Assembly (NCBI GenBank): GCA_019454165.1
Contig: CP075367.1
Span: 1,020,179 to 1,084,178, forward strand
DNA: 64,000 nt
Source: Anaerolineales bacterium
GTDB lineage: Bacteria; Chloroflexota; Anaerolineae; Anaerolineales; UBA11579
Direction of reading: 5' to 3'
In this document: piece by piece, positions 1-64,000 of the stretch
How the letters are laid out: each line of letters opens with the position of its first letter
How positions within the stretch are numbered: the first letter of the stretch is position 1
Notes under the pieces: model-generated
Seen by the model: only the letters and a program-made list of their open reading frames with translations
What the model was told of the DNA's origin: nothing
The model's database searches: none
Program-made: the position numbers and the translations under genes

Positions 1-624
1 GACGATGTCATCGATGTGCTCGCCGCCGAAAGCACCGAGGATATTTTGCGCTTCGGTGGTGTGGAAAGCGGCCCGGTGGACCAGCCCTACTTCACCATCC
101 CCATCCACACCGCCATCTCGCGCCGCATCGGCTGGCTGCTGCTGCTGTTCGTGGCCGAGACGCTGACCGGCATGGTGCTGCGCCATTTTGAGAGCGAGCT
201 GGCCGCCGTGGTGGCGCTGTCGTTCTTCATCCCGCTGCTCATCGGCACCGGCGGCAACACTGGCGCCCAGACCGTCTCGACCCTGATCCGCGGCCTGGCC
301 CTGGGCGAGGTGAGCGTGCGCGACAGCTGGAAGGTCATCGGCCGCGAGCTGCTCAGCGGCCTGCTCATCGGCCTGCTGCTCGGCTCGGTGTCGTACATGC
401 GCGCCAAGTTCTGGGGCTCCAGCGATGCGCTGGCCCTCACCGTCTCGCTCTCGGTGCTGGTCATTTGCACCTGGGCCAACACCATTGGCTCGCTGATCCC
501 GCTGCTGGCCCAGCGCCTCAAGATCGACCCGGCCGCGGTCAGCGCCCCGCTCATCACGACCTTGGTGGACGCGACCGGATTGGCTATTTACTTGTACATT
601 GCGAAGGCTGTGATGGGGTTGTAA
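1..624 (+). CDS. mgtE: MgtE-family Mg2+ transporter, C-terminal part (5' truncated)
   Basis: The reading frame is open from base 1, so only the last 207 residues are visible. The first residues (ESTEDI followed by RFGGVE) match the end of the cytoplasmic CBS region and the plug helix of MgtE. The rest is a five-helix membrane domain. It holds the conserved GTGGNTGAQ motif on the pore helix and the late TTLVDATG segment, whose Asp is the Mg2+-coordinating residue in the family. The predicted role is channel-like Mg2+ uptake across the inner membrane, gated by cytoplasmic Mg2+. The N-domain and most of the CBS pair lie outside the window. No terminator is obvious after the stop. Confidence 0.93.
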   Translation, partial: DDVIDVLAAESTEDILRFGGVESGPVDQPYFTIPIHTAISRRIGWLLLLFVAETLTGMVLRHFESELAAVVALSFFIPLLIGTGGNTGAQTVSTLIRGLALGEVSVRDSWKVIGRELLSGLLIGLLLGSVSYMRAKFWGSSDALALTVSLSVLVICTWANTIGSLIPLLAQRLKIDPAAVSAPLITTLVDATGLAIYLYIAKAVMGL

Positions 625-637
625 CCTCGTCTCTTGT

Positions 638-668
638 TTGGTTCTATATGTAACCACCAAGCTATAAT
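638..668 (+). promoter_or_regulatory. Putative sigma70-type promoter of the 715 gene
   Basis: A perfect TATAAT lies at 663-668, with a weak TTGGTT -35 at 638-643 (19-base spacing). It is followed by a 46-base leader containing a GGGGAG ribosome site just before the 715 ATG. The AT-rich composition starts here, at the edge of the mgtE gene. Confidence 0.5.
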
Positions 669-714
669 CGAAACTACATAAAGAGAACTAACAAGGAATA
701 GCCGGGGAGTAAGC

Positions 715-1791
715 ATGCAACTTGACAAGGCCGAGCTTCTAAAGATGTTGGAGGCAGTTTCCTACAAGGAATACGGGGATTATTATGAACGATCCTATTG
801 TCATTTAATACAGAACAATTTTCCAAACTCAGAGTTGTTTTGGCGCAATTTTGTGGTCCCTCAGACTAAACGAATACAGACTTCTTCAAAATTAGGGAGC
901 GATATAAGAGTTCGCCCAAATGTTGATGAGGCACTGGTAGATATTAACAACGCTCATTATTCCCTTTTCATGAATTTAAGTTTTGCAAGAACCCATCTTC
1001 TTACGAGGGCAGTTTCGTCAGTGGAAAATGCTTATACTCATTTGGGTTCCGCATGCGACCTGGCAGAAGAGGTTGTTGCTAAGTTTTATCTGCTTCTGCT
1101 CAGGTGTCGAGGAGCGCAGTCGGACCATTCGTATGAAGTCAGTCGCGACCAGTTTTTAAAGAGAGCGGCAAAACGGTATGATGAATCTTATAAAAAATGG
1201 GGAGATATCTACCTTAGAACTGGAAAGACATTAACAGTCAGATTTCATGCCCAAACAGATCTTCTCAGTGAATATCTTTCAGGTGACAGGTCGCCGACAC
1301 TCGCTGAGTATAGAAGAATATCTCAATCTATTAGGACCATAAGAAACCTGATTGTTCATAGTACTAGGTTGGGCCGAATAGTAACTCAAAATGGTGACCG
1401 TTTAATTCCTAAGTCTGGCAGAGTAGATGACTACAGGGATTGGAGGAGCATTCAAAAAGCAACTGCAGATGAGGCACAAATAAATCGTGACTTTAGGGAG
1501 GAGTATTCTCAAGTTGAAGTAGATGCTACCTATTTTGAAGAAGCACTAAATAAAATCTGGAACTACTTAGTTGAAGACCTGGTCTCATCTTTGTTTGATG
1601 AAACCAACAGCGAGATGCTTAAACTCTATGATTTGGAATTTGACGGGTCTAAAGGAGCAGTTTTCGTTGCAGAGCCGATGCGCAGTTCGGGTGATCTTAT
1701 TCCTGGTTCAGGCATTGGCTATTTGGATAATGGACCATCATCGGGAGGCTCAGCTGTTTGGCCCTCAAGCTGGAGTGGGCTAGACGACTAG
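715..1791 (+). CDS. Hypothetical protein with HEPN-like RNLIVH motif
   Basis: This 358-residue protein was not assigned to a named family. It is mostly helical, and residues 210-215 read RNLIVH. That fits the R-x4-H catalytic motif of HEPN ribonucleases, which are common in toxin-antitoxin and abortive-infection systems. The last 50 residues are Gly/Ser-rich and probably disordered. Base composition is clearly AT-richer than in mgtE or the 5.7 kb region, which suggests transfer. The gene has its own promoter and GGGGAG ribosome site and lies on the chromosomal side of tRNA-Arg, just outside the att repeat of element 1. It may belong to an older insertion at the same tRNA. The function is inferred from one short motif, and a structure comparison could overturn it. 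Confidence 0.6.
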   Translation: MQLDKAELLKMLEAVSYKEYGDYYERSYCHLIQNNFPNSELFWRNFVVPQTKRIQTSSKLGSDIRVRPNVDEALVDINNAHYSLFMNLSFARTHLLTRAVSSVENAYTHLGSACDLAEEVVAKFYLLLLRCRGAQSDHSYEVSRDQFLKRAAKRYDESYKKWGDIYLRTGKTLTVRFHAQTDLLSEYLSGDRSPTLAEYRRISQSIRTIRNLIVHSTRLGRIVTQNGDRLIPKSGRVDDYRDWRSIQKATADEAQINRDFREEYSQVEVDATYFEEALNKIWNYLVEDLVSSLFDETNSEMLKLYDLEFDGSKGAVFVAEPMRSSGDLIPGSGIGYLDNGPSSGGSAVWPSSWSGLDD

Positions 1792-1849
1792 CTTGCAGTC
1801 CTTCAGCCATTTGTAGCTCGGGTGGATCATAACGGTCAGCCTACAATAG

Positions 1850-1922
1850 CGCGCCCAGCAGGAGTCGAACCCACAACCTACTGATCCGAAGTCAGTTGCT
1901 CTATCCATTGAGCTATGGGCGC
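1850..1922 (-). tRNA. tRNA-Arg (anticodon TCG)
   Basis: A 73-base cloverleaf is read on the minus strand. The acceptor stem is GCGCCCA/TGGGCGC, the anticodon stem ACTGA/TCAGT has loop CTTCGGA (anticodon TCG), the T loop is TTCGACT and the discriminator base is G. CCA is not encoded. A TATAAT lies 10 bases upstream of the 5' end on the minus strand (plus positions 1933-1938). The 5' half, from the anticodon loop outward, is repeated at 5618-5659, so this is a composite gene whose 5' half and promoter were supplied by the integrated element. Confidence 0.95.
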
Positions 1923-1925
1923 ATA
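1885..1925. repeat. attL of element 1 (5' half of tRNA-Arg)
   Basis: This stretch runs from the anticodon loop to just past the 5' end of tRNA-Arg. It matches 5618-5659 with one substitution (1897 T, 5630 C) and one indel (extra G at 5641). It is taken as the integrase-side attachment site. Confidence 0.85.
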
Positions 1926-1943
1926 CGGGTAAATTATACAGTT

Positions 1944-3104
1944 TTAGGCCTTAAAAACGGATTTTTGCGCTTGCTGCTGCAAATCTGCTGCAGTTAATGG
2001 AGCTACTAACTCATCCAAACGCTCTGCAGACGCATTTTCAAGGCCGGGTATCAAGTGGCCGTAGATATCCAGCGTGATACTTGGTTTAGAGTGTCCCAGC
2101 TGCCGAGCTATGCGGATTAGCTCCATCCCACTCATGAGCATTAGCGAAGCTGCGGTATGCCGCAGGTCATGAAACCTAACGTCAGGAACTCTAGCCATCT
2201 TTAGGGCTTTCTTGAACTGAGCGTAGAGGATGCGTGGTTCTTTTGGCGTTCCCGTTGAGGAAGGGAACAGCAGGTCTTCTGTGTTCTCGCTATTTAGGAA
2301 TTCGGCATCTTGCCGCTCTTTGTGCTGCATCAGTGCTCGTAAAGTCAGGCTTCCCATCTGGACTGTGCGAATACCATTGCGGCTCTTAGGCTCAGTAAAG
2401 ATAAGCCCTTGATAGGGAATTCGCTGCAGTTGCCTGCGAACACGAACAGTAGCACTTGCCCAATCCACATCAGCCCAGCGAAGCCCAAGCAATTCACCTT
2501 GACGCATTCCGGTAGTAACTGCCATCTGAAGCAATGTTCCTAAGCTACTGCCTTCTGTGAGCGCAAGCAGGGCTTTTACTTGAACATCTGACAGGAACTT
2601 CATTTCCGGTTGCATGAAGGTTGGTTTGTCTACTCGCTTTGTAGGACTGTAAGAGATTAGCCCCTGACGCTCGGCAAACCCTAACGATGAGCGCAAAACC
2701 CCATGAATCAGCTGAACGGTACGAGCACCCAGACCATCTCTAAGTTTCTCAGCGTACAGGTCTTGAATTGCTGCTGGCTTGATATCTACTAGCTTCGTCT
2801 TTCCAAACTTAGGCATGAGGTGATAGCTGCCTATCCCTCGATATTGCAGCCATGTTTTTGGCCTGACCCTCGGCTTTGTAAGCAGCAACCATCTTTCAAA
2901 GAATTCATGAAAGGTTAGGTCTACCCCTTTCGAGGTCAGGCCTCGGTCTTTTTGATTAGCCATTTCACGCAGCCAATCTACGCACTCCCGTTTCGAAGGA
3001 AAAGACTTGCTAAACCTTCTGCCCTCGATTGAGAATTGTGCTTGCCAGCGACCATTGGGCTTTTGATAGATAGCCCCTTCTTGATTGTTTCTTCTTTTTG
3101 CCAT
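1944..3104 (-). CDS. int: Tyrosine-type site-specific integrase (element 1)
   Basis: A 386-residue phage-type integrase. The N-terminal arm-binding region (residues 1-60) is followed by a SAM-like core-binding domain (about 62-160) and a catalytic domain. Visible catalytic residues are R201 (TGMRQGELLGLRW), K240, H312-x-x-R315 (FHDLRHTAASL), H338 (QLGHSKPS) and nucleophile Y348 (LDIYGH). The gene ends 22 bases from the tRNA-Arg it uses as target. Its 3' end contains one copy of a 27-base repeat also found near the far att site. It is clearly homologous to the element 2 integrase at 31015-32142. Confidence 0.95.
   Translation of the reverse strand: MAKRRNNQEGAIYQKPNGRWQAQFSIEGRRFSKSFPSKRECVDWLREMANQKDRGLTSKGVDLTFHEFFERWLLLTKPRVRPKTWLQYRGIGSYHLMPKFGKTKLVDIKPAAIQDLYAEKLRDGLGARTVQLIHGVLRSSLGFAERQGLISYSPTKRVDKPTFMQPEMKFLSDVQVKALLALTEGSSLGTLLQMAVTTGMRQGELLGLRWADVDWASATVRVRRQLQRIPYQGLIFTEPKSRNGIRTVQMGSLTLRALMQHKERQDAEFLNSENTEDLLFPSSTGTPKEPRILYAQFKKALKMARVPDVRFHDLRHTAASLMLMSGMELIRIARQLGHSKPSITLDIYGHLIPGLENASAERLDELVAPLTAADLQQQAQKSVFKA
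1972..1998. repeat. 27-base direct repeat, copy 1 (candidate integrase arm site)
   Basis: This perfect 27-base direct repeat is shared with 5483-5509. It lies about 46 bases inside the int-side att site and overlaps codons near the end of int. A pair of identical inner repeats close to both att sites is the geometry expected of arm-type integrase sites. Copy 2 could instead be the remnant of an int 3' end from a former tandem insertion. Confidence 0.55.
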
Positions 3105-3187
3105 TCCTTGACTCCTTTACCAGAGTTAGGAAAGGCAGTTTGGCCGGATTGTTAAAGTGCAGGTGGTCTGACTCATTGTAAACCTAC

Positions 3188-3385
3188 CTACACCATCGCT
3201 GTTCGTCTAGCTTCAATGTATCGCTTTAGGTCTTCTAGCTTGACCCGTACAGCCCCTTGCATCTTGACTGTGGGTAGCTCGCCCTTTTTCATAAGCTGAT
3301 ATGCGAACGCCCGACTGACATTGAGGATTTGTGCAACCTGTGTAGCTTTCAATAACTGGAATGGGGGATAGGCTTCAAGATTCAT
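3188..3385 (-). CDS. xis: Excisionase-like helix-turn-helix protein
   Basis: A 65-residue protein of the MerR-like excisionase family. QLLKATQVAQILNVSRAFAYQLMKK is a typical recognition helix-turn-helix, shown here by its core ILNVSRAFAY, and is followed by a short wing with VKLEDLKRYIE. The ATG at 3385 is preferred over the longer reading frame from 3412. It overlaps the end of rep by 11 bases, which suggests translational coupling. Such proteins bend att DNA to favour excision by the neighbouring integrase. Element 2 has lost this gene. Confidence 0.85.
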   Translation of the reverse strand: MNLEAYPPFQLLKATQVAQILNVSRAFAYQLMKKGELPTVKMQGAVRVKLEDLKRYIEARRTAMV

Positions 3386-4271
3386 GGTTGCCCCCAGATA
3401 GCAAGCTATCAAAGCGTTTGCCTCGCTTGCGCCGCCCAGTCTTGAGCAGACGATCTACTGCATCCTCGCCGTAAACATCAGCCAAGACTGACAGGCTGGG
3501 AGCAACCTGCTTGTAAAGCCAATCAGAAATTCTAGACATCTCACTTGTGCGTGCATCTGTAACTGTGCAATTGGCTCTAGCTTCACCCTGAATAAATTCC
3601 TGCCAATAATCTGCATGCACATCTACAAAGTCCCGCAGGTGCGCCATCGCTTTTGCTGCCCAATCATCAGGAGCATGAACCAACACATCTCTGGCGATGG
3701 TGTCAGCCCGTTTGCTGCGAGTTTCAATTTCAAGGCGAACTGGACCATGCAGGTTGTACACGCGCAGATAGCGCGAAGATTGCCGGCTGCCCATTCTGAA
3801 AATGGAGTGGCCTATCTGCCCGTCTTCTCTTGGCCTGTATGGCGTGCTTTCGAAGCTAAGAGTTTCCCGCCTTGCATAAGTCCGCAGCATGTTTCTTTCA
3901 CCAGCTTGCTCTAAGTCTTCTGGTGTGAACGGCACGCCATCCCAAGCTAAGTCAAGGCGAGTGAACTGGAAGCGTTCGACATGCTCCAGCGCAAGCATAA
4001 AGTCCTGCAGCAGCTTTGGATGCAAAGCTTCGCAGGCTGACCCAGGTAGCTCAAAGTGAAAGTGCTGTTCAGAATCGTCAGTAGCCAGTCTAGGAGCGCA
4101 GTAGAGCTTGCTTTCTGCTAGTGCCTTATAGATTGACTGGTATAGCCTGCCACCATAGCCCTGTGGCTGCATGTGGCCTAAGCTCTTTTGAAACCAAACT
4201 TCCCAGAGTTTCAGCGCAAAATCTGTTGTTCCCCAAATAGTTACAGCAAACCAATGTATCCTGAATTCCAT
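3375..4271 (-). CDS. rep: Rep_trans-type replication initiator / relaxase
   Basis: A 298-residue protein resembling the replication initiation factors of rolling-circle plasmids and Tn916-like elements. Residues 105-112 read RLDLAWDG, the conserved acidic metal-binding strand. Residues 168-185 contain YLRVYN and RLEIETR, which match the conserved block around the active site. Start ATG 4271 is preceded by a GGAG ribosome site. The predicted role is nicking one strand at a hairpin origin (probably 4294-4317, only 23 bases upstream) to start replication or transfer of the excised circle. The first residues, MEFRIHWFA, match a decayed rep start in element 2 (MEFHVHWFA). The exact family name is from memory of motif layout. 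Confidence 0.82.
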   Translation of the reverse strand: MEFRIHWFAVTIWGTTDFALKLWEVWFQKSLGHMQPQGYGGRLYQSIYKALAESKLYCAPRLATDDSEQHFHFELPGSACEALHPKLLQDFMLALEHVERFQFTRLDLAWDGVPFTPEDLEQAGERNMLRTYARRETLSFESTPYRPREDGQIGHSIFRMGSRQSSRYLRVYNLHGPVRLEIETRSKRADTIARDVLVHAPDDWAAKAMAHLRDFVDVHADYWQEFIQGEARANCTVTDARTSEMSRISDWLYKQVAPSLSVLADVYGEDAVDRLLKTGRRKRGKRFDSLLSGGNHES

Positions 4272-4293
4272 ATTTACTCCGTGACCAATTTAC

Positions 4294-4317
4294 GCCCCCC
4301 TAACAGTATCGGGGGGC
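4294..4317. promoter_or_regulatory. GC-stem hairpin upstream of rep: candidate nick site (dso/oriT)
   Basis: A 7-bp stem GCCCCCC/GGGGGGC encloses the 10-base loop TAACAGTATC and lies 23 bases upstream of the rep start. Element 2 has the same structure at 32303-32326 with loop TACTAGTATC, again just upstream of its rep remnant. The layout recalls the C6/G6 hairpin at the oriT of Tn916-type elements, which use a related relaxase. Confidence 0.6.
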
Positions 4318-4737
4318 TGCCGATGAAATTGGCAAGAAGTAGTGCACTTCCGCTCCGCTTCCGGTGCTCCTCACGTGCGCTCCGGTTCGGTGCTCAGCAT
4401 CAGCTACTTACTTGCTTGCTGTGGTCTGTGGAAAACAGGTGTGCCAAAAAGCAGGCAAACTGCCTCAGAGAACATCAGCTATTCAATTAGCTTGGTCACA
4501 TGAAATTCAGGGCGTCTGCCGACCAAAATAGCTGCCCTGGGGCTGCAATAGCCACTCGGCGCTGGCTGCGCCTCTCGATAGACCTTTAGGAGGAACTTTG
4601 TACGATTAGTCCTTTACGTACTCTGGTTGAAAAAGCCAGAACCAGCCCCACAAAAAGATACTGTAGCTTTCGGGAAGTGTCAATCTAATTAGTGTCTATT
4701 GTGTCTACTCTTTCGCCTTTCTTCCCTTTCGCAGCCT
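4318..4737. other. Non-coding stretch in element 1
   Basis: No convincing gene is present. Short reading frames here lack ribosome sites and family resemblance. The stretch lies between the candidate nick site and a long inverted repeat, so it probably belongs to the replication/transfer origin region. Confidence 0.4.
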
Positions 4738-4824
4738 ACGGCAGCACCCCAGCTTGTCAAGGGCAGGGTTGTTAGTTGTGCTGGTCATGCGCTCCCCTTG
4801 ACAAGCCGAGGCCCCCGCTGCCGT
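4738..4824. repeat. Long two-tier inverted repeat (candidate single-strand origin or terminator)
   Basis: The outer arms ACGGCAGC (4738-4745) and GCTGCCGT (4817-4824) flank inner arms GCTTGTCAAGGG (4752-4763) and CCCTTGACAAGC (4795-4806). All pair perfectly, around a 31-base loop. No T-run follows, so an intrinsic terminator is unlikely. In an element with a rolling-circle Rep this could be a lagging-strand (single-strand) origin. Confidence 0.5.
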
Positions 4825-4857
4825 CTCCCGGCTGCGGGAAGAAGGCAGGGGAATTCG

Positions 4858-5433
4858 CTAATTTATGAGCAAATGAACCGGATAGTAGCTTGGGTTCAAT
4901 TCTAGCAATTTTGACTGAGGGACAAGAGTATGTCCGACATCCTCGAGTGACTTTAGTTGAAGTTTATATTTGTGATAATAGAAGTTAAGCACCAGTAGTG
5001 CTCCAACCGAGTTAACTACATTCTTTAAGTTGGCATCCGAAAAATGTTCGTGTCTTCCGTGCTTCACTTTATTGTGATCAGCCCACCAAACAGGACTTTT
5101 TCCTTTTTTAAAGTTGCTCCAAGGCTTCGAGTCCAGTCCAAATCTCGGGATGAAAATCTCTTCATCTGCAAACTCTGGGATACTCTTCGTAATGTGGCTT
5201 CTATAATCATTAATGTCTTTTGCCTTTTTGCCTGGAGCAATGAATTCACACAGCAGTTTGGCGACTACATCCACCTCTGATGATGAAGCTAGGAATAAAT
5301 GAGCAAGTTCAATCGAGTACGTCTTGTAGTTTTCAGGTGAAAATTCAATGTACCTAGAGATGGTTTCTAAGTCGCTTTCAAGTGCTAGAAAATAGTTCCA
5401 ATGAATATGGCTTCCCTTCGCTTTTATAACCAT
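4858..5433 (-). CDS. Cargo protein of element 1, hypothetical, possibly HEPN-like
   Basis: This 191-residue protein is the only cargo gene of element 1. Start ATG 5433 follows a perfect AGGAGG ribosome site. The sequence is helical and includes a WWADHNKVKHGR segment (about residues 116-127). The N-x-V-K-H-x-R pattern followed by a long helix (ANLKNVVNSVGALLVL) is seen in some uncharacterised HEPN-like families. This is a weak resemblance, and no function is claimed. Composition is AT-rich like the rest of the element. The gene reads toward the origin region and lies about 185 bases from the distal att site, the usual place for accessory genes. Confidence 0.6.
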   Translation of the reverse strand: MVIKAKGSHIHWNYFLALESDLETISRYIEFSPENYKTYSIELAHLFLASSSEVDVVAKLLCEFIAPGKKAKDINDYRSHITKSIPEFADEEIFIPRFGLDSKPWSNFKKGKSPVWWADHNKVKHGRHEHFSDANLKNVVNSVGALLVLNFYYHKYKLQLKSLEDVGHTLVPQSKLLELNPSYYPVHLLIN

Positions 5434-5482
5434 CCTATCCTCCTATGCTAGAGTTGCTTTGCCAAACTGCCCTTCCTCCACC

Positions 5483-5509
5483 TGCTGCTGCAAATCTGCT
5501 GCAGTTAAT
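5483..5509. repeat. 27-base direct repeat, copy 2 (candidate integrase arm site)
   Basis: Identical to 1972-1998 and in the same orientation, located 109 bases inside the distal att site. The stretch 5434-5617 around it is otherwise non-coding and carries the ATTTACCCGTA end motif at 5557-5567. Confidence 0.55.
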
Positions 5510-5617
5510 CTAAAAGACTATTGAATTCTTAGACTCTATGTACTACTTTGCCCAAAATTTACCCGTAAATTTGACCTAAGAACACGTAATAGACAGGGTT
5601 TACAACGTCTATTGCAG

Positions 5618-5659
5618 TCCGAAGTCAGTCGCTCTATCCAGTTGAGCTATGGGCGCATA
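5618..5659. repeat. attR of element 1: displaced 5' half of tRNA-Arg with its old promoter
   Basis: This stretch contains the anticodon loop, D arm and 5' acceptor strand of a tRNA-Arg on the minus strand, without a 3' half. A TATAAT remains upstream on the minus strand (plus 5663-5668 region, ATTATA). This is probably the original chromosomal 5' half and promoter, cut off when the element integrated. Confidence 0.8.
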
Positions 5660-5700
5660 AGTTAATTATACAGTGCGCTTTTAACTAGCTGCACTCCCTG

Positions 5701-5706
5701 TATACT
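5701..5706 (+). promoter_or_regulatory. -10 box for a leaderless start at 5714
   Basis: TATACT ends 7 bases before the ATG at 5714. This places the transcription start at or next to the start codon. No ribosome site is visible. Confidence 0.55.
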
Positions 5707-5713
5707 CCCACCC

Positions 5714-6724
5714 ATGCCCGCCACACGCCAGCACACCACCTGGGGTTTCGTTGCCGCCGGCAAGATGGCCGCCGCCATGGCGCGTGACCTGCGAACCGCA
5801 GGTTCGCACCACGCCCGCGGCAACCGGGTCGGCGGCGTCGTGTCCCGCACGCCGCAGTCCGCCGCCGCCTTCGTGAGCCAGTTCGGCGGGCAGGCCTACG
5901 GCTCGCTGGACGCCATGCTGGCTGACCCGGGCATCGATGTCATCTACGTCTCCTCGCCCAACAATCTGCACTATGAGCAGGCGAAGGCGGCTTTGCTGGC
6001 CGGCAAGCCGGTGCTGTGCGAGAAGACCTTCACCCTCAACGCGCCCCAGCTGGCCGAGCTGATCGAGATCGCTCGCAGCCGCAAGCTATTCCTGATGGAG
6101 GCCATGTGGGTGCGGTGGCTGCCGCTGGTAACCGGCCTGCGCCAGCTGCTGCAGCGCGGCGACATCGGCCAGCCGCTGCACCTCAGCGCCGCCTTCCACT
6201 CGCTGCCGCCGATCGCGAATGACAATCGCTTCTACAGCCCGGCTCTGGGCGGCGGGGCGCTGCTCGATCTTGGCATTTACCCGGTCTCCTTCGCCAGCCT
6301 GGTCTTCGGCGCCCAGCCGCACGAGCTCGTCTCGCTCGCCAAGCTGGCGCCTACAGGGGTGGATACGCGCTTCTCGGCCATCTTCCACTACGCCAGCGGC
6401 GCCACGGCGCAGCTGGCGGCCGGCTTCGATGGCCGCATGCGTCACGACATCATGCTGCTCGGCAGCGAGGGCAATATCCGCATCGAGATGGACCGCGGCG
6501 GCTGGAAGATGCGCCGCCTGCACCTGGAGCAGGGCGGCGGCCGGCGTACGCTCACCGCGCCCTACAAGGGCAACGGCTACGGTTACCAGGCCGCCGAGGT
6601 GCGCCGTTGCCTGCAAGCCGGCCTGCTGGAGAGCGAGGCCATGCCGCTCGATGAGTCTCTCGCCATCATGCGCACGCTCGACACGCTGCGGGCGCAGTGG
6701 GGCATGCGCTATCCGGGCGAATGA
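5714..6724 (+). CDS. Gfo/Idh/MocA-family oxidoreductase
   Basis: A 336-residue NAD(P)-dependent dehydrogenase of the Gfo/Idh/MocA family. An N-terminal Rossmann fold (WGFVAAGKMAAAMARDL, residues 11-27) is followed by IDVIYVSSPNNLHYEQA and the family's catalytic-region signature CEKTFTLN (the EKP-like Lys, about residue 104). The C-terminal domain is an alpha/beta substrate-binding domain with GGGALLDLGIYPV, which is close to dihydrodiol dehydrogenase and sugar dehydrogenase members. The substrate cannot be predicted. The gene stands alone, with a leaderless-type promoter and a strong terminator. Confidence 0.88.
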   Translation: MPATRQHTTWGFVAAGKMAAAMARDLRTAGSHHARGNRVGGVVSRTPQSAAAFVSQFGGQAYGSLDAMLADPGIDVIYVSSPNNLHYEQAKAALLAGKPVLCEKTFTLNAPQLAELIEIARSRKLFLMEAMWVRWLPLVTGLRQLLQRGDIGQPLHLSAAFHSLPPIANDNRFYSPALGGGALLDLGIYPVSFASLVFGAQPHELVSLAKLAPTGVDTRFSAIFHYASGATAQLAAGFDGRMRHDIMLLGSEGNIRIEMDRGGWKMRRLHLEQGGGRRTLTAPYKGNGYGYQAAEVRRCLQAGLLESEAMPLDESLAIMRTLDTLRAQWGMRYPGE

Positions 6725-6733
6725 TCTAAAAAA

Positions 6734-6761
6734 AGTGCGCTGCTCTGCAGCGCACTTTTTT
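6734..6761. terminator. Bidirectional intrinsic terminator
   Basis: A 10-bp stem AGTGCGCTGC/GCAGCGCACT with loop TCT is flanked by A-run and T-run. It serves the 5714 gene and the convergent hemH. Confidence 0.85.
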
Positions 6762-6765
6762 GTTT

Positions 6766-7821
6766 CTAGGCCAGCACCACTTCACCTTGGCGCTCGAACG
6801 CCGCCACCCAACCCGCCAGCGCATCGATCCAGGCCGGATGCTCGTTGATGCACGGGATCAGCTCGAACTCCTCGCCGCCCGCTTCCAGGAACACCTCTTT
6901 GCCGCGGATGCCGATCTCTTCCAGCGTCTCCACACAGTCGGCCACAAACGCCGGGCAGATCACGCTGAGCTTGCGCACGCCGCTGGCGGCCAGCTCCTGC
7001 AGCTTCTGCTCCGTCGAAGGCAGCAGCCACTTGTCGCGCCCCAGGCGCGATTGGTAAGAGATCGAATACTTCTCGGCCGGGATGTTGAGCTCGCGCACGA
7101 ACGCATCCGTAGTGCGGAAGATCTGGTGGCGGTAGCAGGTGGCGTGCGCCGCGCTGGGTACATCGCAGCAATCTGCGCTGCGCAGGCAGTGCGCCCCGGT
7201 GGGGTCGCTCTTGCGGATGTGGCGCTCCGGCAGCCCGTGATAGCTGAAAAGCAGGTGGCCGTAGTCTTTTTGCAGATGCGGGCGGGCGCTCTCCACCAGG
7301 GCCTTCATATAGCCCGGTTCGTCGTAGTAGGGCGGCTGCACATGCAAACGCGCCCCCGGGTCCAGCGCGTGCAACTCCTCTTGCGTTTTCACTACAGCGC
7401 TTTCAATGGTGGACATGGCGTAATGGGGAAACAGCGGGATGGCAAAGATGTCGCGCACGCCGGCATCCAGCAACGCTTGCAGCGCCTGGCGTGCGCCGGG
7501 CTTGCCGTAGCGCATGCCCAGCTCCACCGGAAGCTGCGTGCGGGCTTGCAGCGCCTGCTGCACCCGCTGGCTGATCACCACCAGCGGCGAGCCCTCCGGC
7601 CACCAGATCGAGGCATACGCCTCGGCTGAGCTGGCCGGCTGCTTCGGCAGGATGAACTGCTTCACCACTACACTGCGGATGGGGCGCGGATAATCGAGCA
7701 CGCGCTCATCCATCAAGAATTCTTCCAGATACACGCGCAGCGCGTCTTCTTCCGGCGCGTCCGGCGAGCCAAGATTCAACAGCAATACACCTTTGGCATC
7801 CGACACTACGTTCAACCTCAC
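6766..7821 (-). CDS. hemH: Ferrochelatase
   Basis: This 351-residue enzyme inserts Fe2+ into protoporphyrin (or coproporphyrin) at the end of heme synthesis. GVLLLNLGSPDAP lies at the N-terminus, and the SYHGLPERHI block carries the metal-binding His. The GGEEFELIPC block near the C-terminus contains the conserved Glu, and the total length fits the family. A GTG at 7821 opens the frame. A second GTG at 7806 has a better ribosome site (GAGG, 9 bases upstream) and would start just before the conserved region. It is divergent from the iron-uptake operon, so heme synthesis and iron supply are adjacent. Confidence 0.94.
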   Translation of the reverse strand: MRLNVVSDAKGVLLLNLGSPDAPEEDALRVYLEEFLMDERVLDYPRPIRSVVVKQFILPKQPASSAEAYASIWWPEGSPLVVISQRVQQALQARTQLPVELGMRYGKPGARQALQALLDAGVRDIFAIPLFPHYAMSTIESAVVKTQEELHALDPGARLHVQPPYYDEPGYMKALVESARPHLQKDYGHLLFSYHGLPERHIRKSDPTGAHCLRSADCCDVPSAAHATCYRHQIFRTTDAFVRELNIPAEKYSISYQSRLGRDKWLLPSTEQKLQELAASGVRKLSVICPAFVADCVETLEEIGIRGKEVFLEAGGEEFELIPCINEHPAWIDALAGWVAAFERQGEVVLA

Positions 7822-8001
7822 TTAATTGGGCAACTTTTCACAAAAATACCACTACCGATCTCAAAAATCTACTACATACGAGAAGTCATTAATAAACCGC
7901 ATTGCAAAATTCGCTCACCAAAGCGAAAGTGAAGGTTAATACAAACGCCTAGATATTATCCCGCACGCTGCTTACACTCGCTAGACAACCAAGGAGTGTT
8001 T
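7822..8001. promoter_or_regulatory. Divergent promoter region between hemH and the iron-uptake operon
   Basis: This is a 180-base AT-rich spacer. It has a dyad TTCGCT-N6-AGCGAA at 7910-7927 and a possible -10 TATTAT around 7953-7958 for the rightward operon. An iron-responsive repressor would be expected, but the dyad does not resemble a Fur box. Confidence 0.4.
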
Positions 8002-8967
8002 GTGCGTAAATTTCTAACTTTCATCATGCTGGCTGCCGTCCTGGCAGCTTGTTCTCCCCGCATCCAGTCCACACGCCAGCCGGTTGACCCCAACCAGCCC
8101 GGCGCCATCACCATCCCGCATACGATGGGCGAGGCCGTGCTGCCCGGGCCGGCCCTGCGGGTTGTGGCGCTGGAATGGACCTATGTCGAGAACCTGCTGG
8201 CGCTCGGCATCCAGCCGGTCGGCGTTGCCGATATCGAGGGCTTTGAAACCTGGGTCAACGTGCCGGTTGAGCTTTCCGCTGACGTCGTAGACGTAGGCAT
8301 GCGCGGCGAGCCGGATTTCGAAACCCTGGCCGCCCTGCAGCCCGATCTCATCATTGATACCGAGGCCACCGCCGCCGGCTACTACGAGCAGCTGGATGCG
8401 ATCGCCCCCACGCTGGTCTTCAATCCTTATCCGGATGATCCCAACATCTCGACCTTCCAGGAGATGCAGGACAGCTTCCGCCTGCTGGGCCAGGCCACCG
8501 GCCGCAGCGATGTGGCCGAACAAGTACTGGCGCACCTGGACGCCAAGATCGCCGAGGGCCGCGCCGCCATCGCGGCCAGCGGCCACGCCGGCGAAGGCTT
8601 TGTGCTCTCGCAGATGATGTCGTGGCTCAATACCGCCTACCTGCGCTTCTTCATAGACAATGGCATGGCCACCAACATCGTCGAGCAGTTGGGCCTGGAG
8701 AATGCCTGGGGGTCTGACTTTGCCCAATACGGCTTTGCTGAAGTGGGCACAGAAGCCCTCACCGAAGTCGGCGATGTGTACTTCTTCTACGTCATGCAGG
8801 ATGATGACGGCCTCAACACCTCCGGCTCCTTCCAGAAGTTGTGGGAGAGCCTGCCCTTCGTGCAGTCGGGCAAAGCGCACGCCATCGGCGGCGACACCTG
8901 GCTGTTCGGCGGGCCGCTCTCGGCCGAAGTCCTGATCGACCGCGTGGTGGCGGCCGTCACCGAGTGA
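8002..8967 (+). CDS. Iron-siderophore ABC transporter substrate-binding lipoprotein
   Basis: A FecB/FepB-type periplasmic binding protein, 321 residues. The N-terminus VRKFLTFIMLAAVLAACS is a lipoprotein signal with lipobox LAAC. The mature part has RVVALEWTYVENLLALGIQPVGVAD and FETLAALQPDLIID, hallmarks of the TroA/BtuF-like fold with a single helix linker. Start GTG 8002 is chosen because AAGGAG (7991-7996) sits 5 bases upstream. An earlier GTG at 7996 overlaps that ribosome site. It is the first gene of a five-gene operon (SBP, FhuF reductase, two permeases, ATPase) and captures ferric siderophore outside the cytoplasmic membrane. Confidence 0.93.
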   Translation: MRKFLTFIMLAAVLAACSPRIQSTRQPVDPNQPGAITIPHTMGEAVLPGPALRVVALEWTYVENLLALGIQPVGVADIEGFETWVNVPVELSADVVDVGMRGEPDFETLAALQPDLIIDTEATAAGYYEQLDAIAPTLVFNPYPDDPNISTFQEMQDSFRLLGQATGRSDVAEQVLAHLDAKIAEGRAAIAASGHAGEGFVLSQMMSWLNTAYLRFFIDNGMATNIVEQLGLENAWGSDFAQYGFAEVGTEALTEVGDVYFFYVMQDDDGLNTSGSFQKLWESLPFVQSGKAHAIGGDTWLFGGPLSAEVLIDRVVAAVTE

Positions 8968-8980
8968 GCTGGGCCGCATA

Positions 8981-9835
8981 GTGGATCACCCGATCGAACA
9001 AACCCTCGCCTTCCTGGCAGCTGCGAACGAAGACTATCGTTCGCAGCTGCTGGCTGCGCGTGATGAGCAGCCTGGCTGGCTGAGCGCCAGCCAGCTGCAA
9101 GAGTCTGCCCACCTGGCCCCGCTGCTGCAGGCCAACGGCGCGCACCACAAATCCAGCGACCAGCAGTCGCCGGCTGCTTTGTGGTTCGGCCACTACATCT
9201 TCAATATCATGGCCGTGGCGGTCACCTGTTACCTGGCGGCCGGCCGCGTGCCTGACCTGCGGCCTGCGTCCGTCGCCCTGCGCTTTGACGAAGACGGCGA
9301 GCCGCAGGCCATCGCCTGGGAGGGCCGCCGCTTCGCCGCCTTGGCCGGCGACCCGGCCGCCGACCATCCGGACTGCATGCCTCTGCCGGATGCTGACGCG
9401 CTGCGTCTGCACCTCACCCAGCAGCTCGAAGCGCACTGTGAAGCCATCATCCTGAGCCTGCGCCAGAACTCGCGCATCGGCGTGTCTGGCTTGTGGCTGC
9501 TGGCGCGCGACTATTACGGCTCGGCCTTCAGTTGGATCGGCGAGTTGCTCGGCAACCAGCCGCATGCTCTGGAAGAGGCACGTGCCGCTGCGGCGCTGCC
9601 TACGCAGTTGGCTCGCCAGCGAGACTTCATCTGCGTGGAGCACGCCGGCTACACATATCAACTGCTCGACCGCGTTTCCTGCTGCCTGTACTACAAGACC
9701 GATGAGGGGCACTACTGCTCCAACTGCCCACACCGCCCTATGCCAGAGCGCATCACGCTCATCAAAGGTTGGCTGGCTGAGCGGGCTGCAGCCGCCAGCG
9801 ACGCGGGCCAAGCCACAGAAGCCAGTACCAGCTAA
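8981..9835 (+). CDS. FhuF-family siderophore ferric reductase
   Basis: A 284-residue protein of the FhuF/ferric iron reductase family. The C-terminus has C-C-x10-C-x2-C followed by PHRP, the unusual [2Fe-2S] ligand set of FhuF. Upstream is an IucA/FhuF-like all-alpha region with ALWFGHYIFNIMAVAVTCYL. It would reduce ferric siderophore in the cytoplasm so that Fe2+ is released. GTG start. The gene lies 13 bases after the binding protein and its stop overlaps the next start (TAATG), so it is an internal gene of the uptake operon. Confidence 0.88.
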   Translation: MDHPIEQTLAFLAAANEDYRSQLLAARDEQPGWLSASQLQESAHLAPLLQANGAHHKSSDQQSPAALWFGHYIFNIMAVAVTCYLAAGRVPDLRPASVALRFDEDGEPQAIAWEGRRFAALAGDPAADHPDCMPLPDADALRLHLTQQLEAHCEAIILSLRQNSRIGVSGLWLLARDYYGSAFSWIGELLGNQPHALEEARAAAALPTQLARQRDFICVEHAGYTYQLLDRVSCCLYYKTDEGHYCSNCPHRPMPERITLIKGWLAERAAAASDAGQATEASTS

Positions 9836-10875
9836 TGACTACAGTACAAACCCAGCCGCGCCCCGCGCAGCCCAGCCAACGCGCCAACACGCTTCGCCTG
9901 CTGGCCTTCCCGCTGATGGCGGCCCTGTTGCTCCTCGTGATGGTGGCCAGCACCGCCTTCGGCGCAGCCGAGATCGAGCCGCGCATCGTGGCCCAATCCG
10001 TCACCCAGTTCGATGACACGAACACCAGCCATCTGGTCATCCGCAACCTGCGCATGCCGCGCGCCGTCACCGCCGCCCTGGTGGGCGCCGCGCTAGCCGT
10101 GGCTGGCGCGGTGATGCAGGGCCTAACCCGCAACCCCCTGGCCGACTCGGGCCTGCTGGGCATCGAGGCCGGCGCGGCCCTGGCCGTGATGGTGGCGGTG
10201 CTGTATCTGGGGGTCAATTCCCTCTCCAGCTTTGCGTTGTTCGCTTTTGTGGGGGCGGGCGTCAGCGGGGCGGCCGTGTACGCCATTGGCTCGGTGGGCC
10301 GCGGCGGCCCGACGCCGATCAAGCTCACCATTGCCGGCGCGGCGCTCGGCACCATGCTGGCTTCGATCACCAGCCTGCTGGCGATCATGCACCCGCTCAG
10401 CTACGACCAGGTGCGTTTTTGGATGGCCGGCAGCGTGGCCGGCCGCGAGATGGAGCTGATCGCCCAGGGCGCGGTCTATATTCTCATCGGGCTGGTGCTC
10501 GCCATCCTGCTGGGCCGCCAGATCACCACGCTCTCTCTGGGCGATGATATTGCCCGCAGCCTGGGGCTGAATGTGCTGTGGGTCAAGCTGCTCTCGGCCT
10601 TGGCGGTGGTCGTGCTGGCCGGCACCTCAGTTTCGCTGGCTGGGCCGATCGGCTTTGTGGGCCTGGTGGCGCCGCATGCGGTGCGCTTCTTCACCGGGCC
10701 GGATTACCGCTGGGTCATCCCGTATGGGGCCTTGCTGGGCGCCATCTTCATGGTGGTGGCCGATGTGGTTTCGCGCGTGGTCATGCGCCCCATGGAGTTG
10801 CCCGTGGGACTCATGACCGCCGCCATCGGCGGGCCGATCTTCATCTATCTTGTGCGCGCCAAGGTGAAACGCTGA
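9835..10875 (+). CDS. FecCD-family iron-siderophore ABC permease 1
   Basis: A 346-residue membrane protein with about nine to ten hydrophobic helices. Family blocks include [40 protein letters not shown] and the EAA-like ATPase-docking loop GLVAPHAVRFF. It starts one base inside the fhuF-like stop, and its own stop overlaps the next start. It forms the membrane channel as a heterodimer with the following permease. Confidence 0.94.
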   Translation: MTTVQTQPRPAQPSQRANTLRLLAFPLMAALLLLVMVASTAFGAAEIEPRIVAQSVTQFDDTNTSHLVIRNLRMPRAVTAALVGAALAVAGAVMQGLTRNPLADSGLLGIEAGAALAVMVAVLYLGVNSLSSFALFAFVGAGVSGAAVYAIGSVGRGGPTPIKLTIAGAALGTMLASITSLLAIMHPLSYDQVRFWMAGSVAGREMELIAQGAVYILIGLVLAILLGRQITTLSLGDDIARSLGLNVLWVKLLSALAVVVLAGTSVSLAGPIGFVGLVAPHAVRFFTGPDYRWVIPYGALLGAIFMVVADVVSRVVMRPMELPVGLMTAAIGGPIFIYLVRAKVKR

Positions 10876-11921
10876 TGGCCCCCTGGATCGTGCTGCGCTC
10901 GCGCCGCTTCCCGTTCTCCCTGCGTCTGGATGGCCGCCTGCCGCTGGTCGCCCTCGCCCTGTTGCTGGTGACCCTGAGCGCGATGGTGATCAACATGGGC
11001 GTGGGGGAGTTCAAGATCGCTCCCTTCGATGTGCTGCGTACCTTGCTGGGTTTCGACACCGGCAACCCGCAGCATGTCTTCGTAGTGCTCAACCTGCGCC
11101 TGCCGCGCATGCTGCTGGCCTGGTTGGTGGGCGCGGCCCTGGCGGTATCCGGCAATATCGTGCAGGGCATCACGCGCAACCCGCTGGCCTCGCCGGATCT
11201 CACCGGCGTGACCGCCGGCGCCAGCCTGATGGCGGTGTTCTTCATCGTGGTCATGCCCGGCCTGCCGCGCAACCTGCTGCCGGTGATGGCGTTCATCGGC
11301 GCGCTGGCGGTGGCCGTGCTGCTCTACCTGCTCGCCTGGCGCAATGGCGATTCGCCCATGCGCTTCATCCTCGTCGGCATCGGCCTCGAAGCCGCCCTCA
11401 GCGCGGTCATCGGCTTTGAGCTGACCTTTGGCCGCATCGACCTGGTGACCCAGGCCATGATGTGGCTGGCCGGCACGGTCTACGCCACCACCTGGGCCGA
11501 GGTCTACAGCGTGCTGCCCTGGATCGGCACCGGGCTGTTCATCGCCGTGCTGCTGGCGCGGCATCTGAACGCCCTCAACCTGGGCGAGGAAGTGGCCACT
11601 GGCCTGGGCGCGCCGGTGACCTTGCAGCGCGCCGTGCTGCTGCTGGTGGCCGTGGCGCTGGCCGGCGTCACCGTGACCGTGGCTGGCACGATCGGCTTTG
11701 TGGGCCTGGTGGCGCCGCACTTCGCTCGCCGCCTGGTCGGCCCTATGCACGAGGGTTCGCAGGTCATCGCCGCGCTGGTGGGCGGCACGCTGGTCATCGT
11801 GGCCGATCTGGTTGGGCGTACGGTCATCGCCCCGGCCGAAATTCCGTGCGGAATCATCATCGCCCTCATTGGGGCGCCTTTCTTCCTTTACTTGATCTGG
11901 AAAAACCGCGAGAGGTTTTAG
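10875..11921 (+). CDS. FecCD-family iron-siderophore ABC permease 2
   Basis: A 348-residue paralogue of the preceding permease. It has [44 protein letters not shown] and the coupling-helix segment [14 protein letters not shown]. The open frame continues upstream to 10578 in another frame of the first permease. The ATG at 10875, overlapping the previous stop (TGATG), gives the expected family length and N-terminus. Confidence 0.94.
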
Positions 11922-11922
11922 C

Positions 11923-12705
11923 ATGAACACATTTCTGGCAGAAAAACTCAGCCTGGCGTACACCAGCGAGCGCATCATTGATGGGCTGGACCTTGAGATC
12001 CCGGTCGGGCAGGTGACCGCCCTGGTCGGCCCCAACGGCTGCGGCAAGTCTACCCTGTTGCGCGGCCTGGCGCGCCTGCTCAAGCCGCAGGGGGGCAGCG
12101 TGCTGCTGGATGGCGCCGCCATCCACAGCCTGCCCACCAAGCAGCTGGCCCGCGAGATCGGCATTCTGCCGCAGTCGCCCGTGGCGCCCGAGGGCTTGAC
12201 GGTTCGGGAGCTCGTCGCCCAGGGTCGCTACCCGCACCAGCATTGGTTCCAGCAGTGGAGTTCAGAGGATGAACAGGCGTTGCAACATGCGCTGCAGCTA
12301 ACCAAGCTGCAGCCGCTGGCGGAGCGCGGCGTGGATACGCTCTCCGGCGGGCAGCGCCAGCGCGCCTGGATCGCCATGACCCTGGCGCAGGAGACCAACA
12401 CCATCCTGCTCGACGAGCCGACCACCTTCCTTGATCTGGCCCATCAGATTGAAGTGCTCGACCTGGTGCACAACCTCAACCAGCAGGGCAAGACCATCAT
12501 CCTGGTGCTGCATGACCTCAATCATGCCGCTCGCTGCGCTCACCACATAGTGGCTCTGCATAACGGTCAGGTGGTGGCGCAGGGCACGCCGCACGAAGTG
12601 ATCGTGCCGGATGTTGTGCAGCGCGTCTTTGGCGTGGAGAGTCACATCATGCGCAACCCGGTCACGGGGCAGCCGATGTGCTTGCCGGTCAAGCTGGCGG
12701 GATAA
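11923..12705 (+). CDS. Iron-siderophore ABC transporter ATP-binding protein
   Basis: A 260-residue FecE/FepC-type ATPase. It has Walker [12 protein letters not shown] (about residues 37-47), Q-loop region [12 protein letters not shown], signature [10 protein letters not shown], Walker B ILLDEPT followed by the switch His in VLHDLNHA. It is the last gene of the operon and starts two bases after the permease stop. It energises import of ferric siderophore. Confidence 0.95.
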
Positions 12706-12727
12706 CTGCATGGCTACGCGGGCCACT

Positions 12728-12869
12728 GTGCATCCCGAGCGCAGGCGAGGGATCCTCGCTGACGAGTCGCAAGGACCCGCGTAGTATAGAAGATGCGCCA
12801 GCAGAGATCCTTCGCTGGCGGGGCCACGGCAGTCTGGTGTAGTTGTATAAAACCCGCTCAGGATGACAA
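12728..12869. repeat. Family A intergenic repeat (MITE-like), copy 1
   Basis: This approximately 140-base unit begins GTGCATCCCGAGCG and ends CGCTCAGGATGACA, so its ends are imperfect inverted repeats. It aligns along most of its length with 42944-43083. The rest of the 12706-12967 spacer holds no gene that I can support. Confidence 0.7.
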
Positions 12870-12967
12870 AGGGGAATAGTTATTGCGCGAAAAGTGGGTG
12901 GGGATCAAAAGTTATTACTAACAACTTGAGCTGCGCAGAAGAAAACCTGTCAAGCTATTGAGTAACG

Positions 12968-14473
12968 CTACTCATCCCGCGAGGGCAGGGTGTAGTAGTT
13001 GTAGACCGTCTCGCTCAGGTCAGAGAAGATGGCTGAGATGGGGTCAAAGATCAGCTGTACGGGCTGGTAGAAGGTGATCACCAGCACATAGTCGCCGTTG
13101 GGGGTGAACACGATGCCGGCATCGCTCATTACGTTGATGACCTGCGTATTCGGGTTGGTGACCCAGCCGTGCTTGTGGGCTACGCGGGTGCCTTCGGGCA
13201 CGCCGGCTTCCAGCAGGATGCCGATGCGGTTCTGGCTCAGGATGTCCAGCATGTCCTGGCACTCGCCCTGGGTGATCTGGTCGGGGAAGACCGCCCGCAG
13301 CGCCCCGCCGCCGTCCTCGGCGCACTGGTAGATGTCCGAGAGCAGCATGCCCATGTCAGTCGGCGTGGTCTGGTTGTACGGATCGGGGTCAGTGTTCACA
13401 TCGCTGCGCTGGCTGGCGGGCGTGCTGTAGCGCTCCAGCAGCGGCGCCCCAAGATAAAAGTAGCCGGCCAGGAAAGTGTTCTGCAGCCCGAGTTGGTGCA
13501 TATCCTCGGTGACGGTGATCGGCGCCCGCGGGCCGCCGATCACTTCGCTCATCAGGGCGTCGGTGGCTTCGTTGAGCGACTGGGCGATCATCTCGCGGAA
13601 CAGCTCACGCACGCGGGCATCCGGCTCCCCATCAATGGTTTTGAAGGTCGAGACCATCACCGGGATCTTCATCAGGCTGGCCGCGGTGAATGAGATATCC
13701 GGCTGGGTGGGTAAGTTGCTGCCCAGGCGGTAAATGAAATGGATCTCCTGACCCGTAGCCAGGTCCTGAAAATAGATGTCGGCAATGCCGTCGTAGCCGG
13801 CCACTTCCATGATCTGCTGCAACTGCACCTGCAGGTTCTGCAGGTTGGGGCGGGCGGTGGCCGACTCCTGGATGGTGAGGCTGACCGAGCGCTGCGAGGG
13901 CGAGAACAGGGCGCGCTCGATCTGAGTGACGGCGCTCTCCACATTGATGGAGGTGCCGGGCTCGCCCAGGCGGAACTGGGTCGTGCCGGCGATGGGCTGG
14001 GCCGGGCTGGGCGCCTTGTCGTAGCGGGCCGAGATCTCCTCCTGCAGATAGCGCAGCAGCAAACCTTCAGAGAACGTCGCATCCAGTGGCACCTCGACCG
14101 GGTTGGATACGTTGCCCCACAAATAATCCCAGAAGCCGCCCCAGAAAGGCGAGCTGGTGCGCTGCTGGTCAGCCGCGGCGATCATGCCTTCCAGGTTCAA
14201 GCGGAACTCGGCTACGGCCGGGTCCATGTGGATGATGCTGTCGCCGTAACGCAGCTCGACCGGCAGGTTGTAGATACGCAGCAGGCGTTCAGCCGCCTGT
14301 TGGCGGCTGACGCCGCCCATGGGGATGCCGCCCACCACCAGGCCAGCCGGGAAGTTGGCGCGGTCACGGCTATAGAGGATGAGCTGGACGATGAGTAGAA
14401 CCAGGGTGCTGATCAGCAGGAAGCTGGCAGCCAGGCGCATGAAAGAAGAGCGCGGGCGAACGTAAAAACTCAT
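12968..14473 (-). CDS. Membrane-anchored class A beta-lactamase-like serine hydrolase
   Basis: This 501-residue protein has one N-terminal membrane anchor (residues 12-33). The middle region (about 45-215) resembles the VanW/YkuD-associated peptidoglycan-binding fold, and the C-terminal domain is beta-lactamase-like. Active-site motifs are S266-x-x-K269 (SLMK), S299-L-N301 in place of SDN, and K434-H-G as the KTG equivalent. The catalytic part would face the cell exterior. Such anchored enzymes may be true beta-lactamases, DD-peptidases or esterases, and the motifs alone do not decide. It is monocistronic and divergent from the proline dehydrogenase, with a TATACT about 40 bases upstream of the start on the minus strand. 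Confidence 0.82.
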   Translation of the reverse strand: MSFYVRPRSSFMRLAASFLLISTLVLLIVQLILYSRDRANFPAGLVVGGIPMGGVSRQQAAERLLRIYNLPVELRYGDSIIHMDPAVAEFRLNLEGMIAAADQQRTSSPFWGGFWDYLWGNVSNPVEVPLDATFSEGLLLRYLQEEISARYDKAPSPAQPIAGTTQFRLGEPGTSINVESAVTQIERALFSPSQRSVSLTIQESATARPNLQNLQVQLQQIMEVAGYDGIADIYFQDLATGQEIHFIYRLGSNLPTQPDISFTAASLMKIPVMVSTFKTIDGEPDARVRELFREMIAQSLNEATDALMSEVIGGPRAPITVTEDMHQLGLQNTFLAGYFYLGAPLLERYSTPASQRSDVNTDPDPYNQTTPTDMGMLLSDIYQCAEDGGGALRAVFPDQITQGECQDMLDILSQNRIGILLEAGVPEGTRVAHKHGWVTNPNTQVINVMSDAGIVFTPNGDYVLVITFYQPVQLIFDPISAIFSDLSETVYNYYTLPSRDE

Positions 14474-14602
14474 AGCAGGGTGTGCCTTGCGTTTGTTGCA
14501 AAGCTCGGCGAGTATATCATCCGCATGTGCGTGTTAGAATCGTGCGTATTAGGGTTGCATGAATGCAGCCTTTCCCCATAAACCACATCACACACACTCT
14601 CT

Positions 14603-15558
<956 letters not shown>

Positions 15559-15559
<1 letters not shown>

Positions 15560-16038
15560 TGTCTGAGCTCGCTCACGAACTGGCCGGCGCGCTGCACAGC
15601 GAAGGCGAAAAGACGCTTGCCTTTTTCCGCCAACTGACGCCGGAGCAGATGCAGACCCGCATCTACGAAGATGGTCTGGCCTGGACCACCCACAATCTGC
15701 TGGCCCACTTTGTCGATGTTGAAGGCTCGCTGGGCCGCATCATCCGCCGCATCGCCGAGACGGGGGAGGGCGTACCGGTTGATTTTGACATCAACCGCTG
15801 GAACGCCCGCCACACCACTGATATGAGCGAACATCCAGATGCTTGGCTGCTGGAGGAGTTCGCCCGCCGCCGCAGCGCCAACGTGGAGTGGGCGCGCGGC
15901 CTGAGCGAAGATGAGCTCGAGCGCCGCGGGCGGCACCCCGCGCTCGGCGAGACCGAGATCAAGCACATGCTCAAGCTGCTCTACATTCACTTGCTCGGCC
16001 ACCAGCGCGATATCAAGCGCGTCCTCGCACTGTCATGA
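15559..16038 (+). CDS. DinB / maleylpyruvate-isomerase-like four-helix protein
   Basis: A 159-residue protein. The start is the ATG overlapping the proline dehydrogenase stop, although the frame opens earlier. The helical pattern with TTHNLLAHFVDVEGSLGRII and the late LLYIHLLGHQRDIKRV matches the DinB/MDMPI superfamily, where three His residues bind a divalent metal (candidates: H in TTHN, H in LLAH, H in LLGH). Members are thiol-dependent transferases or isomerases. The substrate is unknown. It is co-transcribed with the next gene (4-base overlap). Confidence 0.72.
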
Positions 16039-16463
16039 GCCAACAGCCGCCCATTCCGGATATGCACATCATCCCGCTGCAGGCCGCGCCGCAGGGCGTA
16101 GTGTTGCTGCGCGAGACTGACCATGTGCTGCGCCGCTTCGGTGAGCTGGCGCTGCAGACCCTGCCCGCTGGCAGCCAGGGCGCCTACAGCCTGCGCGCCG
16201 AGGCGGACCGCGTGCTGTTCGTCATAGACGGCGCGGTCGATGCACGCCTGCTAGACCTGCGCCCCCAGTCGCCCAGCCACGGCGTACATACCAGCATCCG
16301 GCTGCAAGCCAACGCCCAGGCGCTGCTGGTGCCCTTTGGCGTAGCCTGCAGCCTGGCCGCGCCGGACGCGGCCCGCGTGCTGTGGCTCAGCACCCACAGC
16401 CAGCCGCACGCGGCGGACCGTGACGCCACCCCAGACGAGCTCGCTCAGTTCGCCGCCGGCTAA
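16035..16463 (+). CDS. Hypothetical cupin-like protein
   Basis: A 142-residue protein whose start overlaps the preceding stop by four bases. Beta-rich segments with GELALQTLPAGSQGAYSLRAEADRVLFVIDGAVDARLLDLR suggest a single cupin (RmlC-like) barrel. The usual metal-binding histidines are not evident, so catalysis is uncertain. It is part of the putA-DinB-cupin-prenyltransferase cluster. Confidence 0.6.
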   Translation: MSQQPPIPDMHIIPLQAAPQGVVLLRETDHVLRRFGELALQTLPAGSQGAYSLRAEADRVLFVIDGAVDARLLDLRPQSPSHGVHTSIRLQANAQALLVPFGVACSLAAPDAARVLWLSTHSQPHAADRDATPDELAQFAAG

Positions 16464-16465
16464 CT

Positions 16466-17383
16466 GTGAACACTAACCCGCTGGTTTTATTCCTACGTCT
16501 CTCCCGCCCCTGGTTCTTGCTGGGCGGTTTTCTGTTTTATTTTCTCGGCGTGGGCATTGCCCGCTACCTGGGCCACCCGCTGGATTGGAACGTGGTGCTG
16601 GCCGGGCAGATCTGGGTCAGCGCCATGCAGTTGTGCGTGCACTATCTCAACGAGTACTTTGACCATCCCAACGATGCCAACCACACCAGCCGCACGCTGT
16701 TCAGCGGCGGCAGCGGGGTGCTGGGGCAGGGCGAGGGCCAGCTGCACCCGCAGGTGGCCCTGGTGGCGGCTGGCACCGCGCTGGCGTTGGTGGCGGCCGC
16801 CACCAACGTAGTGGCGCGGGCTGGCAGCCTCAACACCACCGTGCTGCTCATCATGGCCCTCATCTTCTTCGGCGCCTTCTTTTACTCTGTGCCGCCCGTG
16901 CGCCTGGCCACCAGCGGCTACGGCGAGTTGAGCACCGCCATCGTGCTGGCCGCCCTGGTACCTGCCTTCGGCTTCAGCCTGCAGGTCGGTGGCTTGCACC
17001 GCCTGCTGGCGATGAGCACCTTCCCGCTGGTGGTGCTGACCATGGCCTCCATGCTCTCGCTGGAGTTCGCCGATTACGCCCAGGACCTGCGCACCGGCAA
17101 GCTGACCCTGTTCGTGCGCGTGGGCTGGGAGCAGGCGCTGCGCCTGCACCACATGCTGGCCGCCGCCGGCTATGCCCTGATGTTGGGCGCCCTGGCGGCC
17201 GGGCTGCCGGCGGCCATCGGCGTCATGCCCTTGTTCAGCCTGCCGCTGGCCGGGCTGCAGGTCTGGTACATGCAGCGCATCGGCCAGGGGCTTAAGCCCA
17301 ACTGGCTGGCGGTCACCTTTAACGGCATGGCCTTCACTTTCCTGAGCGCGTATTTGCTGGCGCAGGCCTTCTGGACGCGCTAG
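16466..17383 (+). CDS. UbiA-family prenyltransferase (MenA-like)
   Basis: A 305-residue integral membrane protein with about eight to nine helices and GTG start, two bases after the previous gene. The first Asp-rich prenyl-diphosphate motif is seen as NEYFDHPND (about residues 73-81), and the second as EFADYAQDLRTGK. The C-terminal half is typical of 1,4-dihydroxy-2-naphthoate octaprenyltransferase relatives. It probably attaches a polyprenyl chain to an aromatic quinone precursor, which would suit a menaquinone respirer. The exact acceptor is not determinable here. Confidence 0.8.
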   Translation: MNTNPLVLFLRLSRPWFLLGGFLFYFLGVGIARYLGHPLDWNVVLAGQIWVSAMQLCVHYLNEYFDHPNDANHTSRTLFSGGSGVLGQGEGQLHPQVALVAAGTALALVAAATNVVARAGSLNTTVLLIMALIFFGAFFYSVPPVRLATSGYGELSTAIVLAALVPAFGFSLQVGGLHRLLAMSTFPLVVLTMASMLSLEFADYAQDLRTGKLTLFVRVGWEQALRLHHMLAAAGYALMLGALAAGLPAAIGVMPLFSLPLAGLQVWYMQRIGQGLKPNWLAVTFNGMAFTFLSAYLLAQAFWTR

Positions 17384-17451
17384 CAGCAACATTCAACTCC
17401 CAACCTCAATTCCCCGCCTATATAATCTCATCACCTAAAGGAGATATCCCA

Positions 17452-17922
17452 ATGGACCTCAAAGTTGGTCAAAAAGCCCCTGACTTCAAGCTGCCCGACG
17501 AGAATGGCAAGCTGCACAGCCTTTCAGACTACAAAGGCAAGACCGTGGTGCTGTACTTCTACCCGGCCGACGACACCCCCGGCTGCACGCTGGAGGCCTG
17601 CAACTTCCGCGATGATTACCTCAAGTACAAGGCCGCTGGCGCAGTGATCCTGGGGGTCAGCCCGGATGACGAGGAATCTCATGAGAAGTTCAAGAAAAAA
17701 TTCAACCTGCCTTTCCCGCTCCTGGCCGACGTCGGCCACAAGGTGAGCGAGAAATACGGCGTATGGGGCGAGAAAACCATGTTCGGCAAGAAATACATGG
17801 GCGTGATCCGCTCCACCTTCCTGATCGGGCCGGATGGCAAGATCGCTGAGCTGTACAACAAGGTCAGCGTGCCCAAGCACAGTGAGAAGGTGCTCAAAGC
17901 GGTTGAAGAATTACAAGCCTGA
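17452..17922 (+). CDS. bcp: Thioredoxin-dependent peroxiredoxin Q (Bcp)
   Basis: A 156-residue peroxiredoxin of the BCP/PrxQ type. The peroxidatic Cys45 lies in DDTPGCTLEACNFRD and the resolving Cys50 sits five residues later, as in alpha-2 type PrxQ. AFDKL-like GVSPDDEESHEKFKKKFNLPFPLLAD and RSTFLIGPDGKI are conserved. It reduces peroxides using thioredoxin in the cytoplasm. A strong AAAGGAG ribosome site lies 9 bases upstream of the ATG. It precedes the oxidase operon but seems to be a separate unit. Confidence 0.95.
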   Translation: MDLKVGQKAPDFKLPDENGKLHSLSDYKGKTVVLYFYPADDTPGCTLEACNFRDDYLKYKAAGAVILGVSPDDEESHEKFKKKFNLPFPLLADVGHKVSEKYGVWGEKTMFGKKYMGVIRSTFLIGPDGKIAELYNKVSVPKHSEKVLKAVEELQA

Positions 17923-18005
17923 AAGCGAAAATCGAATCAGTGATATACTGACTTCGTACCTTTCGGCACAATAACAACACGAAAGGCTTTTTTGGAGGAC
18001 AACGG

Positions 18006-19043
18006 ATGATTCATCTCCTCATTGTTGGTGTGCTTGTGGTGGTGGCGACCCTCGGTTTGGGCTTGCTGCTGACCCAAACAGGCATCTTGCCGGCACAGGC
18101 AAGCCAACAAGCCATCACGATCGACTGGCTGTTCGATATTCACTTCTGGTTCATCGCTTTCTTCGTCGCGCTGATCTGCGTCATCATCGTGTACAGCCTC
18201 ATCGTCTTCCGCCGCAAGCAGGGTGAGAAGGGCGATGGCGTGTACATGCACGGCAACCAGCGCCTCGAGATCATCTGGACGATCGTGCCCATCGGTATCG
18301 TGCTGTGGATGGCCGTCATCGGCGGCCAGACGCTCTCAGACGTAGAGCGCCGTGACCCGCAGGCCATCACTGTGGATGTGTTCGCCTCGCAGTGGAGTTG
18401 GCGCTTCCAATATGAAGTGACCACCGCCGAGGGCGTGCAGACCGCGGTTGCCTCTGATGTGCTCGTGCTGCCCCGCAACCAGCAGGCCCTGTTGCGCTTG
18501 CACTCGCAGGACGTCATCCATTCCTTCTATGTGCCTGAATTCCGCGTCAAGCAAGACATCTTGCCTGGCGGCGAGAAATATGTGCGCGAGCTGCGCATCA
18601 CCCCTAACACCAACGGAACCTACACCGTGCAATGCGCCGAGATCTGCGGCCAGGGCCACTACAGCATGCTGGCTGAGGTGCAAGTGGTCGATGGCGCCGA
18701 GTTCACCAGTTGGCTCACCGAGCAGGCCGCCGACTGCAACCTGTCGGACGCCGAGTGCGGTCTGCGCTGGGCTGAAACTTTCGGCTGCCTCGGCTGCCAC
18801 AGCCTGGACGGCACCGCCAAGATCGGCCCCACCTGGCTTGGCCTGTTCGGCCACGCCGTGGAGCTGACCGATGGCAGCACCGTGACGGCTGACCACAACT
18901 ACCTTTTGACCTCGATCGTCGACCCGAATGCCCAGATCGTGGCCGGTTACCAACCCAATGTCATGCCACAGAACTTTGATGAGCTTCTCAGCGAGGAGCA
19001 GATCAACCAGATCGTGGCTTTCATTGAAAGCCTGGGCAACTAA
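18006..19043 (+). CDS. coxB: Cytochrome c oxidase subunit II with fused cytochrome c (caa3 type)
   Basis: A 345-residue protein with two N-terminal membrane helices and a cupredoxin domain. The CuA site has the His in DVIHSFYVPEF and C210-x3-C214-x3-H218-x2-M221 (CAEICGQGHYSM). A C-terminal class I cytochrome c domain has C261-x-x-C264-H265 and the axial Met in NVMPQNF. The fused heme domain marks a caa3-type oxidase that accepts electrons from a soluble or lipoprotein cytochrome c, or directly from a bc-like complex. The GGAGG ribosome site is clear. It is the first gene of the oxidase operon. Confidence 0.96.
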   Translation: MIHLLIVGVLVVVATLGLGLLLTQTGILPAQASQQAITIDWLFDIHFWFIAFFVALICVIIVYSLIVFRRKQGEKGDGVYMHGNQRLEIIWTIVPIGIVLWMAVIGGQTLSDVERRDPQAITVDVFASQWSWRFQYEVTTAEGVQTAVASDVLVLPRNQQALLRLHSQDVIHSFYVPEFRVKQDILPGGEKYVRELRITPNTNGTYTVQCAEICGQGHYSMLAEVQVVDGAEFTSWLTEQAADCNLSDAECGLRWAETFGCLGCHSLDGTAKIGPTWLGLFGHAVELTDGSTVTADHNYLLTSIVDPNAQIVAGYQPNVMPQNFDELLSEEQINQIVAFIESLGN

Positions 19044-19054
19044 GGAGTTTGAGG

Positions 19055-20974
19055 ATGCGCTTCTTTTCCACAAGTTTTTTCCGCGGTTTGATCGCCCAGG
19101 CAGCTGGCACCGTCTTGGGTATGGGCCTGGTGATGGCGCTGCGCGTCATCTTCGGCCTGCCGCTCTCCAGCCCGGTCGAGGCGGATGATGCCCACATCCG
19201 CGAGATCATCGTGGTGGGTGGCGTGATCGTTGGCGCCATCACGTTCATGATCGGCGCGGGCGTCTTCACCGACTGGTTCAAGTGGGCCCGCGGCGAGGAA
19301 ACCTCTGACGATCATACGCCGGATCCCAGCAAGCCCAATTGGATGCGCTACTTCAGCGTAGACTTTGACCACAAGGTCATCGGCGTGCAATACGGCGTCA
19401 CCTCGCTCCTGCTGCTGCTGTTCGGCGGCATCTTTGCCATGCTCTTCCGCATCGAGCTCTCCGGCTCGGGCATTACCTTCCTCAATAGTGAGATCTTCAA
19501 GGTGCTGTTGGGCTACGACGGCCCGCACCTGTACAACACGCTCATGTCGCTGCACGGCATCGTCATGATCGCCGGCATCCTGCTGGGCGTTGGCGCCATG
19601 TCCAACTACCTGGTGCCCATGCTCATCGGCGCCAACGATATGGCCTTCCCGCGTCTGAATGCGTTCGCCTTCTGGATCAACGTGCCCGGCGCGGCCATCC
19701 TGCTCAGCAGCCTGTTCTTCGGTGGCTTCGACACAGGCTGGGTGGGCTACCCGCCCCTGAGCCTGCGCGCTCCCCTGGGTATGCAGATGTTCCTCATCGG
19801 CGTGTACCTGGTGGGCCTTTCCTCCATCGCCGGCTCCATCAACGTCATCGTCACCACGCTGACCATGCGCGCCAAGGGCATGAGCATGTTCAGGATGCCC
19901 ATCTTCTGCTGGGCCGCCCTGGCCACCGCGCTGCTGCAGTTCACCGCCACCCAGCTGATCGGTCTGTCCTTCCAGCTCGTCATGCTGGAGCGCCTGCTGG
20001 GTATGACCTTCTTTGACTCGCTCAAGGGCGGTGACCCGGTGCTGTACCAGCACTTGTTCTGGTTCTATTCACACCCGGCCGTGTATGTGTTCATTCTGCC
20101 CGGCCTGGGCGTCATCAGTGAGCTGCTGCCGGTCTTCAGCCGCAAGCCGCTGTACGGCACCCGCTGGGTGGCGCTGTCCTCCTTCGGTATCGCCGTGGTC
20201 AGCTTCTTTGTATGGGCTCACCACATGTTCGTCTCCGGCATGAGCCCCTTCCTGCGCATCCCGTTCATGTACTCCACCTTGCTGGTGGCGGTGCCCACGG
20301 GCGTCAAGTTCTTCAGTTGGGCTGCCACGCTATGGCAAGGCAAGATCATTTTCAAGACCCCCATGCTGTTCGCCCTGGGGGCGGTGGTCATATTCCTGCT
20401 GGGTGGCGTTACCGGTCCCCCGCTGGCCACCATCGCCACTGACCTGCACTTGCATGACACCTGGTTCGTGGTCGGCCACTTCCATGACACCATGTTCGGC
20501 GGGTTTATCTTCCCGTTCGTGGCAGCCATCTTCTACTGGTTCCCCAAGATGACTGGCCGCATGTACAACGAGAAGCAGGGCAAGATCCAGTTCTGGCTCA
20601 TGTTCATCGGTTTCATGCTGATGAGCAACCTGCAGCTCGTGCTCGGCTTGCTCGGTATGCGCCGCCGCGTGGTGGATTTCGACGCCGCGCTCGGTTTCGA
20701 TACCATGCAACTGGCCCTCACCATCGGCGGCTTCATGGTCTTCTTCGGCATGCTGCTCTTCGCCTACAACATCATCCGCAGCTGGACCAAGGGTGAGGTT
20801 GCCGAGGGCAACGTGTGGGACTCCCGCTCCCCCGAGTGGCAGAAGCCCAACCCCATGCCGCTGCACAACTACGAACACCCCTTTGAAGTGGTGGGTGAGC
20901 CGTACGATTACGGCCTCCCCAACTCGCGCTATGTGAACATGAACCCGGCGGGCGAAAGCCCGGCCGCGCACTAA
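19055..20974 (+). CDS. ctaD: Cytochrome c oxidase subunit I, A2-type
   Basis: This 639-residue heme-copper oxidase catalytic subunit reduces O2 at heme a3/CuB. Start ATG 19055 has AAGGAG 7 bases upstream. The CuB/Tyr helix reads WFYSHPAVY at residues 336-344: the Glu of canonical HPEVY is replaced by Ala and a Tyr-Ser pair precedes the His, the signature of A2-type enzymes. Other ligands are the His in LMSLHGIVM, HH in WAHHMF and the two His in VVGHFHDTMF. The N-terminus carries an extra approximately 90-residue segment with two hydrophobic stretches. It is co-transcribed with subunits II, IV and III. Confidence 0.96.
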   Translation: MRFFSTSFFRGLIAQAAGTVLGMGLVMALRVIFGLPLSSPVEADDAHIREIIVVGGVIVGAITFMIGAGVFTDWFKWARGEETSDDHTPDPSKPNWMRYFSVDFDHKVIGVQYGVTSLLLLLFGGIFAMLFRIELSGSGITFLNSEIFKVLLGYDGPHLYNTLMSLHGIVMIAGILLGVGAMSNYLVPMLIGANDMAFPRLNAFAFWINVPGAAILLSSLFFGGFDTGWVGYPPLSLRAPLGMQMFLIGVYLVGLSSIAGSINVIVTTLTMRAKGMSMFRMPIFCWAALATALLQFTATQLIGLSFQLVMLERLLGMTFFDSLKGGDPVLYQHLFWFYSHPAVYVFILPGLGVISELLPVFSRKPLYGTRWVALSSFGIAVVSFFVWAHHMFVSGMSPFLRIPFMYSTLLVAVPTGVKFFSWAATLWQGKIIFKTPMLFALGAVVIFLLGGVTGPPLATIATDLHLHDTWFVVGHFHDTMFGGFIFPFVAAIFYWFPKMTGRMYNEKQGKIQFWLMFIGFMLMSNLQLVLGLLGMRRRVVDFDAALGFDTMQLALTIGGFMVFFGMLLFAYNIIRSWTKGEVAEGNVWDSRSPEWQKPNPMPLHNYEHPFEVVGEPYDYGLPNSRYVNMNPAGESPAAH

Positions 20975-20994
20975 CGGTTGAGGAGTGGACTGTA

Positions 20995-21210
20995 ATGGCT
21001 GATAACAACGAAAGCCGCCGAGCGGCACTGAACCGGGGAGTGTGGGTAGCCTTCATGCTCGCCGTGCTCACCTTTGGTGAGTTCCTGGTCGGCGTGATTG
21101 CGCCCCCCTGGGGCACGCTGCTGCTGGTCGTGGCGGCCTTCAAAGCCTTCTTCGTGATCACGGAGTACATGCACATTGGGCGCTTGTTCTCCTCGGATGA
21201 GGAGCACTAA
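20995..21210 (+). CDS. Small cytochrome c oxidase subunit IV
   Basis: A 71-residue protein with two membrane helices (about residues 16-36 and 39-58), placed between subunits I and III as in other caa3 operons. The segment AFFVITEYMHIG is typical of the prokaryotic subunit IV family. It stabilises the core complex. Its stop abuts the subunit III start (TAA then ATG). Confidence 0.83.
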   Translation: MADNNESRRAALNRGVWVAFMLAVLTFGEFLVGVIAPPWGTLLLVVAAFKAFFVITEYMHIGRLFSSDEEH

Positions 21211-21774
21211 ATGTCTGCTGTAGAAAGCTACGCAACCAAACTTGTCCGCAACCGCATGGGGTTGTGGCTGTTCATCATCTCAGACGCCTTCGTGTTCGTG
21301 GGCCTGTTCGTGGCCCGCATGGTGCTGCTGGGCGATACTCGCCCTGAGTTGGATCAGGGCCTGGGTCTGGCGGTCACGATCATGCTGCTGGTCAGCAGTT
21401 TCTTCATGAACCGCGCCGAAGTCGAGATGGCTCACGGCAATCGCCCGGCCTTCCTGCGCAACACCTTCATCACCATGGCGCTGGGCGTCATCTTCCTTCT
21501 GGGCGTGGTCGGTGTCGAGTGGCAGATCGCTCACTTCGGCCCGGCTGACGGCCAGCAGGGCGCCGTGTTCTACGCCATGACCGGCTTCCATGCCTTCCAT
21601 GTGCTGACCGGTGTGATCTTCCTGTTCATCGTGTGGAACAACGGCCGCCGCGGCCACTACAGCGCCGAGAAGCACTGGGCCGTGGAAGCTTGCGCCATCT
21701 ACTGGCACTTTGTGGACGTGGTGTGGATGTTCTTCTATGTAGGTCTTTACCTACTGGGAACGCCGATCGTCTAA
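21211..21774 (+). CDS. coxC: Cytochrome c oxidase subunit III
   Basis: A 187-residue short form of subunit III with five hydrophobic helices. It has the family's HAFHVLTGVIFL block, the EKHWAVEACAIYWHFVDVVWMFFYVGLYL block, and an N-terminal WLFIISDAFVFVGLF segment. It supports long-term turnover of subunit I. A possible terminator stem follows before the Sco gene. Confidence 0.94.
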   Translation: MSAVESYATKLVRNRMGLWLFIISDAFVFVGLFVARMVLLGDTRPELDQGLGLAVTIMLLVSSFFMNRAEVEMAHGNRPAFLRNTFITMALGVIFLLGVVGVEWQIAHFGPADGQQGAVFYAMTGFHAFHVLTGVIFLFIVWNNGRRGHYSAEKHWAVEACAIYWHFVDVVWMFFYVGLYLLGTPIV

Positions 21775-21809
21775 CATCGCTCTAAGAGCCTATCGGGTAT
21801 AACAGAAGC

Positions 21810-21872
21810 GGGCTGTGCTGGCCCTGCAAGCGCCGAATGCGGCGCATGCAGTCAGCCACCCGCTTTTGTGCT
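21810..21872 (+). terminator. Long imperfect hairpin after coxC
   Basis: AAGCGGGCTG near 21808 can pair with CAGCCACCCGCTT near 21854-21866, followed by TTTGTG. Inner GC-rich bases pair further. It may attenuate transcription between the structural and assembly genes. Confidence 0.4.
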
Positions 21873-21888
21873 TTCCTAGAAAGACGTG

Positions 21889-22500
21889 ATGAAGAACAAA
21901 CGCATCCTTGCAATAACCCTCGGCCTTCTCGCAGTGGCTGCCCTTGGCGTGACCGCCTTCCAGATCTGGGAGCAGCAGAACACCTTCCGCGGCTCGGAGA
22001 TCACGCCTGCCCAGGCCGCGACTCCCATCCAGCTGCAACGCCTGGATGGCTCCACCTATGATCTGGCCGCCCAGCGTGGCCGCGTGGTGGTGCTGTACTT
22101 TGGTTTCACCAACTGCCCTGACTTCTGCCCGGGCACTCTGGCCAAATTCCAGCAGGTCGTCGCCCGCATGGGCGAGACGGCCAGCCAGGTGGATTTTGTC
22201 TTCGTCACCGCGGACCCTGACCGCGACACCCCAGAAGTGGCCGACCAGTATGCGCGCCACTTCAACCCGGCCTTCATCGGCCTGTCTGGCAGCGAAGAGG
22301 AGTTGACCCCCATCTGGCAGGGCTATTACGTAGGCCGCCTGATCGTGCCCATGCCGGACAGCGTGCTGGGCTACACCGTGCAGCATTCCACCCGCTCCTA
22401 CGTGATCGATAAGCAGGGCAACCTGCGCCTGACCTTCCCATTTGAAATGCAAGCCGCGGACATGGCTCACGACTTGCGCCTGTTGTTGGCGGAACAATAA
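21889..22500 (+). CDS. SCO1/SenC-family copper chaperone
   Basis: A 203-residue protein with an N-terminal membrane anchor and a thioredoxin-like fold. The copper ligands are C76-x3-C80 in NCPDFCPGT and the His in YTVQHSTRSYVID. It delivers copper to the CuA site of CoxB and may act as a disulfide reductase. An in-frame GTG directly precedes the ATG at 21889. It is the first assembly gene after the structural subunits. Confidence 0.94.
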   Translation: MKNKRILAITLGLLAVAALGVTAFQIWEQQNTFRGSEITPAQAATPIQLQRLDGSTYDLAAQRGRVVVLYFGFTNCPDFCPGTLAKFQQVVARMGETASQVDFVFVTADPDRDTPEVADQYARHFNPAFIGLSGSEEELTPIWQGYYVGRLIVPMPDSVLGYTVQHSTRSYVIDKQGNLRLTFPFEMQAADMAHDLRLLLAEQ

Positions 22501-22502
22501 CA

Positions 22503-23015
22503 ATGAAGATCGATACCAAAGCAGCCCCCTTGTACATGAACCGCTTCATTGTGGTGGCGGCCGTCTCCATTCTGGCGGCCTGGCTCATCAGTGAAGCCGG
22601 CCTCTTCCTGCAGCAGGACCGCAACACGGCCCGCCCTCCGCAGCAGATCGAGCTCATCATCCCCGCCGGCACTGCCGCCAAAGTGGCCGCCGGCGAGCAG
22701 GCGCCTGGCATCCCGGATGAGATGACCTTCGTGCTGGGGGATGTGCTTGTGGTGCGCAACGAAGACTCTGAGACGCATACCCTCGGCCCGTTGCTGGTGC
22801 CGGCCGGCGCCAGCGCCAGCCTGCCCCTCAACGAAGAAGACAACTACTCCATGACCTGCAGCTTCAACGCCAGTAGCTACATGGGGCTCACCGTGCGCCC
22901 GCCCACGACCCTGCGCACCCGCCTGGTGGGCATCGCTTTCGCCGCCATCCCCACCGCTGCCATGCTGTTCGTCTACAGCCTGGCGGTCTTCCCGGTTCAA
23001 CCCAAGGCCGTCTAA
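22503..23015 (+). CDS. Membrane-anchored cupredoxin-like protein of the oxidase operon
   Basis: This 170-residue protein has an N-terminal helix (about 14-35) and a C-terminal helix (about 143-165) around a small beta domain. That domain has VLVVRNEDSETHTLGPLLVPAGASASLPL and a later MTCSF...YMGL, an order (His, then Cys, then Met) like a type 1 copper site, although the C-terminal His is missing. It sits two bases after sco and three bases before SURF1, so a role in oxidase copper loading is likely from context. I do not recognise a named family. Confidence 0.62.
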   Translation: MKIDTKAAPLYMNRFIVVAAVSILAAWLISEAGLFLQQDRNTARPPQQIELIIPAGTAAKVAAGEQAPGIPDEMTFVLGDVLVVRNEDSETHTLGPLLVPAGASASLPLNEEDNYSMTCSFNASSYMGLTVRPPTTLRTRLVGIAFAAIPTAAMLFVYSLAVFPVQPKAV

Positions 23016-23018
23016 CTC

Positions 23019-23783
23019 ATGCTCGCCCGCCTGTTCAGCCGCCGCTGGCTGCTCACCACCATCCTGGTGCTGGCAGCTGCTGCGGTGATGGTTCGCCTGG
23101 GGATCTGGCAGCTGGACCGCCTGGAGTGGCGTCGCGGCTTCAACGCCCGCGTGATCGAGCAGGCCGACCTGCCGCCCATGCAGTTGGGGGCGGGTGACCT
23201 GGATTTGGATTTATACTCAATGGAATACCGCCAGGTGCAAGTGACTGGCGAGTACCTTGCACAAGATGCGGTTGCCATGCGCAACCAGGTCTGGGTGACC
23301 GTATACGGCGGCAATGAGGTCGGCTACAAGCTGCTCATGCCATTGCGCATCGAGGGCAGCGACACGGCCATTCTCGTGGACCGCGGCTGGATCCCAGCCG
23401 GCGAACCGCTGGATCTGGCGCAGTATGCACCGCCCGGCCCGGTCACCGTGACCGGCCAGTTGCGCCGCGCCGAGATCGACGTGCAGCTGGCCTTCAATGC
23501 AGACCCCACGCTGCAGCCCGGGCAGCCGCGCCTGGAACTGTGGAACTATCTGGACCTGCCGCGCCTGGCGGAGCAGATGGAGACGCCGCTGCTCACCAGT
23601 GGCTACCTGCAGATCGTGCCGCAGGCCGTGCAAGACCAGCCGCCGTTCGCCAACCCGCCCGAGCTTGATCTGAGCGAGGGTTCGCACTTTGGCTACGCGG
23701 TGCAATGGTTCACCTTTGCCACTATTTTGCTGGCGGGCTACCCATACTATGCCCGCCGCCAGGATCTGAGAAACGAGAAATGA
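23019..23783 (+). CDS. SURF1-family oxidase assembly protein
   Basis: This 254-residue protein has one helix at each end and an external domain between them. SURF1 hallmarks are LGIWQLDRLEWRRGFN, RQVQVTGEYL, VDRGWIPAG and the terminal HFGYAVQWFTFATILLAGYPYYARR. It assists heme a insertion or stability of subunit I. Its stop overlaps the ctaA-ctaB start (ATGA). Confidence 0.92.
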   Translation: MLARLFSRRWLLTTILVLAAAAVMVRLGIWQLDRLEWRRGFNARVIEQADLPPMQLGAGDLDLDLYSMEYRQVQVTGEYLAQDAVAMRNQVWVTVYGGNEVGYKLLMPLRIEGSDTAILVDRGWIPAGEPLDLAQYAPPGPVTVTGQLRRAEIDVQLAFNADPTLQPGQPRLELWNYLDLPRLAEQMETPLLTSGYLQIVPQAVQDQPPFANPPELDLSEGSHFGYAVQWFTFATILLAGYPYYARRQDLRNEK

Positions 23784-25639
23784 GCCCAACCAAGAAGAAA
23801 GCAACAAAGAAAAAGGCCGTGCGTAAAACGGCTGCGCCCAAGTTGGCGGTCGGCAACTTCCGCTACCTGGTGCTGGCCGCCGCCATCTCCACCTTCCTGC
23901 TGATCGTCATCGGCGGCATTGTGCGCGTCACCGGTTCCGGCCTGGGCTGCCCTGACTGGCCGACCTGCTTCGGCCGCATCCTGCCGCCGCCGCAGATCGA
24001 AGCGCAGATCGAGTTCAGCCATCGTTTCTGGGCCTCGGCTGTCACCTCGCCGCTGATCCTGCTTTCGGCGTTCTTCGCCTGGCGCCGCTTCCGCAGCGTA
24101 CGGCTCATCTGGTCGCCGCTGTTCTGGTCGCTGCCCATCCTTGCCATCCAAGGCGCCCTGGGCGCCGTAGTAGTGCTGCAGGAGTTGCCGCCCTACATCG
24201 TAGCGGTGCATCTCGGCACGGCCTTCCTGCTGCTGGCCCTGCTGATCGTCGCCACTGTGACCGCCTTCCAGCTGCATCAACAACCCAAGCAGGCTGATAA
24301 GCTGGTCTTCCGCAGCCGCTTTGCGCGCCTGGCCTTCGGCGGCCTGGTGGGCCTGTTCATCGTGCTGGTCAGTGGCGCATTTACCGCCGCCGAAGGCGCA
24401 ACCTATGCCTGCTCCGGCTGGCCGCTGTGTAACGGAGAGCTTATTCCCAGCCACCCGTTGGGCTGGCTGCACATGTTCCACCGCCTGATGGTGGCGCTGC
24501 TCACCGTGCATATCGTGATGCTGCTGCGCGCCGCCTGGCGCACCCAGCGCACCCAGCGCGGCATCCTCTCGGCCGCTACGCTGACCGTGGTGTTGTACTT
24601 TGCCCAGGTGCTGGTGGGCGCGCTCAAGGTCAGCATGCAATTTCCCATCTACTTGCTCGGCCTGCATGTGGCCACCGCCGCGGCGGTGTGGGCCATGATG
24701 GTCGTGCTCGTGGTGCTGGTCGGTCTGGCTGGCCGCAGCACGCAAGATGAGGAGCGCGAGGCCGCCAAGCCGGTCAACCGCAAGCAGCGCCTGGTCGATT
24801 TCGTATTGCTGACCAAGCCCATCATCGTGGCCCTGTTGCTGGTGACCACCTACGCCGGCATGGTGGTGGCGGGCAAGGCTTTGCCTTCGCTCTCGCTCAC
24901 CTTCTGGACCCTGCTAGGCGGTGCGCTGGCGGCGGGCGGCAGCGGCGCCATCAACCAATACATTGACCGCGAGATCGACCAGCATATGACCCGCACGGCG
25001 CGGCGGCCCATCGCCGCCGGCCGCCTGACCCCCGCCGAAGGCTACGCCTTCGGCCTGGGCGCCCTGGTGGTCTCGTTCTACATCATGGCCGGCTTCGTCA
25101 ACCTGCTGGCCGCGCTGCTGGCCCTGGCCGGCATGATCTACTACATCGTGCTGTACAGCCTGTGGCTCAAGCACGCCACCGTGCAGAACATCGTCATCGG
25201 CGGCGGGGCAGGGGCCATCCCACCGTTGGTGGGATGGGCCGCCGTCACCGGCGACCTGAGCATTCCGGCGCTGTTCCTGTTCGCCATCATCTTCATGTGG
25301 ACCCCGCCGCACTTCTGGGCGCTGGCCCTCGTCAAGCAGAACGATTACGCCCGCGCCGGTGTGCCCATGCTGCCTGTGGTGCACGGCGAGCGGGCCACCC
25401 GCTGGCAGATCTGGCTGTATACGCTGCAGTTGGTGGCCCTGACCCTGCTCATGCCGGTCTTCGGCATGGCGGGCGGCTTCTACGCCGTGTGCGCCGTGCT
25501 GCTGGGCGCTTGGCTGATCTACTGGGCCTGGAAGGTGTGGAAGGTGGGCAGCAACAAGATCGCCTGGAGCATGTATCGCTATTCCAGCATGTACTTGGCC
25601 TTCCTGTTCGTGGCGTTGGTGGTGGATGCGCTGGTGTAA
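23780..25639 (+). CDS. Heme A synthase / heme O synthase fusion (CtaA-CtaB)
   Basis: A 619-residue bifunctional membrane protein. After a Lys-rich N-terminus, residues about 25-330 are CtaA/Cox15: VRVTGSGLGCPDWPTC, FSHRFWAS, AVHLGTAF, MFHRLMVALL and the second Cys pair region CSGWPLCNGE. Residues about 335-619 are CtaB: TKPIIVALLLVTTYAGM, NQYIDREIDQHMTRTARRP with the prenyl-diphosphate Asp residues, and WTPPHFWALAL. CtaB farnesylates heme b to heme O and CtaA oxidises it to heme A for CtaD. The ATG at 23780, coupled to the SURF1 stop, is preferred over an upstream start within surf1. Confidence 0.95.
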   Translation: MSPTKKKATKKKAVRKTAAPKLAVGNFRYLVLAAAISTFLLIVIGGIVRVTGSGLGCPDWPTCFGRILPPPQIEAQIEFSHRFWASAVTSPLILLSAFFAWRRFRSVRLIWSPLFWSLPILAIQGALGAVVVLQELPPYIVAVHLGTAFLLLALLIVATVTAFQLHQQPKQADKLVFRSRFARLAFGGLVGLFIVLVSGAFTAAEGATYACSGWPLCNGELIPSHPLGWLHMFHRLMVALLTVHIVMLLRAAWRTQRTQRGILSAATLTVVLYFAQVLVGALKVSMQFPIYLLGLHVATAAAVWAMMVVLVVLVGLAGRSTQDEEREAAKPVNRKQRLVDFVLLTKPIIVALLLVTTYAGMVVAGKALPSLSLTFWTLLGGALAAGGSGAINQYIDREIDQHMTRTARRPIAAGRLTPAEGYAFGLGALVVSFYIMAGFVNLLAALLALAGMIYYIVLYSLWLKHATVQNIVIGGGAGAIPPLVGWAAVTGDLSIPALFLFAIIFMWTPPHFWALALVKQNDYARAGVPMLPVVHGERATRWQIWLYTLQLVALTLLMPVFGMAGGFYAVCAVLLGAWLIYWAWKVWKVGSNKIAWSMYRYSSMYLAFLFVALVVDALV

Positions 25640-25677
25640 GGCAGCTATAGGCTATAAGCTGTAAGCGATAAAGCAAA

Positions 25678-25706
25678 ACGGGCGCACATTGTGCGCCCGT
25701 TTTTGC
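25678..25706 (+). terminator. Intrinsic terminator of the oxidase operon
   Basis: A perfect 10-bp stem ACGGGCGCAC/GTGCGCCCGT with loop ATT is followed by TTTTTG. Confidence 0.9.
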
Positions 25707-25711
25707 ATCTG

Positions 25712-25903
25712 ATTGTCATTGCGAGAGCTGAAAGTTGCATGAACATGCAACTTTCAGCCCCGAAGCAATCTGGTTTTGCGCTCTAAGCTTAAGACCAGAT
25801 TGCTTCGTGCGCAGGCAAGCCTGCGCCTCGCAATGACAGTGCTATGGCGCACACTATGCGCGTCTTTGCGAGCGAGTGAAACGCACGAAGCAATCCCCAG
25901 GAT
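25712..25903. repeat. Family B repeats (GTCATTGCGAG...GAAGCAATC) with palindromic insert
   Basis: At least three units of the common TTGCGAG/GAAGCAATC type occur here, in both orientations. A perfect hairpin of 14-base arms CTGAAAGTTGCATG/CATGCAACTTTCAG with AA loop (25728-25757) splits one unit. A related insert is at 29995-30023. Confidence 0.75.
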
Positions 25904-25906
25904 AGC

Positions 25907-26458
25907 CTACGGAGCCACCACCTTGACTTCGATGGTCATGTCTTCGGCGTGCTCAAAATGCAGGGTCAGCTCAAACGTGTCGCCGGCGACCAGCTCGCGC
26001 TGCAGGTTGATCAGCATGATGTGATAGCCGCCCGGCTCAAAGGCGATCTCGTGCCCGGCGGCCAGTTCTACGCGTTCCACCTTCACCATCGTGCCGATGC
26101 TGCCCATGTCGTGCATTTCGGCTTCGTCCATAGGGTGCTCGTGTTCGCCCTCGTCATGCCCGTGCTCACCCTCGTGCTCGCCGTGCTCGTGGTCGGCCGC
26201 CTGTCCCCCGGCGGCTTCGGCTTCGCCCACCATTCCGCTCAGGTGGATCTCTACGGTCTCGGCCACATCTGACGATGCGCCGATCAGGGCATCGTCAGTA
26301 TCGGTGGCGTTGTGCAGCATGAAGTAGGCTGCGCCGGTGCCGCCCGCCAGGGTGGGGCGGCTGAAGGCTTCATGCGTGTGCCAGCGGCCGCCGGCATTGC
26401 TGCACGCGGCCAGCGCCGTGGCAAGCAGAACAAGAACAACAAAATATTGCTTCTTCAA
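25907..26458 (-). CDS. PCu(A)C-type copper chaperone lipoprotein with His/Glu-rich insert
   Basis: A 183-residue lipoprotein (signal MKKQYFVVLVLLATALAACS, lipobox LAAC). It has the DUF461/PCuAC core: AAYFMLHNATDTDDALIGASSDVAETVEIHLS, then MVKVERVELAAGHEIAFEPGGYHIMLINL. Between the two halves is an acidic His-rich loop of about 30 residues (repeats of HEHGE, HDEGEHEH) that should bind extra copper. It would pass Cu(I) to Sco or CuA, and it converges on the oxidase operon. SD and start are adequate. Confidence 0.88.
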   Translation of the reverse strand: MKKQYFVVLVLLATALAACSNAGGRWHTHEAFSRPTLAGGTGAAYFMLHNATDTDDALIGASSDVAETVEIHLSGMVGEAEAAGGQAADHEHGEHEGEHGHDEGEHEHPMDEAEMHDMGSIGTMVKVERVELAAGHEIAFEPGGYHIMLINLQRELVAGDTFELTLHFEHAEDMTIEVKVVAP

Positions 26459-26507
26459 GACATCCTCTCTGCAAAATAGTGAATGGGTAGGTTAAGTATA
26501 CGCCCGG

Positions 26508-27557
26508 CTAGCTGACCACGACGCGGGTGCCGTTGCCCAGGCTCTGCACCTGGCCGTAGCGGCTCTCCGGCATCAGCCAGCGGAACAGCCACTTGGCCTC
26601 ATGCGGTTTCATGTTGACGCAGCCGTGGCTCATCTCGTTGCCGTAGTTGTCGTGCCAATACGTCCCGTGGAAAGCCACGCCCCATTCGTGGAAGTACGAG
26701 ACCCACGGCACGCCGGGCAGCTCGTAGGCTTCCACATCGGCGGTGATGTTGCCGTCGCCCATGTGGCGCACTGGCATCTTGGAGAACACGGTGAAGCTGC
26801 CGGTGGGCGTGGCCGTGGGGATGCCGTTGGTGCTCACCAGGTACGGAATGCCGGTCGAGATCTTGGTGTCCATCATCAGCGCGCCTTCTTCATAGGCCCA
26901 CAGGCGCTGCTCACGGATGCTGACCTCGACGTGCTTCTGGTGCAGCGGGATATGTGCGTTGACCGGGGTCAGCTCGTTGGCGGGTACTTTGCGCATGTGC
27001 TCGGCCAGCACATGGTAGGTGATCTTGAGCAGCTCGTCGGTGATCTCGTACCACAGGGCGCCGTCCGGGCCTTCGGTGATGCCGGTCACCCAATGAGTGG
27101 AGAGATAGTACAGGCGGTACAGCTTCTCCCAGCCGCGGGCGCGCGTGAAGCGGTACGACTGGGTCAGCGGCACGCTGATCTCGAACAGCTCGCCAGCCGG
27201 GTTGATCTGCACCTGCGGCGTGTGGAGCTTGGTCTCGACCGGCTGGAGGTAGGCGGTGTGGGCGTAGCCCTCGTCTACGCGGTACCAGCGCGGGTTGAAG
27301 TCTGGCCCCAGCTCCGATTCGAACTCCTCGAAGACGTAGATCAGCTGGTCGCGCGAGCGGGTGGCGACCACATCGCTCTGATAAGAGGGCTCGCTATACA
27401 GGCGCAGCTCTTTGACCGCTACGCGTGCCAGGCCGGCGGCCTCGTTGGGCTTTGCGGCGAGGGTGCTGAGCGAGAGCGGCTGCAGCGCCAGGCCACCGAG
27501 GGCCAGGCCGCCCAGCTGCAAAAATTCCTTGCGGGAGAGCTGGTCTTGCATGCACAT
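26508..27557 (-). CDS. L,D-transpeptidase (YkuD family)
   Basis: A 349-residue exported enzyme. The N-terminus DQLSRKEFLQLGGLALGGLALQ resembles a Tat signal with SRKEF. An SH3-like domain (about residues 45-120: LRLYSEPSYQSDVV) precedes the YkuD catalytic domain. The catalytic motif is HGTYWHDNYGNEMSHGCVNM, with nucleophilic Cys in SHGCVN. It forms 3-3 cross-links or attaches proteins to peptidoglycan. Two in-frame ATG codons lie at the start (27557, 27551). Confidence 0.93.
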   Translation of the reverse strand: MCMQDQLSRKEFLQLGGLALGGLALQPLSLSTLAAKPNEAAGLARVAVKELRLYSEPSYQSDVVATRSRDQLIYVFEEFESELGPDFNPRWYRVDEGYAHTAYLQPVETKLHTPQVQINPAGELFEISVPLTQSYRFTRARGWEKLYRLYYLSTHWVTGITEGPDGALWYEITDELLKITYHVLAEHMRKVPANELTPVNAHIPLHQKHVEVSIREQRLWAYEEGALMMDTKISTGIPYLVSTNGIPTATPTGSFTVFSKMPVRHMGDGNITADVEAYELPGVPWVSYFHEWGVAFHGTYWHDNYGNEMSHGCVNMKPHEAKWLFRWLMPESRYGQVQSLGNGTRVVVS

Positions 27558-27678
27558 ATTCTAACAAGGCGGCCCGGCTGCGGAGCCTGAGTGCAGTGTT
27601 AGAGATCATGCCCTTATCATCTCGGGATGACGGGGGCTGCGGTCATGAGAGAACCGGTCAGTTGTGCAAGCCGCCGCG

Positions 27679-27684
27679 TATAAT
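27679..27684 (+). promoter_or_regulatory. -10 box for a leaderless GTG start at 27691
   Basis: A perfect TATAAT lies 6 bases before GTG 27691. No ribosome site is present. Confidence 0.55.
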
Positions 27685-27690
27685 CTCGCC

Positions 27691-28587
27691 GTGCCCTCCT
27701 TCACGCTGGATATTCAAAGCTTCGTACGCGCCGCAACCTATGTGTTGCTGTTCTTCGGTCTGTATGCGCTGTGGGCCGGGCGCGCATCCATCCAATCCTC
27801 GCGGGATGTGCCGTTCTATCGGGTACGCCAGCAGCGCGTGTTCGGCGGCTGGCGCAACGTGGTCTTCGGCGTGGTGCTGTTCGCCGCGGCGGCCTGGATG
27901 GGCTTCAACGGCGAGCGCACCGCTTACGCCGTGTTCCCGGTCACGCCAACCCCAACGCTGAGCCCCACGCCTTCGCTCACCTTCACCCCCTCGCTGACGC
28001 CCTCGCAGACCCTGACCCCCAGCATCACCCCCACGCTGCAATTCTCGCTGACCCCGTCGCCCTCGGCCATTCCGGTGCTGCCGAGCGAGATCGCCGCCGA
28101 GTTCACCTCGCAAGTCACGCCCAGCGGCGCGGCGGTGTTCAGCCCCTTCGTCTTCGCCCGCAACATCAACCTCAGCACCTACGCGCCGATCGGCGAGGCG
28201 CTGGTGTTCGAGAATCCGGTCAACGGCATCTATGCCCTCTTCAGCTATGACCAGATGCAGCCGGATGTGCAGTGGACCGCGCTGTGGTACCGCGACGGCC
28301 AGCTGGTGCACTACGAGACCAAGCCGTGGGACGGTGGCACCGGCGGCTATGGCTACACCGAGTGGCTGGCCCAGGCCGAGGAGTGGCTGCCCGGCCGCTA
28401 CCAGGTGGAGATGTTCGTGGGCAGCGAAGTGAAGTTGGTGGGCAACTTTGACGTCACCGGCCAACCCTCGACCAGCACGCCGACGCCATCCTCAACGCCG
28501 ACGGCGACGCCAAGCCCGACCCGCACGCCTACGCCGCTGCCCAGCCCAACCCACACGCGCCAACCGACGGCCACTGCCGAGCAATAA
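27691..28587 (+). CDS. Membrane-anchored protein with Thr/Pro-rich linkers
   Basis: A 298-residue protein of unknown function. Two hydrophobic helices (about residues 9-28 and 48-66) are followed by a TPTP/LTPS-rich linker of about 45 residues and a globular beta domain. A second TPTPT tail closes the protein. The globular part has FARNINLSTYAPIGEALVFENPVNGIYALFSYDQM and ends in LVGNFDVTG, typical of external domains in Chloroflexota. Start GTG 27691 is chosen because of the TATAAT 6 bases upstream. A longer frame begins at 27664. It probably works at the cell surface. Confidence 0.72.
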   Translation: MPSFTLDIQSFVRAATYVLLFFGLYALWAGRASIQSSRDVPFYRVRQQRVFGGWRNVVFGVVLFAAAAWMGFNGERTAYAVFPVTPTPTLSPTPSLTFTPSLTPSQTLTPSITPTLQFSLTPSPSAIPVLPSEIAAEFTSQVTPSGAAVFSPFVFARNINLSTYAPIGEALVFENPVNGIYALFSYDQMQPDVQWTALWYRDGQLVHYETKPWDGGTGGYGYTEWLAQAEEWLPGRYQVEMFVGSEVKLVGNFDVTGQPSTSTPTPSSTPTATPSPTRTPTPLPSPTHTRQPTATAEQ

Positions 28588-28603
28588 CAGCATGGCTTTG
28601 AGG

Positions 28604-28636
28604 ACATCGATTAATTGATTAATCGATTAATCGGAT
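28604..28636. repeat. AT-rich repeated palindrome (ATTAATCG units)
   Basis: Overlapping copies of ATTAATCG/CGATTAAT between the 27691 gene and psuG can fold back. There is no GC stem or T-run, so a terminator is unlikely. Confidence 0.5.
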
Positions 28637-28639
28637 TGG

Positions 28640-29563
28640 CTAAATTTCAACTGAGTTACCCCCACTTATTTCTTTGGCGACCTCCGCCGCGATCTTGGCA
28701 TTGTTCTTGAGCAGCGCCAGGTTGGCCTGCAGGCTGCGCCCGCCGCTCAGCTCGGCCACGCGGGCCAGCAGGAACGGCGAAACGGCTTGGCCGCGGATGC
28801 CCTGCGCGTCGGTTTCGGCCTGAGCTTGCACGATCCAGCCCTCCACTTCATCACGCGGGATGGCGCTCTCGGCGGGCGGGGGCGCGGCCAGCAGCACGCC
28901 GCCGCCGCCCAGCTGCCAGTGCGTGCGCGCCAGCGCCGCGGCGCCGGCAGCATCCTCGACCCGGTTGCTGGTCGCCAGCCCGCTGTCCACGGAGTAGAAG
29001 GCGGGGTAGGCGTTCGTGCCATAGCCCACCACCGGCACGCCCAGGGTCTCGAACTGCTCCAGCGTGGCGGGCAGATCGAGAATGGCCTTGGCGCCGGCGC
29101 ACACCAGCACGAGAGGTTGGCGGGCCAGCTCGGGCAGATCAGCCGAGACGTCCCACTGGCTGCCGCGGTGGACGCCGCCGATGCCGCCGGTGGCGAAGAC
29201 GCGGATGCGGGTGCTGGCGGCGATGCGCAGCGTGGCCGCCACGGTGGTGCCGCCGCTGGCCTTTTGGGCCACCGCGGCGGCCAGGTCACGGCTGCTGAGC
29301 TTGCGCACCTGCGGGTTGCTGGCCAGCGCCTCGAGCTGCGCCGCGTCCAGCCCCACGCACAGCTCGCCGTCGATGACGGCGATGGTGGCGGGGATGGCGC
29401 CGGCCTGGCGCACAATGGCTTCGAGCGACTGGGCCAGCTCCAGGTTCTGCGGGCGGGGCAGGCCGTGCGTTATCACGGTCGATTCGAGCGCCACGACGGG
29501 CTGGCCGTTGAGGATGGCTCGGCTGACTTCCAATGAGAGTTTGAACATACCGGGTAGTTTCAT
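28640..29563 (-). CDS. psuG: Pseudouridine-5'-phosphate glycosidase
   Basis: A 307-residue enzyme that splits pseudouridine 5'-phosphate into uracil and ribose 5-phosphate. Family blocks are VVALESTVITHGLPRPQN at the N-terminus, TIAVIDGELCVGL, the catalytic-Lys region LSSRDLAAAVAQKASGGTTVAATLRIA and VFATGGIGGVHRG. ATG 29563 is chosen over longer starts because GGCGGTG lies just upstream. No pseudouridine kinase gene neighbours it. It is monocistronic. Confidence 0.93.
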   Translation of the reverse strand: MKLPGMFKLSLEVSRAILNGQPVVALESTVITHGLPRPQNLELAQSLEAIVRQAGAIPATIAVIDGELCVGLDAAQLEALASNPQVRKLSSRDLAAAVAQKASGGTTVAATLRIAASTRIRVFATGGIGGVHRGSQWDVSADLPELARQPLVLVCAGAKAILDLPATLEQFETLGVPVVGYGTNAYPAFYSVDSGLATSNRVEDAAGAAALARTHWQLGGGGVLLAAPPPAESAIPRDEVEGWIVQAQAETDAQGIRGQAVSPFLLARVAELSGGRSLQANLALLKNNAKIAAEVAKEISGGNSVEI

Positions 29564-29863
29564 AGGTTCACCGCCTGATTCTAAAGGCAAAGTTATTATT
29601 GCTGGAATAGGGGAGGGGGTCAAAATAAATTATTAGCAACTTTGCGTTGTGGTCTGACTGTGTGCGAGCCGGTTGCAGCAAGTAGGTTGGCGCGCCTGGC
29701 ATGCTTGCATCTATAACTCGGAGTGGGGTGCATGGCAAGGGCGCGTCAAGGTGTTGGACAAAATCTCGGTTATCCGCATAGCGCCTTCCACGATAATTCT
29801 CATCCTTAACCCGAGCAGAGGCGCAGAGGAGTCGCCTACGATTGCAAAAATAGACGACCGTCT

Positions 29864-29939
29864 GCGGAGGGGGCCTGGGGGAACCAACTTTGGTTCCCCC
29901 AGTGGGGTCATAGGGGCGAAGCCCCTAAAAAAAGAAAAT
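29864..29939. repeat. Family D structured repeat, copy 1
   Basis: GCGGAGGGGGCC leads into a GGGGGAACCAACTTTGGTTCCCCC hairpin region, then AGGGGCGAAGCCCCT and an A-rich tail. It matches 47098-47171 and 51796-51883. The rest of the 29624-30053 spacer shows no gene. Confidence 0.7.
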
Positions 29940-29994
29940 GGATTTGGTTTTTGACTACTACTTTCTGCGGGTGGCAAATCAGATTGCTTCGGTG

Positions 29995-30023
29995 CTGAAA
30001 GTTGCATGGACATGTAACTTCAG
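29995..30023. repeat. Imperfect copy of the CTGAAAGTTGCATG palindrome inside a family B unit
   Basis: CTGAAAGTTGCATG is followed by CATGTAACTTCAG. It interrupts CAGATTGCTTC...CTCGCAATG, just as at 25728-25757. Confidence 0.65.
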
Positions 30024-30053
30024 TACTCCTCGCAATGGCGGAGCGCACACAGT

Positions 30054-30059
30054 TACAAT
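30054..30059 (+). promoter_or_regulatory. -10 box for a leaderless ATG at 30066
   Basis: TACAAT ends 6 bases before the start codon. No ribosome site is present. Confidence 0.5.
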
Positions 30060-30065
30060 CCACCC

Positions 30066-30716
30066 ATGCTCACCGTAGAAACCCACTGCCATACCGATGC
30101 CAGCGGCGACTGCCGCGTGCGGGTTGAAGACCTCATCAAAACCGCCCGCCAGCGCGGCCTGGACCGCGTGGTGGTGACCGACCACAATACCATCAGCGGG
30201 GCGGTGCGCGCCAAGCAGCTCGACCCGGAGCTCATCATCGTGGGGCAGGAGATCATGACCGAGCAGGGCGAGCTGCTGGCCTTCTTCGTGAGCGTGGAAG
30301 TGCCGCGCGACCTGCCGCCTATGGAGGCCATCCGCCTGCTGCGTGAGCAGGACGCCTACATCAGCGTCTCGCACCCGTTCGACCCGCGCCGCGGCTGGGA
30401 TCTGCGCCAGCTGGAAGCGATCGCCCCGTATGTGGACGCGGTCGAGATCTTCAATGCCCGCAACATCCTGCCGGCTTACAACGAGGCCGCCGAGCGCTTC
30501 GCCGCCCGCTTTCAGCTGGGCGGCACGGCCGGCTCCGACGCCCATACCCTGATCGAGCTCGGGCGCGCCACGATGCACGTGCCCGAGTTCACGGATGCGG
30601 CCAGCCTGCGGGCGGCCATGCCGCAGGCGCAGTACACCAAGCGCACCAGCGGCCCGCTGATCCGCCTGGCCTCGCGCTACGCGGCTTTAGTGAACAAAGT
30701 GAGCAGGGGACGGTGA
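30066..30716 (+). CDS. PHP-domain metal-dependent phosphoesterase
   Basis: A 216-residue PHP protein. Metal ligands are visible as HCHTDAS (residues 7-13), VVVTDHNT (about 38), the Glu in GQEIMTE, SVSHPFDP (His) and the C-terminal GSDAHT. The size and motif set match the standalone YciV/RnaseAM-like or TrpH-like group, acting on small phosphorylated compounds or short RNA ends. The substrate is not determinable. It is monocistronic with a leaderless-type promoter. Confidence 0.85.
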   Translation: MLTVETHCHTDASGDCRVRVEDLIKTARQRGLDRVVVTDHNTISGAVRAKQLDPELIIVGQEIMTEQGELLAFFVSVEVPRDLPPMEAIRLLREQDAYISVSHPFDPRRGWDLRQLEAIAPYVDAVEIFNARNILPAYNEAAERFAARFQLGGTAGSDAHTLIELGRATMHVPEFTDAASLRAAMPQAQYTKRTSGPLIRLASRYAALVNKVSRGR

Positions 30717-30756
30717 GCAGGGAACAGGGAACACAGATAGTTACTGATTACTGCTC

Positions 30757-30794
30757 ACTCATCACTCATCACTCATCACTCATCACTCATCACT
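30757..30794 (+). repeat. Short tandem repeat, period 7 (TCATCAC)
   Basis: About five copies of TCACTCA/TCATCAC lie within a CTGCTCACT...GCTCACT spacer. Similar GTGAGCAGTGAG text occurs at 38690-38720 and 42497-42552. Confidence 0.8.
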
Positions 30795-30849
30795 GCTCAC
30801 TGGCGCACCTAACTGCGATAAAATCAATCTCGCGCTTTTGTGCGCCCTG

Positions 30850-30933
30850 GGCTCGGTGGCGGAACTGGCAGACGCAGGGGACTTAAAATCCTCCGAGGGC
30901 AACCTCTTGTGGGTTCGATTCCCACCCGAGCTA
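30850..30933 (+). tRNA. tRNA-Leu (anticodon TAA)
   Basis: An 84-base type II tRNA. The acceptor GGCTCGG pairs with CCGAGCT (G-U at position 1) and the anticodon loop is CTTAAAA. The variable arm CGAGGGCAACCTCTTG is long, T arm GTGGG-TTCGATT-CCCAC, discriminator A. CCA is not encoded. The 3' part from 30881 is repeated exactly at the far end of element 2. Confidence 0.95.
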
Positions 30934-30935
30934 CT
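30881..30935. repeat. attL of element 2 (3' part of tRNA-Leu)
   Basis: A 55-base perfect direct repeat with 34597-34651. It covers the tRNA from the anticodon loop to just beyond the 3' end. Confidence 0.92.
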
Positions 30936-30994
30936 GAATTTACCCGTAAAAATGGCCCCCCAGACCTGCCTGGCGAGGTTCGCCAGGCAAATCG

Positions 30995-31013
30995 GGTGCA
31001 ACCGGGTGCAACC
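30995..31013. repeat. 19-base direct repeat, copy 1 (candidate arm site of element 2)
   Basis: GGTGCAACCGGGTGCAACC, itself a tandem of GGTGCAACC, lies 60 bases inside attL. It is repeated identically at 34477-34495, 102 bases inside attR. Confidence 0.55.
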
Positions 31014-31014
31014 G

Positions 31015-32142
31015 CTAGCGCCCTTTGACAACGGCTTCCAGTAAGTCTGCGACTTGGTTTTGGATATTGGGTAGCAAGTGGCCGTAGAAATCCAGGGTGA
31101 TGCTTGGCTTTGCGTGGCCTAAACGTTTGGAAGCTATCAACACATCCACGCCATTGTTTAGCATGAGTGACGCCGCCGTGTGCCGCAGGTCGTGGAAGCG
31201 CACCTTTGGCAGACCAGCTTTTTTGAGCAGCTTGTGCAAGCCTCGGTAGGCTTCAGCGGGTTCTGTCGCCAGGCCATTCTTGGCCGGAAAGACATAGCCA
31301 AAATCCCGCCAATCATCACCTGCCTTCAGTTGCCTTTCAGTGATTGCGGATGCATGTGCACGGAGCACCTGGCAGGTTTCTGTACCGATTTTGATCGCAC
31401 GCACAGATGACTGGGTCTTGGGTTGCCTGGGTTGCAGGCCTTGGTCTGGTACACGCTTCAAGCTGTACTTGACTTGCAGAGACCCTTTTGCCAAGTTCAC
31501 TTCAGACCACCGTAAGGCCAACAATTCACCCTGGCGCATGCCGGTCACGATAGCCAGATAGTAGAGTGCATAACTTCCGTCAGCTTCTTGCTTGGCTGCT
31601 TCTAGCAAACGCCTTACCTGGTTCTCGTTGAGGATTTGCATCTCTTTTGTTTTGGTCTTTGGCGGGCTGGCTGCGTTTGCCGGATTGTGGGTCATTACCC
31701 CCATCTTCTTTGCTGAATTCAGTGAAGCCCGAAGGATCGCATGGGTTTTCTGAACTGTGCGTTCGCCAATGCCTTTATCTAGCTGGCTGTTGTAAAGGCG
31801 CTGGATGAGAAGCGGCGTGAGCTCCCGAAGTTTTACCGAGCCAAGGGCTGGCGAGATGTAGTCTTTGACCAGTTGGTTATAGCTACGCCAGGATTCGAAG
31901 GTGAGACGGGTTTTTGCTGTTTTCAACCAGTCGGCCAGAAATTCGTCAAGCGTTACCCGTGCTGCTTTTAGCGTTAGCCCACGTTCTACCTGGCTCCCCA
32001 TTTCCACTAGCCAGGCTTGCGCTTCTGCCCGTGTTTTGGCAGTGAAGCCCAGCCTGCCACCATTCATAGAGATTTGAGCTCGCCAACTCCCGTTGGGTCT
32101 TTTGTGGATACTGCCTTCTTTGTTGCCGCGTTTTCTAGTCAT
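31015..32142 (-). CDS. int: Tyrosine-type site-specific integrase (element 2)
   Basis: A 375-residue integrase homologous to that of element 1 along its whole length (shared EGSIHKRPNGSWRAQIS-like N-terminus, RFHDLRHTAASLML, LGHAKPSITLDFYGHLLP). Catalytic residues are R203, K242, H317-x-x-R320, H343 and Y353, so it appears intact. The gene ends about 80 bases from tRNA-Leu. Here the tRNA is on the opposite strand to int and the 3' half is used, whereas element 1 uses a 5' half on the same strand. Confidence 0.95.
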   Translation of the reverse strand: MTRKRGNKEGSIHKRPNGSWRAQISMNGGRLGFTAKTRAEAQAWLVEMGSQVERGLTLKAARVTLDEFLADWLKTAKTRLTFESWRSYNQLVKDYISPALGSVKLRELTPLLIQRLYNSQLDKGIGERTVQKTHAILRASLNSAKKMGVMTHNPANAASPPKTKTKEMQILNENQVRRLLEAAKQEADGSYALYYLAIVTGMRQGELLALRWSEVNLAKGSLQVKYSLKRVPDQGLQPRQPKTQSSVRAIKIGTETCQVLRAHASAITERQLKAGDDWRDFGYVFPAKNGLATEPAEAYRGLHKLLKKAGLPKVRFHDLRHTAASLMLNNGVDVLIASKRLGHAKPSITLDFYGHLLPNIQNQVADLLEAVVKGR

Positions 32143-32227
32143 TCCTGTTCTCCTTGTGGGGAGCCAGGAAAGACAAGGTTTTTCTGCGTCGCTTGTTAAG
32201 GTGCAGGTTGCATGGAATCATTGTATA

Positions 32228-32272
32228 TCAACCCGCCCATAATTTAGCGAACCAGTGAACGTGGAACTCCAT
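32228..32272 (-). pseudogene. Remnant of rep start in element 2
   Basis: Read on the minus strand, 14 codons (MEFHVHWFAKLWAG) and a stop remain. Element 1 Rep begins MEFRIHWFAVTIWG. The DNA before this remnant in int direction (TTGTTAAGGTGCAGGT, 32193 onward) matches the int upstream region of element 1 near 3150. The two elements therefore align on both sides of a deletion that removed xis and most of rep. Confidence 0.75.
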
Positions 32273-32302
32273 TACTGTGAACCCTCCAGTCTTGAAAACT
32301 CC

Positions 32303-32326
32303 ACCCCCCTACTAGTATCGGGGGGT
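32303..32326. promoter_or_regulatory. GC-stem hairpin (candidate nick site), element 2
   Basis: A 7-bp stem ACCCCCC/GGGGGGT with loop TACTAGTATC lies 31 bases from the rep remnant start. It differs from the element 1 loop TAACAGTATC only in the first few bases. Confidence 0.6.
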
Positions 32327-32873
32327 GAAGCCCGAATCTCGGAACGATGTTGATTTGGAGATAGTGCGGCCGGGGACCCCCTTCCCCGCCGCAGGGCGGG
32401 GGCCCCTTCCCCCAGCCGCCAGCTCAAAGACAAGCAGCCCTAAGTGCCTATGACCAAACCCGTTACGCTGCTGGGAAACGCAGCGTGTCCGCCTCGCTCC
32501 TGCGATAGGAAAACCAAAAGCCCTATCGCATACCGCTCGCCGGTATCCGGATGGCAAGTTGAGTAGGCAGCCGAAGCTATCTACCCTTATTGCCGACAAC
32601 TATTCAGTTGTGTTTGATCTGAATTTGCTACGGCTGCCACCTGACCATTAGGCTGCCGCTTGGTCGTATCTTTTCAGTAACACGCCCGACCTGTTCGACG
32701 TGCCTGGCTCAACTATATCTGCGACAAGAACATGATAGCAACGAGCTCCCGAGAAGTCAACTAATTAGCCGTCAATTCCAACTGGGTATACATAATAGAC
32801 TGATGCATGGCATTGAATATAATTATTCAGGGATTGCACGACATAGGCATTACAACAGAGCAGGAAGGGAAAT
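32327..32873. other. Non-coding stretch of element 2
   Basis: This GC-rich segment with CCCCTTCCCC/GGGGCCCC runs (32371-32416) grades into AT-rich DNA before the cargo genes. A 95-residue minus-strand frame (32312-32599) lacks a ribosome site and family resemblance and is not called. The stretch probably contains origin sequences and the cargo promoter. Confidence 0.4.
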
Positions 32874-33503
32874 ATGACTTCTAGAATGGATGCCAATCTC
32901 TTGGCGCAACACATTTCTTTAGGGGAGCGAAGGAGCTTCGAAGCAAAATCAGCTGGATCGCTTACTCAAAAAGAATTCGCCGTCAAAGTTTGCCGGGCCT
33001 GCATGGCAATGGCCAACAACCGTGATGGAGGGTACGTTGCTGTAGGTGTGAGAGAGTTAGAGGATAAAACTCTAGAAGTTGAAGGACTATCAAATGAGCA
33101 AGCTGTTTCCTGGCTAGATTCCGATTCAGTATCGGATACTTTCGCTGCATATTCAGACCCACCGTTTCAATTTGAGATTGACCAAGTTATCATAGAGGGC
33201 AAAATCGTTGTCGTTATTTCAGTTTACGAATTCTTTGACATACCCATAGTTTGCAAAAGGAGCTTCAGCGAAAAACTGCAGGAGGGGGCATTGTATGTTC
33301 GGTCACGGCGAAAGCCCGAAAGTATAGCAGTTTCAACCCTCACAGATATGCGGGACCTTCTGCAGCTAGCAACTGAAAAGTCGATAAAGCACCTTCTGGC
33401 AACCTTCAAGAACGCAGGTTTGCCTTTACCAGATAGTAGTGAAATAGCAAAACAAGATAGGTTTAAAGACGAGGCTAACGAATTTCTTGGTGGTAGAAAA
33501 TGA
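32874..33503 (+). CDS. AlbA_2 / Schlafen-like domain protein (element 2 cargo)
   Basis: A 209-residue protein. Residues about 10-130 form an AlbA_2 (Schlafen AlbA-like) domain: ERRSFEAKSAGS has the conserved acidic-Lys motif, VCRACMAMANNRDGGYVAVGVRE is the signature helix-strand, and LYVRSRRKPESI the closing strand. AlbA_2 proteins bind nucleotides or nucleic acid and occur in regulators and in anti-phage systems with tRNA/RNA cleavage activity. There is no C-terminal ATPase or winged-helix domain, so this is a short form. The GGAAGGGA ribosome site is good. It overlaps the next gene by 4 bases. Confidence 0.75.
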   Translation: MTSRMDANLLAQHISLGERRSFEAKSAGSLTQKEFAVKVCRACMAMANNRDGGYVAVGVRELEDKTLEVEGLSNEQAVSWLDSDSVSDTFAAYSDPPFQFEIDQVIIEGKIVVVISVYEFFDIPIVCKRSFSEKLQEGALYVRSRRKPESIAVSTLTDMRDLLQLATEKSIKHLLATFKNAGLPLPDSSEIAKQDRFKDEANEFLGGRK

Positions 33504-34177
33504 CTGAGTTATTAGACAAGATCAAGTCAAGGGGATACTGGCAAGTCATCATCCGCCCTTCAACCTTCGTAGAAGATAAAATTTCGAACTTCAGTTCTTT
33601 ATTGCCTTTGATCCAAAGTAAAGCAGTCAAAATTCGGGGCTGGGACTTTCCTTATATAAGCAACCGCGATGACAAGAAGCTGGCTGTTAATTTTGTAGAG
33701 CAGGCGTTAGATTGGGAACACCATAAAGAAATCTGGCGCTTTTATCAGAGCGGTCAATTTATTCATGTTAAAGCAATGACCTTGGATTGGAGAGACGAGT
33801 CCACTTGGTGGCCGGCAGATGAACACTGGGCACCAAAAACCCAACTTGGTGTTGCTGATACTACCTTAACTTTATACGAAATATTTGAGCTAGCTTCTCG
33901 ACTTGCGTTTTCTGATGCAGGCGATAGTTCCATGGAAATTGACATACTGATAAGTGGATTAGGGGGCAGGACACTGTACATTGATGCACCAAACAAGAAC
34001 TCATTTTTAAGGCCTAAAGTTGGCCACCTTGAGGACTTCCCCATTAGAGTGACTGTTCCAAAAGTGGACCTTAGCACCTCTGTAAAGGACCTGGCAGTTA
34101 GATACGCAAAAGAACTTTTTGCACGTTTCAACTGGGAAACTACTGATGAAATTGTTGCAAAGTTGCTTAATGTCTAA
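33500..34177 (+). CDS. Hypothetical partner of the AlbA_2 protein (element 2 cargo)
   Basis: This 225-residue protein is not recognised. It starts inside the stop of the AlbA_2 gene (ATGA), so the two are translationally coupled and probably act together. It begins LLDKIKSRGYWQVIIRPSTF and has aromatic-rich central segments (FIHVKAMTLDWRDESTWWPADEHW) and a helical C-terminus. No catalytic motif was identified and no membrane segment is present. The pair is AT-rich and is the only cargo of the element. Confidence 0.65.
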   Translation: MTELLDKIKSRGYWQVIIRPSTFVEDKISNFSSLLPLIQSKAVKIRGWDFPYISNRDDKKLAVNFVEQALDWEHHKEIWRFYQSGQFIHVKAMTLDWRDESTWWPADEHWAPKTQLGVADTTLTLYEIFELASRLAFSDAGDSSMEIDILISGLGGRTLYIDAPNKNSFLRPKVGHLEDFPIRVTVPKVDLSTSVKDLAVRYAKELFARFNWETTDEIVAKLLNV

Positions 34178-34230
34178 AAGCTAGTTTTCGTTTTACTTCC
34201 TTCATCACTTGCATTCCTCTATCAAGCGAA

Positions 34231-34256
34231 AAGTGCACCTCACGGGTGTGCTTTTT
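34231..34256 (+). terminator. Probable terminator of the cargo operon
   Basis: AAGTGCACC/GGTGTGCTT stem (with two wobble pairs), followed by TTTT. Confidence 0.55.
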
Positions 34257-34476
34257 GCCACTTTTTGCCATTCTCCGTTCGGGTGCAATCCGGGTGCTGG
34301 TAGAAACAGTTGCTGTTAAGGTTTTAGCTTTTATTGGCTGAATTTTGTCTATAAAAGTTGTATTTCCAGACGTCTTAGACTCACAATTCAAGACTCAAGG
34401 AAATTATGAATCAACCAATCCCCTAGCGTGAAACTGCTCCATTTGCAGAAGCCCTTGTCTTTCCTGGCTGATGTGT

Positions 34477-34495
34477 GGTGCAACCGGGTGCAACC
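34477..34495. repeat. 19-base direct repeat, copy 2 (candidate arm site of element 2)
   Basis: Identical to 30995-31013. A degenerate version (GGGTGCAATCCGGGTGC) lies near 34279-34295. The 34257-34596 spacer otherwise carries the ATTTACTCGTA end motif at 34536-34546. Confidence 0.55.
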
Positions 34496-34596
34496 CCGAT
34501 AGACAGAGTGGAAATTATGGTGTCTATTTGAACGGATTTACTCGTATTTTTGGGTCAAGTCAGAGCCTTCCCTCTGCATCCTCCTCCTTGATGTAA

Positions 34597-34651
34597 ACTT
34601 AAAATCCTCCGAGGGCAACCTCTTGTGGGTTCGATTCCCACCCGAGCTACT
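34597..34651. repeat. attR of element 2 (displaced 3' part of tRNA-Leu)
   Basis: A perfect 55-base copy of 30881-30935. It contains the anticodon 3' arm, variable arm, T arm and 3' acceptor strand but no 5' half, so it is not a functional tRNA. Confidence 0.92.
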
Positions 34652-34665
34652 TTTGTACTAGTCTC

Positions 34666-34694
34666 TTGACAAATGTATCCATGTTGGATACATT
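34666..34694 (+). promoter_or_regulatory. Promoter overlapped by a perfect 21-base palindromic operator
   Basis: TTGACA (34666-34671) and a weak -10 TACATT (34689-34694, 17-base spacing) flank ATGTATCCA-TGT-TGGATACAT (34673-34693). The arms are perfect 9-base inverted repeats lying exactly between and over the promoter boxes, as expected for a dimeric repressor site. It drives the 34729 gene. Confidence 0.65.
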
Positions 34695-34728
34695 GACTCT
34701 AGCCTGTTTGCCCTGCAGCGGAGGCTAG

Positions 34729-35580
34729 ATGCCTAAACAATTGCTTCGTTTACTCACCACCCTGATCGTTTTGCTGGCAGCTATGGTGTACCCGTATCTC
34801 CCGGGACGCTATGACGCCAACGCGGTCGCACTTTCCACAGTGGTTCAAGTTTTTAGCATTGCGGGCATGCTTTTAGTGCCGATCGGCGTCTTGTGGCTGG
34901 CATACGCGGCCCGCCTGCTCTCCAAGAACCGCAGCGAGGGTAGCCAGGCCGCCGCAAGGCGGCGGTTTGCTGTGGTTGCCCTGGTGGCCTGCGTACCGGT
35001 CGCTTTGCTCACGGCGTTGGCCGCCTTTGCCACCGGCGGCATGCTGCTCGGTCTTGTTGTGCTGGCTGGCTTTGTCCTGCTCCTGGCCCGCCAACGGCGG
35101 CGCCTCCAGCAACCGCAACCCGGCTTTGATGCCACACCGCTGGCCTTGCTGCTCCCGGGCATCTTGCTGCTGGCCCAGCTTGGGCTGGCAGGCCCGCTGA
35201 CCGAGTTTAGCCGCAACCGCGCCATCGCCAACAGCGCCGAGATGCTGCGCGACATCGAAGCCTACCGCGCCCAGAATGGCAGCTATCCGGGCAGCCTGGC
35301 GGCGGTGTGGCACGATTACGCGCCTGGCGTTGCGGGAATTGCCAAGTATCACTATGTTGCCGCCGGAGACGGGTTCAATCTATTCTTTGAGCAGCCCCTC
35401 TTCATCCTCGATAACTTTGGAGCGCGCGAATTTGTGGTCTACAACCCCTTGGGCCAGCACAGCATGATCAGCCATGATTCGTGGATCCTGCTCTTGAGCC
35501 CAAGCCGCGTGCTGGCTACCCAAGGCTGGTTCCAGGTCAATGATGCAGGCGGCGGTTGGCGCTATTTTTGGTTTGATTGA
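34729..35580 (+). CDS. Hypothetical membrane protein with pseudopilin-like C-terminal domain
   Basis: A 283-residue protein. Four hydrophobic helices (about residues 8-25, 38-60, 80-112, 135-155) precede an external domain of about 120 residues. The linker FSRNRAIANSAEMLRDIEAYRAQNGSYPGSLAAV resembles the helix-to-domain region of type II pseudopilins, where such a long helix is followed by a small beta sheet. No conserved catalytic residues were seen. It is expressed from a TTGACA promoter under a putative repressor. The function is unknown. Confidence 0.65.
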   Translation: MPKQLLRLLTTLIVLLAAMVYPYLPGRYDANAVALSTVVQVFSIAGMLLVPIGVLWLAYAARLLSKNRSEGSQAAARRRFAVVALVACVPVALLTALAAFATGGMLLGLVVLAGFVLLLARQRRRLQQPQPGFDATPLALLLPGILLLAQLGLAGPLTEFSRNRAIANSAEMLRDIEAYRAQNGSYPGSLAAVWHDYAPGVAGIAKYHYVAAGDGFNLFFEQPLFILDNFGAREFVVYNPLGQHSMISHDSWILLLSPSRVLATQGWFQVNDAGGGWRYFWFD

Positions 35581-35593
35581 GAAGCGCCCATGC

Positions 35594-35599
35594 TATAAT
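35594..35599 (+). promoter_or_regulatory. -10 box of the aspS leader transcript
   Basis: A perfect TATAAT lies 6 bases before ATG 35606. A TTTGAT -35 at 35572-35577 (16-base spacing) lies within the end of the preceding gene. The transcript should begin at or near the leader ATG. Confidence 0.65.
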
Positions 35600-35605
35600 C
35601 CCAGC

Positions 35606-35689
35606 ATGTTCCAACCCATCGTTGTGGACAACAATAATCTGGACAATAACCCCCAACGGGCGGGAGGCCCCTGCCTGGCGGTTCGTTAG
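35606..35689 (+). CDS. aspS leader peptide (27 residues, Asp/Asn-rich)
   Basis: A short frame between the promoter and the attenuator of aspS. Residues 6-15 read VVDNNNLDNN: two Asp and five Asn codons within eight positions. It ends at TAG 35687-35689, 18 bases before the terminator stem. Stalling at Asp/Asn codons would leave 35657-35666 free to pair with 35704-35713 and block the terminator. It resembles classical amino-acid leader peptides, but no such leader for aspS is known to me. Confidence 0.65.
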   Translation: MFQPIVVDNNNLDNNPQRAGGPCLAVR

Positions 35690-35740
35690 GTCCGCCTGGT
35701 TGGCTCTCGCCCGGTGCGCTCGCACCGGGCGTTTTTGTTT
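35657..35740 (+). promoter_or_regulatory. Transcription attenuator of aspS
   Basis: The terminator stem is CGCCCGGTGC (35708-35717) with GCACCGGGCG (35722-35731), loop GCTC, then TTTTTGTTT. A competing antiterminator pairs CGGGCGGGAG (35657-35666) with CTCTCGCCCG (35704-35713), 10 bp with one G-U, and consumes the left terminator arm. The upstream strand lies within the leader peptide frame. Confidence 0.65.
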
Positions 35741-35770
35741 GGATAGACTTGCGGAATAATTAGGAGCACT

Positions 35771-37552
35771 ATGTTCAAGACCCATACCTGTGGTGAACTG
35801 CGCGCCGAGCACAGCGGACAAGCCGTCACGCTGGCCGGCTGGGTGCACCGCCGCCGTGACCACGGCGGGCTTACCTTCATTGACCTGCGTGACCGCTTCG
35901 GCCTGGTCCAGATCGTCACCGACCCGGAGAAGGCGCCCGAGGCCCACGCCGCCTTTGAACCTGTGCGCAGCGAGTGGGTGCTGCAGGTCACCGGTGTGGT
36001 GCGCGCCCGCCCTGAGGGCATGCAGAACGCCGAGCTGGCCACCGGCCAGATCGAAGTGGCCGTGACCGAGCTCAAGGTGCTCAACCAGGCCAAGCCGGTG
36101 CCCTTCGCCATCAACAAAGACGAAGAGGTGGACGAGAACGCCCGCCTCAAGTACCGCTATCTCGACCTGCGCCGTGAGCGCATGCAGGGCAACATCATCC
36201 TGCGCCACAAGATCGTCAAGTTCATCCGTGATTACATGGACAAGGAAGGCTTCCTCGAGATCGAGACGCCGATCCTGTTCAAGACCACGCCAGAGGGGGC
36301 GCGCGACTACCTGGTGCCCTCGCGCGTCCACGCCGGCGAGTTCTACGCGCTGCCGCAGTCGCCGCAACAGCTCAAGCAGTTGCTCATGGTGGCCGGCATG
36401 GAACGTTACTTCCAGATCGCCCGCTGCTTCCGTGACGAAGACCTGCGCGGCGACCGCCAGCCCGAGTTCACCCAGCTCGACATCGAGATGTCGTTCGTGC
36501 AGCGTGAAGACGTGATGGATCTGATGGAGCGCATGTACACCGCCATGATCAAAGAATTGCTGCCGGGCAAGCGCCTGCTCTCTGAGCCCTGGCCGCGCCT
36601 CACCTACAAAGAGTCGATGGCGCGCTTCGGCAAAGACAACCCGGACATGCGCTATGGCATGGAGTTACAAGACCTGACCGAGTGGGCCGCGGGCAGCGGC
36701 TTCAAAGTCTTCGAGGATGCGGTGGCAAGCGGCGGCCATGTGCGCGGCATCAACGCCAAGGGCATGGGCGGCGCCAGCCGCAAAGAGATCGACGCGCTGA
36801 CCGACTACGTAAAGCAGTTCAAGGCCAAGGGCCTGGCCTGGCTGGCCGTCGCCAGCGAGGGCGAGGATCGCTCCTCGTTCATCAAGTTCCTCAGCCCCGA
36901 GGGTTTGGCCGCGCTCAAAGGCGCCATGGGCGCCGAGCCCGGCGATCTGCTGCTCTTCGTGGCTGACCAGCCGGCCGTGGTGTTCGACACCCTCGGCCGC
37001 CTGCGCGTGCACCTGGCCGAGCAGCTCAAGCTGGCCGACCCGGACCTGCTGGCTTTCTGCTGGGTGATCGATTTCCCGTTCGCCTTCTGGAACGAGGAGG
37101 AGCAGCGCTGGGACCCCAGCCAGCATCTGTTCACCTCGCCCATGCCGGAGGATATTGACCTGATCGAGAAAGACCCGGCCAACATGCGCGGCACCCAGTA
37201 CGACATGGTGCTCAACAACACCGAGGTGGCCGGCGGCTCGATTCGCATTCATGACCGCGCCCTGCAATCGCGCATCTTCAAGCTCATCGGCTTGAGCGAG
37301 GACGTGGCGCAGGAGCGCTTCGGCCATATGCTGGAAGCCTTCGAGTACGGCGCGCCGCCGCACGGCGGCATCGCCTCGGGCATTGACCGCCTGGCCATGA
37401 TCCTGGCCGACGAGGACAGCATCCGCGAGGTCATCGCCTTCCCCAAGAACCAGGCTGCCCGCGATGTGATGGCCGATGCGCCATCGCCCACCGAGGAGCG
37501 CCAGCTCAAAGAGCTGCACATCAAGGTCGACGCACCCAAGAAACCCGAATAA
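35771..37552 (+). CDS. aspS: Aspartyl-tRNA synthetase (probably non-discriminating)
   Basis: A 593-residue bacterial-type class II enzyme. An OB-fold anticodon domain (1-105) is followed by motif 1, the catalytic core with motif 2 ([26 protein letters not shown], seen as [12 protein letters not shown]), a GAD insertion domain (about 290-420) and motif 3 ([11 protein letters not shown]). His31 in RRRDHGG and Gly83 in RPEG are the residues found in non-discriminating bacterial AspRS, where Leu and Lys mark Asp-only enzymes. It would then charge both tRNA-Asp and tRNA-Asn, the latter corrected by GatCAB. A GGAG ribosome site lies 5 bases upstream. Expression is probably controlled by the leader/attenuator. 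Confidence 0.95.
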
Positions 37553-37554
37553 AC

Positions 37555-37583
37555 AAAGGCCGAGCATACGCTCGGCCTTTTTG
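37555..37583 (+). terminator. Intrinsic terminator of aspS
   Basis: An 11-bp stem AAAGGCCGAGC/GCTCGGCCTTT with loop ATAC is followed by TTTG. Confidence 0.9.
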
Positions 37584-37597
37584 TTCCCCCAAATGTG

Positions 37598-37968
37598 TCA
37601 TTCTGACCGGGTGAATACATCGGCTTAGATTAATATCGCCCCTGTAAGGTTAGAGAATCGCCACTCTTTAACCTTGGCATGCTATAAAGAATCAACCCGC
37701 TGTGCTGCTCAATAGACGGGCTTGCAGCCTCGAGCTTTAGAACCAACACAAGTAGATTGGGCTCGACTTCCAGAACAGTTGCAACAAACCGTGTGTTCCC
37801 CCACGGGCTTTCGGAGCGAGACCAGCTTGACCCTTTGGGTTCTTACTCCCGCTGCACGCCCAAGCTTTACGGGCAACACAGCGGGTTTTATTCCCAAACG
37901 TGTCATTCCGAGCGGGTACTAAAGTCATCACCAGATCGCCGAACCCGCATCAGCGAGGAATCCTTATT
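37598..37968. repeat. Family A-like repeat ends around a 194-base segment with 11-base inverted ends
   Basis: GTGTCATTCTGACCGGGT (37595 region) and GTGTCATTCCGAGCGGGT...GCGAGGAATCC (37903-37968) are repeat units. Between them 37694-37887 begins AACCCGCTGTG and ends with its exact inverse CACAGCGGGTT, like a small non-autonomous insertion. No gene is supported in 37584-38022. Confidence 0.5.
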
Positions 37969-38022
37969 GAGTTATCTTCTATGCTGAGCAAACTAAAAAC
38001 TCAGTTGTAGTCGCACTGAAGT

Positions 38023-38676
38023 TCACTCCCCGCTGCGCCGCTCCGGCACCACATAGATCAGCGGCAAACTGACCAGAGTCACCGCGTACTTCACCAGCAA
38101 GTTCACCACAAAGATGCCCCATACCGTGGCCCACGGCAGCACGCCGCCGAAGGCGCCCACAGCGAAGATGATGTTGTCCACCGGCACGCTCAGGCTGTTG
38201 CTCACCAGCACCCGCGCCCACTGGTAACGGCGCGTGATGCGCGTCACGAACAGATGGTACAGCTCCGTATCCAGCAGCTCGCTCACCACCTCGGCGGCGA
38301 TGGAGGCCAGGGTGATGCGCCACACCGGCGCCAGCACGGCGGCGAACTCGGCGCCGAGCCCCCAGCTGGCATCGCTGGGGAACGCCGCCGCCCACACCAG
38401 GTAGGCTGCCATCAGCAGGTTGATGGCGCCGGCCGCCACCACCAGCGTGCGGGCTACCTGGCGGCCCAGCAGCTTGTGCACCAGGTCGCGTAGGGTGAAG
38501 GTGATCGGGTAGATGAAGGTGCCCATGTCGACCGCCAGGCTGCCCAGCGCCGGCAGGGTCAGCACGCCGATCTTGACGCTAGCCACGTCCGAGAGCATCT
38601 GGGCGGCGATATAGGCCGAGATCACCAGAACGGCGGCGCGGGGGAGGGTGGGAACAACTGAAGCGTTCTTCGTCAT
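38023..38676 (-). CDS. Queuosine precursor transporter (YhhQ/VUT family)
   Basis: A 217-residue protein with six hydrophobic helices. Family blocks include VISAYIAAQMLSDVASVKI, FIYPITFTLRDLVHKLLG and VDNIIFAVGAFGGVLPW, typical of COG1738 transporters that import queuine, preQ0 or preQ1. It supplies the tRNA anticodon modification queuosine. No preQ1 riboswitch core was found in the upstream leader. The start is fixed by the family N-terminus. Confidence 0.88.
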   Translation of the reverse strand: MTKNASVVPTLPRAAVLVISAYIAAQMLSDVASVKIGVLTLPALGSLAVDMGTFIYPITFTLRDLVHKLLGRQVARTLVVAAGAINLLMAAYLVWAAAFPSDASWGLGAEFAAVLAPVWRITLASIAAEVVSELLDTELYHLFVTRITRRYQWARVLVSNSLSVPVDNIIFAVGAFGGVLPWATVWGIFVVNLLVKYAVTLVSLPLIYVVPERRSGE

Positions 38677-38810
38677 AGTTCTCCTGACAGTGATGAGTGA
38701 GCAGTGAGAAGTGAGCAGGTTGTACGTATTCGGCTTGTTGCCACCAATCTCAGATCTCCGATCTCGGTTTTCCTGATTACGGCCTACTCCTCACTGCTCA
38801 CCTTGCCTTC

Positions 38811-38898
38811 GCATTAAAAATAAACGAGAACGCGCAGTTCTCGCCGCAGTTTTGATAAGCCGGGTGCGCTGCTACCGGCGCAGCCAATCGGCTGCACG
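38811..38898 (-). ncRNA. Possible small RNA, minus strand
   Basis: A minus-strand TATAAT (plus ATTATAAT near 38903) is followed by GCAGCCGATTGGCTGC, GCCGG...CCGGC and a terminal hairpin CGAGAAC-TGCGC-GTTCTCG (38825-38843) with a U-rich tail. No gene lies on this strand here. It is only a structural suggestion. The same palindromic TATAAT can serve the plus-strand gene at 38932. Confidence 0.3.
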
Positions 38899-38931
38899 AA
38901 ACATTATAATCTCAGCCTCGTTGTCCTTCAT

Positions 38932-39282
38932 ATGAATACGCCTACACCCCTCTCAAAGCAGTCTTGTGTTCCCTGCCGCGGGGACGAGCCGACCCTGACC
39001 GGGCCGGAGATCGAGGCCAAGCTGCCCATGGTGCCCGAGTGGCAAGTCGCCACCGTGGGCAACGTGCCGCGCCTGCGCCGCAGCTTCCGCTTCGATGATT
39101 TCGTCTCGGCCCTGGTCTTCACCCAGCAGGTCGGCGAGCTGGCCGAAGCGCAGGGCCACCATCCCGTGCTGCGCACGGAATGGGGCCGGGTGCGCGTGGA
39201 CTGGTGGACCCACAAGATCAACGGGCTGCACAACAATGATTTCGTGATGGCCGCCAAGACAGACGAGTTGTTCGGCAGCTAA
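38932..39282 (+). CDS. 4a-hydroxytetrahydrobiopterin dehydratase
   Basis: A 116-residue pterin-4a-carbinolamine dehydratase (PhhB/DCoH family). The catalytic motif region is AEAQGHHPVLRTEWGRVRVDWWTHKINGLHNNDF, containing HH-x-P near residue 80 and the later W-T-H. The N-terminus is slightly longer than usual, with a CVPCRGDEPTL segment typical of the family. It recycles pterin cofactor or acts in molybdopterin-related metabolism in bacteria without a hydroxylase. Its stop overlaps the next start. Confidence 0.93.
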   Translation: MNTPTPLSKQSCVPCRGDEPTLTGPEIEAKLPMVPEWQVATVGNVPRLRRSFRFDDFVSALVFTQQVGELAEAQGHHPVLRTEWGRVRVDWWTHKINGLHNNDFVMAAKTDELFGS

Positions 39283-40547
39283 TGCTTCAGCCGCGGCTCG
39301 CCAGCCTTCTATTCATCTGTCTTGCGCTGGCGCTGGCCGCCTGCCAGCCCCTGCCCGCCGTCTCGATCACGCCCCCGGCGCGCCTGCCCACCTATACCCC
39401 GTTCGCCTTCTCCAGCCTGTATGGGCAGCTGGTGCCCACCTACACGCCCACCGCCCAGTTCACGCCCACACCCACCTTGCCGCCGGCGTTGAGCGGTGAG
39501 AGCATCCCCATCCACTTGTTCTGCACGCAGAGCGGTCCTCTGGGCGAGCTGGCCGCCGCCCGCGCCGCCGCCTTCGAGGCGGCGGTGGCGGCCCACAACG
39601 CGGCCGGCGGCATCCAGGGCGCCCAGATGGCGCTGCAAGTCACTGACCTCGGCGCGGCGGATGACCCGGCCGAGCTGGCTGAGGATGCCTTGGCCGCCTC
39701 GGGCGCGTCGCTGGCGGTGCTATGCGACGTGGCCAGCGAAGCCGCCCTGGCCGAGCTGCTCGGCCGGCGGCGCATCCCGGCCATCACGCTCGGCGCGTTC
39801 GCCCAGCGCCGCGGCAGCCTGTACGGCATCGAGCCGCCGCCGGACGAAGCGCTGGCCTATCTGCTCCAGACCCTGCGCGGCAGATGGGGCGAGTACAAGC
39901 CCACCAGCGCCGGCAACGCCCTGCGTCTGGCCGTCTTCAGCTGGCCGGAGACGCTGGCTGGCGCGGCGGTGACCGATGACCTGGCCGATTTCGCTGAGGT
40001 GCAGGGCGTGCAGCTGGTGCTGCAAACTGAGTACGAGCCGCGCCTGGATCTCAATGTCTACGACTCGCTCTTCGCCCTGCGGGATGAGCACGCCAACATC
40101 ATCTATGTCAATGCCGATTCGTATGGGCTGGCCTATGTGCTCAACGGGCTGTCTCACCTGGGGCTGCGCAGCCGCTTCGTGGTCGCCGCGCCGGCTGCGG
40201 CCTATGAGCCGGTGCTGTACACCTACCTGGCCGATGATACGTTTGCCGAAGGGCTGTACCTGGTCTCGGCCTGGGACTATACGCCGCAGAACTGGGAGCA
40301 GCTGCATATGCAATCGGCCCTGGCCCTGGCGGAGGATGCGCTGGCCCGCGCCCTGCAAGCTGGCGGCGGCCCGGCCGCGCTGACGCCGGCTGCCGTGGCG
40401 CAGGCCCTGCAGGCTGCGCCCTTCGGCCCGTTGGATTTTGCGGGCGGGGCGCGCTGGCCTGCCCAGCTGGCGCTGTGGCAGGTGGGCGCCGCGCCCGGCC
40501 AGCTGACCCGCATGGCCGAGCCGGCCGCGTTGCCAGAGCTGCCCTAG
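39282..40547 (+). CDS. Type 1 periplasmic-binding lipoprotein (branched-chain amino acid type)
   Basis: A 421-residue lipoprotein with signal LLFICLALALAACQ. A short TYTPT/FTPTPT linker (about residues 35-65) precedes a Leu/Ile/Val-binding-like two-lobed domain: FEAAVAAHNAAGGIQGAQMALQVTD, then AVLCDVASEAALAELL and FAEGLYLVSAWDY. No permease or ATPase genes are adjacent, so the partner transporter is elsewhere or the protein acts as a sensor. It is translationally coupled to the dehydratase gene (TAATG). Confidence 0.82.
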   Translation: MLQPRLASLLFICLALALAACQPLPAVSITPPARLPTYTPFAFSSLYGQLVPTYTPTAQFTPTPTLPPALSGESIPIHLFCTQSGPLGELAAARAAAFEAAVAAHNAAGGIQGAQMALQVTDLGAADDPAELAEDALAASGASLAVLCDVASEAALAELLGRRRIPAITLGAFAQRRGSLYGIEPPPDEALAYLLQTLRGRWGEYKPTSAGNALRLAVFSWPETLAGAAVTDDLADFAEVQGVQLVLQTEYEPRLDLNVYDSLFALRDEHANIIYVNADSYGLAYVLNGLSHLGLRSRFVVAAPAAAYEPVLYTYLADDTFAEGLYLVSAWDYTPQNWEQLHMQSALALAEDALARALQAGGGPAALTPAAVAQALQAAPFGPLDFAGGARWPAQLALWQVGAAPGQLTRMAEPAALPELP

Positions 40548-40558
40548 CCACACTTCTT

Positions 40559-40616
40559 AACCACAAAGCCACAAAGAAGTCCTTAAAAACTTTGTGTTCT
40601 TTGTGGCTTTGTGGTT
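40559..40616. terminator. Perfect 19-base inverted repeat between convergent genes
   Basis: AACCACAAAGCCACAAAGA and its exact inverse are separated by 20 bases. There is no T-run, but the position between convergent genes suggests a bidirectional stop. The ACCACAAAG text is also known as a dispersed intergenic repeat. Confidence 0.6.
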
Positions 40617-40625
40617 CCAGCTTTT

Positions 40626-41873
40626 TTACAGCTGCTTCAGTACTTCCTTCAACGTTGCATCCTTTTTGACATTCACCCCCAGGGCCACATCCTCTGCGCC
40701 CAGATAGTTGGCAAAGGCGCGCACGCATTCAGCCAGCGCCGCCACGGCGGCCTCGTCTTTGCGCGGCGCGCCGGGCTGCCACCACCAGCCCTTGATGAGA
40801 AAGGTCTTGCTGTCTCGCAAGAAGCCCGGGTCCAGCCGGGCGCTCAGCTCATCGCCATACAGCACCGGCAGCACATAGTAGCCGTATTGGCGCTTCGGCT
40901 CGGGCACATACACTTCCCAGCGATAGTAAAAGTCAAACACCTGCTCGATTAGCGTACGGTCCCACAGGAAATTATCCAGCGGGGCGATGAAGGCGGCCTG
41001 CGCCTTGCCGCGGCGGGCTGGCGCTTGCAGGGCCGCCAGCTGCGCCCGCGGCACGTAGAACTCCTGCTTGGGCAGGCCCTCCACGGCCACGCGGGCGATC
41101 TCCTCGCGCCCCAACAGGCGCGCGAACGCAGGCAGCAGCGAGCCCTTGCGGTTCACGCCGACCCAGTGGTCGTTGCCGACCGGGCGCGCCATCCCCAGGC
41201 TTTGGATGCGGCGCAGCACATGCCACTCGCGGTACGCCTCGATGTCGCCGTGAGGGTCGGTCTTTGTGACCAGCTTCTTGTCCAGCGTGCGGTGGGTGTA
41301 TTCGAAGTAACGCCGCGTGCCAACGCGGTGGTGCACGACCAGCTCGCCGGAATAGAAGAGGATGTCGAGCGCGATGCGGGCGGCCCGCGCCGAGTTGGCC
41401 AGCCACCAGTCCATCTTGGTGTCGTCCTCCAACTCCAGCGAGGAGAGCGGGCCGCGGGTCTTGACCTCGTTGCGCACCCAATCCAGCAGCTTGGTGGCTT
41501 TCTGCGTGCTGCTGGCTTTCTTATAACGATCGCCCATGCGGGCGCGGTAGCCGCTGAAGAAGGGCCAGTCTTCGGTGGGGTAGATCGACATCACCTTGTC
41601 GAAGCCATCCACCAGGCTGCGGTCGGTGTAGAGCAGCTCGTCGAGCATGCGTGGTTTGTAGTTGCGCACGCGGGATTGCAGCACCAGGTGCGGGTTGTGG
41701 CCGACGACATTGATCGGGTCGTACTGGATGCAGTTCACCTGGCGCACGTACTCCAACGCCCCGGCCTTGCCGGCCAGCTTGCGTGGCGGGGCCAGGCGGT
41801 GATACGCCACCAGGTAGCGGCGCGCCTGCGCCTTGCTGACCGTCACTTCGGGAGTCAGGGTCTGTTTCGCCAT
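40626..41873 (-). CDS. AlkZ/YcaQ-like winged-helix DNA glycosylase family protein
   Basis: A 415-residue protein of the HTH_42 family, which includes AlkZ and YcaQ glycosylases acting on alkylated or cross-linked DNA. N-terminal helix-turn-helix KAQARRYLVAYHRLA, the QVNCIQYDPINVVGHNPHLVLQSRV block (QxD-type catalytic region as QYDPIN) and FSGYRARMGD are visible, followed by C-terminal PLDNFLWDR and WEVYVPEPKRQYGYYVLP. Start ATG 41873 overlaps the stop of the GDSL gene by one base. The open frame extends further upstream only by overlap with that gene. Confidence 0.82.
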   Translation of the reverse strand: MAKQTLTPEVTVSKAQARRYLVAYHRLAPPRKLAGKAGALEYVRQVNCIQYDPINVVGHNPHLVLQSRVRNYKPRMLDELLYTDRSLVDGFDKVMSIYPTEDWPFFSGYRARMGDRYKKASSTQKATKLLDWVRNEVKTRGPLSSLELEDDTKMDWWLANSARAARIALDILFYSGELVVHHRVGTRRYFEYTHRTLDKKLVTKTDPHGDIEAYREWHVLRRIQSLGMARPVGNDHWVGVNRKGSLLPAFARLLGREEIARVAVEGLPKQEFYVPRAQLAALQAPARRGKAQAAFIAPLDNFLWDRTLIEQVFDFYYRWEVYVPEPKRQYGYYVLPVLYGDELSARLDPGFLRDSKTFLIKGWWWQPGAPRKDEAAVAALAECVRAFANYLGAEDVALGVNVKKDATLKEVLKQL

Positions 41874-42463
41874 CACAACCATCCTTCGAGCTGCGCCTGC
41901 ACGGCCTGGGCGATCAGCTCGTGCCCGGCCGGGGTGGGGTGCAGCCCGTCCGCGGTGAGCTGGGCCGCGCCGCCCGCCTGCTCGAAGGCGGGCATGAGCG
42001 GCACGTAGCCATAGCCGTGCTGGGCCGCAAAGCGGCGCAGGGCGTCGTCGTAATCGTTGGCGGCGATCTGGGTGTAGTGCAGGTCTTCGGCGATTGGCAG
42101 GGTGCGCGGCTCGTCCAGCGGGGTCAGACCGATGATGAGAATCCGGGCCGGGTTGCCGGCCATGCGGCGGGCGAACTCCGCCAGCCCGCGCTCGAAATCC
42201 TCCAGCGTGACCTCGTAGCGCCCGGCCGTGTAGCGGCGCGAATCGTTGATGCCGACCGCCAGCACCAGGATGTCTGGTTTGTAGATCAGGGCATCCTGCT
42301 CCAGCCGGTCCAGGATCAGGTAGATCGTGTTGCCGCCCACACCGGCGTGCACCGCCTCCCAGTCGTCGGGCAGCCACGCTGCCAGACGCCGCGTCCAGCC
42401 GCCGCGCTCATGGTCGGCCGCGCCTTCAGTGATGGAGTCTCCAATGAATACGATGGTTGGCAT
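41873..42463 (-). CDS. SGNH/GDSL-family hydrolase
   Basis: A 196-residue esterase/lipase-like protein. Block I is IVFIGDSITEG with nucleophile Ser10, block II Gly in HAGVGGNTIY, block III Asn in LAVGINDSRRY and block V D-x-x-H in DGLHPTPAGH. It has no signal peptide and is cytoplasmic, similar to TesA/YesY-like members. It is transcribed with the downstream AlkZ-like gene. A TATAAT lies about 20 bases upstream of its ATG on the minus strand. Confidence 0.88.
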   Translation of the reverse strand: MPTIVFIGDSITEGAADHERGGWTRRLAAWLPDDWEAVHAGVGGNTIYLILDRLEQDALIYKPDILVLAVGINDSRRYTAGRYEVTLEDFERGLAEFARRMAGNPARILIIGLTPLDEPRTLPIAEDLHYTQIAANDYDDALRRFAAQHGYGYVPLMPAFEQAGGAAQLTADGLHPTPAGHELIAQAVQAQLEGWL

Positions 42464-42568
42464 GGGATATGGACTAAGGCGATATTATAGTTAGCAACGA
42501 GTGATCTGTAAGCAGTAAGCAGGAAACCCCTGCTCACTGTTCACTCCTCACTATTTTCAGGAGCTGCC

Positions 42569-42991
42569 ATGACCGAAACCCCCCTTCCACGCGTCCTCGC
42601 CATCAGTAACGACCTGTTCTTCATGCCGCAGGTTGAAGCCGCCGCCAAGGCGGCTGGCTACATGTTCGAGTGGCTGGATGCCGCCCTGACCGAAGATGAG
42701 TTCATTGCCCGCCTGGCTGCCGCGCCCACCGCGCTGGTGGTGCTCGACCTAACCACGCGGCTGCCCTGGCAGCAGTGGCTGCCTGCCGCCAAGGCGCAGG
42801 CGGCCACCGCGGGCGTGGTCTGGTTGGCCTTCGGCCCGCATACGGAGGCCAAGCTGCTGGCCGCCGCCCGCAAGGCGGGCGCGGCTAAGGTTGTGGCCCG
42901 CTCGCAGTTTGCGCAGGCGCTGCCGGAGATGCTGGCAAGCTCACATGTGCATCCCGAGCGTAGCGAGGGATCTTCGCTGCCACATGGGTAA
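42569..42991 (+). CDS. Receiver-like hypothetical protein with a repeat-derived C-terminus
   Basis: A 140-residue protein. Residues 1-120 have an alternating alpha/beta pattern (VLAISNDLFFMPQVEAAAKAAGY, ALVVLDLTT, VVWLAFGPHTEAKLLAAARKAGA) like a response-regulator receiver fold without the phosphorylatable Asp pocket. The last 17 residues (HVHPERSEGSSLPHG) are encoded by the intergenic repeat starting at 42944, so they probably replaced the original end. A GGAG ribosome site is present. Confidence 0.7.
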   Translation: MTETPLPRVLAISNDLFFMPQVEAAAKAAGYMFEWLDAALTEDEFIARLAAAPTALVVLDLTTRLPWQQWLPAAKAQAATAGVVWLAFGPHTEAKLLAAARKAGAAKVVARSQFAQALPEMLASSHVHPERSEGSSLPHG

Positions 42992-43083
42992 CTCCAGCTA
43001 TAAATAGAATATGCGCCAGCAAGGGTCCTTCGCTGGTGAAGGTTCGGCGATCTGGTGCGGGTTTATAAACCCGCTCAGGATGA
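42944..43083. repeat. Family A intergenic repeat (MITE-like), copy 2
   Basis: Same layout as 12728-12869: GTGCATCCCGAGCG start, central ATGCGCCAGCA...GGTCCTTCGCTGG, end CGCTCAGGATGACA. Its first 48 bases are translated as the end of the 42569 gene. Confidence 0.75.
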
Positions 43084-43092
43084 CACCGATTA

Positions 43093-43137
43093 GAAAAAAG
43101 CGGCCTGTGCTTTTGCACAGGCCGCTCTTTTTTTTTA
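43093..43137. terminator. Strong bidirectional terminator
   Basis: A 12-bp stem AGCGGCCTGTGC/GCACAGGCCGCT with loop TTTT, A-run before and TCT10 after. Confidence 0.92.
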
Positions 43138-43158
43138 TGTGTACTGCGTAAAACGAAC

Positions 43159-43779
43159 CTACGGAGCGATCTGGCGCAGCTGTTCCATCAACAGTGAGCC
43201 GCCGCCGGCCGCCAGGCCGACTGCCGCCAGCACCAGGCCGCCGATGAAGCCGGTGACGAAGAAGCTGGCGATCCAGCCGATGATGACGGTGATGGCCGTC
43301 TGGCCAGTGTCCAGGTCCAGCGCTTCCTGCGCGGCAATGAACCACGAGACCAGGCCAAGGATGGCCGCAATGCAAGCGATCGGGGCGGTGATGCAACCCA
43401 GCAGGGGCACGACCGCGCCCACCACGCCCAGCACACCCGCCAGACCCCAGATCTGAGCCAGGCCTAGGGTGCGCACCATCTCATCAAAGCTGACATCAGC
43501 CTTGAAGAGCGCCTTGCCCAGCCATGAGATGATGAACGCGCCCAGCGCGAAACCTGCCACGCTGACCACCGCGCCAACCACGCCACCCAGGATCCAGCTG
43601 GTCATATCCAGCTGGCCGCCCTCGGTGTAAGCGAAGGTGGCCGCCGAACCCAGCTGGCTCAGCAAACCTACGACCGCAACAATGCCCCACGCAGTCGAAG
43701 TGAAGGTGGTGTCCTTCTCCACATCTGCATAGACCTGGCGCTTGAAAGTAAGTGCGCCGATGATACGTTCCATCAACAT
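43159..43779 (-). CDS. Yip1-family membrane protein
   Basis: A 206-residue protein with five to six hydrophobic helices and a cytoplasmic N-terminus MERIIGALTFKRQVYADVEKD, typical of bacterial Yip1-domain proteins. Gly-rich helices (ILGGVVGAVVSVAGFALGAFIISWLGKALF) fit the family. The function in bacteria is unclear. An AGGAGG ribosome site lies 7 bases before the start. It is monocistronic. Confidence 0.82.
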   Translation of the reverse strand: MLMERIIGALTFKRQVYADVEKDTTFTSTAWGIVAVVGLLSQLGSAATFAYTEGGQLDMTSWILGGVVGAVVSVAGFALGAFIISWLGKALFKADVSFDEMVRTLGLAQIWGLAGVLGVVGAVVPLLGCITAPIACIAAILGLVSWFIAAQEALDLDTGQTAITVIIGWIASFFVTGFIGGLVLAAVGLAAGGGSLLMEQLRQIAP

Positions 43780-43839
43780 ATGCTTCCTCCTGTTTGAAAT
43801 AATGAATTCACAAGGGTTAACACGCTTTTGGCGAATTCG

Positions 43840-44832
43840 TTACCGCAGATCATGCAGGCTGGGCACGCCCGCCAGGCCGCGGGCGGCCTGCAGGGCGTTG
43901 AGCACGGCCTGCAGCACCGCCTCGGCCGCGAAGGCGCCCACAATGCTGACGTCCGCCTTCTTGCGTCCTGTGCTGAGCGCAAAGATCGTGTCGCCGTCCA
44001 GCATGGTATTGGCGGGGCGCAGGCAGCGCGCCAGCCCATTGCTGGCCATGGCCGCCACTTTAGTCGCGCCTTCTTTGTCCAGCTGGGCGTTGGTAGCCAC
44101 CACGCCGATGACCGTATTGCTGCCCTGCGCCAGGCCCATCACGCTGCGCCCGGCCGCCGTGCGCATCAACTGCAGGCTGTCGGCGAACATTCCTTTGCCG
44201 ATCTTGACCGGGCCTTTCTTCATTGAACGCACGCCCGCCACGATCTCGCCGCTGGCCGGGTCGATCACATCGCCAAAGCTGTTGACGGCGATCAGGGCAC
44301 CCACCTTGACCCCGCCGCCCGCATCCACCAGGGCGTTACCGATACCACCTTTGACGGCCTGGCCCATGCCCAGCAGCTTGCCTACCGTCGCGCCCATGCC
44401 GGCTCCGGCGTTGCCCTGGGCCGGCTCATCGGCGCTGGCGTTCTGGCAGGCTTGGTAGCCCATCTCGGCGTCCGGGCGGCGTTTGGCCGAGCCGATGCCC
44501 AGGTCGAACAGGATCGCCGCCGGCACGATGGGAACCCGCGCCACGCCTACGTTGAAGCCCACCTTGCGCTCCTCGAGATAGCGCATCGCGCCGCCCGCCG
44601 CATCCAGGCCAAAGGCCGAGCCGCCGGCCAGCATGACCGCGTGGACCTTGCTGACTAAATGAGCGGGCTGCAGCGCGTCCGTCTCGCGCGTGCCGGGCGC
44701 GCCGCCGCGCTGGTCTACGCCGGCCACCGCGCCCTTCTCGGTCAGGATGACGGTGCAGCCGGTGGCGGCATCTTCATCGTGCGCATGGCCGACGCGGATG
44801 CCGGGGATGGCGGTGATGGAGTTATTGGTCAT
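43840..44832 (-). CDS. P1-family (S58, DmpA-like) aminopeptidase
   Basis: A 330-residue Ntn-hydrolase precursor. SITAIPGIRVGHAHDEDAATGCTVIL and GGAPGTRETDALQPAHLVSKVHAVMLAGGSAFGLDAAGG are family signatures. The self-cleavage/catalytic Ser is expected in the later ATNAQLDKEGATKVAAMA-type region. Members release N-terminal residues including D- or beta-amino acids. An AGGAG ribosome site lies 8 bases upstream of the ATG. Confidence 0.9.
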   Translation of the reverse strand: MTNNSITAIPGIRVGHAHDEDAATGCTVILTEKGAVAGVDQRGGAPGTRETDALQPAHLVSKVHAVMLAGGSAFGLDAAGGAMRYLEERKVGFNVGVARVPIVPAAILFDLGIGSAKRRPDAEMGYQACQNASADEPAQGNAGAGMGATVGKLLGMGQAVKGGIGNALVDAGGGVKVGALIAVNSFGDVIDPASGEIVAGVRSMKKGPVKIGKGMFADSLQLMRTAAGRSVMGLAQGSNTVIGVVATNAQLDKEGATKVAAMASNGLARCLRPANTMLDGDTIFALSTGRKKADVSIVGAFAAEAVLQAVLNALQAARGLAGVPSLHDLR

Positions 44833-45175
44833 TGGGATCTCCTATGGTGAGTGTATCAGAGGAGCGTTCAGCTATCAGCGGTCAGCTGTAAGCTATAAGC
44901 TCGTCCATCCACTTTCTGTCTTTGCGAGGCGCTGCGCAGCAGCGCACGAAGCAATCCCCAAGCTTGTTTTGCAAACATAGCCTAGGAATTGCTTTGCTCG
45001 CGCTAGTGCCTGCTTTACGGAGTTGATTGATTTCCAGCCAGCGGGGTGGAGACTCGCGCCGGGCCGCGTAGGGGCGGGTCTTAGACCCGCCCCTACTGAG
45101 TCAGTGTAGGAATCTTCCTGGTTGGGAAGGAAGTCTGTCTTTGCGAGCGAGTGAAACGAGCGAGCAATCCCCAAG
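44833..45175. repeat. Spacer with family B, C and F repeats
   Basis: CAGCTATCAGCGGTCAGCTGTAAGC text occurs at 44868-44902. GTCTTTGCGAGG...GAAGCAATCCCC units lie at 44918-44962 and 45136-45175. A perfect 13-base-arm palindrome GTAGGGGCGGGTC/GACCCGCCCCTAC is at 45068-45096. No gene is supported. Confidence 0.7.
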
Positions 45176-46402
45176 CTAGAGCGCGGCGGCCTTGGCGCGC
45201 AGCACCGCCCGCTGGCGCTCGTTGGTCGCCAGGTCGGCGGCGGCGGTCAGCTCGGCGCGGGCCTCATCGGTGCGGCCGAGCCGGGCCAGCAGTTCGCCGC
45301 GCACGCTCGGCAGCAGGTAGGAGCCGCGCAGCTGTCCTTCCGCCGCCAGCCGGTCAACGATGGATAGCGCGTCCACCGGGCCGCTCGCCATCGAGACCGC
45401 CACGGCGCGGTTCAGCTCGACTATGGGGCTGGGCGCCAGCCGGCCGAGCGCCTCGTACAGCAGCACGATCCGCTCCCAATCGGTCTCCTCGACGCTCGCG
45501 GCGATGGCGTGGCATTCGGCGATCGCCGCCTGCAGCGCATAGTTCCCGCGGCCGTGGCCTATGGCGTCTGCCCGCTTGAGCGCGGCGCGGCCGCGCTCGA
45601 TCTGGGCGCGGTCCCAGCGCGTTCGATCCTGATCGCTGAGCAGGATCGGGGCGCCGTCCTGGGCGACTCGCGCCCCGAACCGGGATGCCTGGAACTCCAT
45701 GAGCGCCACCAGCCCGTGCACCTCCGGCTCGTCCGGCAACAGTCCGGCCAGCACGCGCCCCAGGCGCAGCGCCTCGTTGGCGATCTCGGTGCGCATCCAG
45801 CGATCGCCCGAGGTGGCCGCGTAGCCCTCGGTGAAGACCAGGTAGACCACACCCAGCACCGCGCCCAGCCGGGTGGCCCACTCGCTCGGCTCAGGCGCCT
45901 CAAAGGGCACCTGCGCCGCGGCGAGCGTCTTCTTGGCGCGCACGATACGCTGCTGCACGGTGGCGACCGGCACCAGCAGCAGGCGGGCGATCTCTTCGGT
46001 CGTCAGGCCGGCGACGACCCGCAGGGTCAGGGCGACCTGCGCTTCGCGCGAGAGCACGGGGTGGCAGGCGGTGAACACCAGCCGCACGACGTCATCGTCG
46101 AACGGCTGCCATTCGTCTTCGCTCGTCTCTGTCAGGTCGTGGGCGATGGCGCGGTAGCGATCATCGAGCCGTTCGCGCCGGCGCCATGCGTCGATCGCCT
46201 TGCGCTTGGCCACGGCCGTGAGCCAGGCGCCTGCATTGTGCGGCACGCCTGACTGCGGCCACTGGGCCAGCGCATCCACCAGCGCCTCCTGGGCCAGGTC
46301 TTCGGCCAGGCCCAGGTCGCCGGTCATCTTGGCAAGGGTCGCCACAATGCGGGCGCTTTCGATGCGCCAGACGGCCTCGACCGTTCGCCGGATGTCGCTC
46401 AC
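45176..46402 (-). CDS. ECF-type RNA polymerase sigma factor (COG4941 group)
   Basis: A 408-residue extended ECF sigma factor. Region 2 is ARIVATLAKMTGDLGLAEDLAQEALVDALAQWP, then GAWLTAVAKRKAIDAWRR. Region 4 is EAQVALTLRVVAGLTTEEIARLLLVPVATVQQRIVRAKKTL. A C-terminal approximately 200-residue helical (TPR-like, DUF6596) domain follows. Start GTG 46402 lies 22 bases after the YCII gene stop. The frame is open upstream but only by overlap. This group is almost always paired with a YCII protein, and the C-terminal domain is thought to replace an anti-sigma factor. Confidence 0.88.
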   Translation of the reverse strand: MSDIRRTVEAVWRIESARIVATLAKMTGDLGLAEDLAQEALVDALAQWPQSGVPHNAGAWLTAVAKRKAIDAWRRRERLDDRYRAIAHDLTETSEDEWQPFDDDVVRLVFTACHPVLSREAQVALTLRVVAGLTTEEIARLLLVPVATVQQRIVRAKKTLAAAQVPFEAPEPSEWATRLGAVLGVVYLVFTEGYAATSGDRWMRTEIANEALRLGRVLAGLLPDEPEVHGLVALMEFQASRFGARVAQDGAPILLSDQDRTRWDRAQIERGRAALKRADAIGHGRGNYALQAAIAECHAIAASVEETDWERIVLLYEALGRLAPSPIVELNRAVAVSMASGPVDALSIVDRLAAEGQLRGSYLLPSVRGELLARLGRTDEARAELTAAADLATNERQRAVLRAKAAAL

Positions 46403-46424
46403 GATGTCACCGGTGACGGCCGCC

Positions 46425-46844
46425 TCAGCGGTCGTCGTGTTTGCGTGTTGTTGACTTCTTGACGTACTCGTTGTCGGCGTAGTCGGCGAAGGCTTCCTCA
46501 ACCGAAGGGATGCGGCGCACCTCTAGCTTGGAGCCCGACCCCAGCGGGGCGCGGCTGGCCCACTCGATGGCCTCCTCCTTGCTCGAGACTTCGAGGATCC
46601 AGAACCCGTTGAACAGCTCGTGCGTCTCGCCGTAGGGGCCGTCGGTCACGATCGGCTTCTCGCCAGCGAAATCGACAACGAAGCCCTCGCTTGCCGGCGC
46701 CAGGCCTTCTACACTGGCGAGCACGCCCGCCTTAATGAGGGACTCATTGTAGGCGCCCATGGCGTTGATGATCTCTTCGAAGTCAACCTGCTGGCTGGCT
46801 TCGTAGGCCTCCTGGGTGTCGCGCATGATGAGCATGAACTTCAT
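46425..46844 (-). CDS. YCII/DGPF-domain protein paired with the sigma factor
   Basis: A 139-residue protein. MKFMLIMRDTQEAYEA, DGPYGETHELFNGFWILEV and the GSKLEVRRIPSVEEAF tail are typical of YCII-related (PhnB-like) partners. ATG 46844 is chosen because AAAGGAG lies 9 bases upstream. A longer frame from 46943 has no ribosome site. It is the first gene of the operon with the ECF factor. Confidence 0.88.
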   Translation of the reverse strand: MKFMLIMRDTQEAYEASQQVDFEEIINAMGAYNESLIKAGVLASVEGLAPASEGFVVDFAGEKPIVTDGPYGETHELFNGFWILEVSSKEEAIEWASRAPLGSGSKLEVRRIPSVEEAFADYADNEYVKKSTTRKHDDR

Positions 46845-47211
46845 GGTGGTTCTCCTTTCGTGCGAGGCCGCCCGTTGCGGCCTCCTACTATCACGTCGAA
46901 CAGGAATGTCACGAATCGACATTACAGCAAGGATTCTTTTCACGGCATGGCGAACTGCTCTCGTACAGAGCCGCTAGTTGGGAGTCTATCAGAGGAGGTC
47001 TTCGCTCAGATGACGCACGGCTTTTGTATAGGCGTATATGTGCAAAGCGGGTCTCACTGAAGCCCAGCCTGGACTGCAAACCTTACCGGTACCGTCTGAG
47101 GGGGTTCTTAGGGGGAACTAGCAGTTCCCCCTAAGCGGGGTCACAGGGGCAGAGCCCCTGAAAAGAGAAAGAATAAATAATCTGAATAGCGAATTCAACG
47201 CTGAAGAAGAA
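46845..47211. other. Spacer with family D repeat
   Basis: The family D unit at 47098-47171 is the only feature. The rest holds no supported gene. A promoter for the YCII-sigma operon should lie in 46845-46950 on the minus strand. Confidence 0.5.
47098..47171. repeat. Family D structured repeat, copy 2
   Basis: TTAGGGGGAACT...AGTTCCCCCTAA hairpin, GCGGGGTCACAGGGGC-AGA-GCCCCTG, then an A-rich AAAAGAGAAAG tail, the same order as at 29864 and 51796. Confidence 0.7.
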
Positions 47212-47673
47212 TTACGCCTCATCCTCGCGTATCTCCTGCATGCGCCGCGAGAGATCCGGTACCTTGCGCCCATACTCCTGGCCCATCAACGGCGAGGTGA
47301 TCAGGAAGTCGGCCGTGGCGCGGTTGGAGGCAGTGGGGATGTTGTGCAGCACCGCCAGACGCAGCAACGCCTTCACATCCGGGTCGTGCGGCTGCGGCTC
47401 CAGCGGATCCCAGAAGAACACCAGCATATCGATCTCGGCCACCGCGATGGCGGCGCCCAGCTGCTGGTCGCCGCCCAGCGGGCCGCTCAGGAAGCGGCTC
47501 ACCGGCAGGCCGGTGGCCTCGCTGATGCGCGTGCCGGTGCCGCCCGTGCCGTACAGCTCGTGCTGCGAGAGGGTGCCCTTGTTGTAGACCGCCCAGTCGA
47601 TCAGGTCTTTCTTGCGCCCGTCGTGAGCCACCAGGGCAATACGTTTTTGAGCAGGCAGTGTATGGATTGGCAT
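47212..47673 (-). CDS. mgsA: Methylglyoxal synthase
   Basis: A 153-residue enzyme that converts dihydroxyacetone phosphate to methylglyoxal and phosphate. Family blocks are RIALVAHDGRKKDLIDW (with catalytic Asp), TGGTGTRISEATGL (phosphate site), SGPLGGDQQLGA and MLVFFWDPLEPQPHDPDVKALLR. ATG 47673 is used. Longer reading upstream overlaps the peptidase gene. It begins 3 bases after the M24 peptidase stop, so they share an operon. Confidence 0.95.
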   Translation of the reverse strand: MPIHTLPAQKRIALVAHDGRKKDLIDWAVYNKGTLSQHELYGTGGTGTRISEATGLPVSRFLSGPLGGDQQLGAAIAVAEIDMLVFFWDPLEPQPHDPDVKALLRLAVLHNIPTASNRATADFLITSPLMGQEYGRKVPDLSRRMQEIREDEA

Positions 47674-47675
47674 GC

Positions 47676-48857
47676 TTACCCCGCGTAAATGAGTTCGGTT
47701 TGCGGCGCGCCCAGGTACTCGCAGCCGGTCTCGGTCACCACAATGTCCTCTTCGATGCCGATACAGCCGTGGCCGGGCACCATCAGGCTCGGCTCGATGG
47801 TGAAGACCTGGCCCACCTCCAACGGCATGTTGGGCGTCTCGCCGTACTTCTCCCACAGCGGGCCGAGCAGCGCCCCGCCGTCGTGCACGCTGCGGCCCAT
47901 CTGGTGGCCGAGGGCATGCTTGAACTCGGTGAAGCCCGCCTCGGTCACGATCTTGCGGGCGGCCGTGTCGACCTCAAGCCCGCTGGCGCCCGGCTTGATC
48001 AGCGCCATCGCCGCCTCGATGGCGGCGCGGGCGCTGTCGAAGCCGTGCTGTACCTCGGCCGGCGCCTGGCTCTCGCCCGGGCGCAGCACGTACATCACGC
48101 GCTGGATGTCGGAGGTGTAGTCCTCCTGCAGCACGCCAAAGTCGAAGTGCACAATGTGGCCCGGCTCGACCTTGATCTCGGTCGGCGCGGCATGGCCGAT
48201 GGGGCTGTCCGGCCCGGCGTTGACCGCCGGGCAGAACTTCTGCTCCCAGGCAAAGCCCAGGCCGCGCTTCAGGGTCTCGGCGTGCATATGCGCGGCGATC
48301 TGGCGCTCGGTCTGGCCCACTTTGACGAACGGGTAGGTGGCGGCGTAGATATCGGCCGTGCTGGCGATGGCGGCGCGGATGCGGCGCTGCTCCTCGGCCG
48401 TCTTGCGGCCGCGCACGGCGTTGATGACCGGCTCGGCCGAGATGATGCGCCCGGCGTACTCGCCCAGGTAATCACGCAGCAGTTCACCCAGGCCGCTGCT
48501 CAGGCCATCCGCGAAGGGATCATTGCGCGAGATGTTGACCGCGATCTGTTTCGGGTCCAGGCGCTTGATGGTGTCCTGCAGCGCCTGGCGCACGGAGAGG
48601 TCGTAACCCACGATGGTGTCGTAGGCGCCGGTGTTTTGGGCCGTATCCGCTTCCAGGTTGCCGAGGATGGCGATGCGCTCGCCGGCCCGCGTCATGATCA
48701 GCGCGCTTTGCCAGGTCAGGTCCGCCCCGAAGATGATCGGCAGCATCGGGTCGCCGGCCGCCCGCGTCTCGCGCACGAAGGTCAGCCACATATCCACGCC
48801 CTTCTCCTGCAGGATGCTGACCGCTTGCTGCGTTTTTTCTTGTACGAGTGTCGCCAT
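47676..48857 (-). CDS. M24-family metallopeptidase (Xaa-Pro aminopeptidase-like)
   Basis: A 393-residue protein with an N-terminal creatinase-like domain (1-150) and a pita-bread catalytic domain. Metal ligands are seen as HFDFGVLQEDYTSD (two Asp), the His in GHQMGRSVHDGG and the two Glu in FTIEPSLMVPG and GIEEDIVVTE. It cleaves N-terminal residues before proline or related dipeptides. ATG 48857 has a GGAG site 10 bases upstream. A further upstream ATG lacks one. It is followed by mgsA. Confidence 0.9.
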   Translation of the reverse strand: MATLVQEKTQQAVSILQEKGVDMWLTFVRETRAAGDPMLPIIFGADLTWQSALIMTRAGERIAILGNLEADTAQNTGAYDTIVGYDLSVRQALQDTIKRLDPKQIAVNISRNDPFADGLSSGLGELLRDYLGEYAGRIISAEPVINAVRGRKTAEEQRRIRAAIASTADIYAATYPFVKVGQTERQIAAHMHAETLKRGLGFAWEQKFCPAVNAGPDSPIGHAAPTEIKVEPGHIVHFDFGVLQEDYTSDIQRVMYVLRPGESQAPAEVQHGFDSARAAIEAAMALIKPGASGLEVDTAARKIVTEAGFTEFKHALGHQMGRSVHDGGALLGPLWEKYGETPNMPLEVGQVFTIEPSLMVPGHGCIGIEEDIVVTETGCEYLGAPQTELIYAG

Positions 48858-48903
48858 CTCTCTTCTCCAATGTTTACGAAACAATAGTGCCAGTCTAGCC
48901 TCC

Positions 48904-49130
48904 GTAGGGGCCGGTCTCAGACCGGCCCGCCTTGTGGGCCAGTTTAGCTCAGCAGTGGGTGGGTCTGAGACCCACCCCTACATGTCCTGCAAATAGAGCT
49001 CGTTGCTAAGTCGATGTCATTCCGACGAGCGGCGTATGCCGCGAGGAGGAATCATTTAGGGCAAAGGAACACTAGCTTGATTTGCAATGCCCTAATAGAT
49101 TCCTCCTCGCTTCACTCGGTCGGAATGACA
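48904..49130. repeat. Family C and A repeats
   Basis: GTAGGGGCCGGTCTCAGACC (48904 on) and AGTGGGTGGGTCTGAGACCCACCCCTAC (about 48953-48981, split here as two arms) are palindromes of the GTAGGGG type. TGTCATTCCGACGAGCGG...GAGGAATC and its inverse GATTCCTCCTCGC...CGGAATGACA bracket 49016-49130. Confidence 0.7.
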
Positions 49131-49137
49131 AGGCGTT

Positions 49138-50115
49138 TTACCAAGCGTACGCTTCCGGCGCTTCACCGCCCGGGCCGGGCCAGATCTCGTCGAGCTTCTT
49201 CATCGCCGCATCGTCCAGCGTGAACGCCAGCGGCTCCAGCGCCGTCTCCAGCTGCTCCAGCGTGCGCGGGCCAATGATCGGCGCGGTCACCACCGGATTG
49301 GCGAGCAGCCAGGCCATCGCCACCGTGGCCGGGCTGGCGCCCAGCTGCTTGCAGAACGCCTCGTACTCTGTGTGCTGCTGCTCGCGGCGCTTGACCTGTT
49401 CCTGGTTGCGGTCATCCGTGCGGCGGCTGTCCTTCACCTTCTCGAAGGCGCCGGCCAGCGTGCCCGCCGCCAGCGGGCTGTACGGGATCAGGCCCAGGCC
49501 ATATTCGCGGCACGCCGGGATGACCTCCTGCTCGATGCGGCGGGCGGCCAGGTTGTACAGGCTCTGCTCGCACACCAGGCCCATGAAGTGGCGCGCCTTG
49601 GCTTCGGCCTGCGCCTGGGCGATGTGGAAGCCGGCAAAATTGCTGCTGCCGACGTAGATCACTTTGCCCTGCTGCACCAGCACTTCCATCGCCTGCCATA
49701 TCTCTTCCCACGGCGTGTTGCGGTCAATGTGATGCATTTGGTACAGGTCGATGTAATCCGTTTGCATGCGCTTCAGGCTGGCTTCGCAGGCCTGGCGGAT
49801 GTGCAGGGCCGAGAGGCGCTTCTGGTTGGGCCAGTCGCCCATCTCGCCATAAACTTTGGTAGCCAGCACCACTTTCTCGCGGCGGCCGCCGCCCTGCGCA
49901 AACCAGCGCCCGATGATGTTCTCGGTGATGCCTTCGCCCTTCTTCCAGCCGTACACGTTGGCCGTGTCGAAGAAGTTGATGCCAAGCTCCAATGCGCGGT
50001 CCATGATCGCGAAGCTGTCCGCTTCGGTCGTCTTCGGCCCAAAGTTCATCGTGCCCAGGCACAGGCGGCTGACCTGCAGCCCGGTGCGTCCAAGATACGT
50101 GTATTGCATGTCCAT
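49138..50115 (-). CDS. Aldo/keto reductase
   Basis: A 325-residue NADPH-dependent reductase of the AKR superfamily (YajO/PdxI/Tas-like). YTYLGRTGLQVSRLCLGTMNFG starts the barrel. The tetrad is Asp in NFFDTANVYG, Tyr in VYGWKKGEG, Lys in VVLATKVYGEMG and His in YQMHHIDRNTP. GLIPYSPLAAGTLAG and the C-terminal GPRTLEQLE cofactor region are conserved. It reduces an unknown carbonyl. GGAG precedes the ATG. It lies 10 bases downstream of the membrane protein gene, so they are likely one operon. Confidence 0.92.
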   Translation of the reverse strand: MDMQYTYLGRTGLQVSRLCLGTMNFGPKTTEADSFAIMDRALELGINFFDTANVYGWKKGEGITENIIGRWFAQGGGRREKVVLATKVYGEMGDWPNQKRLSALHIRQACEASLKRMQTDYIDLYQMHHIDRNTPWEEIWQAMEVLVQQGKVIYVGSSNFAGFHIAQAQAEAKARHFMGLVCEQSLYNLAARRIEQEVIPACREYGLGLIPYSPLAAGTLAGAFEKVKDSRRTDDRNQEQVKRREQQHTEYEAFCKQLGASPATVAMAWLLANPVVTAPIIGPRTLEQLETALEPLAFTLDDAAMKKLDEIWPGPGGEAPEAYAW

Positions 50116-50125
50116 GTCTGCTCCG

Positions 50126-51460
50126 TTAATTTTGCGCCGGCACAGCGGCCGGTTGGATGTGAGGTTTGTGCGCCAGGCTGCCGAGGTAGACCGCCTCGGT
50201 GGCCAGCGAGAGGGTCAGCGCCGCCACCGCGGTCGGGATGCTGGGCAGCTTGAGCGCCACGCCCAGCGCCAGCACGCCGGCCAGCACCGCCAGCTCCAGC
50301 GCCATGGCGTAGGCTTGCGGGCGCGTGTTGCGCCGCGCCGTCAGCAGCCCGCGCGCCAGGCACACGGCCGCCATCGCCATCGGCAGCAGCACGCCCAGGC
50401 GTGCGCCGCCCTCGGCGATCGCGGCCAGCTCGCCGCCCACGCCGATCAAGGTATGGAAGTAGAAGTCCGACAGCGGCGTGAATGCGATCAACGCCAGCAG
50501 GATGCTGGCGGCCAGCCCCACACTATAGCTGAAGCGCCGCAGGGCTGGCTGGCTGCCCGGCTCCTCGTGATGGGCGATGACCACTTCGGGCAGCGCCATC
50601 TCGAGCGAACGGCTGATGAAGAACAGCCCGTTCAGCACCGGCCAGGCCGCCAGGGCCGTCTCGGGCTCCGGGCTGCGCGCCAGTGCCGCCGCGATCAGCG
50701 GCTGTGTGAATAGAAACAATAGATTGCTCGTGGCCAGCGGCCAGTGGAAATTGACCAGAGCGCGGTAGCTCAGATCCGGCGCGCTGAGTTTGCTCTCGGC
50801 GCCGAAGTGGGTGCGCACAAGGCCAGCGGAGGCGATATGGGCGTAGATCGCCTCGGCGATCACGCCCAGACTCAGCGCCAGCGTGCCCAGCGCCACGCCG
50901 CTGGCTTGGGTGAACACGGCCAGCAGCGTGGCTGTGCCAGCCGAGGCCAGCAGGCGCACCACGGTGCCCTTGCCCACCGAGGCGCTCTGTCCGAAGCGGA
51001 TGAGAATACCCTGGCGGAAGCGCCGCCAAGCGATCGCCGCGCTCCACAACAGCATGAGTTGCAAGCCCAGCTTGACCGGCGCCAGCAGGCTGGCCGGCAC
51101 GCCCATCCAATCCCGCACCACCAGCTCGAACAGGGGTGACCAGCCCAGCAGCGCCTGCAGCACGGTCGTACCCACCATCAGCTGCACCGTGAAGCGGCGC
51201 AGCATGGCGTAGTTCTGCGGGCTGCGTGCCAGCGCCGTGCTGGTGGCCAGCAGCGAGATGACTGGGCTTTCGATGGTGATGCTGAGCGAAGCGGCCAGCC
51301 CGAAGGCGGCGATCATGAGCGTGCTGTCCGGCAGCCGCGCCAGGGCCGCATTCACATACGGCATCTCCAGCGCCATCAGCAGCCAGCTGGCCGCCAGCGG
51401 CAGCCAGGTCAGCAATATTCGTTTTTGAGTGAGGGGCGGGGTAGTGCTCTGCGCGTGCAT
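50126..51460 (-). CDS. Multi-helix membrane protein, ANKH/MATE-like
   Basis: A 444-residue protein with 12 predicted hydrophobic helices in two similar halves. NAALARLPDSTLMIAAFGLAASLSITIESPVISLLATSTAL and a second-half FHWPLATSNLLFLFTQPLIAAALARSPEPETALAAWPVLNGLFFISRSLEMA repeat the pattern of MOP-superfamily flippases, closest in feel to ANKH-like proteins. The substrate is unknown. The start is ATG 51460 with TACACT 9 bases upstream, nearly leaderless. Confidence 0.75.
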   Translation of the reverse strand: MHAQSTTPPLTQKRILLTWLPLAASWLLMALEMPYVNAALARLPDSTLMIAAFGLAASLSITIESPVISLLATSTALARSPQNYAMLRRFTVQLMVGTTVLQALLGWSPLFELVVRDWMGVPASLLAPVKLGLQLMLLWSAAIAWRRFRQGILIRFGQSASVGKGTVVRLLASAGTATLLAVFTQASGVALGTLALSLGVIAEAIYAHIASAGLVRTHFGAESKLSAPDLSYRALVNFHWPLATSNLLFLFTQPLIAAALARSPEPETALAAWPVLNGLFFISRSLEMALPEVVIAHHEEPGSQPALRRFSYSVGLAASILLALIAFTPLSDFYFHTLIGVGGELAAIAEGGARLGVLLPMAMAAVCLARGLLTARRNTRPQAYAMALELAVLAGVLALGVALKLPSIPTAVAALTLSLATEAVYLGSLAHKPHIQPAAVPAQN

Positions 51461-51480
51461 ATGTGGCTGAGTGTACCAAA

Positions 51481-51960
51481 CAGAGGTCAGCTGTCTGCGG
51501 TCAGCTTTCAGCCCTCACCCCGTTGATTTTTATTCAATCGCAGTGGCAGTCTCCCCTCTCCCTAAGGGAGAGGGGCAGGGGGTGAGGGTAAGCGTGTGGC
51601 CCTCATTCGCAAACCATCACCCGTAGGGGCGGGGTTACCCCGCCCTACGAAACTCGTCCTTCGGTGAAGGTAGGTGCACATATAGTGAGGTGTCATACAT
51701 TCCTCAAGCTCTCGCACGAATGCAATGTCTTGCTAACTTGCGACGCGGGACCCCAAGAAGACTCCTTGGGTTGCAAAATCAAGACTGAGCGCATTGCGGA
51801 GGGGGCCAGGGGAACCAACTCAAGCGCAGCGTAGGTTCTCCTTGCGGGGTCACAGGGGCGGAGCCCCTGAAAAAAAAGAAAAGCTAGTAAAAGCCCTGGA
51901 TACGAAGACTTGATGACTTCTTCGCATCTGTTTTAGCAGGAAGACTTGCCCTTTACAAGG
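51481..51960. repeat. Repeat-rich spacer (families F, E, C and D)
   Basis: CAGCTGTCTGCGGTCAGC text lies at 51488-51510. CCCCTCTCCCTAAGGGAGAGGGG with GGGGGTGAGGG follows at 51553-51589. The GTAGGGGCGGGGTTACCCCG palindrome lies at 51623-51648, and family D copy 3 at 51796-51883. No gene is supported in 51461-52066. Confidence 0.7.
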
Positions 51961-52066
51961 CGCTGCCCAGAATAACAACCTTCGGGGAGTTGTCATTCCG
52001 GGCAGCTGCGAGCTAACGCTCGCGGGGAGAAGTGCACGTCGTTTCGCCGTGCTGACCCTAGTATAT

Positions 52067-52095
52067 AAAAACGACCCCGTTCGGGGTCGTTTTTT
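52067..52095 (-). terminator. Intrinsic terminator of the zinc-ribbon/Lys-rich gene
   Basis: A perfect 10-bp-plus stem ACGACCCCG/CGGGGTCGT with A and T runs on both sides. It lies just after the minus-strand stop. Confidence 0.9.
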
Positions 52096-52097
52096 GG

Positions 52098-52655
52098 CTA
52101 CTTCTTTTTCTTGGCCGCCTTCTTTGGCGCTGCCTTCTTGGCTGCTTTTTTAGGAGCCGCCTTCTTAGGAGCGGCTTTCTTAGGAGCCGCCTTTTTCACG
52201 GCCGCCTTCTTAGCCGGCGCAGCTTTCTTGGCCGCAGCCTTCTTAGCGGGCGCAGCCTTCTTGGCAGCCGTCTTCTTGGCCGGCGCGGCCTTCTTCACCG
52301 CCGGCTTGGCCGCCGCCTTCTTGGCGGGTGCAGCCTGCTTGGCCGCTGGCTTCGCCTCCGCCTTGGCGGGCGCAGGCGCCGGGGTCACGGGGGCGGGCTT
52401 GGGCTCAACCTTCGGCTGAGCCGGCGCCGGGCTGCTGGCGGCCGGCGCCGGAGCGCCCGAGGGCGACCCCGAAGGGGCCCATTCCGGAGCAAAGCGCATC
52501 AGTTGGTCACGCGGCACCACATTCGTGCGGGCGCAGCGCGGGCAGTAGGCGTTGTAGTGCTTCCAGCCCTTGGCCTCGATCTGGTCAAGCGCCGCGTGGA
52601 TCGTTTCCTGGTTCAGGGTGAAAGGGGTGTGGCAATGCGTGCAGCGTACAAGCAT
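52098..52655 (-). CDS. Zinc-ribbon protein with histone H1-like Lys/Ala/Pro tail
   Basis: This 185-residue protein has two parts. Residues 1-60 hold a treble-clef-like zinc ribbon (CTHCH and YCPRC, two Cys pairs). Residues 65-185 are a disordered tail of PAPA then about 12 [10 protein letters not shown]-type repeats, like histone H1 or bacterial HctA/AlgP tails. It probably binds DNA or RNA non-specifically. ATG 52655 has AAAGGAG 8 bases upstream. A longer frame to 52682 is not needed. Tail length should vary between strains because the coding DNA is repetitive. Confidence 0.82.
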
Positions 52656-52682
52656 GGTTAACTCCTTTGTCGGTAAAACCAA

Positions 52683-53630
52683 TTATACATCCCGCGCCTG
52701 TGGCGCAGGCTTTACGGTCGCCAGCAGGATACCGAGCAGGATCAGCGCCGCGCCCACCAGCTTGATCGCGCTCGGCACTTCGCCCAGCAGCAGCACCGCC
52801 AGAATGGTGCTGCTGACCGGCTCGCCCAGCAGGGCGATCGAAACGTACGAGGCCGGCAAATGCGCCAGCGCCCAGTTGAAGCTGGAATGGCCGATCAGCT
52901 GCGGCAGTACCGCCAACAGCAGCAGGTACACATAGATAACGGGCGAGAAGCCAAAGGCGTGCTGGCCGGAGAACGGCACCAGCGCCACTAGAACCAGCGC
53001 CGCGATCCCATACACCAGAAAAATATATGCGGTCAGCGAGAGCTGCGGCCGCAGGCTGCGCCCGATCAGGATATAGCCAGCCCCGCTCCACGCGCCCACC
53101 AGCGCCAAAAAGTTGCCGTAGAACGCCTTGCCGGCCACGAATTCGCTCAGCGGCGGGCATTGAACGCCCCCGGCCGCCAGCGTGCAGCTGTCGCTCAGCG
53201 CCACCACCACGCCGCCCGCCAACGCCACCAGCATGCCCAGCAGCACGCCGCGGCCCAGCTTCTCCTTCAGCACGATCGGCGCCAACAGGGCCACCCACAG
53301 CGGGTTGGTGGTCACCAGCACCACCGAGCTGGCCACGCTGGTGTACTCCAGCGAAAGGATCCAACTGGCGAAATGCACCGCCAGCAGCACGCCGCTCAGC
53401 GCCGCCAGGGCCAGGCCCCGGCGGCTCAGCTGGCGCAGCTCGCCGGTGTGGCGCGGCAGCGCCACGGGCACCAGGATGAGCGCCGACAGCGCCATGCGGT
53501 AGGCGGCGATCACCAGCGAGCCGGCCTCCTGCTGCGCATAGCGGATCAACAGCGAAGAGGACGCTACGGCAAAGATGCCGAGCAGCAATATCAGATGCGG
53601 CGGAACTTTCGGTTGGGAGGGTGTGCTCAC
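52683..53630 (-). CDS. EamA-family (DMT) transporter
   Basis: A 315-residue protein with ten hydrophobic helices forming two EamA repeats: IFAVASSSLLIRYAQQEAGSLVIAAYRM and the second FLALVGAWSGAGYILIGR...LAHLPASYVSIALLGEPVSSTILAVLLLGE, where the GEP motif is typical. It is probably a small-metabolite or amino-acid exporter. GTG 53630 gives normal family length. The longer frame to 53759 would overlap the sodA promoter region. It is divergent from sodA. Confidence 0.85.
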   Translation of the reverse strand: MSTPSQPKVPPHLILLLGIFAVASSSLLIRYAQQEAGSLVIAAYRMALSALILVPVALPRHTGELRQLSRRGLALAALSGVLLAVHFASWILSLEYTSVASSVVLVTTNPLWVALLAPIVLKEKLGRGVLLGMLVALAGGVVVALSDSCTLAAGGVQCPPLSEFVAGKAFYGNFLALVGAWSGAGYILIGRSLRPQLSLTAYIFLVYGIAALVLVALVPFSGQHAFGFSPVIYVYLLLLAVLPQLIGHSSFNWALAHLPASYVSIALLGEPVSSTILAVLLLGEVPSAIKLVGAALILLGILLATVKPAPQARDV

Positions 53631-53650
53631 AGCAGAGGATTGTGCTTTTC

Positions 53651-53680
53651 TTGACAAAGGGCTTTTGCAACGCTTACAAT
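53651..53680 (+). promoter_or_regulatory. sodA promoter
   Basis: TTGACA (53651-53656) and TACAAT (53675-53680) with 18-base spacing, then a 50-base leader with GAAAGGAG. Confidence 0.75.
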
Positions 53681-53739
53681 CGCCTCGTTCATTGTAACTT
53701 AACCCACTTTTGGCCGTTTTCTCATGAAAGGAGCTCAAA

Positions 53740-54342
<603 letters not shown>

Positions 54343-54436
54343 GCGAGCTTTTTGAGTGCAACTTAAGCAACTGCTAAATCAGGGCTAGCAAAAATCGCAA
54401 CCTGGGTGTAAAATCGCCTCAACGGAGATTAACTAA

Positions 54437-54862
54437 ATGACCCACATCATTACCAGTTTGTGTTTGCGTGACGGCGGTTGCGTTGAAGTTTGCCCGGTGG
54501 AGTGCATTGTCCCCGGTATGCCGCAGGACCAGTACCCCTGGTACTACATCGACCCGGCCACCTGCATTGACTGTGGCGCCTGCATCCCTGAGTGCCCGTT
54601 CGAGGCCATCTTCACTGAAGATGAAGTGCCCGATGCCTACGACGCCAAGGCTGACCAGAAACAGGCCAAGCCCGCTGGCACGCCCGGCTATGCCGAGCAC
54701 TTCGAAGGCAGCAATCACCACGGTCACGCGGTCGTGATTGATAGCGTGAAGACCCTAACCCCAGGTGAGACGGTCAACCTCCGTGATGACATTCAGGCCA
54801 ACTACGACTACTTCGAGAAGGGTCCCGGCTACTGGGACGGTTGGCAGCAGCACGCCAAATAG
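54437..54862 (+). CDS. 7Fe/8Fe ferredoxin-family protein
   Basis: A 141-residue ferredoxin. The N-terminal cluster motif C-x7-C-x3-C-P (CLRDGGCVEVCPVECI region) and the second CIDCGACIPECP give two clusters. The extended C-terminus is typical of the 7Fe FdxA group, but an extra approximately 60 residues (HFEGSNHHGHAVVIDSVKTL) follow. It is an electron carrier in the cytoplasm. GGAG ribosome site and a TAAAAT -10 about 25 bases upstream are present. It follows sodA as a separate unit. Confidence 0.9.
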   Translation: MTHIITSLCLRDGGCVEVCPVECIVPGMPQDQYPWYYIDPATCIDCGACIPECPFEAIFTEDEVPDAYDAKADQKQAKPAGTPGYAEHFEGSNHHGHAVVIDSVKTLTPGETVNLRDDIQANYDYFEKGPGYWDGWQQHAK

Positions 54863-54881
54863 CCTGAGTTACCAACAAAAC

Positions 54882-54911
54882 AAAAAGCCCGCCATTCGGC
54901 GGGCTTTTTTG
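54882..54911 (+). terminator. Intrinsic terminator of the ferredoxin gene (bidirectional with malQ)
   Basis: AAAAAGCCCGCC-ATTC-GGCGGGCTTTTTT, 11-12-bp stem. Confidence 0.92.
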
Positions 54912-54938
54912 TATGCGGATGGCGCAGCCATTCGCTAT

Positions 54939-56429
54939 CTAGGCTGCACGCCCGTGGCTGGCGTTCAGCGCCGCGATGCGCCCCGCCAGCACGGCGGTCA
55001 GCTGGGCGCCGTCGACCCGCCAATGCCAATTGCCCAGCGGCGTGCCGGGGATGTTCATGCGCGCTTCGCTGCCCAACTCCAGAAAATCCTGAATCGGCGC
55101 CACGGTCAGCGCCGCCCGCGAGCCCCATAGCATCTCCAGCATGGTCCAGGCCAGGTTCAGCTCGCCGGTCTTGATGTAGCTCAGGCACAGGGCGCGCTCG
55201 CTGGGTGGGGCATGCTCGACCCAGCCCAGGAAGGTGTCATTGTCGTGCGTGCCGGAGTAGGCCACGCAGTTGATCGGGTAGTTGTGCGGCAGGAACGGGT
55301 GCTCCATCCCCATATCAAAGCCGAACTGGAAGACCTTCATGCCCGGCAGGTTGAACTGGTCGCGCAGGGCGATCACCTCGGGCGCCGCCTCGCCGCCCAG
55401 GTCCTCGGCGATCAGCGGCAGGTGGCCCAGCTCACGCTCCACCGTGAAGAAGAAGTCCTCGCCCGGCCCCAGCTCCCAGGTGCCGTTCATGGCCGTGTCT
55501 TCGCTGGCAGGGATGGCGTAGTAGGTGGCAAAGCCGCGGAAGTGATCGAGGCGGATCACATCCGCCAGCGCCAGCGTGGCCCGCAGGCGGTTGAGCCACC
55601 AGGCGTAACCTTCGGCGTTGTGCAGGTCCCAGCGGTAGAGCGGGTTGCCCCACAGCTGGCCGGTGGTGCTGAAAATATCCGGCGGCACGCCGGCCACGCG
55701 CAGCGGCGCGCCCTGCGCATCCAGCTCGAACAGCTCAGGGTGGCACCACACATCCGCGCTGTCGTGGGCCACGTAGATCGGCAGGTCGCCGATCACGCCC
55801 ACGCCGCGCTCGGCCATGTAGGCGCGCAGCTTGGCCCACTGGCGGAACAGCAGGAACTGCTGGAAGGCAAAATAGCGCAGCATCGTTTCGTGGGTGCGGC
55901 GCGCCTCGGCCAGCGCCTCCGGCTGGCGGTCGCGCAGCCCGGCCGGCCAGTGCGGCCAGGCTTGCTGGCCGTGCTGGCTTTTGAGCGTCATGAACAAGCT
56001 GTAATCGTCCAGCCAGGCGCCCTGCGCCTGGCAGAACTCGGCGAACTCGGCCCGCAGCGCCGGCATGCTGTTGAGGCGGGCGAAGGCCACCTGGTACAAG
56101 CCACGCTTCCATTGCGTCACTGCCGGAAAGTCCACCGTGTGGGTGGGGAAGGCCGGCGCGGTTTGCAGGTGCGCTGCATCCAGCAGGCCGTCCTCGGCCA
56201 GCAACTGCGGGCTCACCAGATTGGGGTTGAGCGCGAACGAGGAATATGACTGATACGGCGACTCGCCGTAGCCGGTGGGGCCTAGCGGCAGGGTCTGCCA
56301 CCAGCGCGTGCCGCTCTCCACCAGGAAGTCGACCCAGGCATAGGCCTGCGGCCCCAGGTCGCCGATGCCAAAGCGGCCCGGCAAGCTGGTGACATGCAAC
56401 AAGATGCCCGAGCGGTGCTGAAAGTCCAT
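54939..56429 (-). CDS. malQ: 4-alpha-glucanotransferase (amylomaltase)
   Basis: A 496-residue GH77 enzyme. It begins with RSGILLHVTSLPGRFGIGDLG. Catalytic residues are the nucleophile Asp in ADVIRLDHFRGF, the acid/base Glu in PLIAEDLGGEA (LIAEDLG) and the late Asp in YSGTHDNDTFLGW. It disproportionates malto-oligosaccharides and works in glycogen or maltodextrin turnover. It is monocistronic with TAGAAT 9 bases before the ATG on the minus strand, nearly leaderless. Confidence 0.96.
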   Translation of the reverse strand: MDFQHRSGILLHVTSLPGRFGIGDLGPQAYAWVDFLVESGTRWWQTLPLGPTGYGESPYQSYSSFALNPNLVSPQLLAEDGLLDAAHLQTAPAFPTHTVDFPAVTQWKRGLYQVAFARLNSMPALRAEFAEFCQAQGAWLDDYSLFMTLKSQHGQQAWPHWPAGLRDRQPEALAEARRTHETMLRYFAFQQFLLFRQWAKLRAYMAERGVGVIGDLPIYVAHDSADVWCHPELFELDAQGAPLRVAGVPPDIFSTTGQLWGNPLYRWDLHNAEGYAWWLNRLRATLALADVIRLDHFRGFATYYAIPASEDTAMNGTWELGPGEDFFFTVERELGHLPLIAEDLGGEAAPEVIALRDQFNLPGMKVFQFGFDMGMEHPFLPHNYPINCVAYSGTHDNDTFLGWVEHAPPSERALCLSYIKTGELNLAWTMLEMLWGSRAALTVAPIQDFLELGSEARMNIPGTPLGNWHWRVDGAQLTAVLAGRIAALNASHGRAA

Positions 56430-56469
56430 ACTGCTGTGATTCTATCAAGGCTTGGGGAGTGAGGGTGAA

Positions 56470-56850
56470 GTGCATCCTCGAACGCAGCGGTGTAGGGGCG
56501 GGTTTCAAACCCGCCCGTGCCAAACTGTCATCCTGAGCGGGTATCTCGATCCACACCAGCAGCGCTGCGTAGCAGCGCACGCACTCCAACCCAGCGAAGG
56601 ACCCACTGCTGGCGCATCTTCCAAAATGCGCCAGCAGTGCCATCCACACAGCGTAGGGGCGGGGTTACCCCGCCCCTACATCACCGTGTGCTCCGAGCAC
56701 AGAACATTTAAAGTCACTGCCATCCTGCCTATCCCTCACCCCGAAGATTTAGAGTTTGACATGTCGTGCGCGCTCCCCTCTCCCTCAAGGGAGAGGGGTA
56801 GGGGGTGAGGGTCTGTCATTCCGAGCGAAGCGAGGGATCCTTTAGGACAA
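56470..56850. repeat. Repeat-rich spacer (families A, C, E)
   Basis: GTAGGGGCGGG palindromes lie at 56492-56520 and 56653-56679. A family A unit opens TGTCATCCTGAGCGGG at 56525 and includes a TGCTGGCGCATCTT/ATGCGCCAGCA hairpin. CCCCTCTCCCTCAAGGGAG lies at 56774 on and TGTCATTCCGAGCGAAGCG at 56814. No gene is supported in 56430-57090. Confidence 0.7.
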
Positions 56851-57100
56851 TCCAAGCACCCCACTTCCTTGATTTCTCCACCAAATCCCCATCCCACCCC
56901 AAACTCCGCGATACAACACACCCCATGCCTTCCCCGGCCCCAACCTCTGTCAAGGCCCTTGAACTATTAACTATTAACGACCCCATCCACCCACCCCCTC
57001 CGCCAGCTATGATGATGATTAAAACTTTTGGGATTAAAATAGACTTGCCCAATGGGCAGCCCGCATGGGCACTAGCCAACACACATTTCCAAAGGACAGC

Positions 57101-58537
57101 ATGAGCCAAGACGTACGTATCGAGAAAGACTCCCTGGGCGAGGTCAAAGTCCCCGCCGGAGCCCTGTATGGCGCTCAGACCCAGCGCGCCGTTGACAACT
57201 TCCCCATCTCCGGCCTCAAACCCTGGCGCGCCTTCGTCTGGTCCATGGCCGCCATCAAACGCGCCGCCGCCGATGTCAACACCGGCCTCGGCCTGCTGGA
57301 TGGCGACAAGGCCAACGCCATCGCCAAAGCCGCCGCCGAAGTCATGGAAGGCCAATGGGCTGACCAGTTCGTCGTCGATCCCTTCCAGGCCGGCGCCGGC
57401 ACCAGCCACAACATGAACGTCAATGAGGTCCTCGCCAACCGCGCCACCCAGATCCTCGGCGGCCAGCTCGGCAACTACATCGCCAACCCAAACGACCATG
57501 TCAACATGGCCCAGTCCACCAATGACACCATCCCAACCGCCATCCGCCTGGGTGTGCTGTGGCGGCTGGATGAGCTGCTCGCCGCCGTAGACGGCCTGGC
57601 CGAAGCGCTCGAGGCCAAAGCCGCAGAGTTCGACGGCATCGTCAAATCCGGCCGCACCCATCTGCAAGACGCCGTGCCCGTGCGCCTGGGGCAGGAGTTC
57701 GGCGCCTACGCCACGGCCGTGCGCCGTGACGCCGAGCGCATTCGCCGCTCGGCCGAAGGCCTGCGCCGCCTGGGCATCGGCGGCACCGCCACCGGCACCG
57801 GGCTCAACGCCCATCCCAAGTACCACGCCGAGATGGTGCGCCGCCTGGGCGAGATCACCGGCCTCGAGCTGCACACCTCCGACAATCTGTTCGAGAGCAT
57901 GCAGAGCCTGGCCGATGCCGCTGATTTCTCGGCCGCCCTGCGCACCTATGCCCTCACCATGACCCGCATCGCCAACGACTTCCGTCTGCTGGCCTCCGGG
58001 CCTTCCACCGGCCTTGACGAAATTCGTCTCCCCGCCGTCCAGCCCGGCTCCAGCATCATGCCCGGCAAGGTCAACCCCGTATTGGCCGAGATGATGAACC
58101 AGGCCATGTATCACGTCATCGGCTGCGACACCACCGTGGCCCTCGCCGCCGCCGCCGGCCAGCTCGAGCTCAATGTGATGATGCCCATCATCGCCCACAA
58201 CCTGTTCGAGATGATGCAGGTCATCATCGGCTCGGTCAACGCCTTCACGGAGCGCTGCGTCATCGGCCTCACCGCCAACCAGGCCAAGGCCGAAGGCTGG
58301 CTTGGCCGCAATGCCATCATCGTCACCGCCCTCAACCCGCTCATCGGCTACCAGGCCGGCGCCGCGTTGGTGAAGGAAGCCGTCAAGGATGACCTCGCCA
58401 TCACCGACCTCGCCGTGGAGAAGGCCGACGCCGGCCAGCTCATGCACGTCAAAGAAGAGCGCCCCGTCACCGCCGATGAGATCCGCCACGCCCTCAGCGA
58501 CCTGCGCAAGCTCACCGACGGCGGCATCGTCAAATAA
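57101..58537 (+). CDS. fumC: Class II fumarate hydratase
   Basis: A 478-residue enzyme of the aspartase/fumarase superfamily that hydrates fumarate to L-malate in the TCA cycle. The catalytic loop is GSSIMPGKVNP. NMNVNEVLANRA and SGRTHLQDAVPVRLGQEFGAY carry further active-site residues. ATG 57101 with AAAGGA upstream is chosen over an upstream in-frame ATG at 57065. It is monocistronic between a repeat-rich spacer and a strong terminator. Confidence 0.95.
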   Translation: MSQDVRIEKDSLGEVKVPAGALYGAQTQRAVDNFPISGLKPWRAFVWSMAAIKRAAADVNTGLGLLDGDKANAIAKAAAEVMEGQWADQFVVDPFQAGAGTSHNMNVNEVLANRATQILGGQLGNYIANPNDHVNMAQSTNDTIPTAIRLGVLWRLDELLAAVDGLAEALEAKAAEFDGIVKSGRTHLQDAVPVRLGQEFGAYATAVRRDAERIRRSAEGLRRLGIGGTATGTGLNAHPKYHAEMVRRLGEITGLELHTSDNLFESMQSLADAADFSAALRTYALTMTRIANDFRLLASGPSTGLDEIRLPAVQPGSSIMPGKVNPVLAEMMNQAMYHVIGCDTTVALAAAAGQLELNVMMPIIAHNLFEMMQVIIGSVNAFTERCVIGLTANQAKAEGWLGRNAIIVTALNPLIGYQAGAALVKEAVKDDLAITDLAVEKADAGQLMHVKEERPVTADEIRHALSDLRKLTDGGIVK

Positions 58538-58577
58538 AACTCTGGGCTGGACGCAAGGCCTCCAGCCCAAACAGCAA

Positions 58578-58608
58578 AAAAAAGCGCCGGCATTTCGCCG
58601 GCGCTTTT
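58578..58608. terminator. Intrinsic terminator after fumC
   Basis: An 11-bp stem AAAGCGCCGGC/GCCGGCGCTTT, preceded by an A-run. A second stem TGGGCTGG/CCAGCCCA lies at 58542-58568. Confidence 0.88.
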
Positions 58609-58649
58609 AGATGACATACAGAAAGGGGGGAATGATGTTGAACGCCGAG

Positions 58650-59510
58650 CTACGGCATGCTGTAACCCACCAGCTCCACCGTACTGGTGAAGGGCGAGCC
58701 ATCTTCGAACGCCAGCGTAGACTCGTTGCGCACCATACCCATGCCGCGCACCCACCACATGACCGTAGTGCTCTCGATCACCAGGGGCACGGTGATGCCG
58801 CTCACATTGGCCGAGAAGTTGATCGTGTTGGTGCCTTCCACGCGCATGGCGGTGAAGCTGCCCGAGGGGATGTTGACCGTCTCCTCGCCGATGGCGGTGT
58901 AGCTGTGCACCACTGTGCCGGTGGCCGTGCCTTCCATGCCGCCGCCCATGCTCATCGTGCCCTGCACTTCGTAGGTCTGCTCCCATGTGGCGCCCGGCAC
59001 CAGCTCCTTGGGGAAGGACACGCCGGTCACAGACAGGGTTTCAAAGTTGCCGCTAAAGCCCGTGCCGCTCACGCTGGCTTCCGGGCCGTCGCTGTAGTTC
59101 AGGGCGCTCAGGCCTTCGGGCGTGCAGCTCCACTCCTGGGTAACCACCACGTTGTCGAAGTTGTGCGTGAAGGTGAAGCCATCCGCGCGCAGCTCGCTGA
59201 CCATGGTGGTGTAGGTGTCAGAGCTATCGACATCCGGGGTTTCGGCATCCGAGTCATCGTCCGAACTATCAGCATCCGAGCGACGATAGGTCCAGGCCGC
59301 GCCTTGCGTCAGCGGCTGGTATTCGTTGGCGCACAGGCCGCTGGCGCTGCCGCCGCCATTCGTACCGCCGGGGCCGCCGGTCTCGGCGGTTGCTACCGGT
59401 TCCAGTTCGCCTTCGGCGGTGGCGCTGGGCTCGCTGCCGCCGCCACAGGCCGCCAGCAGCAGGGCCGCCAGCGCCAGCAAAGCAAACAGCTTGATATCAA
59501 ATTGCTTCAT
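58650..59510 (-). CDS. Hypothetical lipoprotein
   Basis: A 286-residue exported lipoprotein (signal MKQFDIKLFALLALAALLLAAC, lipobox LAAC). A Gly/Ser/Glu linker, an acidic Asp/Ser stretch (DADSSDDDSDAETPDVDSSD) and then a beta-rich domain with TTMVSELRADGFTFTHNFDN, PKELVPGATWEQTYEV and MRVEGTNTINFSANVSG follow. No family is recognised. AGGAG precedes ATG 59510. The acidic stretch could bind Ca2+, which is only a suggestion. Confidence 0.75.
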   Translation of the reverse strand: MKQFDIKLFALLALAALLLAACGGGSEPSATAEGELEPVATAETGGPGGTNGGGSASGLCANEYQPLTQGAAWTYRRSDADSSDDDSDAETPDVDSSDTYTTMVSELRADGFTFTHNFDNVVVTQEWSCTPEGLSALNYSDGPEASVSGTGFSGNFETLSVTGVSFPKELVPGATWEQTYEVQGTMSMGGGMEGTATGTVVHSYTAIGEETVNIPSGSFTAMRVEGTNTINFSANVSGITVPLVIESTTVMWWVRGMGMVRNESTLAFEDGSPFTSTVELVGYSMP

Positions 59511-59603
59511 TCGTTCTCCTATTGTGCAAAGGGTATGGATGGATAACGACTCAGCCGCGAGAATAGCACGCCAAAGCGCATTCGACAATCACCAATTACC
59601 AGT

Positions 59604-59609
59604 TACCAT
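59604..59609 (+). promoter_or_regulatory. -10 box for a leaderless mutL
   Basis: TACCAT ends 6 bases before ATG 59616, within CAATTACCAGTTACC repeat-like text. No ribosome site is present. Confidence 0.4.
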
Positions 59610-59615
59610 TTCTGC

Positions 59616-61343
59616 ATGCCGATCCGAATGTTGCCGCAGGAGCTGGCCTCCCAGATCGCCGCGGGCGAGGTGGTGGAGCGCCCGGCTTCGGTGGTCAAGG
59701 AGCTGATCGAGAACGCCCTGGATGCGGGCGCAAGCCGCATCCAGGTGCGCATTGAAGGCGCCGGCCAGCGCCTGATCGAAGTCAGCGATGATGGCCTGGG
59801 CATCCCCGTATCTGAGTTGCCGCTGGCGCTGGAGCGCCATGCCACCAGCAAGCTCAGCACGCCCGAGGACCTGGGGCATATCCATACCCTCGGTTTCCGC
59901 GGCGAGGCGCTGGCGGCGATCGCCTCGGTCTCGCGTTTCACGCTGACCTCGCGCCCGGCTGAGAGCGAGGCCGCCGCCCGCATCCAGGTGGATGCGGGCA
60001 AACGCGCCGGCCTGGAGCAGGTCGGCGCGCCGGTGGGCACCCTGGCGCACGTGGAGGACCTGTTCTTCAATCTGCCGGCCCGCCGCAAGTTCCTGAAAGG
60101 CGATGTGACCGAGCGCCGCCACATCAGCCAGCTGGTGGCACGCTACGCGCTGGCTTATCCGCAAGTAGCCTTTGAGCTGCAGGTGGACGGCAAGCACACC
60201 TTGCAGACCAGCGGGAATGGTGACCGGCGCGAGATCCTGGCGGCGTTGTACGACGCCGGGATGGCGCGCCGCATGATCCCAGTCGAAGCGCCAGATGCCG
60301 AGATCGCCGTGACCGGCTTCATCAGCCCGCCCGAGCTGACGCGGGCCAACCGCGCCGAGCTGACCTTCTTTGTGAATGGGCGCTGGGTGCAAGATAGCGC
60401 CCTGGCGGCCGCCGCCGTGCAGGCCTATCACGGCATGCTGATGGTGGGGCGTTACCCGTTGGTGGTGCTGTTCGTGGAGATGCCCAGCGAGCTGGTGGAT
60501 GTCAATGTGCATCCCACCAAGGCTGAGGTGCGCTTTGCGCAGCGTGACCGCGTGTTCACCACGGTGCAGCGCGCCGTGCGCCGCGCCCTGCTGGCCCATG
60601 CCCCCGTGCCGCAGCTGGAGCCGCTGCAGCCCGGCCTGGCGTGGCGGCCGATGCCCGCCCCGCCCGAGCCAATGCCCGAACCCGAGTCGGAACTCGCCGC
60701 CCCGCCAGAAGCCGAGGACGGCGAGCAGCCGGAGGCCGCCAGCCCGCAGCCGCGGCTGCCCGGCGTGCCGCTGCTGCGCCTGGTGGGGCAGGTGGGCGCG
60801 GCCTACCTGGTGGCCGAGGCGCCGGATGGCTTGTATCTGGTTGACCAGCACGCCGCGCACGAGCGCGTCCTGTTCGAGCGTTTTCGCAGCCAGCGGCAGC
60901 AGCTCGGCTCGCAGATCCTGCTGGAACCGGTGACGGTGCAGCTGCCCGCCGCGCAAGCGGAGCTGCTGGAGAGCCAGCTGGATACGTTGCGCGAGCTGGC
61001 GTTCGAGATCGAGCCTTTTGGCCCGCAGACCTACAAGGTGCGCGCCATCCCGGCCGTGCTATTGGGCAGCGACCCGGAAGCCGCGTTGCGGGCGGTGGTC
61101 GAAGATTTCGAAGAAGATGAGCAGCCGCTGGAAAAGCAGCTGGAAGCTCGCCTGGTCGCCCGCATCTGCAAACGCATCGCCGTGAAAGCGGGGCAGACCC
61201 TCTCGCCCGAGGCGCAGCGCGCCTTATTGCGCGACCTGGAAGCCTGCGAGGCGCCGCGCACTTGCCCGCACGGCCGCCCTACGATGATTCACTTATCGAT
61301 CGATCTCTTGGAAAAACAGTTTGGCCGGCGCGGCGCCCGTTAG
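59616..61343 (+). CDS. mutL: DNA mismatch repair protein MutL with endonuclease motif
   Basis: A 575-residue MutL. The N-terminal GHKL ATPase has IAAGEVVERPASVVKELIENALDAGA, DDGLGI and HATSKL...TLGFRGEAL. A Pro/Glu-rich linker lies at about residues 330-385. The C-terminal domain has DQHAAHERVLFE, matching DQHA-x2-E-x4-E of endonuclease-active MutL, and the late CPHGRP motif. It therefore nicks DNA itself, as in organisms without MutH. Its stop overlaps the convergent REC-ParA gene by 4 bases. Confidence 0.96.
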   Translation: MPIRMLPQELASQIAAGEVVERPASVVKELIENALDAGASRIQVRIEGAGQRLIEVSDDGLGIPVSELPLALERHATSKLSTPEDLGHIHTLGFRGEALAAIASVSRFTLTSRPAESEAAARIQVDAGKRAGLEQVGAPVGTLAHVEDLFFNLPARRKFLKGDVTERRHISQLVARYALAYPQVAFELQVDGKHTLQTSGNGDRREILAALYDAGMARRMIPVEAPDAEIAVTGFISPPELTRANRAELTFFVNGRWVQDSALAAAAVQAYHGMLMVGRYPLVVLFVEMPSELVDVNVHPTKAEVRFAQRDRVFTTVQRAVRRALLAHAPVPQLEPLQPGLAWRPMPAPPEPMPEPESELAAPPEAEDGEQPEAASPQPRLPGVPLLRLVGQVGAAYLVAEAPDGLYLVDQHAAHERVLFERFRSQRQQLGSQILLEPVTVQLPAAQAELLESQLDTLRELAFEIEPFGPQTYKVRAIPAVLLGSDPEAALRAVVEDFEEDEQPLEKQLEARLVARICKRIAVKAGQTLSPEAQRALLRDLEACEAPRTCPHGRPTMIHLSIDLLEKQFGRRGAR

Positions 61344-62578
61344 CGGCGCGGCTGGCGTTTCGGCTCAGTGATCAGGTTGACCAGCTTAAGCGTCTGCTGG
61401 GCGGTGTAACTCTGCGCGTCCGTCTCCAGCATGGATTGCTGCTGGCGGGTGGCCTGGTGAGCCAGCTCTGGCGCGGGGGTGAAGACCGCATCCAGTTCCC
61501 GCTCGAGCTGCTTCTGCAGTTCGGCGGCGTTCACGGCCAGATCATTGCGCACGCGGTGCACCATCGCCACCATCAGCTTGCCTTGCAAGCGCAGCGTATC
61601 CACATCTTGCAATAGGGCGCGGGTTTGTTCGAAGGAGTTGGGGTCAGGCTCGGCCACGACGAGGATGTGCGTGCAGTGTTCCAAGGCGCGCTGGCTGCTG
61701 GTAGGCAGGCTCACGCCCAGATCCAAAACCACATAGTCTGCAATTTGCTTGAGTTCGTTCACCACCGCGGCGGCCTGCTCACCGGCATGGGTGAGGGTGA
61801 CATCACTGGGGCGCAGGCCGGCCAGCAAGAGGCGCTGGTTGTCCTTGTGTTCCACCAGCGTGCTTTCCACCGCGCTGCGGTAGATATCACGCGCGGAGCG
61901 ACGCAGCAATTCCACCAGGCCTTCGCCACTTTGGCTCAGGCGCACGTTCAGGTCACCGTGGCCTGGGGTGAACTCGGCCAGGATCACATTTTTGTCCGGT
62001 TTCTCAGCAAAGCCAGCCGCTAAGTTGATGCACAGCGTGGACACGCCCTGGCCACCCTTGGCGGCCAGCACGCCGACCACGGCACGTGAACCACCACTGG
62101 GGGCTGGGCTGCTCTGGGGGCCAGCATAGCTCGGTGCTGGGGCGGCGGGCGCGGCGGAGCGGCGCTCGTCCGGCGCGGGTTCGGGCGGCAGCATGCTGGT
62201 GACCGGGCGCTTGAGGATGTTGCGCACGCGTGCCACCAGTTCGGCCGGATGGGTGGGCTTGGTCAGGTAGTCATCGGCGCCGGCCTCCAGGCCGACGACT
62301 TTGTCATCCACCTGGGCCTTGGCGGTAAAGAGAATGATGGGGATCTGGGCGGTATCCGGGTTGGCGCGCAGGCGGCGCGTCACCTCGTACCCATCCATCT
62401 TGGGCATCATGACATCCAGCAGGATCAGATCAGGCTGAGTTTCGGCCACTCTGTCCAGCGCTTCCTGCCCGTTTTTGGCGGCAATGATGTGGAAGCCCTG
62501 CTTTTCGAGGGTGGTACCCACAAGCTTCAGGGTGTCGAGATCGTCATCCACCACCAGGAGGGTGTAGGTTTGTGCCAT
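61340..62578 (-). CDS. Response-regulator receiver fused to a CpaE/MinD-like ATPase
   Basis: This 412-residue protein has a receiver domain (residues 1-125) with acidic pocket DDD, phospho-Asp in LILLDVMMPKMDG and Lys in YLTKPTHP. A Pro/Ala-rich linker (about 130-165) follows. The C-terminus is a CpaE-like P-loop ATPase with deviant Walker A AAKGGQGVSTLCINLA. CpaE-type proteins localise Flp/tad pili. Here the canonical receiver pocket is intact, so phosphorylation probably controls placement. ATG 62578 is chosen over a GTG 7 codons upstream because the receiver starts at once. Confidence 0.87.
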   Translation of the reverse strand: MAQTYTLLVVDDDLDTLKLVGTTLEKQGFHIIAAKNGQEALDRVAETQPDLILLDVMMPKMDGYEVTRRLRANPDTAQIPIILFTAKAQVDDKVVGLEAGADDYLTKPTHPAELVARVRNILKRPVTSMLPPEPAPDERRSAAPAAPAPSYAGPQSSPAPSGGSRAVVGVLAAKGGQGVSTLCINLAAGFAEKPDKNVILAEFTPGHGDLNVRLSQSGEGLVELLRRSARDIYRSAVESTLVEHKDNQRLLLAGLRPSDVTLTHAGEQAAAVVNELKQIADYVVLDLGVSLPTSSQRALEHCTHILVVAEPDPNSFEQTRALLQDVDTLRLQGKLMVAMVHRVRNDLAVNAAELQKQLERELDAVFTPAPELAHQATRQQQSMLETDAQSYTAQQTLKLVNLITEPKRQPRR

Positions 62579-62654
62579 AAAGGAAGTCCAGTCTAGCACA
62601 AAGGGCGCACAGCGGCAATTACGCTATGCAAAGGAGGGCTAGCCTGGGCATCGC

Positions 62655-62660
62655 TATAAT
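62655..62660 (+). promoter_or_regulatory. -10 box for a leaderless tilS
   Basis: A perfect TATAAT lies 6 bases before ATG 62667. Confidence 0.6.
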
Positions 62661-62666
62661 GGCGGG

Positions 62667-64000
62667 ATGAGTGCGCATAGCCTGCTACATGCGGCGACCC
62701 TGGAGCGTCTGGAACCTGGCAGGCTCTTGGTGCTGGGTTTCTCCGGCGGGCCGGATAGCGCCGCGACGCTGCATGCTTTGCATGCAGCCGGCTGGCCGCT
62801 GCTGGCGGCGCATTTGGACCATGGGCTGCGGCCGGAATCAGCGGGCGAGGCGCAGGCCGCCGCCGCCGTGGCGGCGGCCTGCGGCGTGGGCTTTGCCAGC
62901 CAGCGCGTGGATGTGGCTGCGCTGGCGGCCGCCAATGGCCAGACGATCGAAGAGGCGGCGCGTGAAGCGCGCTATGTGTTCCTGTTCGGGCTGGCGCATG
63001 AACATGGCGCGCAGGCGGTGGTGGTGGCGCACAATGCGGATGACCAGGCCGAGACGATCCTGATGCATCTGCTGCGTGGGGCCGGGCCACAGGGTTTGCA
63101 GGGCATGCCAGATGTTTGGCTGCCCAACCCGTGGAGTGAGCGCGTGGCCTTGGTGCGCCCGCTGTTGGGCAGCAGCCGGAGTGATGTACTGGCTTATTGT
63201 GAAGCACACGAATTGGCGGTGCTGCACGATCAGAGTAACGAAGACCAGATGTTTTTCAGGAATAAAGTGCGGCATGAGTTGTTGCCGCGGATGGAGCAAT
63301 TTGCGCCGGGAGTGAAGGGCCGCTTGGTGCAGACCGGCGAACTGCTGGCGGCCGAAGAAGTGGTGCTGCGGGCCACGGCGGAAGACGCCTGGCGGCGCAG
63401 CCTGGCGGCGGCTGGGCCGGGCTATGTGGGCTTGCAGCGCAGCGCGCTGCAAGCCGAGCCGTTGGCGCTGCAGCGGCGCGTGCTGCAACGGGCCGCCCGG
63501 CTGCTGCGCCTGCAGGGCGCGGAGCTGAGCTTCGCGCTGGTGGAGCAGGCGCGGGACGCGTTGCACGGCGAGGCCGGGCCGTACGATTGGTTCGATGGGC
63601 TGGTGATCCTGGCTGAGGGTGAGCGGCTGTGGCTGGCGGAGCGCAGTGCGCAGCTGCCCGCGTTGTGGCCGCAGACGCCGCAGGATGATCAGCATTTAGA
63701 GACGCCGGCCGCCGTGCCGCTGGGTAAGGGCTGGATTTTGCGTTTAGATGAAAGCGAAGCCAGGGTTGGCGTTGCGGCGGATGTGTACGAGACCTGGCTG
63801 GATGCAGAGCGCACCGGCGGCGAACTGACCTTGCGCCGCCCGCGCCCCGGTGACCGCATGGCGCTGGCGCAAGGATCGCAAAAACTCTCTGATGTGTTCA
63901 TCAACGCCAAGCTGCCGCAGCGGGCGCGGGCGGCCTGGCCGCTGCTGTGCAAGGGGGACGAGGTGGTGTGGGCGCCAGGTTTGCGCCTGGCGCACGGATA
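62667..64000 (+). CDS. tilS: tRNA(Ile)-lysidine synthase (3' truncated by window end)
   Basis: The first 444 residues of TilS are visible and the frame is open to the last base. The PP-loop is VLGFSGGPDSAATLHAL (residues 23-39). HLDHGLRPESAGEAQAA and AHNADDQAETILMHLLRGAG follow, with the substrate-recognition LVRPLLGSSRSDVLAYCE and SNEDQMFFRNKVRHELLPRM. The C-terminal TilS domain begins around LTLRRPRPGDRM. It converts the wobble C of tRNA-Ile(CAU) to lysidine. It has a leaderless-type promoter and is divergent from the REC-ParA gene. Confidence 0.95.
   Translation, partial: MSAHSLLHAATLERLEPGRLLVLGFSGGPDSAATLHALHAAGWPLLAAHLDHGLRPESAGEAQAAAAVAAACGVGFASQRVDVAALAAANGQTIEEAAREARYVFLFGLAHEHGAQAVVVAHNADDQAETILMHLLRGAGPQGLQGMPDVWLPNPWSERVALVRPLLGSSRSDVLAYCEAHELAVLHDQSNEDQMFFRNKVRHELLPRMEQFAPGVKGRLVQTGELLAAEEVVLRATAEDAWRRSLAAAGPGYVGLQRSALQAEPLALQRRVLQRAARLLRLQGAELSFALVEQARDALHGEAGPYDWFDGLVILAEGERLWLAERSAQLPALWPQTPQDDQHLETPAAVPLGKGWILRLDESEARVGVAADVYETWLDAERTGGELTLRRPRPGDRMALAQGSQKLSDVFINAKLPQRARAAWPLLCKGDEVVWAPGLRLAHG

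Follow-up and report, generated by a model that had tools for sequence, protein, structure and literature searches.

An Asp/Asn-rich leader peptide and putative transcription attenuator upstream of aspS in Anaerolineales

What controls the aspartyl-tRNA synthetase gene aspS in a genome with T-boxes before seven other synthetase genes? The window, a 64,000-nucleotide stretch of an Anaerolineales (Chloroflexota) genome assembled as a single contig of 2.24 Mb, carries a short open reading frame (ORF) and two overlapping stems directly before aspS. Taken as a whole, the locus very probably controls aspS by ribosome-mediated transcription attenuation.

The leader ORF and its coding character

The first-pass annotation had described an Asp/Asn-rich ORF of 27 codons, an antiterminator of ten pairs and a perfect 10-bp terminator directly before aspS, and all three are present (Table 1). 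The antiterminator pairs are consecutive, with one G-U (35663-35707), and the terminator runs into a T tract. Compared with dinucleotide shuffles, the leader region folds into a much more stable structure (z = -4.6). A Shine-Dalgarno-like AGGAG precedes aspS, and no such sequence precedes the leader ORF. Farther upstream in the window, a tRNA-Leu gene (30850-30934) adjoins a tyrosine-recombinase-like ORF on the minus strand (31015-32142), and this region (30850-32142) resembles the edge of an integrated element.

Table 1. Features of the aspS leader, in window positions, and T-box leaders of the same genome, in contig positions
Feature	Position	Strand	Basis
Extended -10 promoter element, TGC-TATAAT	35591..35599	+	sequence
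Leader ORF, 27 codons, MFQPIVVDNNNLDNNPQRAGGPCLAVR, probably leaderless (ATG at 35606, TAG at 35687-35689)	35606..35689	+	sequence; kept in relatives
Putative sensor run D-N-N-N-L-D-N-N (GAC AAC AAT AAT CTG GAC AAT AAC)	35627..35650	+	sequence; enrichment statistics
Antiterminator 5' arm CGGGCGGGAG, within leader ORF just past sensor run	35657..35666	+	shuffle test, co-variation
Antiterminator 3' arm CTCTCGCCCG, overlaps terminator 5' arm	35704..35713	+	sequence; shuffle test of arm pairing
Intrinsic terminator hairpin CGCCCGGTGC-GCTC-GCACCGGGCG, 10 pairs, loop GCTC	35708..35731	+	
Terminator U tract TTTTTGTTT	35732..35740	+	sequence
Shine-Dalgarno-like AGGAG of aspS	35762..35766	+	sequence
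aspS, bacterial-type aspartyl-tRNA synthetase, presumed target	35771..37552	+	NF001750 E=1.5e-252, TIGR00459 E=1.4e-223 (NCBIfam)
T-box leaders L259-L265	G000:C1 143314, 212129, 423889, 923983, 1389637, 1424753, 1999155		

Six nucleotides separate the extended -10 element of the window, which the first-pass annotation did not mention, from the leader ATG, and the transcript therefore probably begins at or beside the ATG. In 51 of 65 relatives, a TATAAT-like box matching at least five of six positions is found no more than 30 nt ahead of the leader start, mostly 6-12 nt before the ATG and often with the extended TGC. The position of the promoter in these sequences suggests that the leader ORF is probably leaderless in most relatives. 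The extent of the unit is marked by comparison with genome G008 (region L004), whose AspRS is 98% identical to that of the window genome: the two are unrelated upstream of the -10 box and nearly identical in promoter, leader and terminator, the near-identity running from the -10 box to aspS.

Enrichment in Asp and Asn codons was assessed in 152 distinct aspS upstream regions, drawn from relatives, named genomes and one to several members of each family of the class. An ORF with at least six Asp or Asn codons in ten occurs in 49 of them, compared with 0.03% of dinucleotide shuffles, none of the 152 antisense sequences and 2 of 621 flanking pieces (0.3%). Outside the Asp/Asn run, the leader peptides are very different from one another (for example MHASLLNNNNEDNNALFRAGLTLLGH, MFQIGLPWFFLNENNNDNNNTLHRAGGCTLGWR and MLKQIHFANNNNNDNDDPCIVGRSLAG), indicating that the run reflects more than sequence inheritance.

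Compared across species, the leader ORF evolves as a coding sequence. Asn and Asp each use both of their codons frequently (AAT 189, AAC 131, GAT 84, GAC 71), interruptions of the tract preserve the reading frame, and changes between leaders of the same genus are mostly synonymous (CCC/CCT/CCA, ATC/ATT, CTG/TTG). For the FAN group of 16 leaders aligned on Phe-Ala-Asn, dN/dS over the sensor codons is about 0.12 by a simple pairwise count rather than a tree-based one. The conservation in relatives that had been proposed as a check is seen here, as Asp/Asn codons are kept while nucleotides drift.

The same features bear on whether the leader is instead an RNA element bound by AspRS, another protein or a small ligand, in other words an autoregulatory site or a new riboswitch in which the A-rich AAY/GAY tract is an unstructured linker or a binding site. 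Several synthetases bind their own mRNA for regulation, as ThrRS of E. coli does, and the sequence of the terminator arms is strongly conserved. Nevertheless, the codon-wise evolution of the tract just described, the ATG directly past the promoter box and the lack of any Rfam family above noise make such an element very unlikely.

Alternative stems and the proposed switch

The antiterminator is supported by both pairing strength and co-variation. For 65 regions having both a leader and a terminator, the stretch between the Asp/Asn run and the terminator was shuffled as a control. The native leader arm paired better with the terminator 5' arm at p<0.05 in 50 of the 65, and the window's own arms gave p=0.015. 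Arms from the same species reach a register-optimised score of 17.43, versus a mean of 15.04 (sd 0.31, maximum 16.25) over 5000 permutations in which arms were swapped between species; the permutation ignores the relatedness of species, and the difference is strong but carries no formal probability. Double changes are found at several antiterminator pairs, including C-G to G-C, G-C to A-T and T-A to G-C. The compensatory changes anticipated in the first-pass annotation are seen as co-variation of the antiterminator arm with the terminator arm.

A simpler account would accept translation of the ORF but treat the hairpin as a constitutive terminator, or as marking the end of the preceding gene, with an incidental Asp/Asn run. 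Terminators are common, and a same-strand gene does end at 35580, with the terminator following 130 nt later. Yet the arms of leader and terminator co-vary, Asp/Asn runs this dense arise about 1000-fold less often in shuffles, and promoter, leader and terminator are kept in L004 downstream of unrelated sequence. We regard this account as highly improbable.

The reading of the locus as ribosome-mediated attenuation is supported by comparative tests that were able to refute it, and we infer the regulation itself, including ribosome stalling, the efficiency of termination and the direction of the response. In the proposed mechanism, transcription would start at or beside the leader ATG, as the -10 box suggests, and a ribosome would initiate on the probably leaderless ORF. 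When Asp-tRNA or Asn-tRNA is scarce, the ribosome would stall within the Asp/Asn run and leave the arm at 35657-35666 free to pair with 35704-35713. This antiterminator would occupy half of the terminator 5' arm, allowing RNA polymerase to continue into aspS. When both charged tRNAs are plentiful, the ribosome would reach the UAG at 35687, which lies inside the antiterminator loop, and prevent the antiterminator from forming, and transcription would stop near 35738. A single leader would in this way report both products of AspRS, Asp-tRNA and Asn-tRNA.

Computational folding is consistent with this switch when the order of transcription is taken into account. The model placed the leading edge of the ribosome 12 nt past the A site and left the terminator 3' arm untranscribed. 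Under these conditions, a ribosome stalled on Asp/Asn codons leaves the antiterminator free and one at the stop codon masks it; the median modelled probability of arm B-leader pairing over 63 leaders is 0.81 with the ribosome on the best Asp/Asn codon and 0.10 with the ribosome at the stop. Clear switching at this stage of transcription was seen in 41 of the 63. Full-length equilibrium folding showed no switch in most leaders and often favored the terminator even with a stalled ribosome. Such folding is uninformative for switching because the complete terminator usually wins, and its failure to switch in most leaders requires a kinetic mechanism like that of other attenuators. In the model, antiterminator formation would thus have to precede synthesis of the terminator 3' arm, which is standard for attenuators.

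Distribution, T-boxes and the route to Asn-tRNA

Within the order, a leader scored as at least four Asp or Asn codons in ten plus a terminator is present in 35 of the 42 regions sampled and in 9 of 13 families. Retention of the terminator with loss of the Asp/Asn run or the antiterminator, which the first-pass annotation had named as the outcome that would count against it, is accordingly rare; four regions (L014, L018, L037 and L042) keep the terminator with just two or three Asp/Asn codons. In the rest of the class, 4 of 41 regions clearly have leader and terminator by the same measure and many members are without this device altogether, and none of 40 other Chloroflexota has a convincing leader. 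A search of 41 relatives' genomes for TATAAT, ATG and four Asp/Asn codons gave 11 matches, 8 of them before aspS.

Other arrangements occur around aspS in the class. In L096, L101 and L128, all outside the order, short ORFs before aspS carry one V-V-D-N-N or D-N-N motif each and end in a conserved G-R, and these are perhaps a reduced form of the Asp/Asn leader. In L171-L174, from another family of the class, a conserved hairpin, TGGGGnGGTTGC...CCCCA followed by AATTTTTT, lies directly before aspS. The hairpin region has neither an Asp/Asn ORF nor an Rfam match and may be a further control element of aspS. Eleven Anaerolineae without an Asp/Asn leader have a 6S RNA gene just 3' of aspS: L055 (3336-3510), L026, L039, L046, L063, L064, L067, L068, L069, L070 and L073.

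All seven T-boxes of the window genome lie upstream of synthetase genes, namely pheS, trpS, leuS, valS, ileS, thrS and serS. Their scores range from E = 7e-6 to 5e-22, most of them under the Rfam gathering cut-off. The genes behind them include pheS, trpS, leuS, thrS and serS, which pass their own NCBIfam models, ileS, named by the best match of a fragment, and valS, named from the protein start and a PF00133 match. With these seven as positive control, the T-box model (RF00230) gave no match at aspS in 35400-35900 at E up to 10, and it gave none in 34 Anaerolineae aspS regions without a clear leader. A degenerate, unrecognized T-box at aspS, to which the seven T-boxes before synthetase genes of the same genome lend some support, is scarcely credible given that even this permissive search was blank and that the leader, at about 135 nt, is shorter than the 219 positions of the T-box model and filled by an ORF. 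Leader peptides sought at ileS, leuS and valS were not found, T-boxes being present there instead. As judged from these sequences, control of aspS by a leader peptide appears to coexist with T-boxes acting on at least seven other synthetase genes.

The mixed composition of the run may reflect the tRNAs that the enzyme serves. No asnS match over the cut-off was found in the window genome or in sampled members of its family, and gatB is present in two copies. An asparagine synthetase B match is also present, which does not by itself yield Asn-tRNA. An indirect route to Asn-tRNA(Asn) via AspRS plus GatCAB is known (PMC4206432). With asnS missing and gatB present, AspRS should feed both tRNAs, probably supplying Asp-tRNA and Asp-tRNA(Asn), the latter to be converted by GatCAB to Asn-tRNA(Asn), and we infer that the enzyme is non-discriminating. 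This expected dual supply would explain why Asp and Asn codons are mixed in the run.

The AspRS motifs RRRDHG and RPEG are present, with His and Gly at two positions that we take, from work on the Pseudomonas enzyme, to be those of tRNA-Asn recognition; genomes with and without asnS are not told apart by the His/Gly motif. Nor does leader presence go along with asnS absence across the order, as several leader-bearing relatives have asnS. In two of the leader-bearing relatives (G030:C43 29175-32349 and G036:C34 61615-64815), asnS lies directly behind aspS and the leaders are Asn-rich, which suggests joint control of aspS and asnS. A joint Asp/Asn sensor fits a target both without asnS and with asnS behind aspS.

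Known systems and significance

Phe-, Trp- and Leu-tRNA synthetase genes of two phyla are known to be attenuated by leader peptides (PMC1262725). The pheST attenuator of gamma-proteobacteria (PMC1262725) resembles the aspS leader in that its leader peptide is rich in the cognate residue, its antiterminator and terminator stems are alternatives and its target is a synthetase. The aspS leader differs in its two amino acids (Asp and Asn), its target gene, its Chloroflexota host and its seemingly leaderless ORF. Classical attenuators of trpS and leuS in some Streptomyces also place synthetase attenuation outside the proteobacteria (PMC1262725), but phylum, gene and sensor residues are different.

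Two further systems share single elements with the aspS leader. According to PMC4052509, the tRNA-dependent transamidation operon of Clostridium acetobutylicum has a two-codon T-box that senses tRNA-Asn and tRNA-Glu (Saad et al. 2013), a similar case of a single leader RNA that reports two tRNAs, including tRNA-Asn. That T-box binds uncharged tRNA directly, whereas the aspS leader would sense via the translating ribosome. Mycobacterial polycysteine upstream ORFs (Canestrari et al. 2020) are likewise short ORFs with a run of one sensor residue, and leaderless as the aspS leader probably is; according to PMC13236596 they serve translation attenuation of cysteine genes, in contrast to the transcription termination proposed for aspS.

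T-boxes are known in Chloroflexi (PMC3766115, PMC2494555). An RNA motif predicted upstream of aspS in Shewanella carries the label "tRNA synthetase leader", with no leader peptide described. Lopatovskaya et al. (2010) reportedly treat attenuation of aminoacyl-tRNA operons and could include related predictions. Within a literature search of incomplete coverage, no report was found of a leader peptide for aspS, of Asp/Asn sensing or of a Chloroflexota case. As far as searched, the attenuation logic is known and the gene, the sensor pair, the phylum and the probably leaderless ORF are new.

The 65 co-varying leaders are a ready data set on leader-peptide evolution, and the promoter position allows a direct test of leaderless initiation on a regulatory ORF. 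The mixed Asp/Asn sensor is linked to an AspRS with two probable tRNA substrates, and one genome offers a natural comparison of T-box control, at seven synthetase genes, with putative ribosome-mediated control at aspS. It is plausible, with the case evenly balanced, that a class of leaderless leaders responding to Asp-tRNA and Asn-tRNA arose within Anaerolineae, beside the T-boxes, to control a non-discriminating AspRS and, in some lineages, neighboring aspS and asnS genes. If true, this would suggest that the choice between T-box and leader peptide depends on how many tRNAs the enzyme serves.
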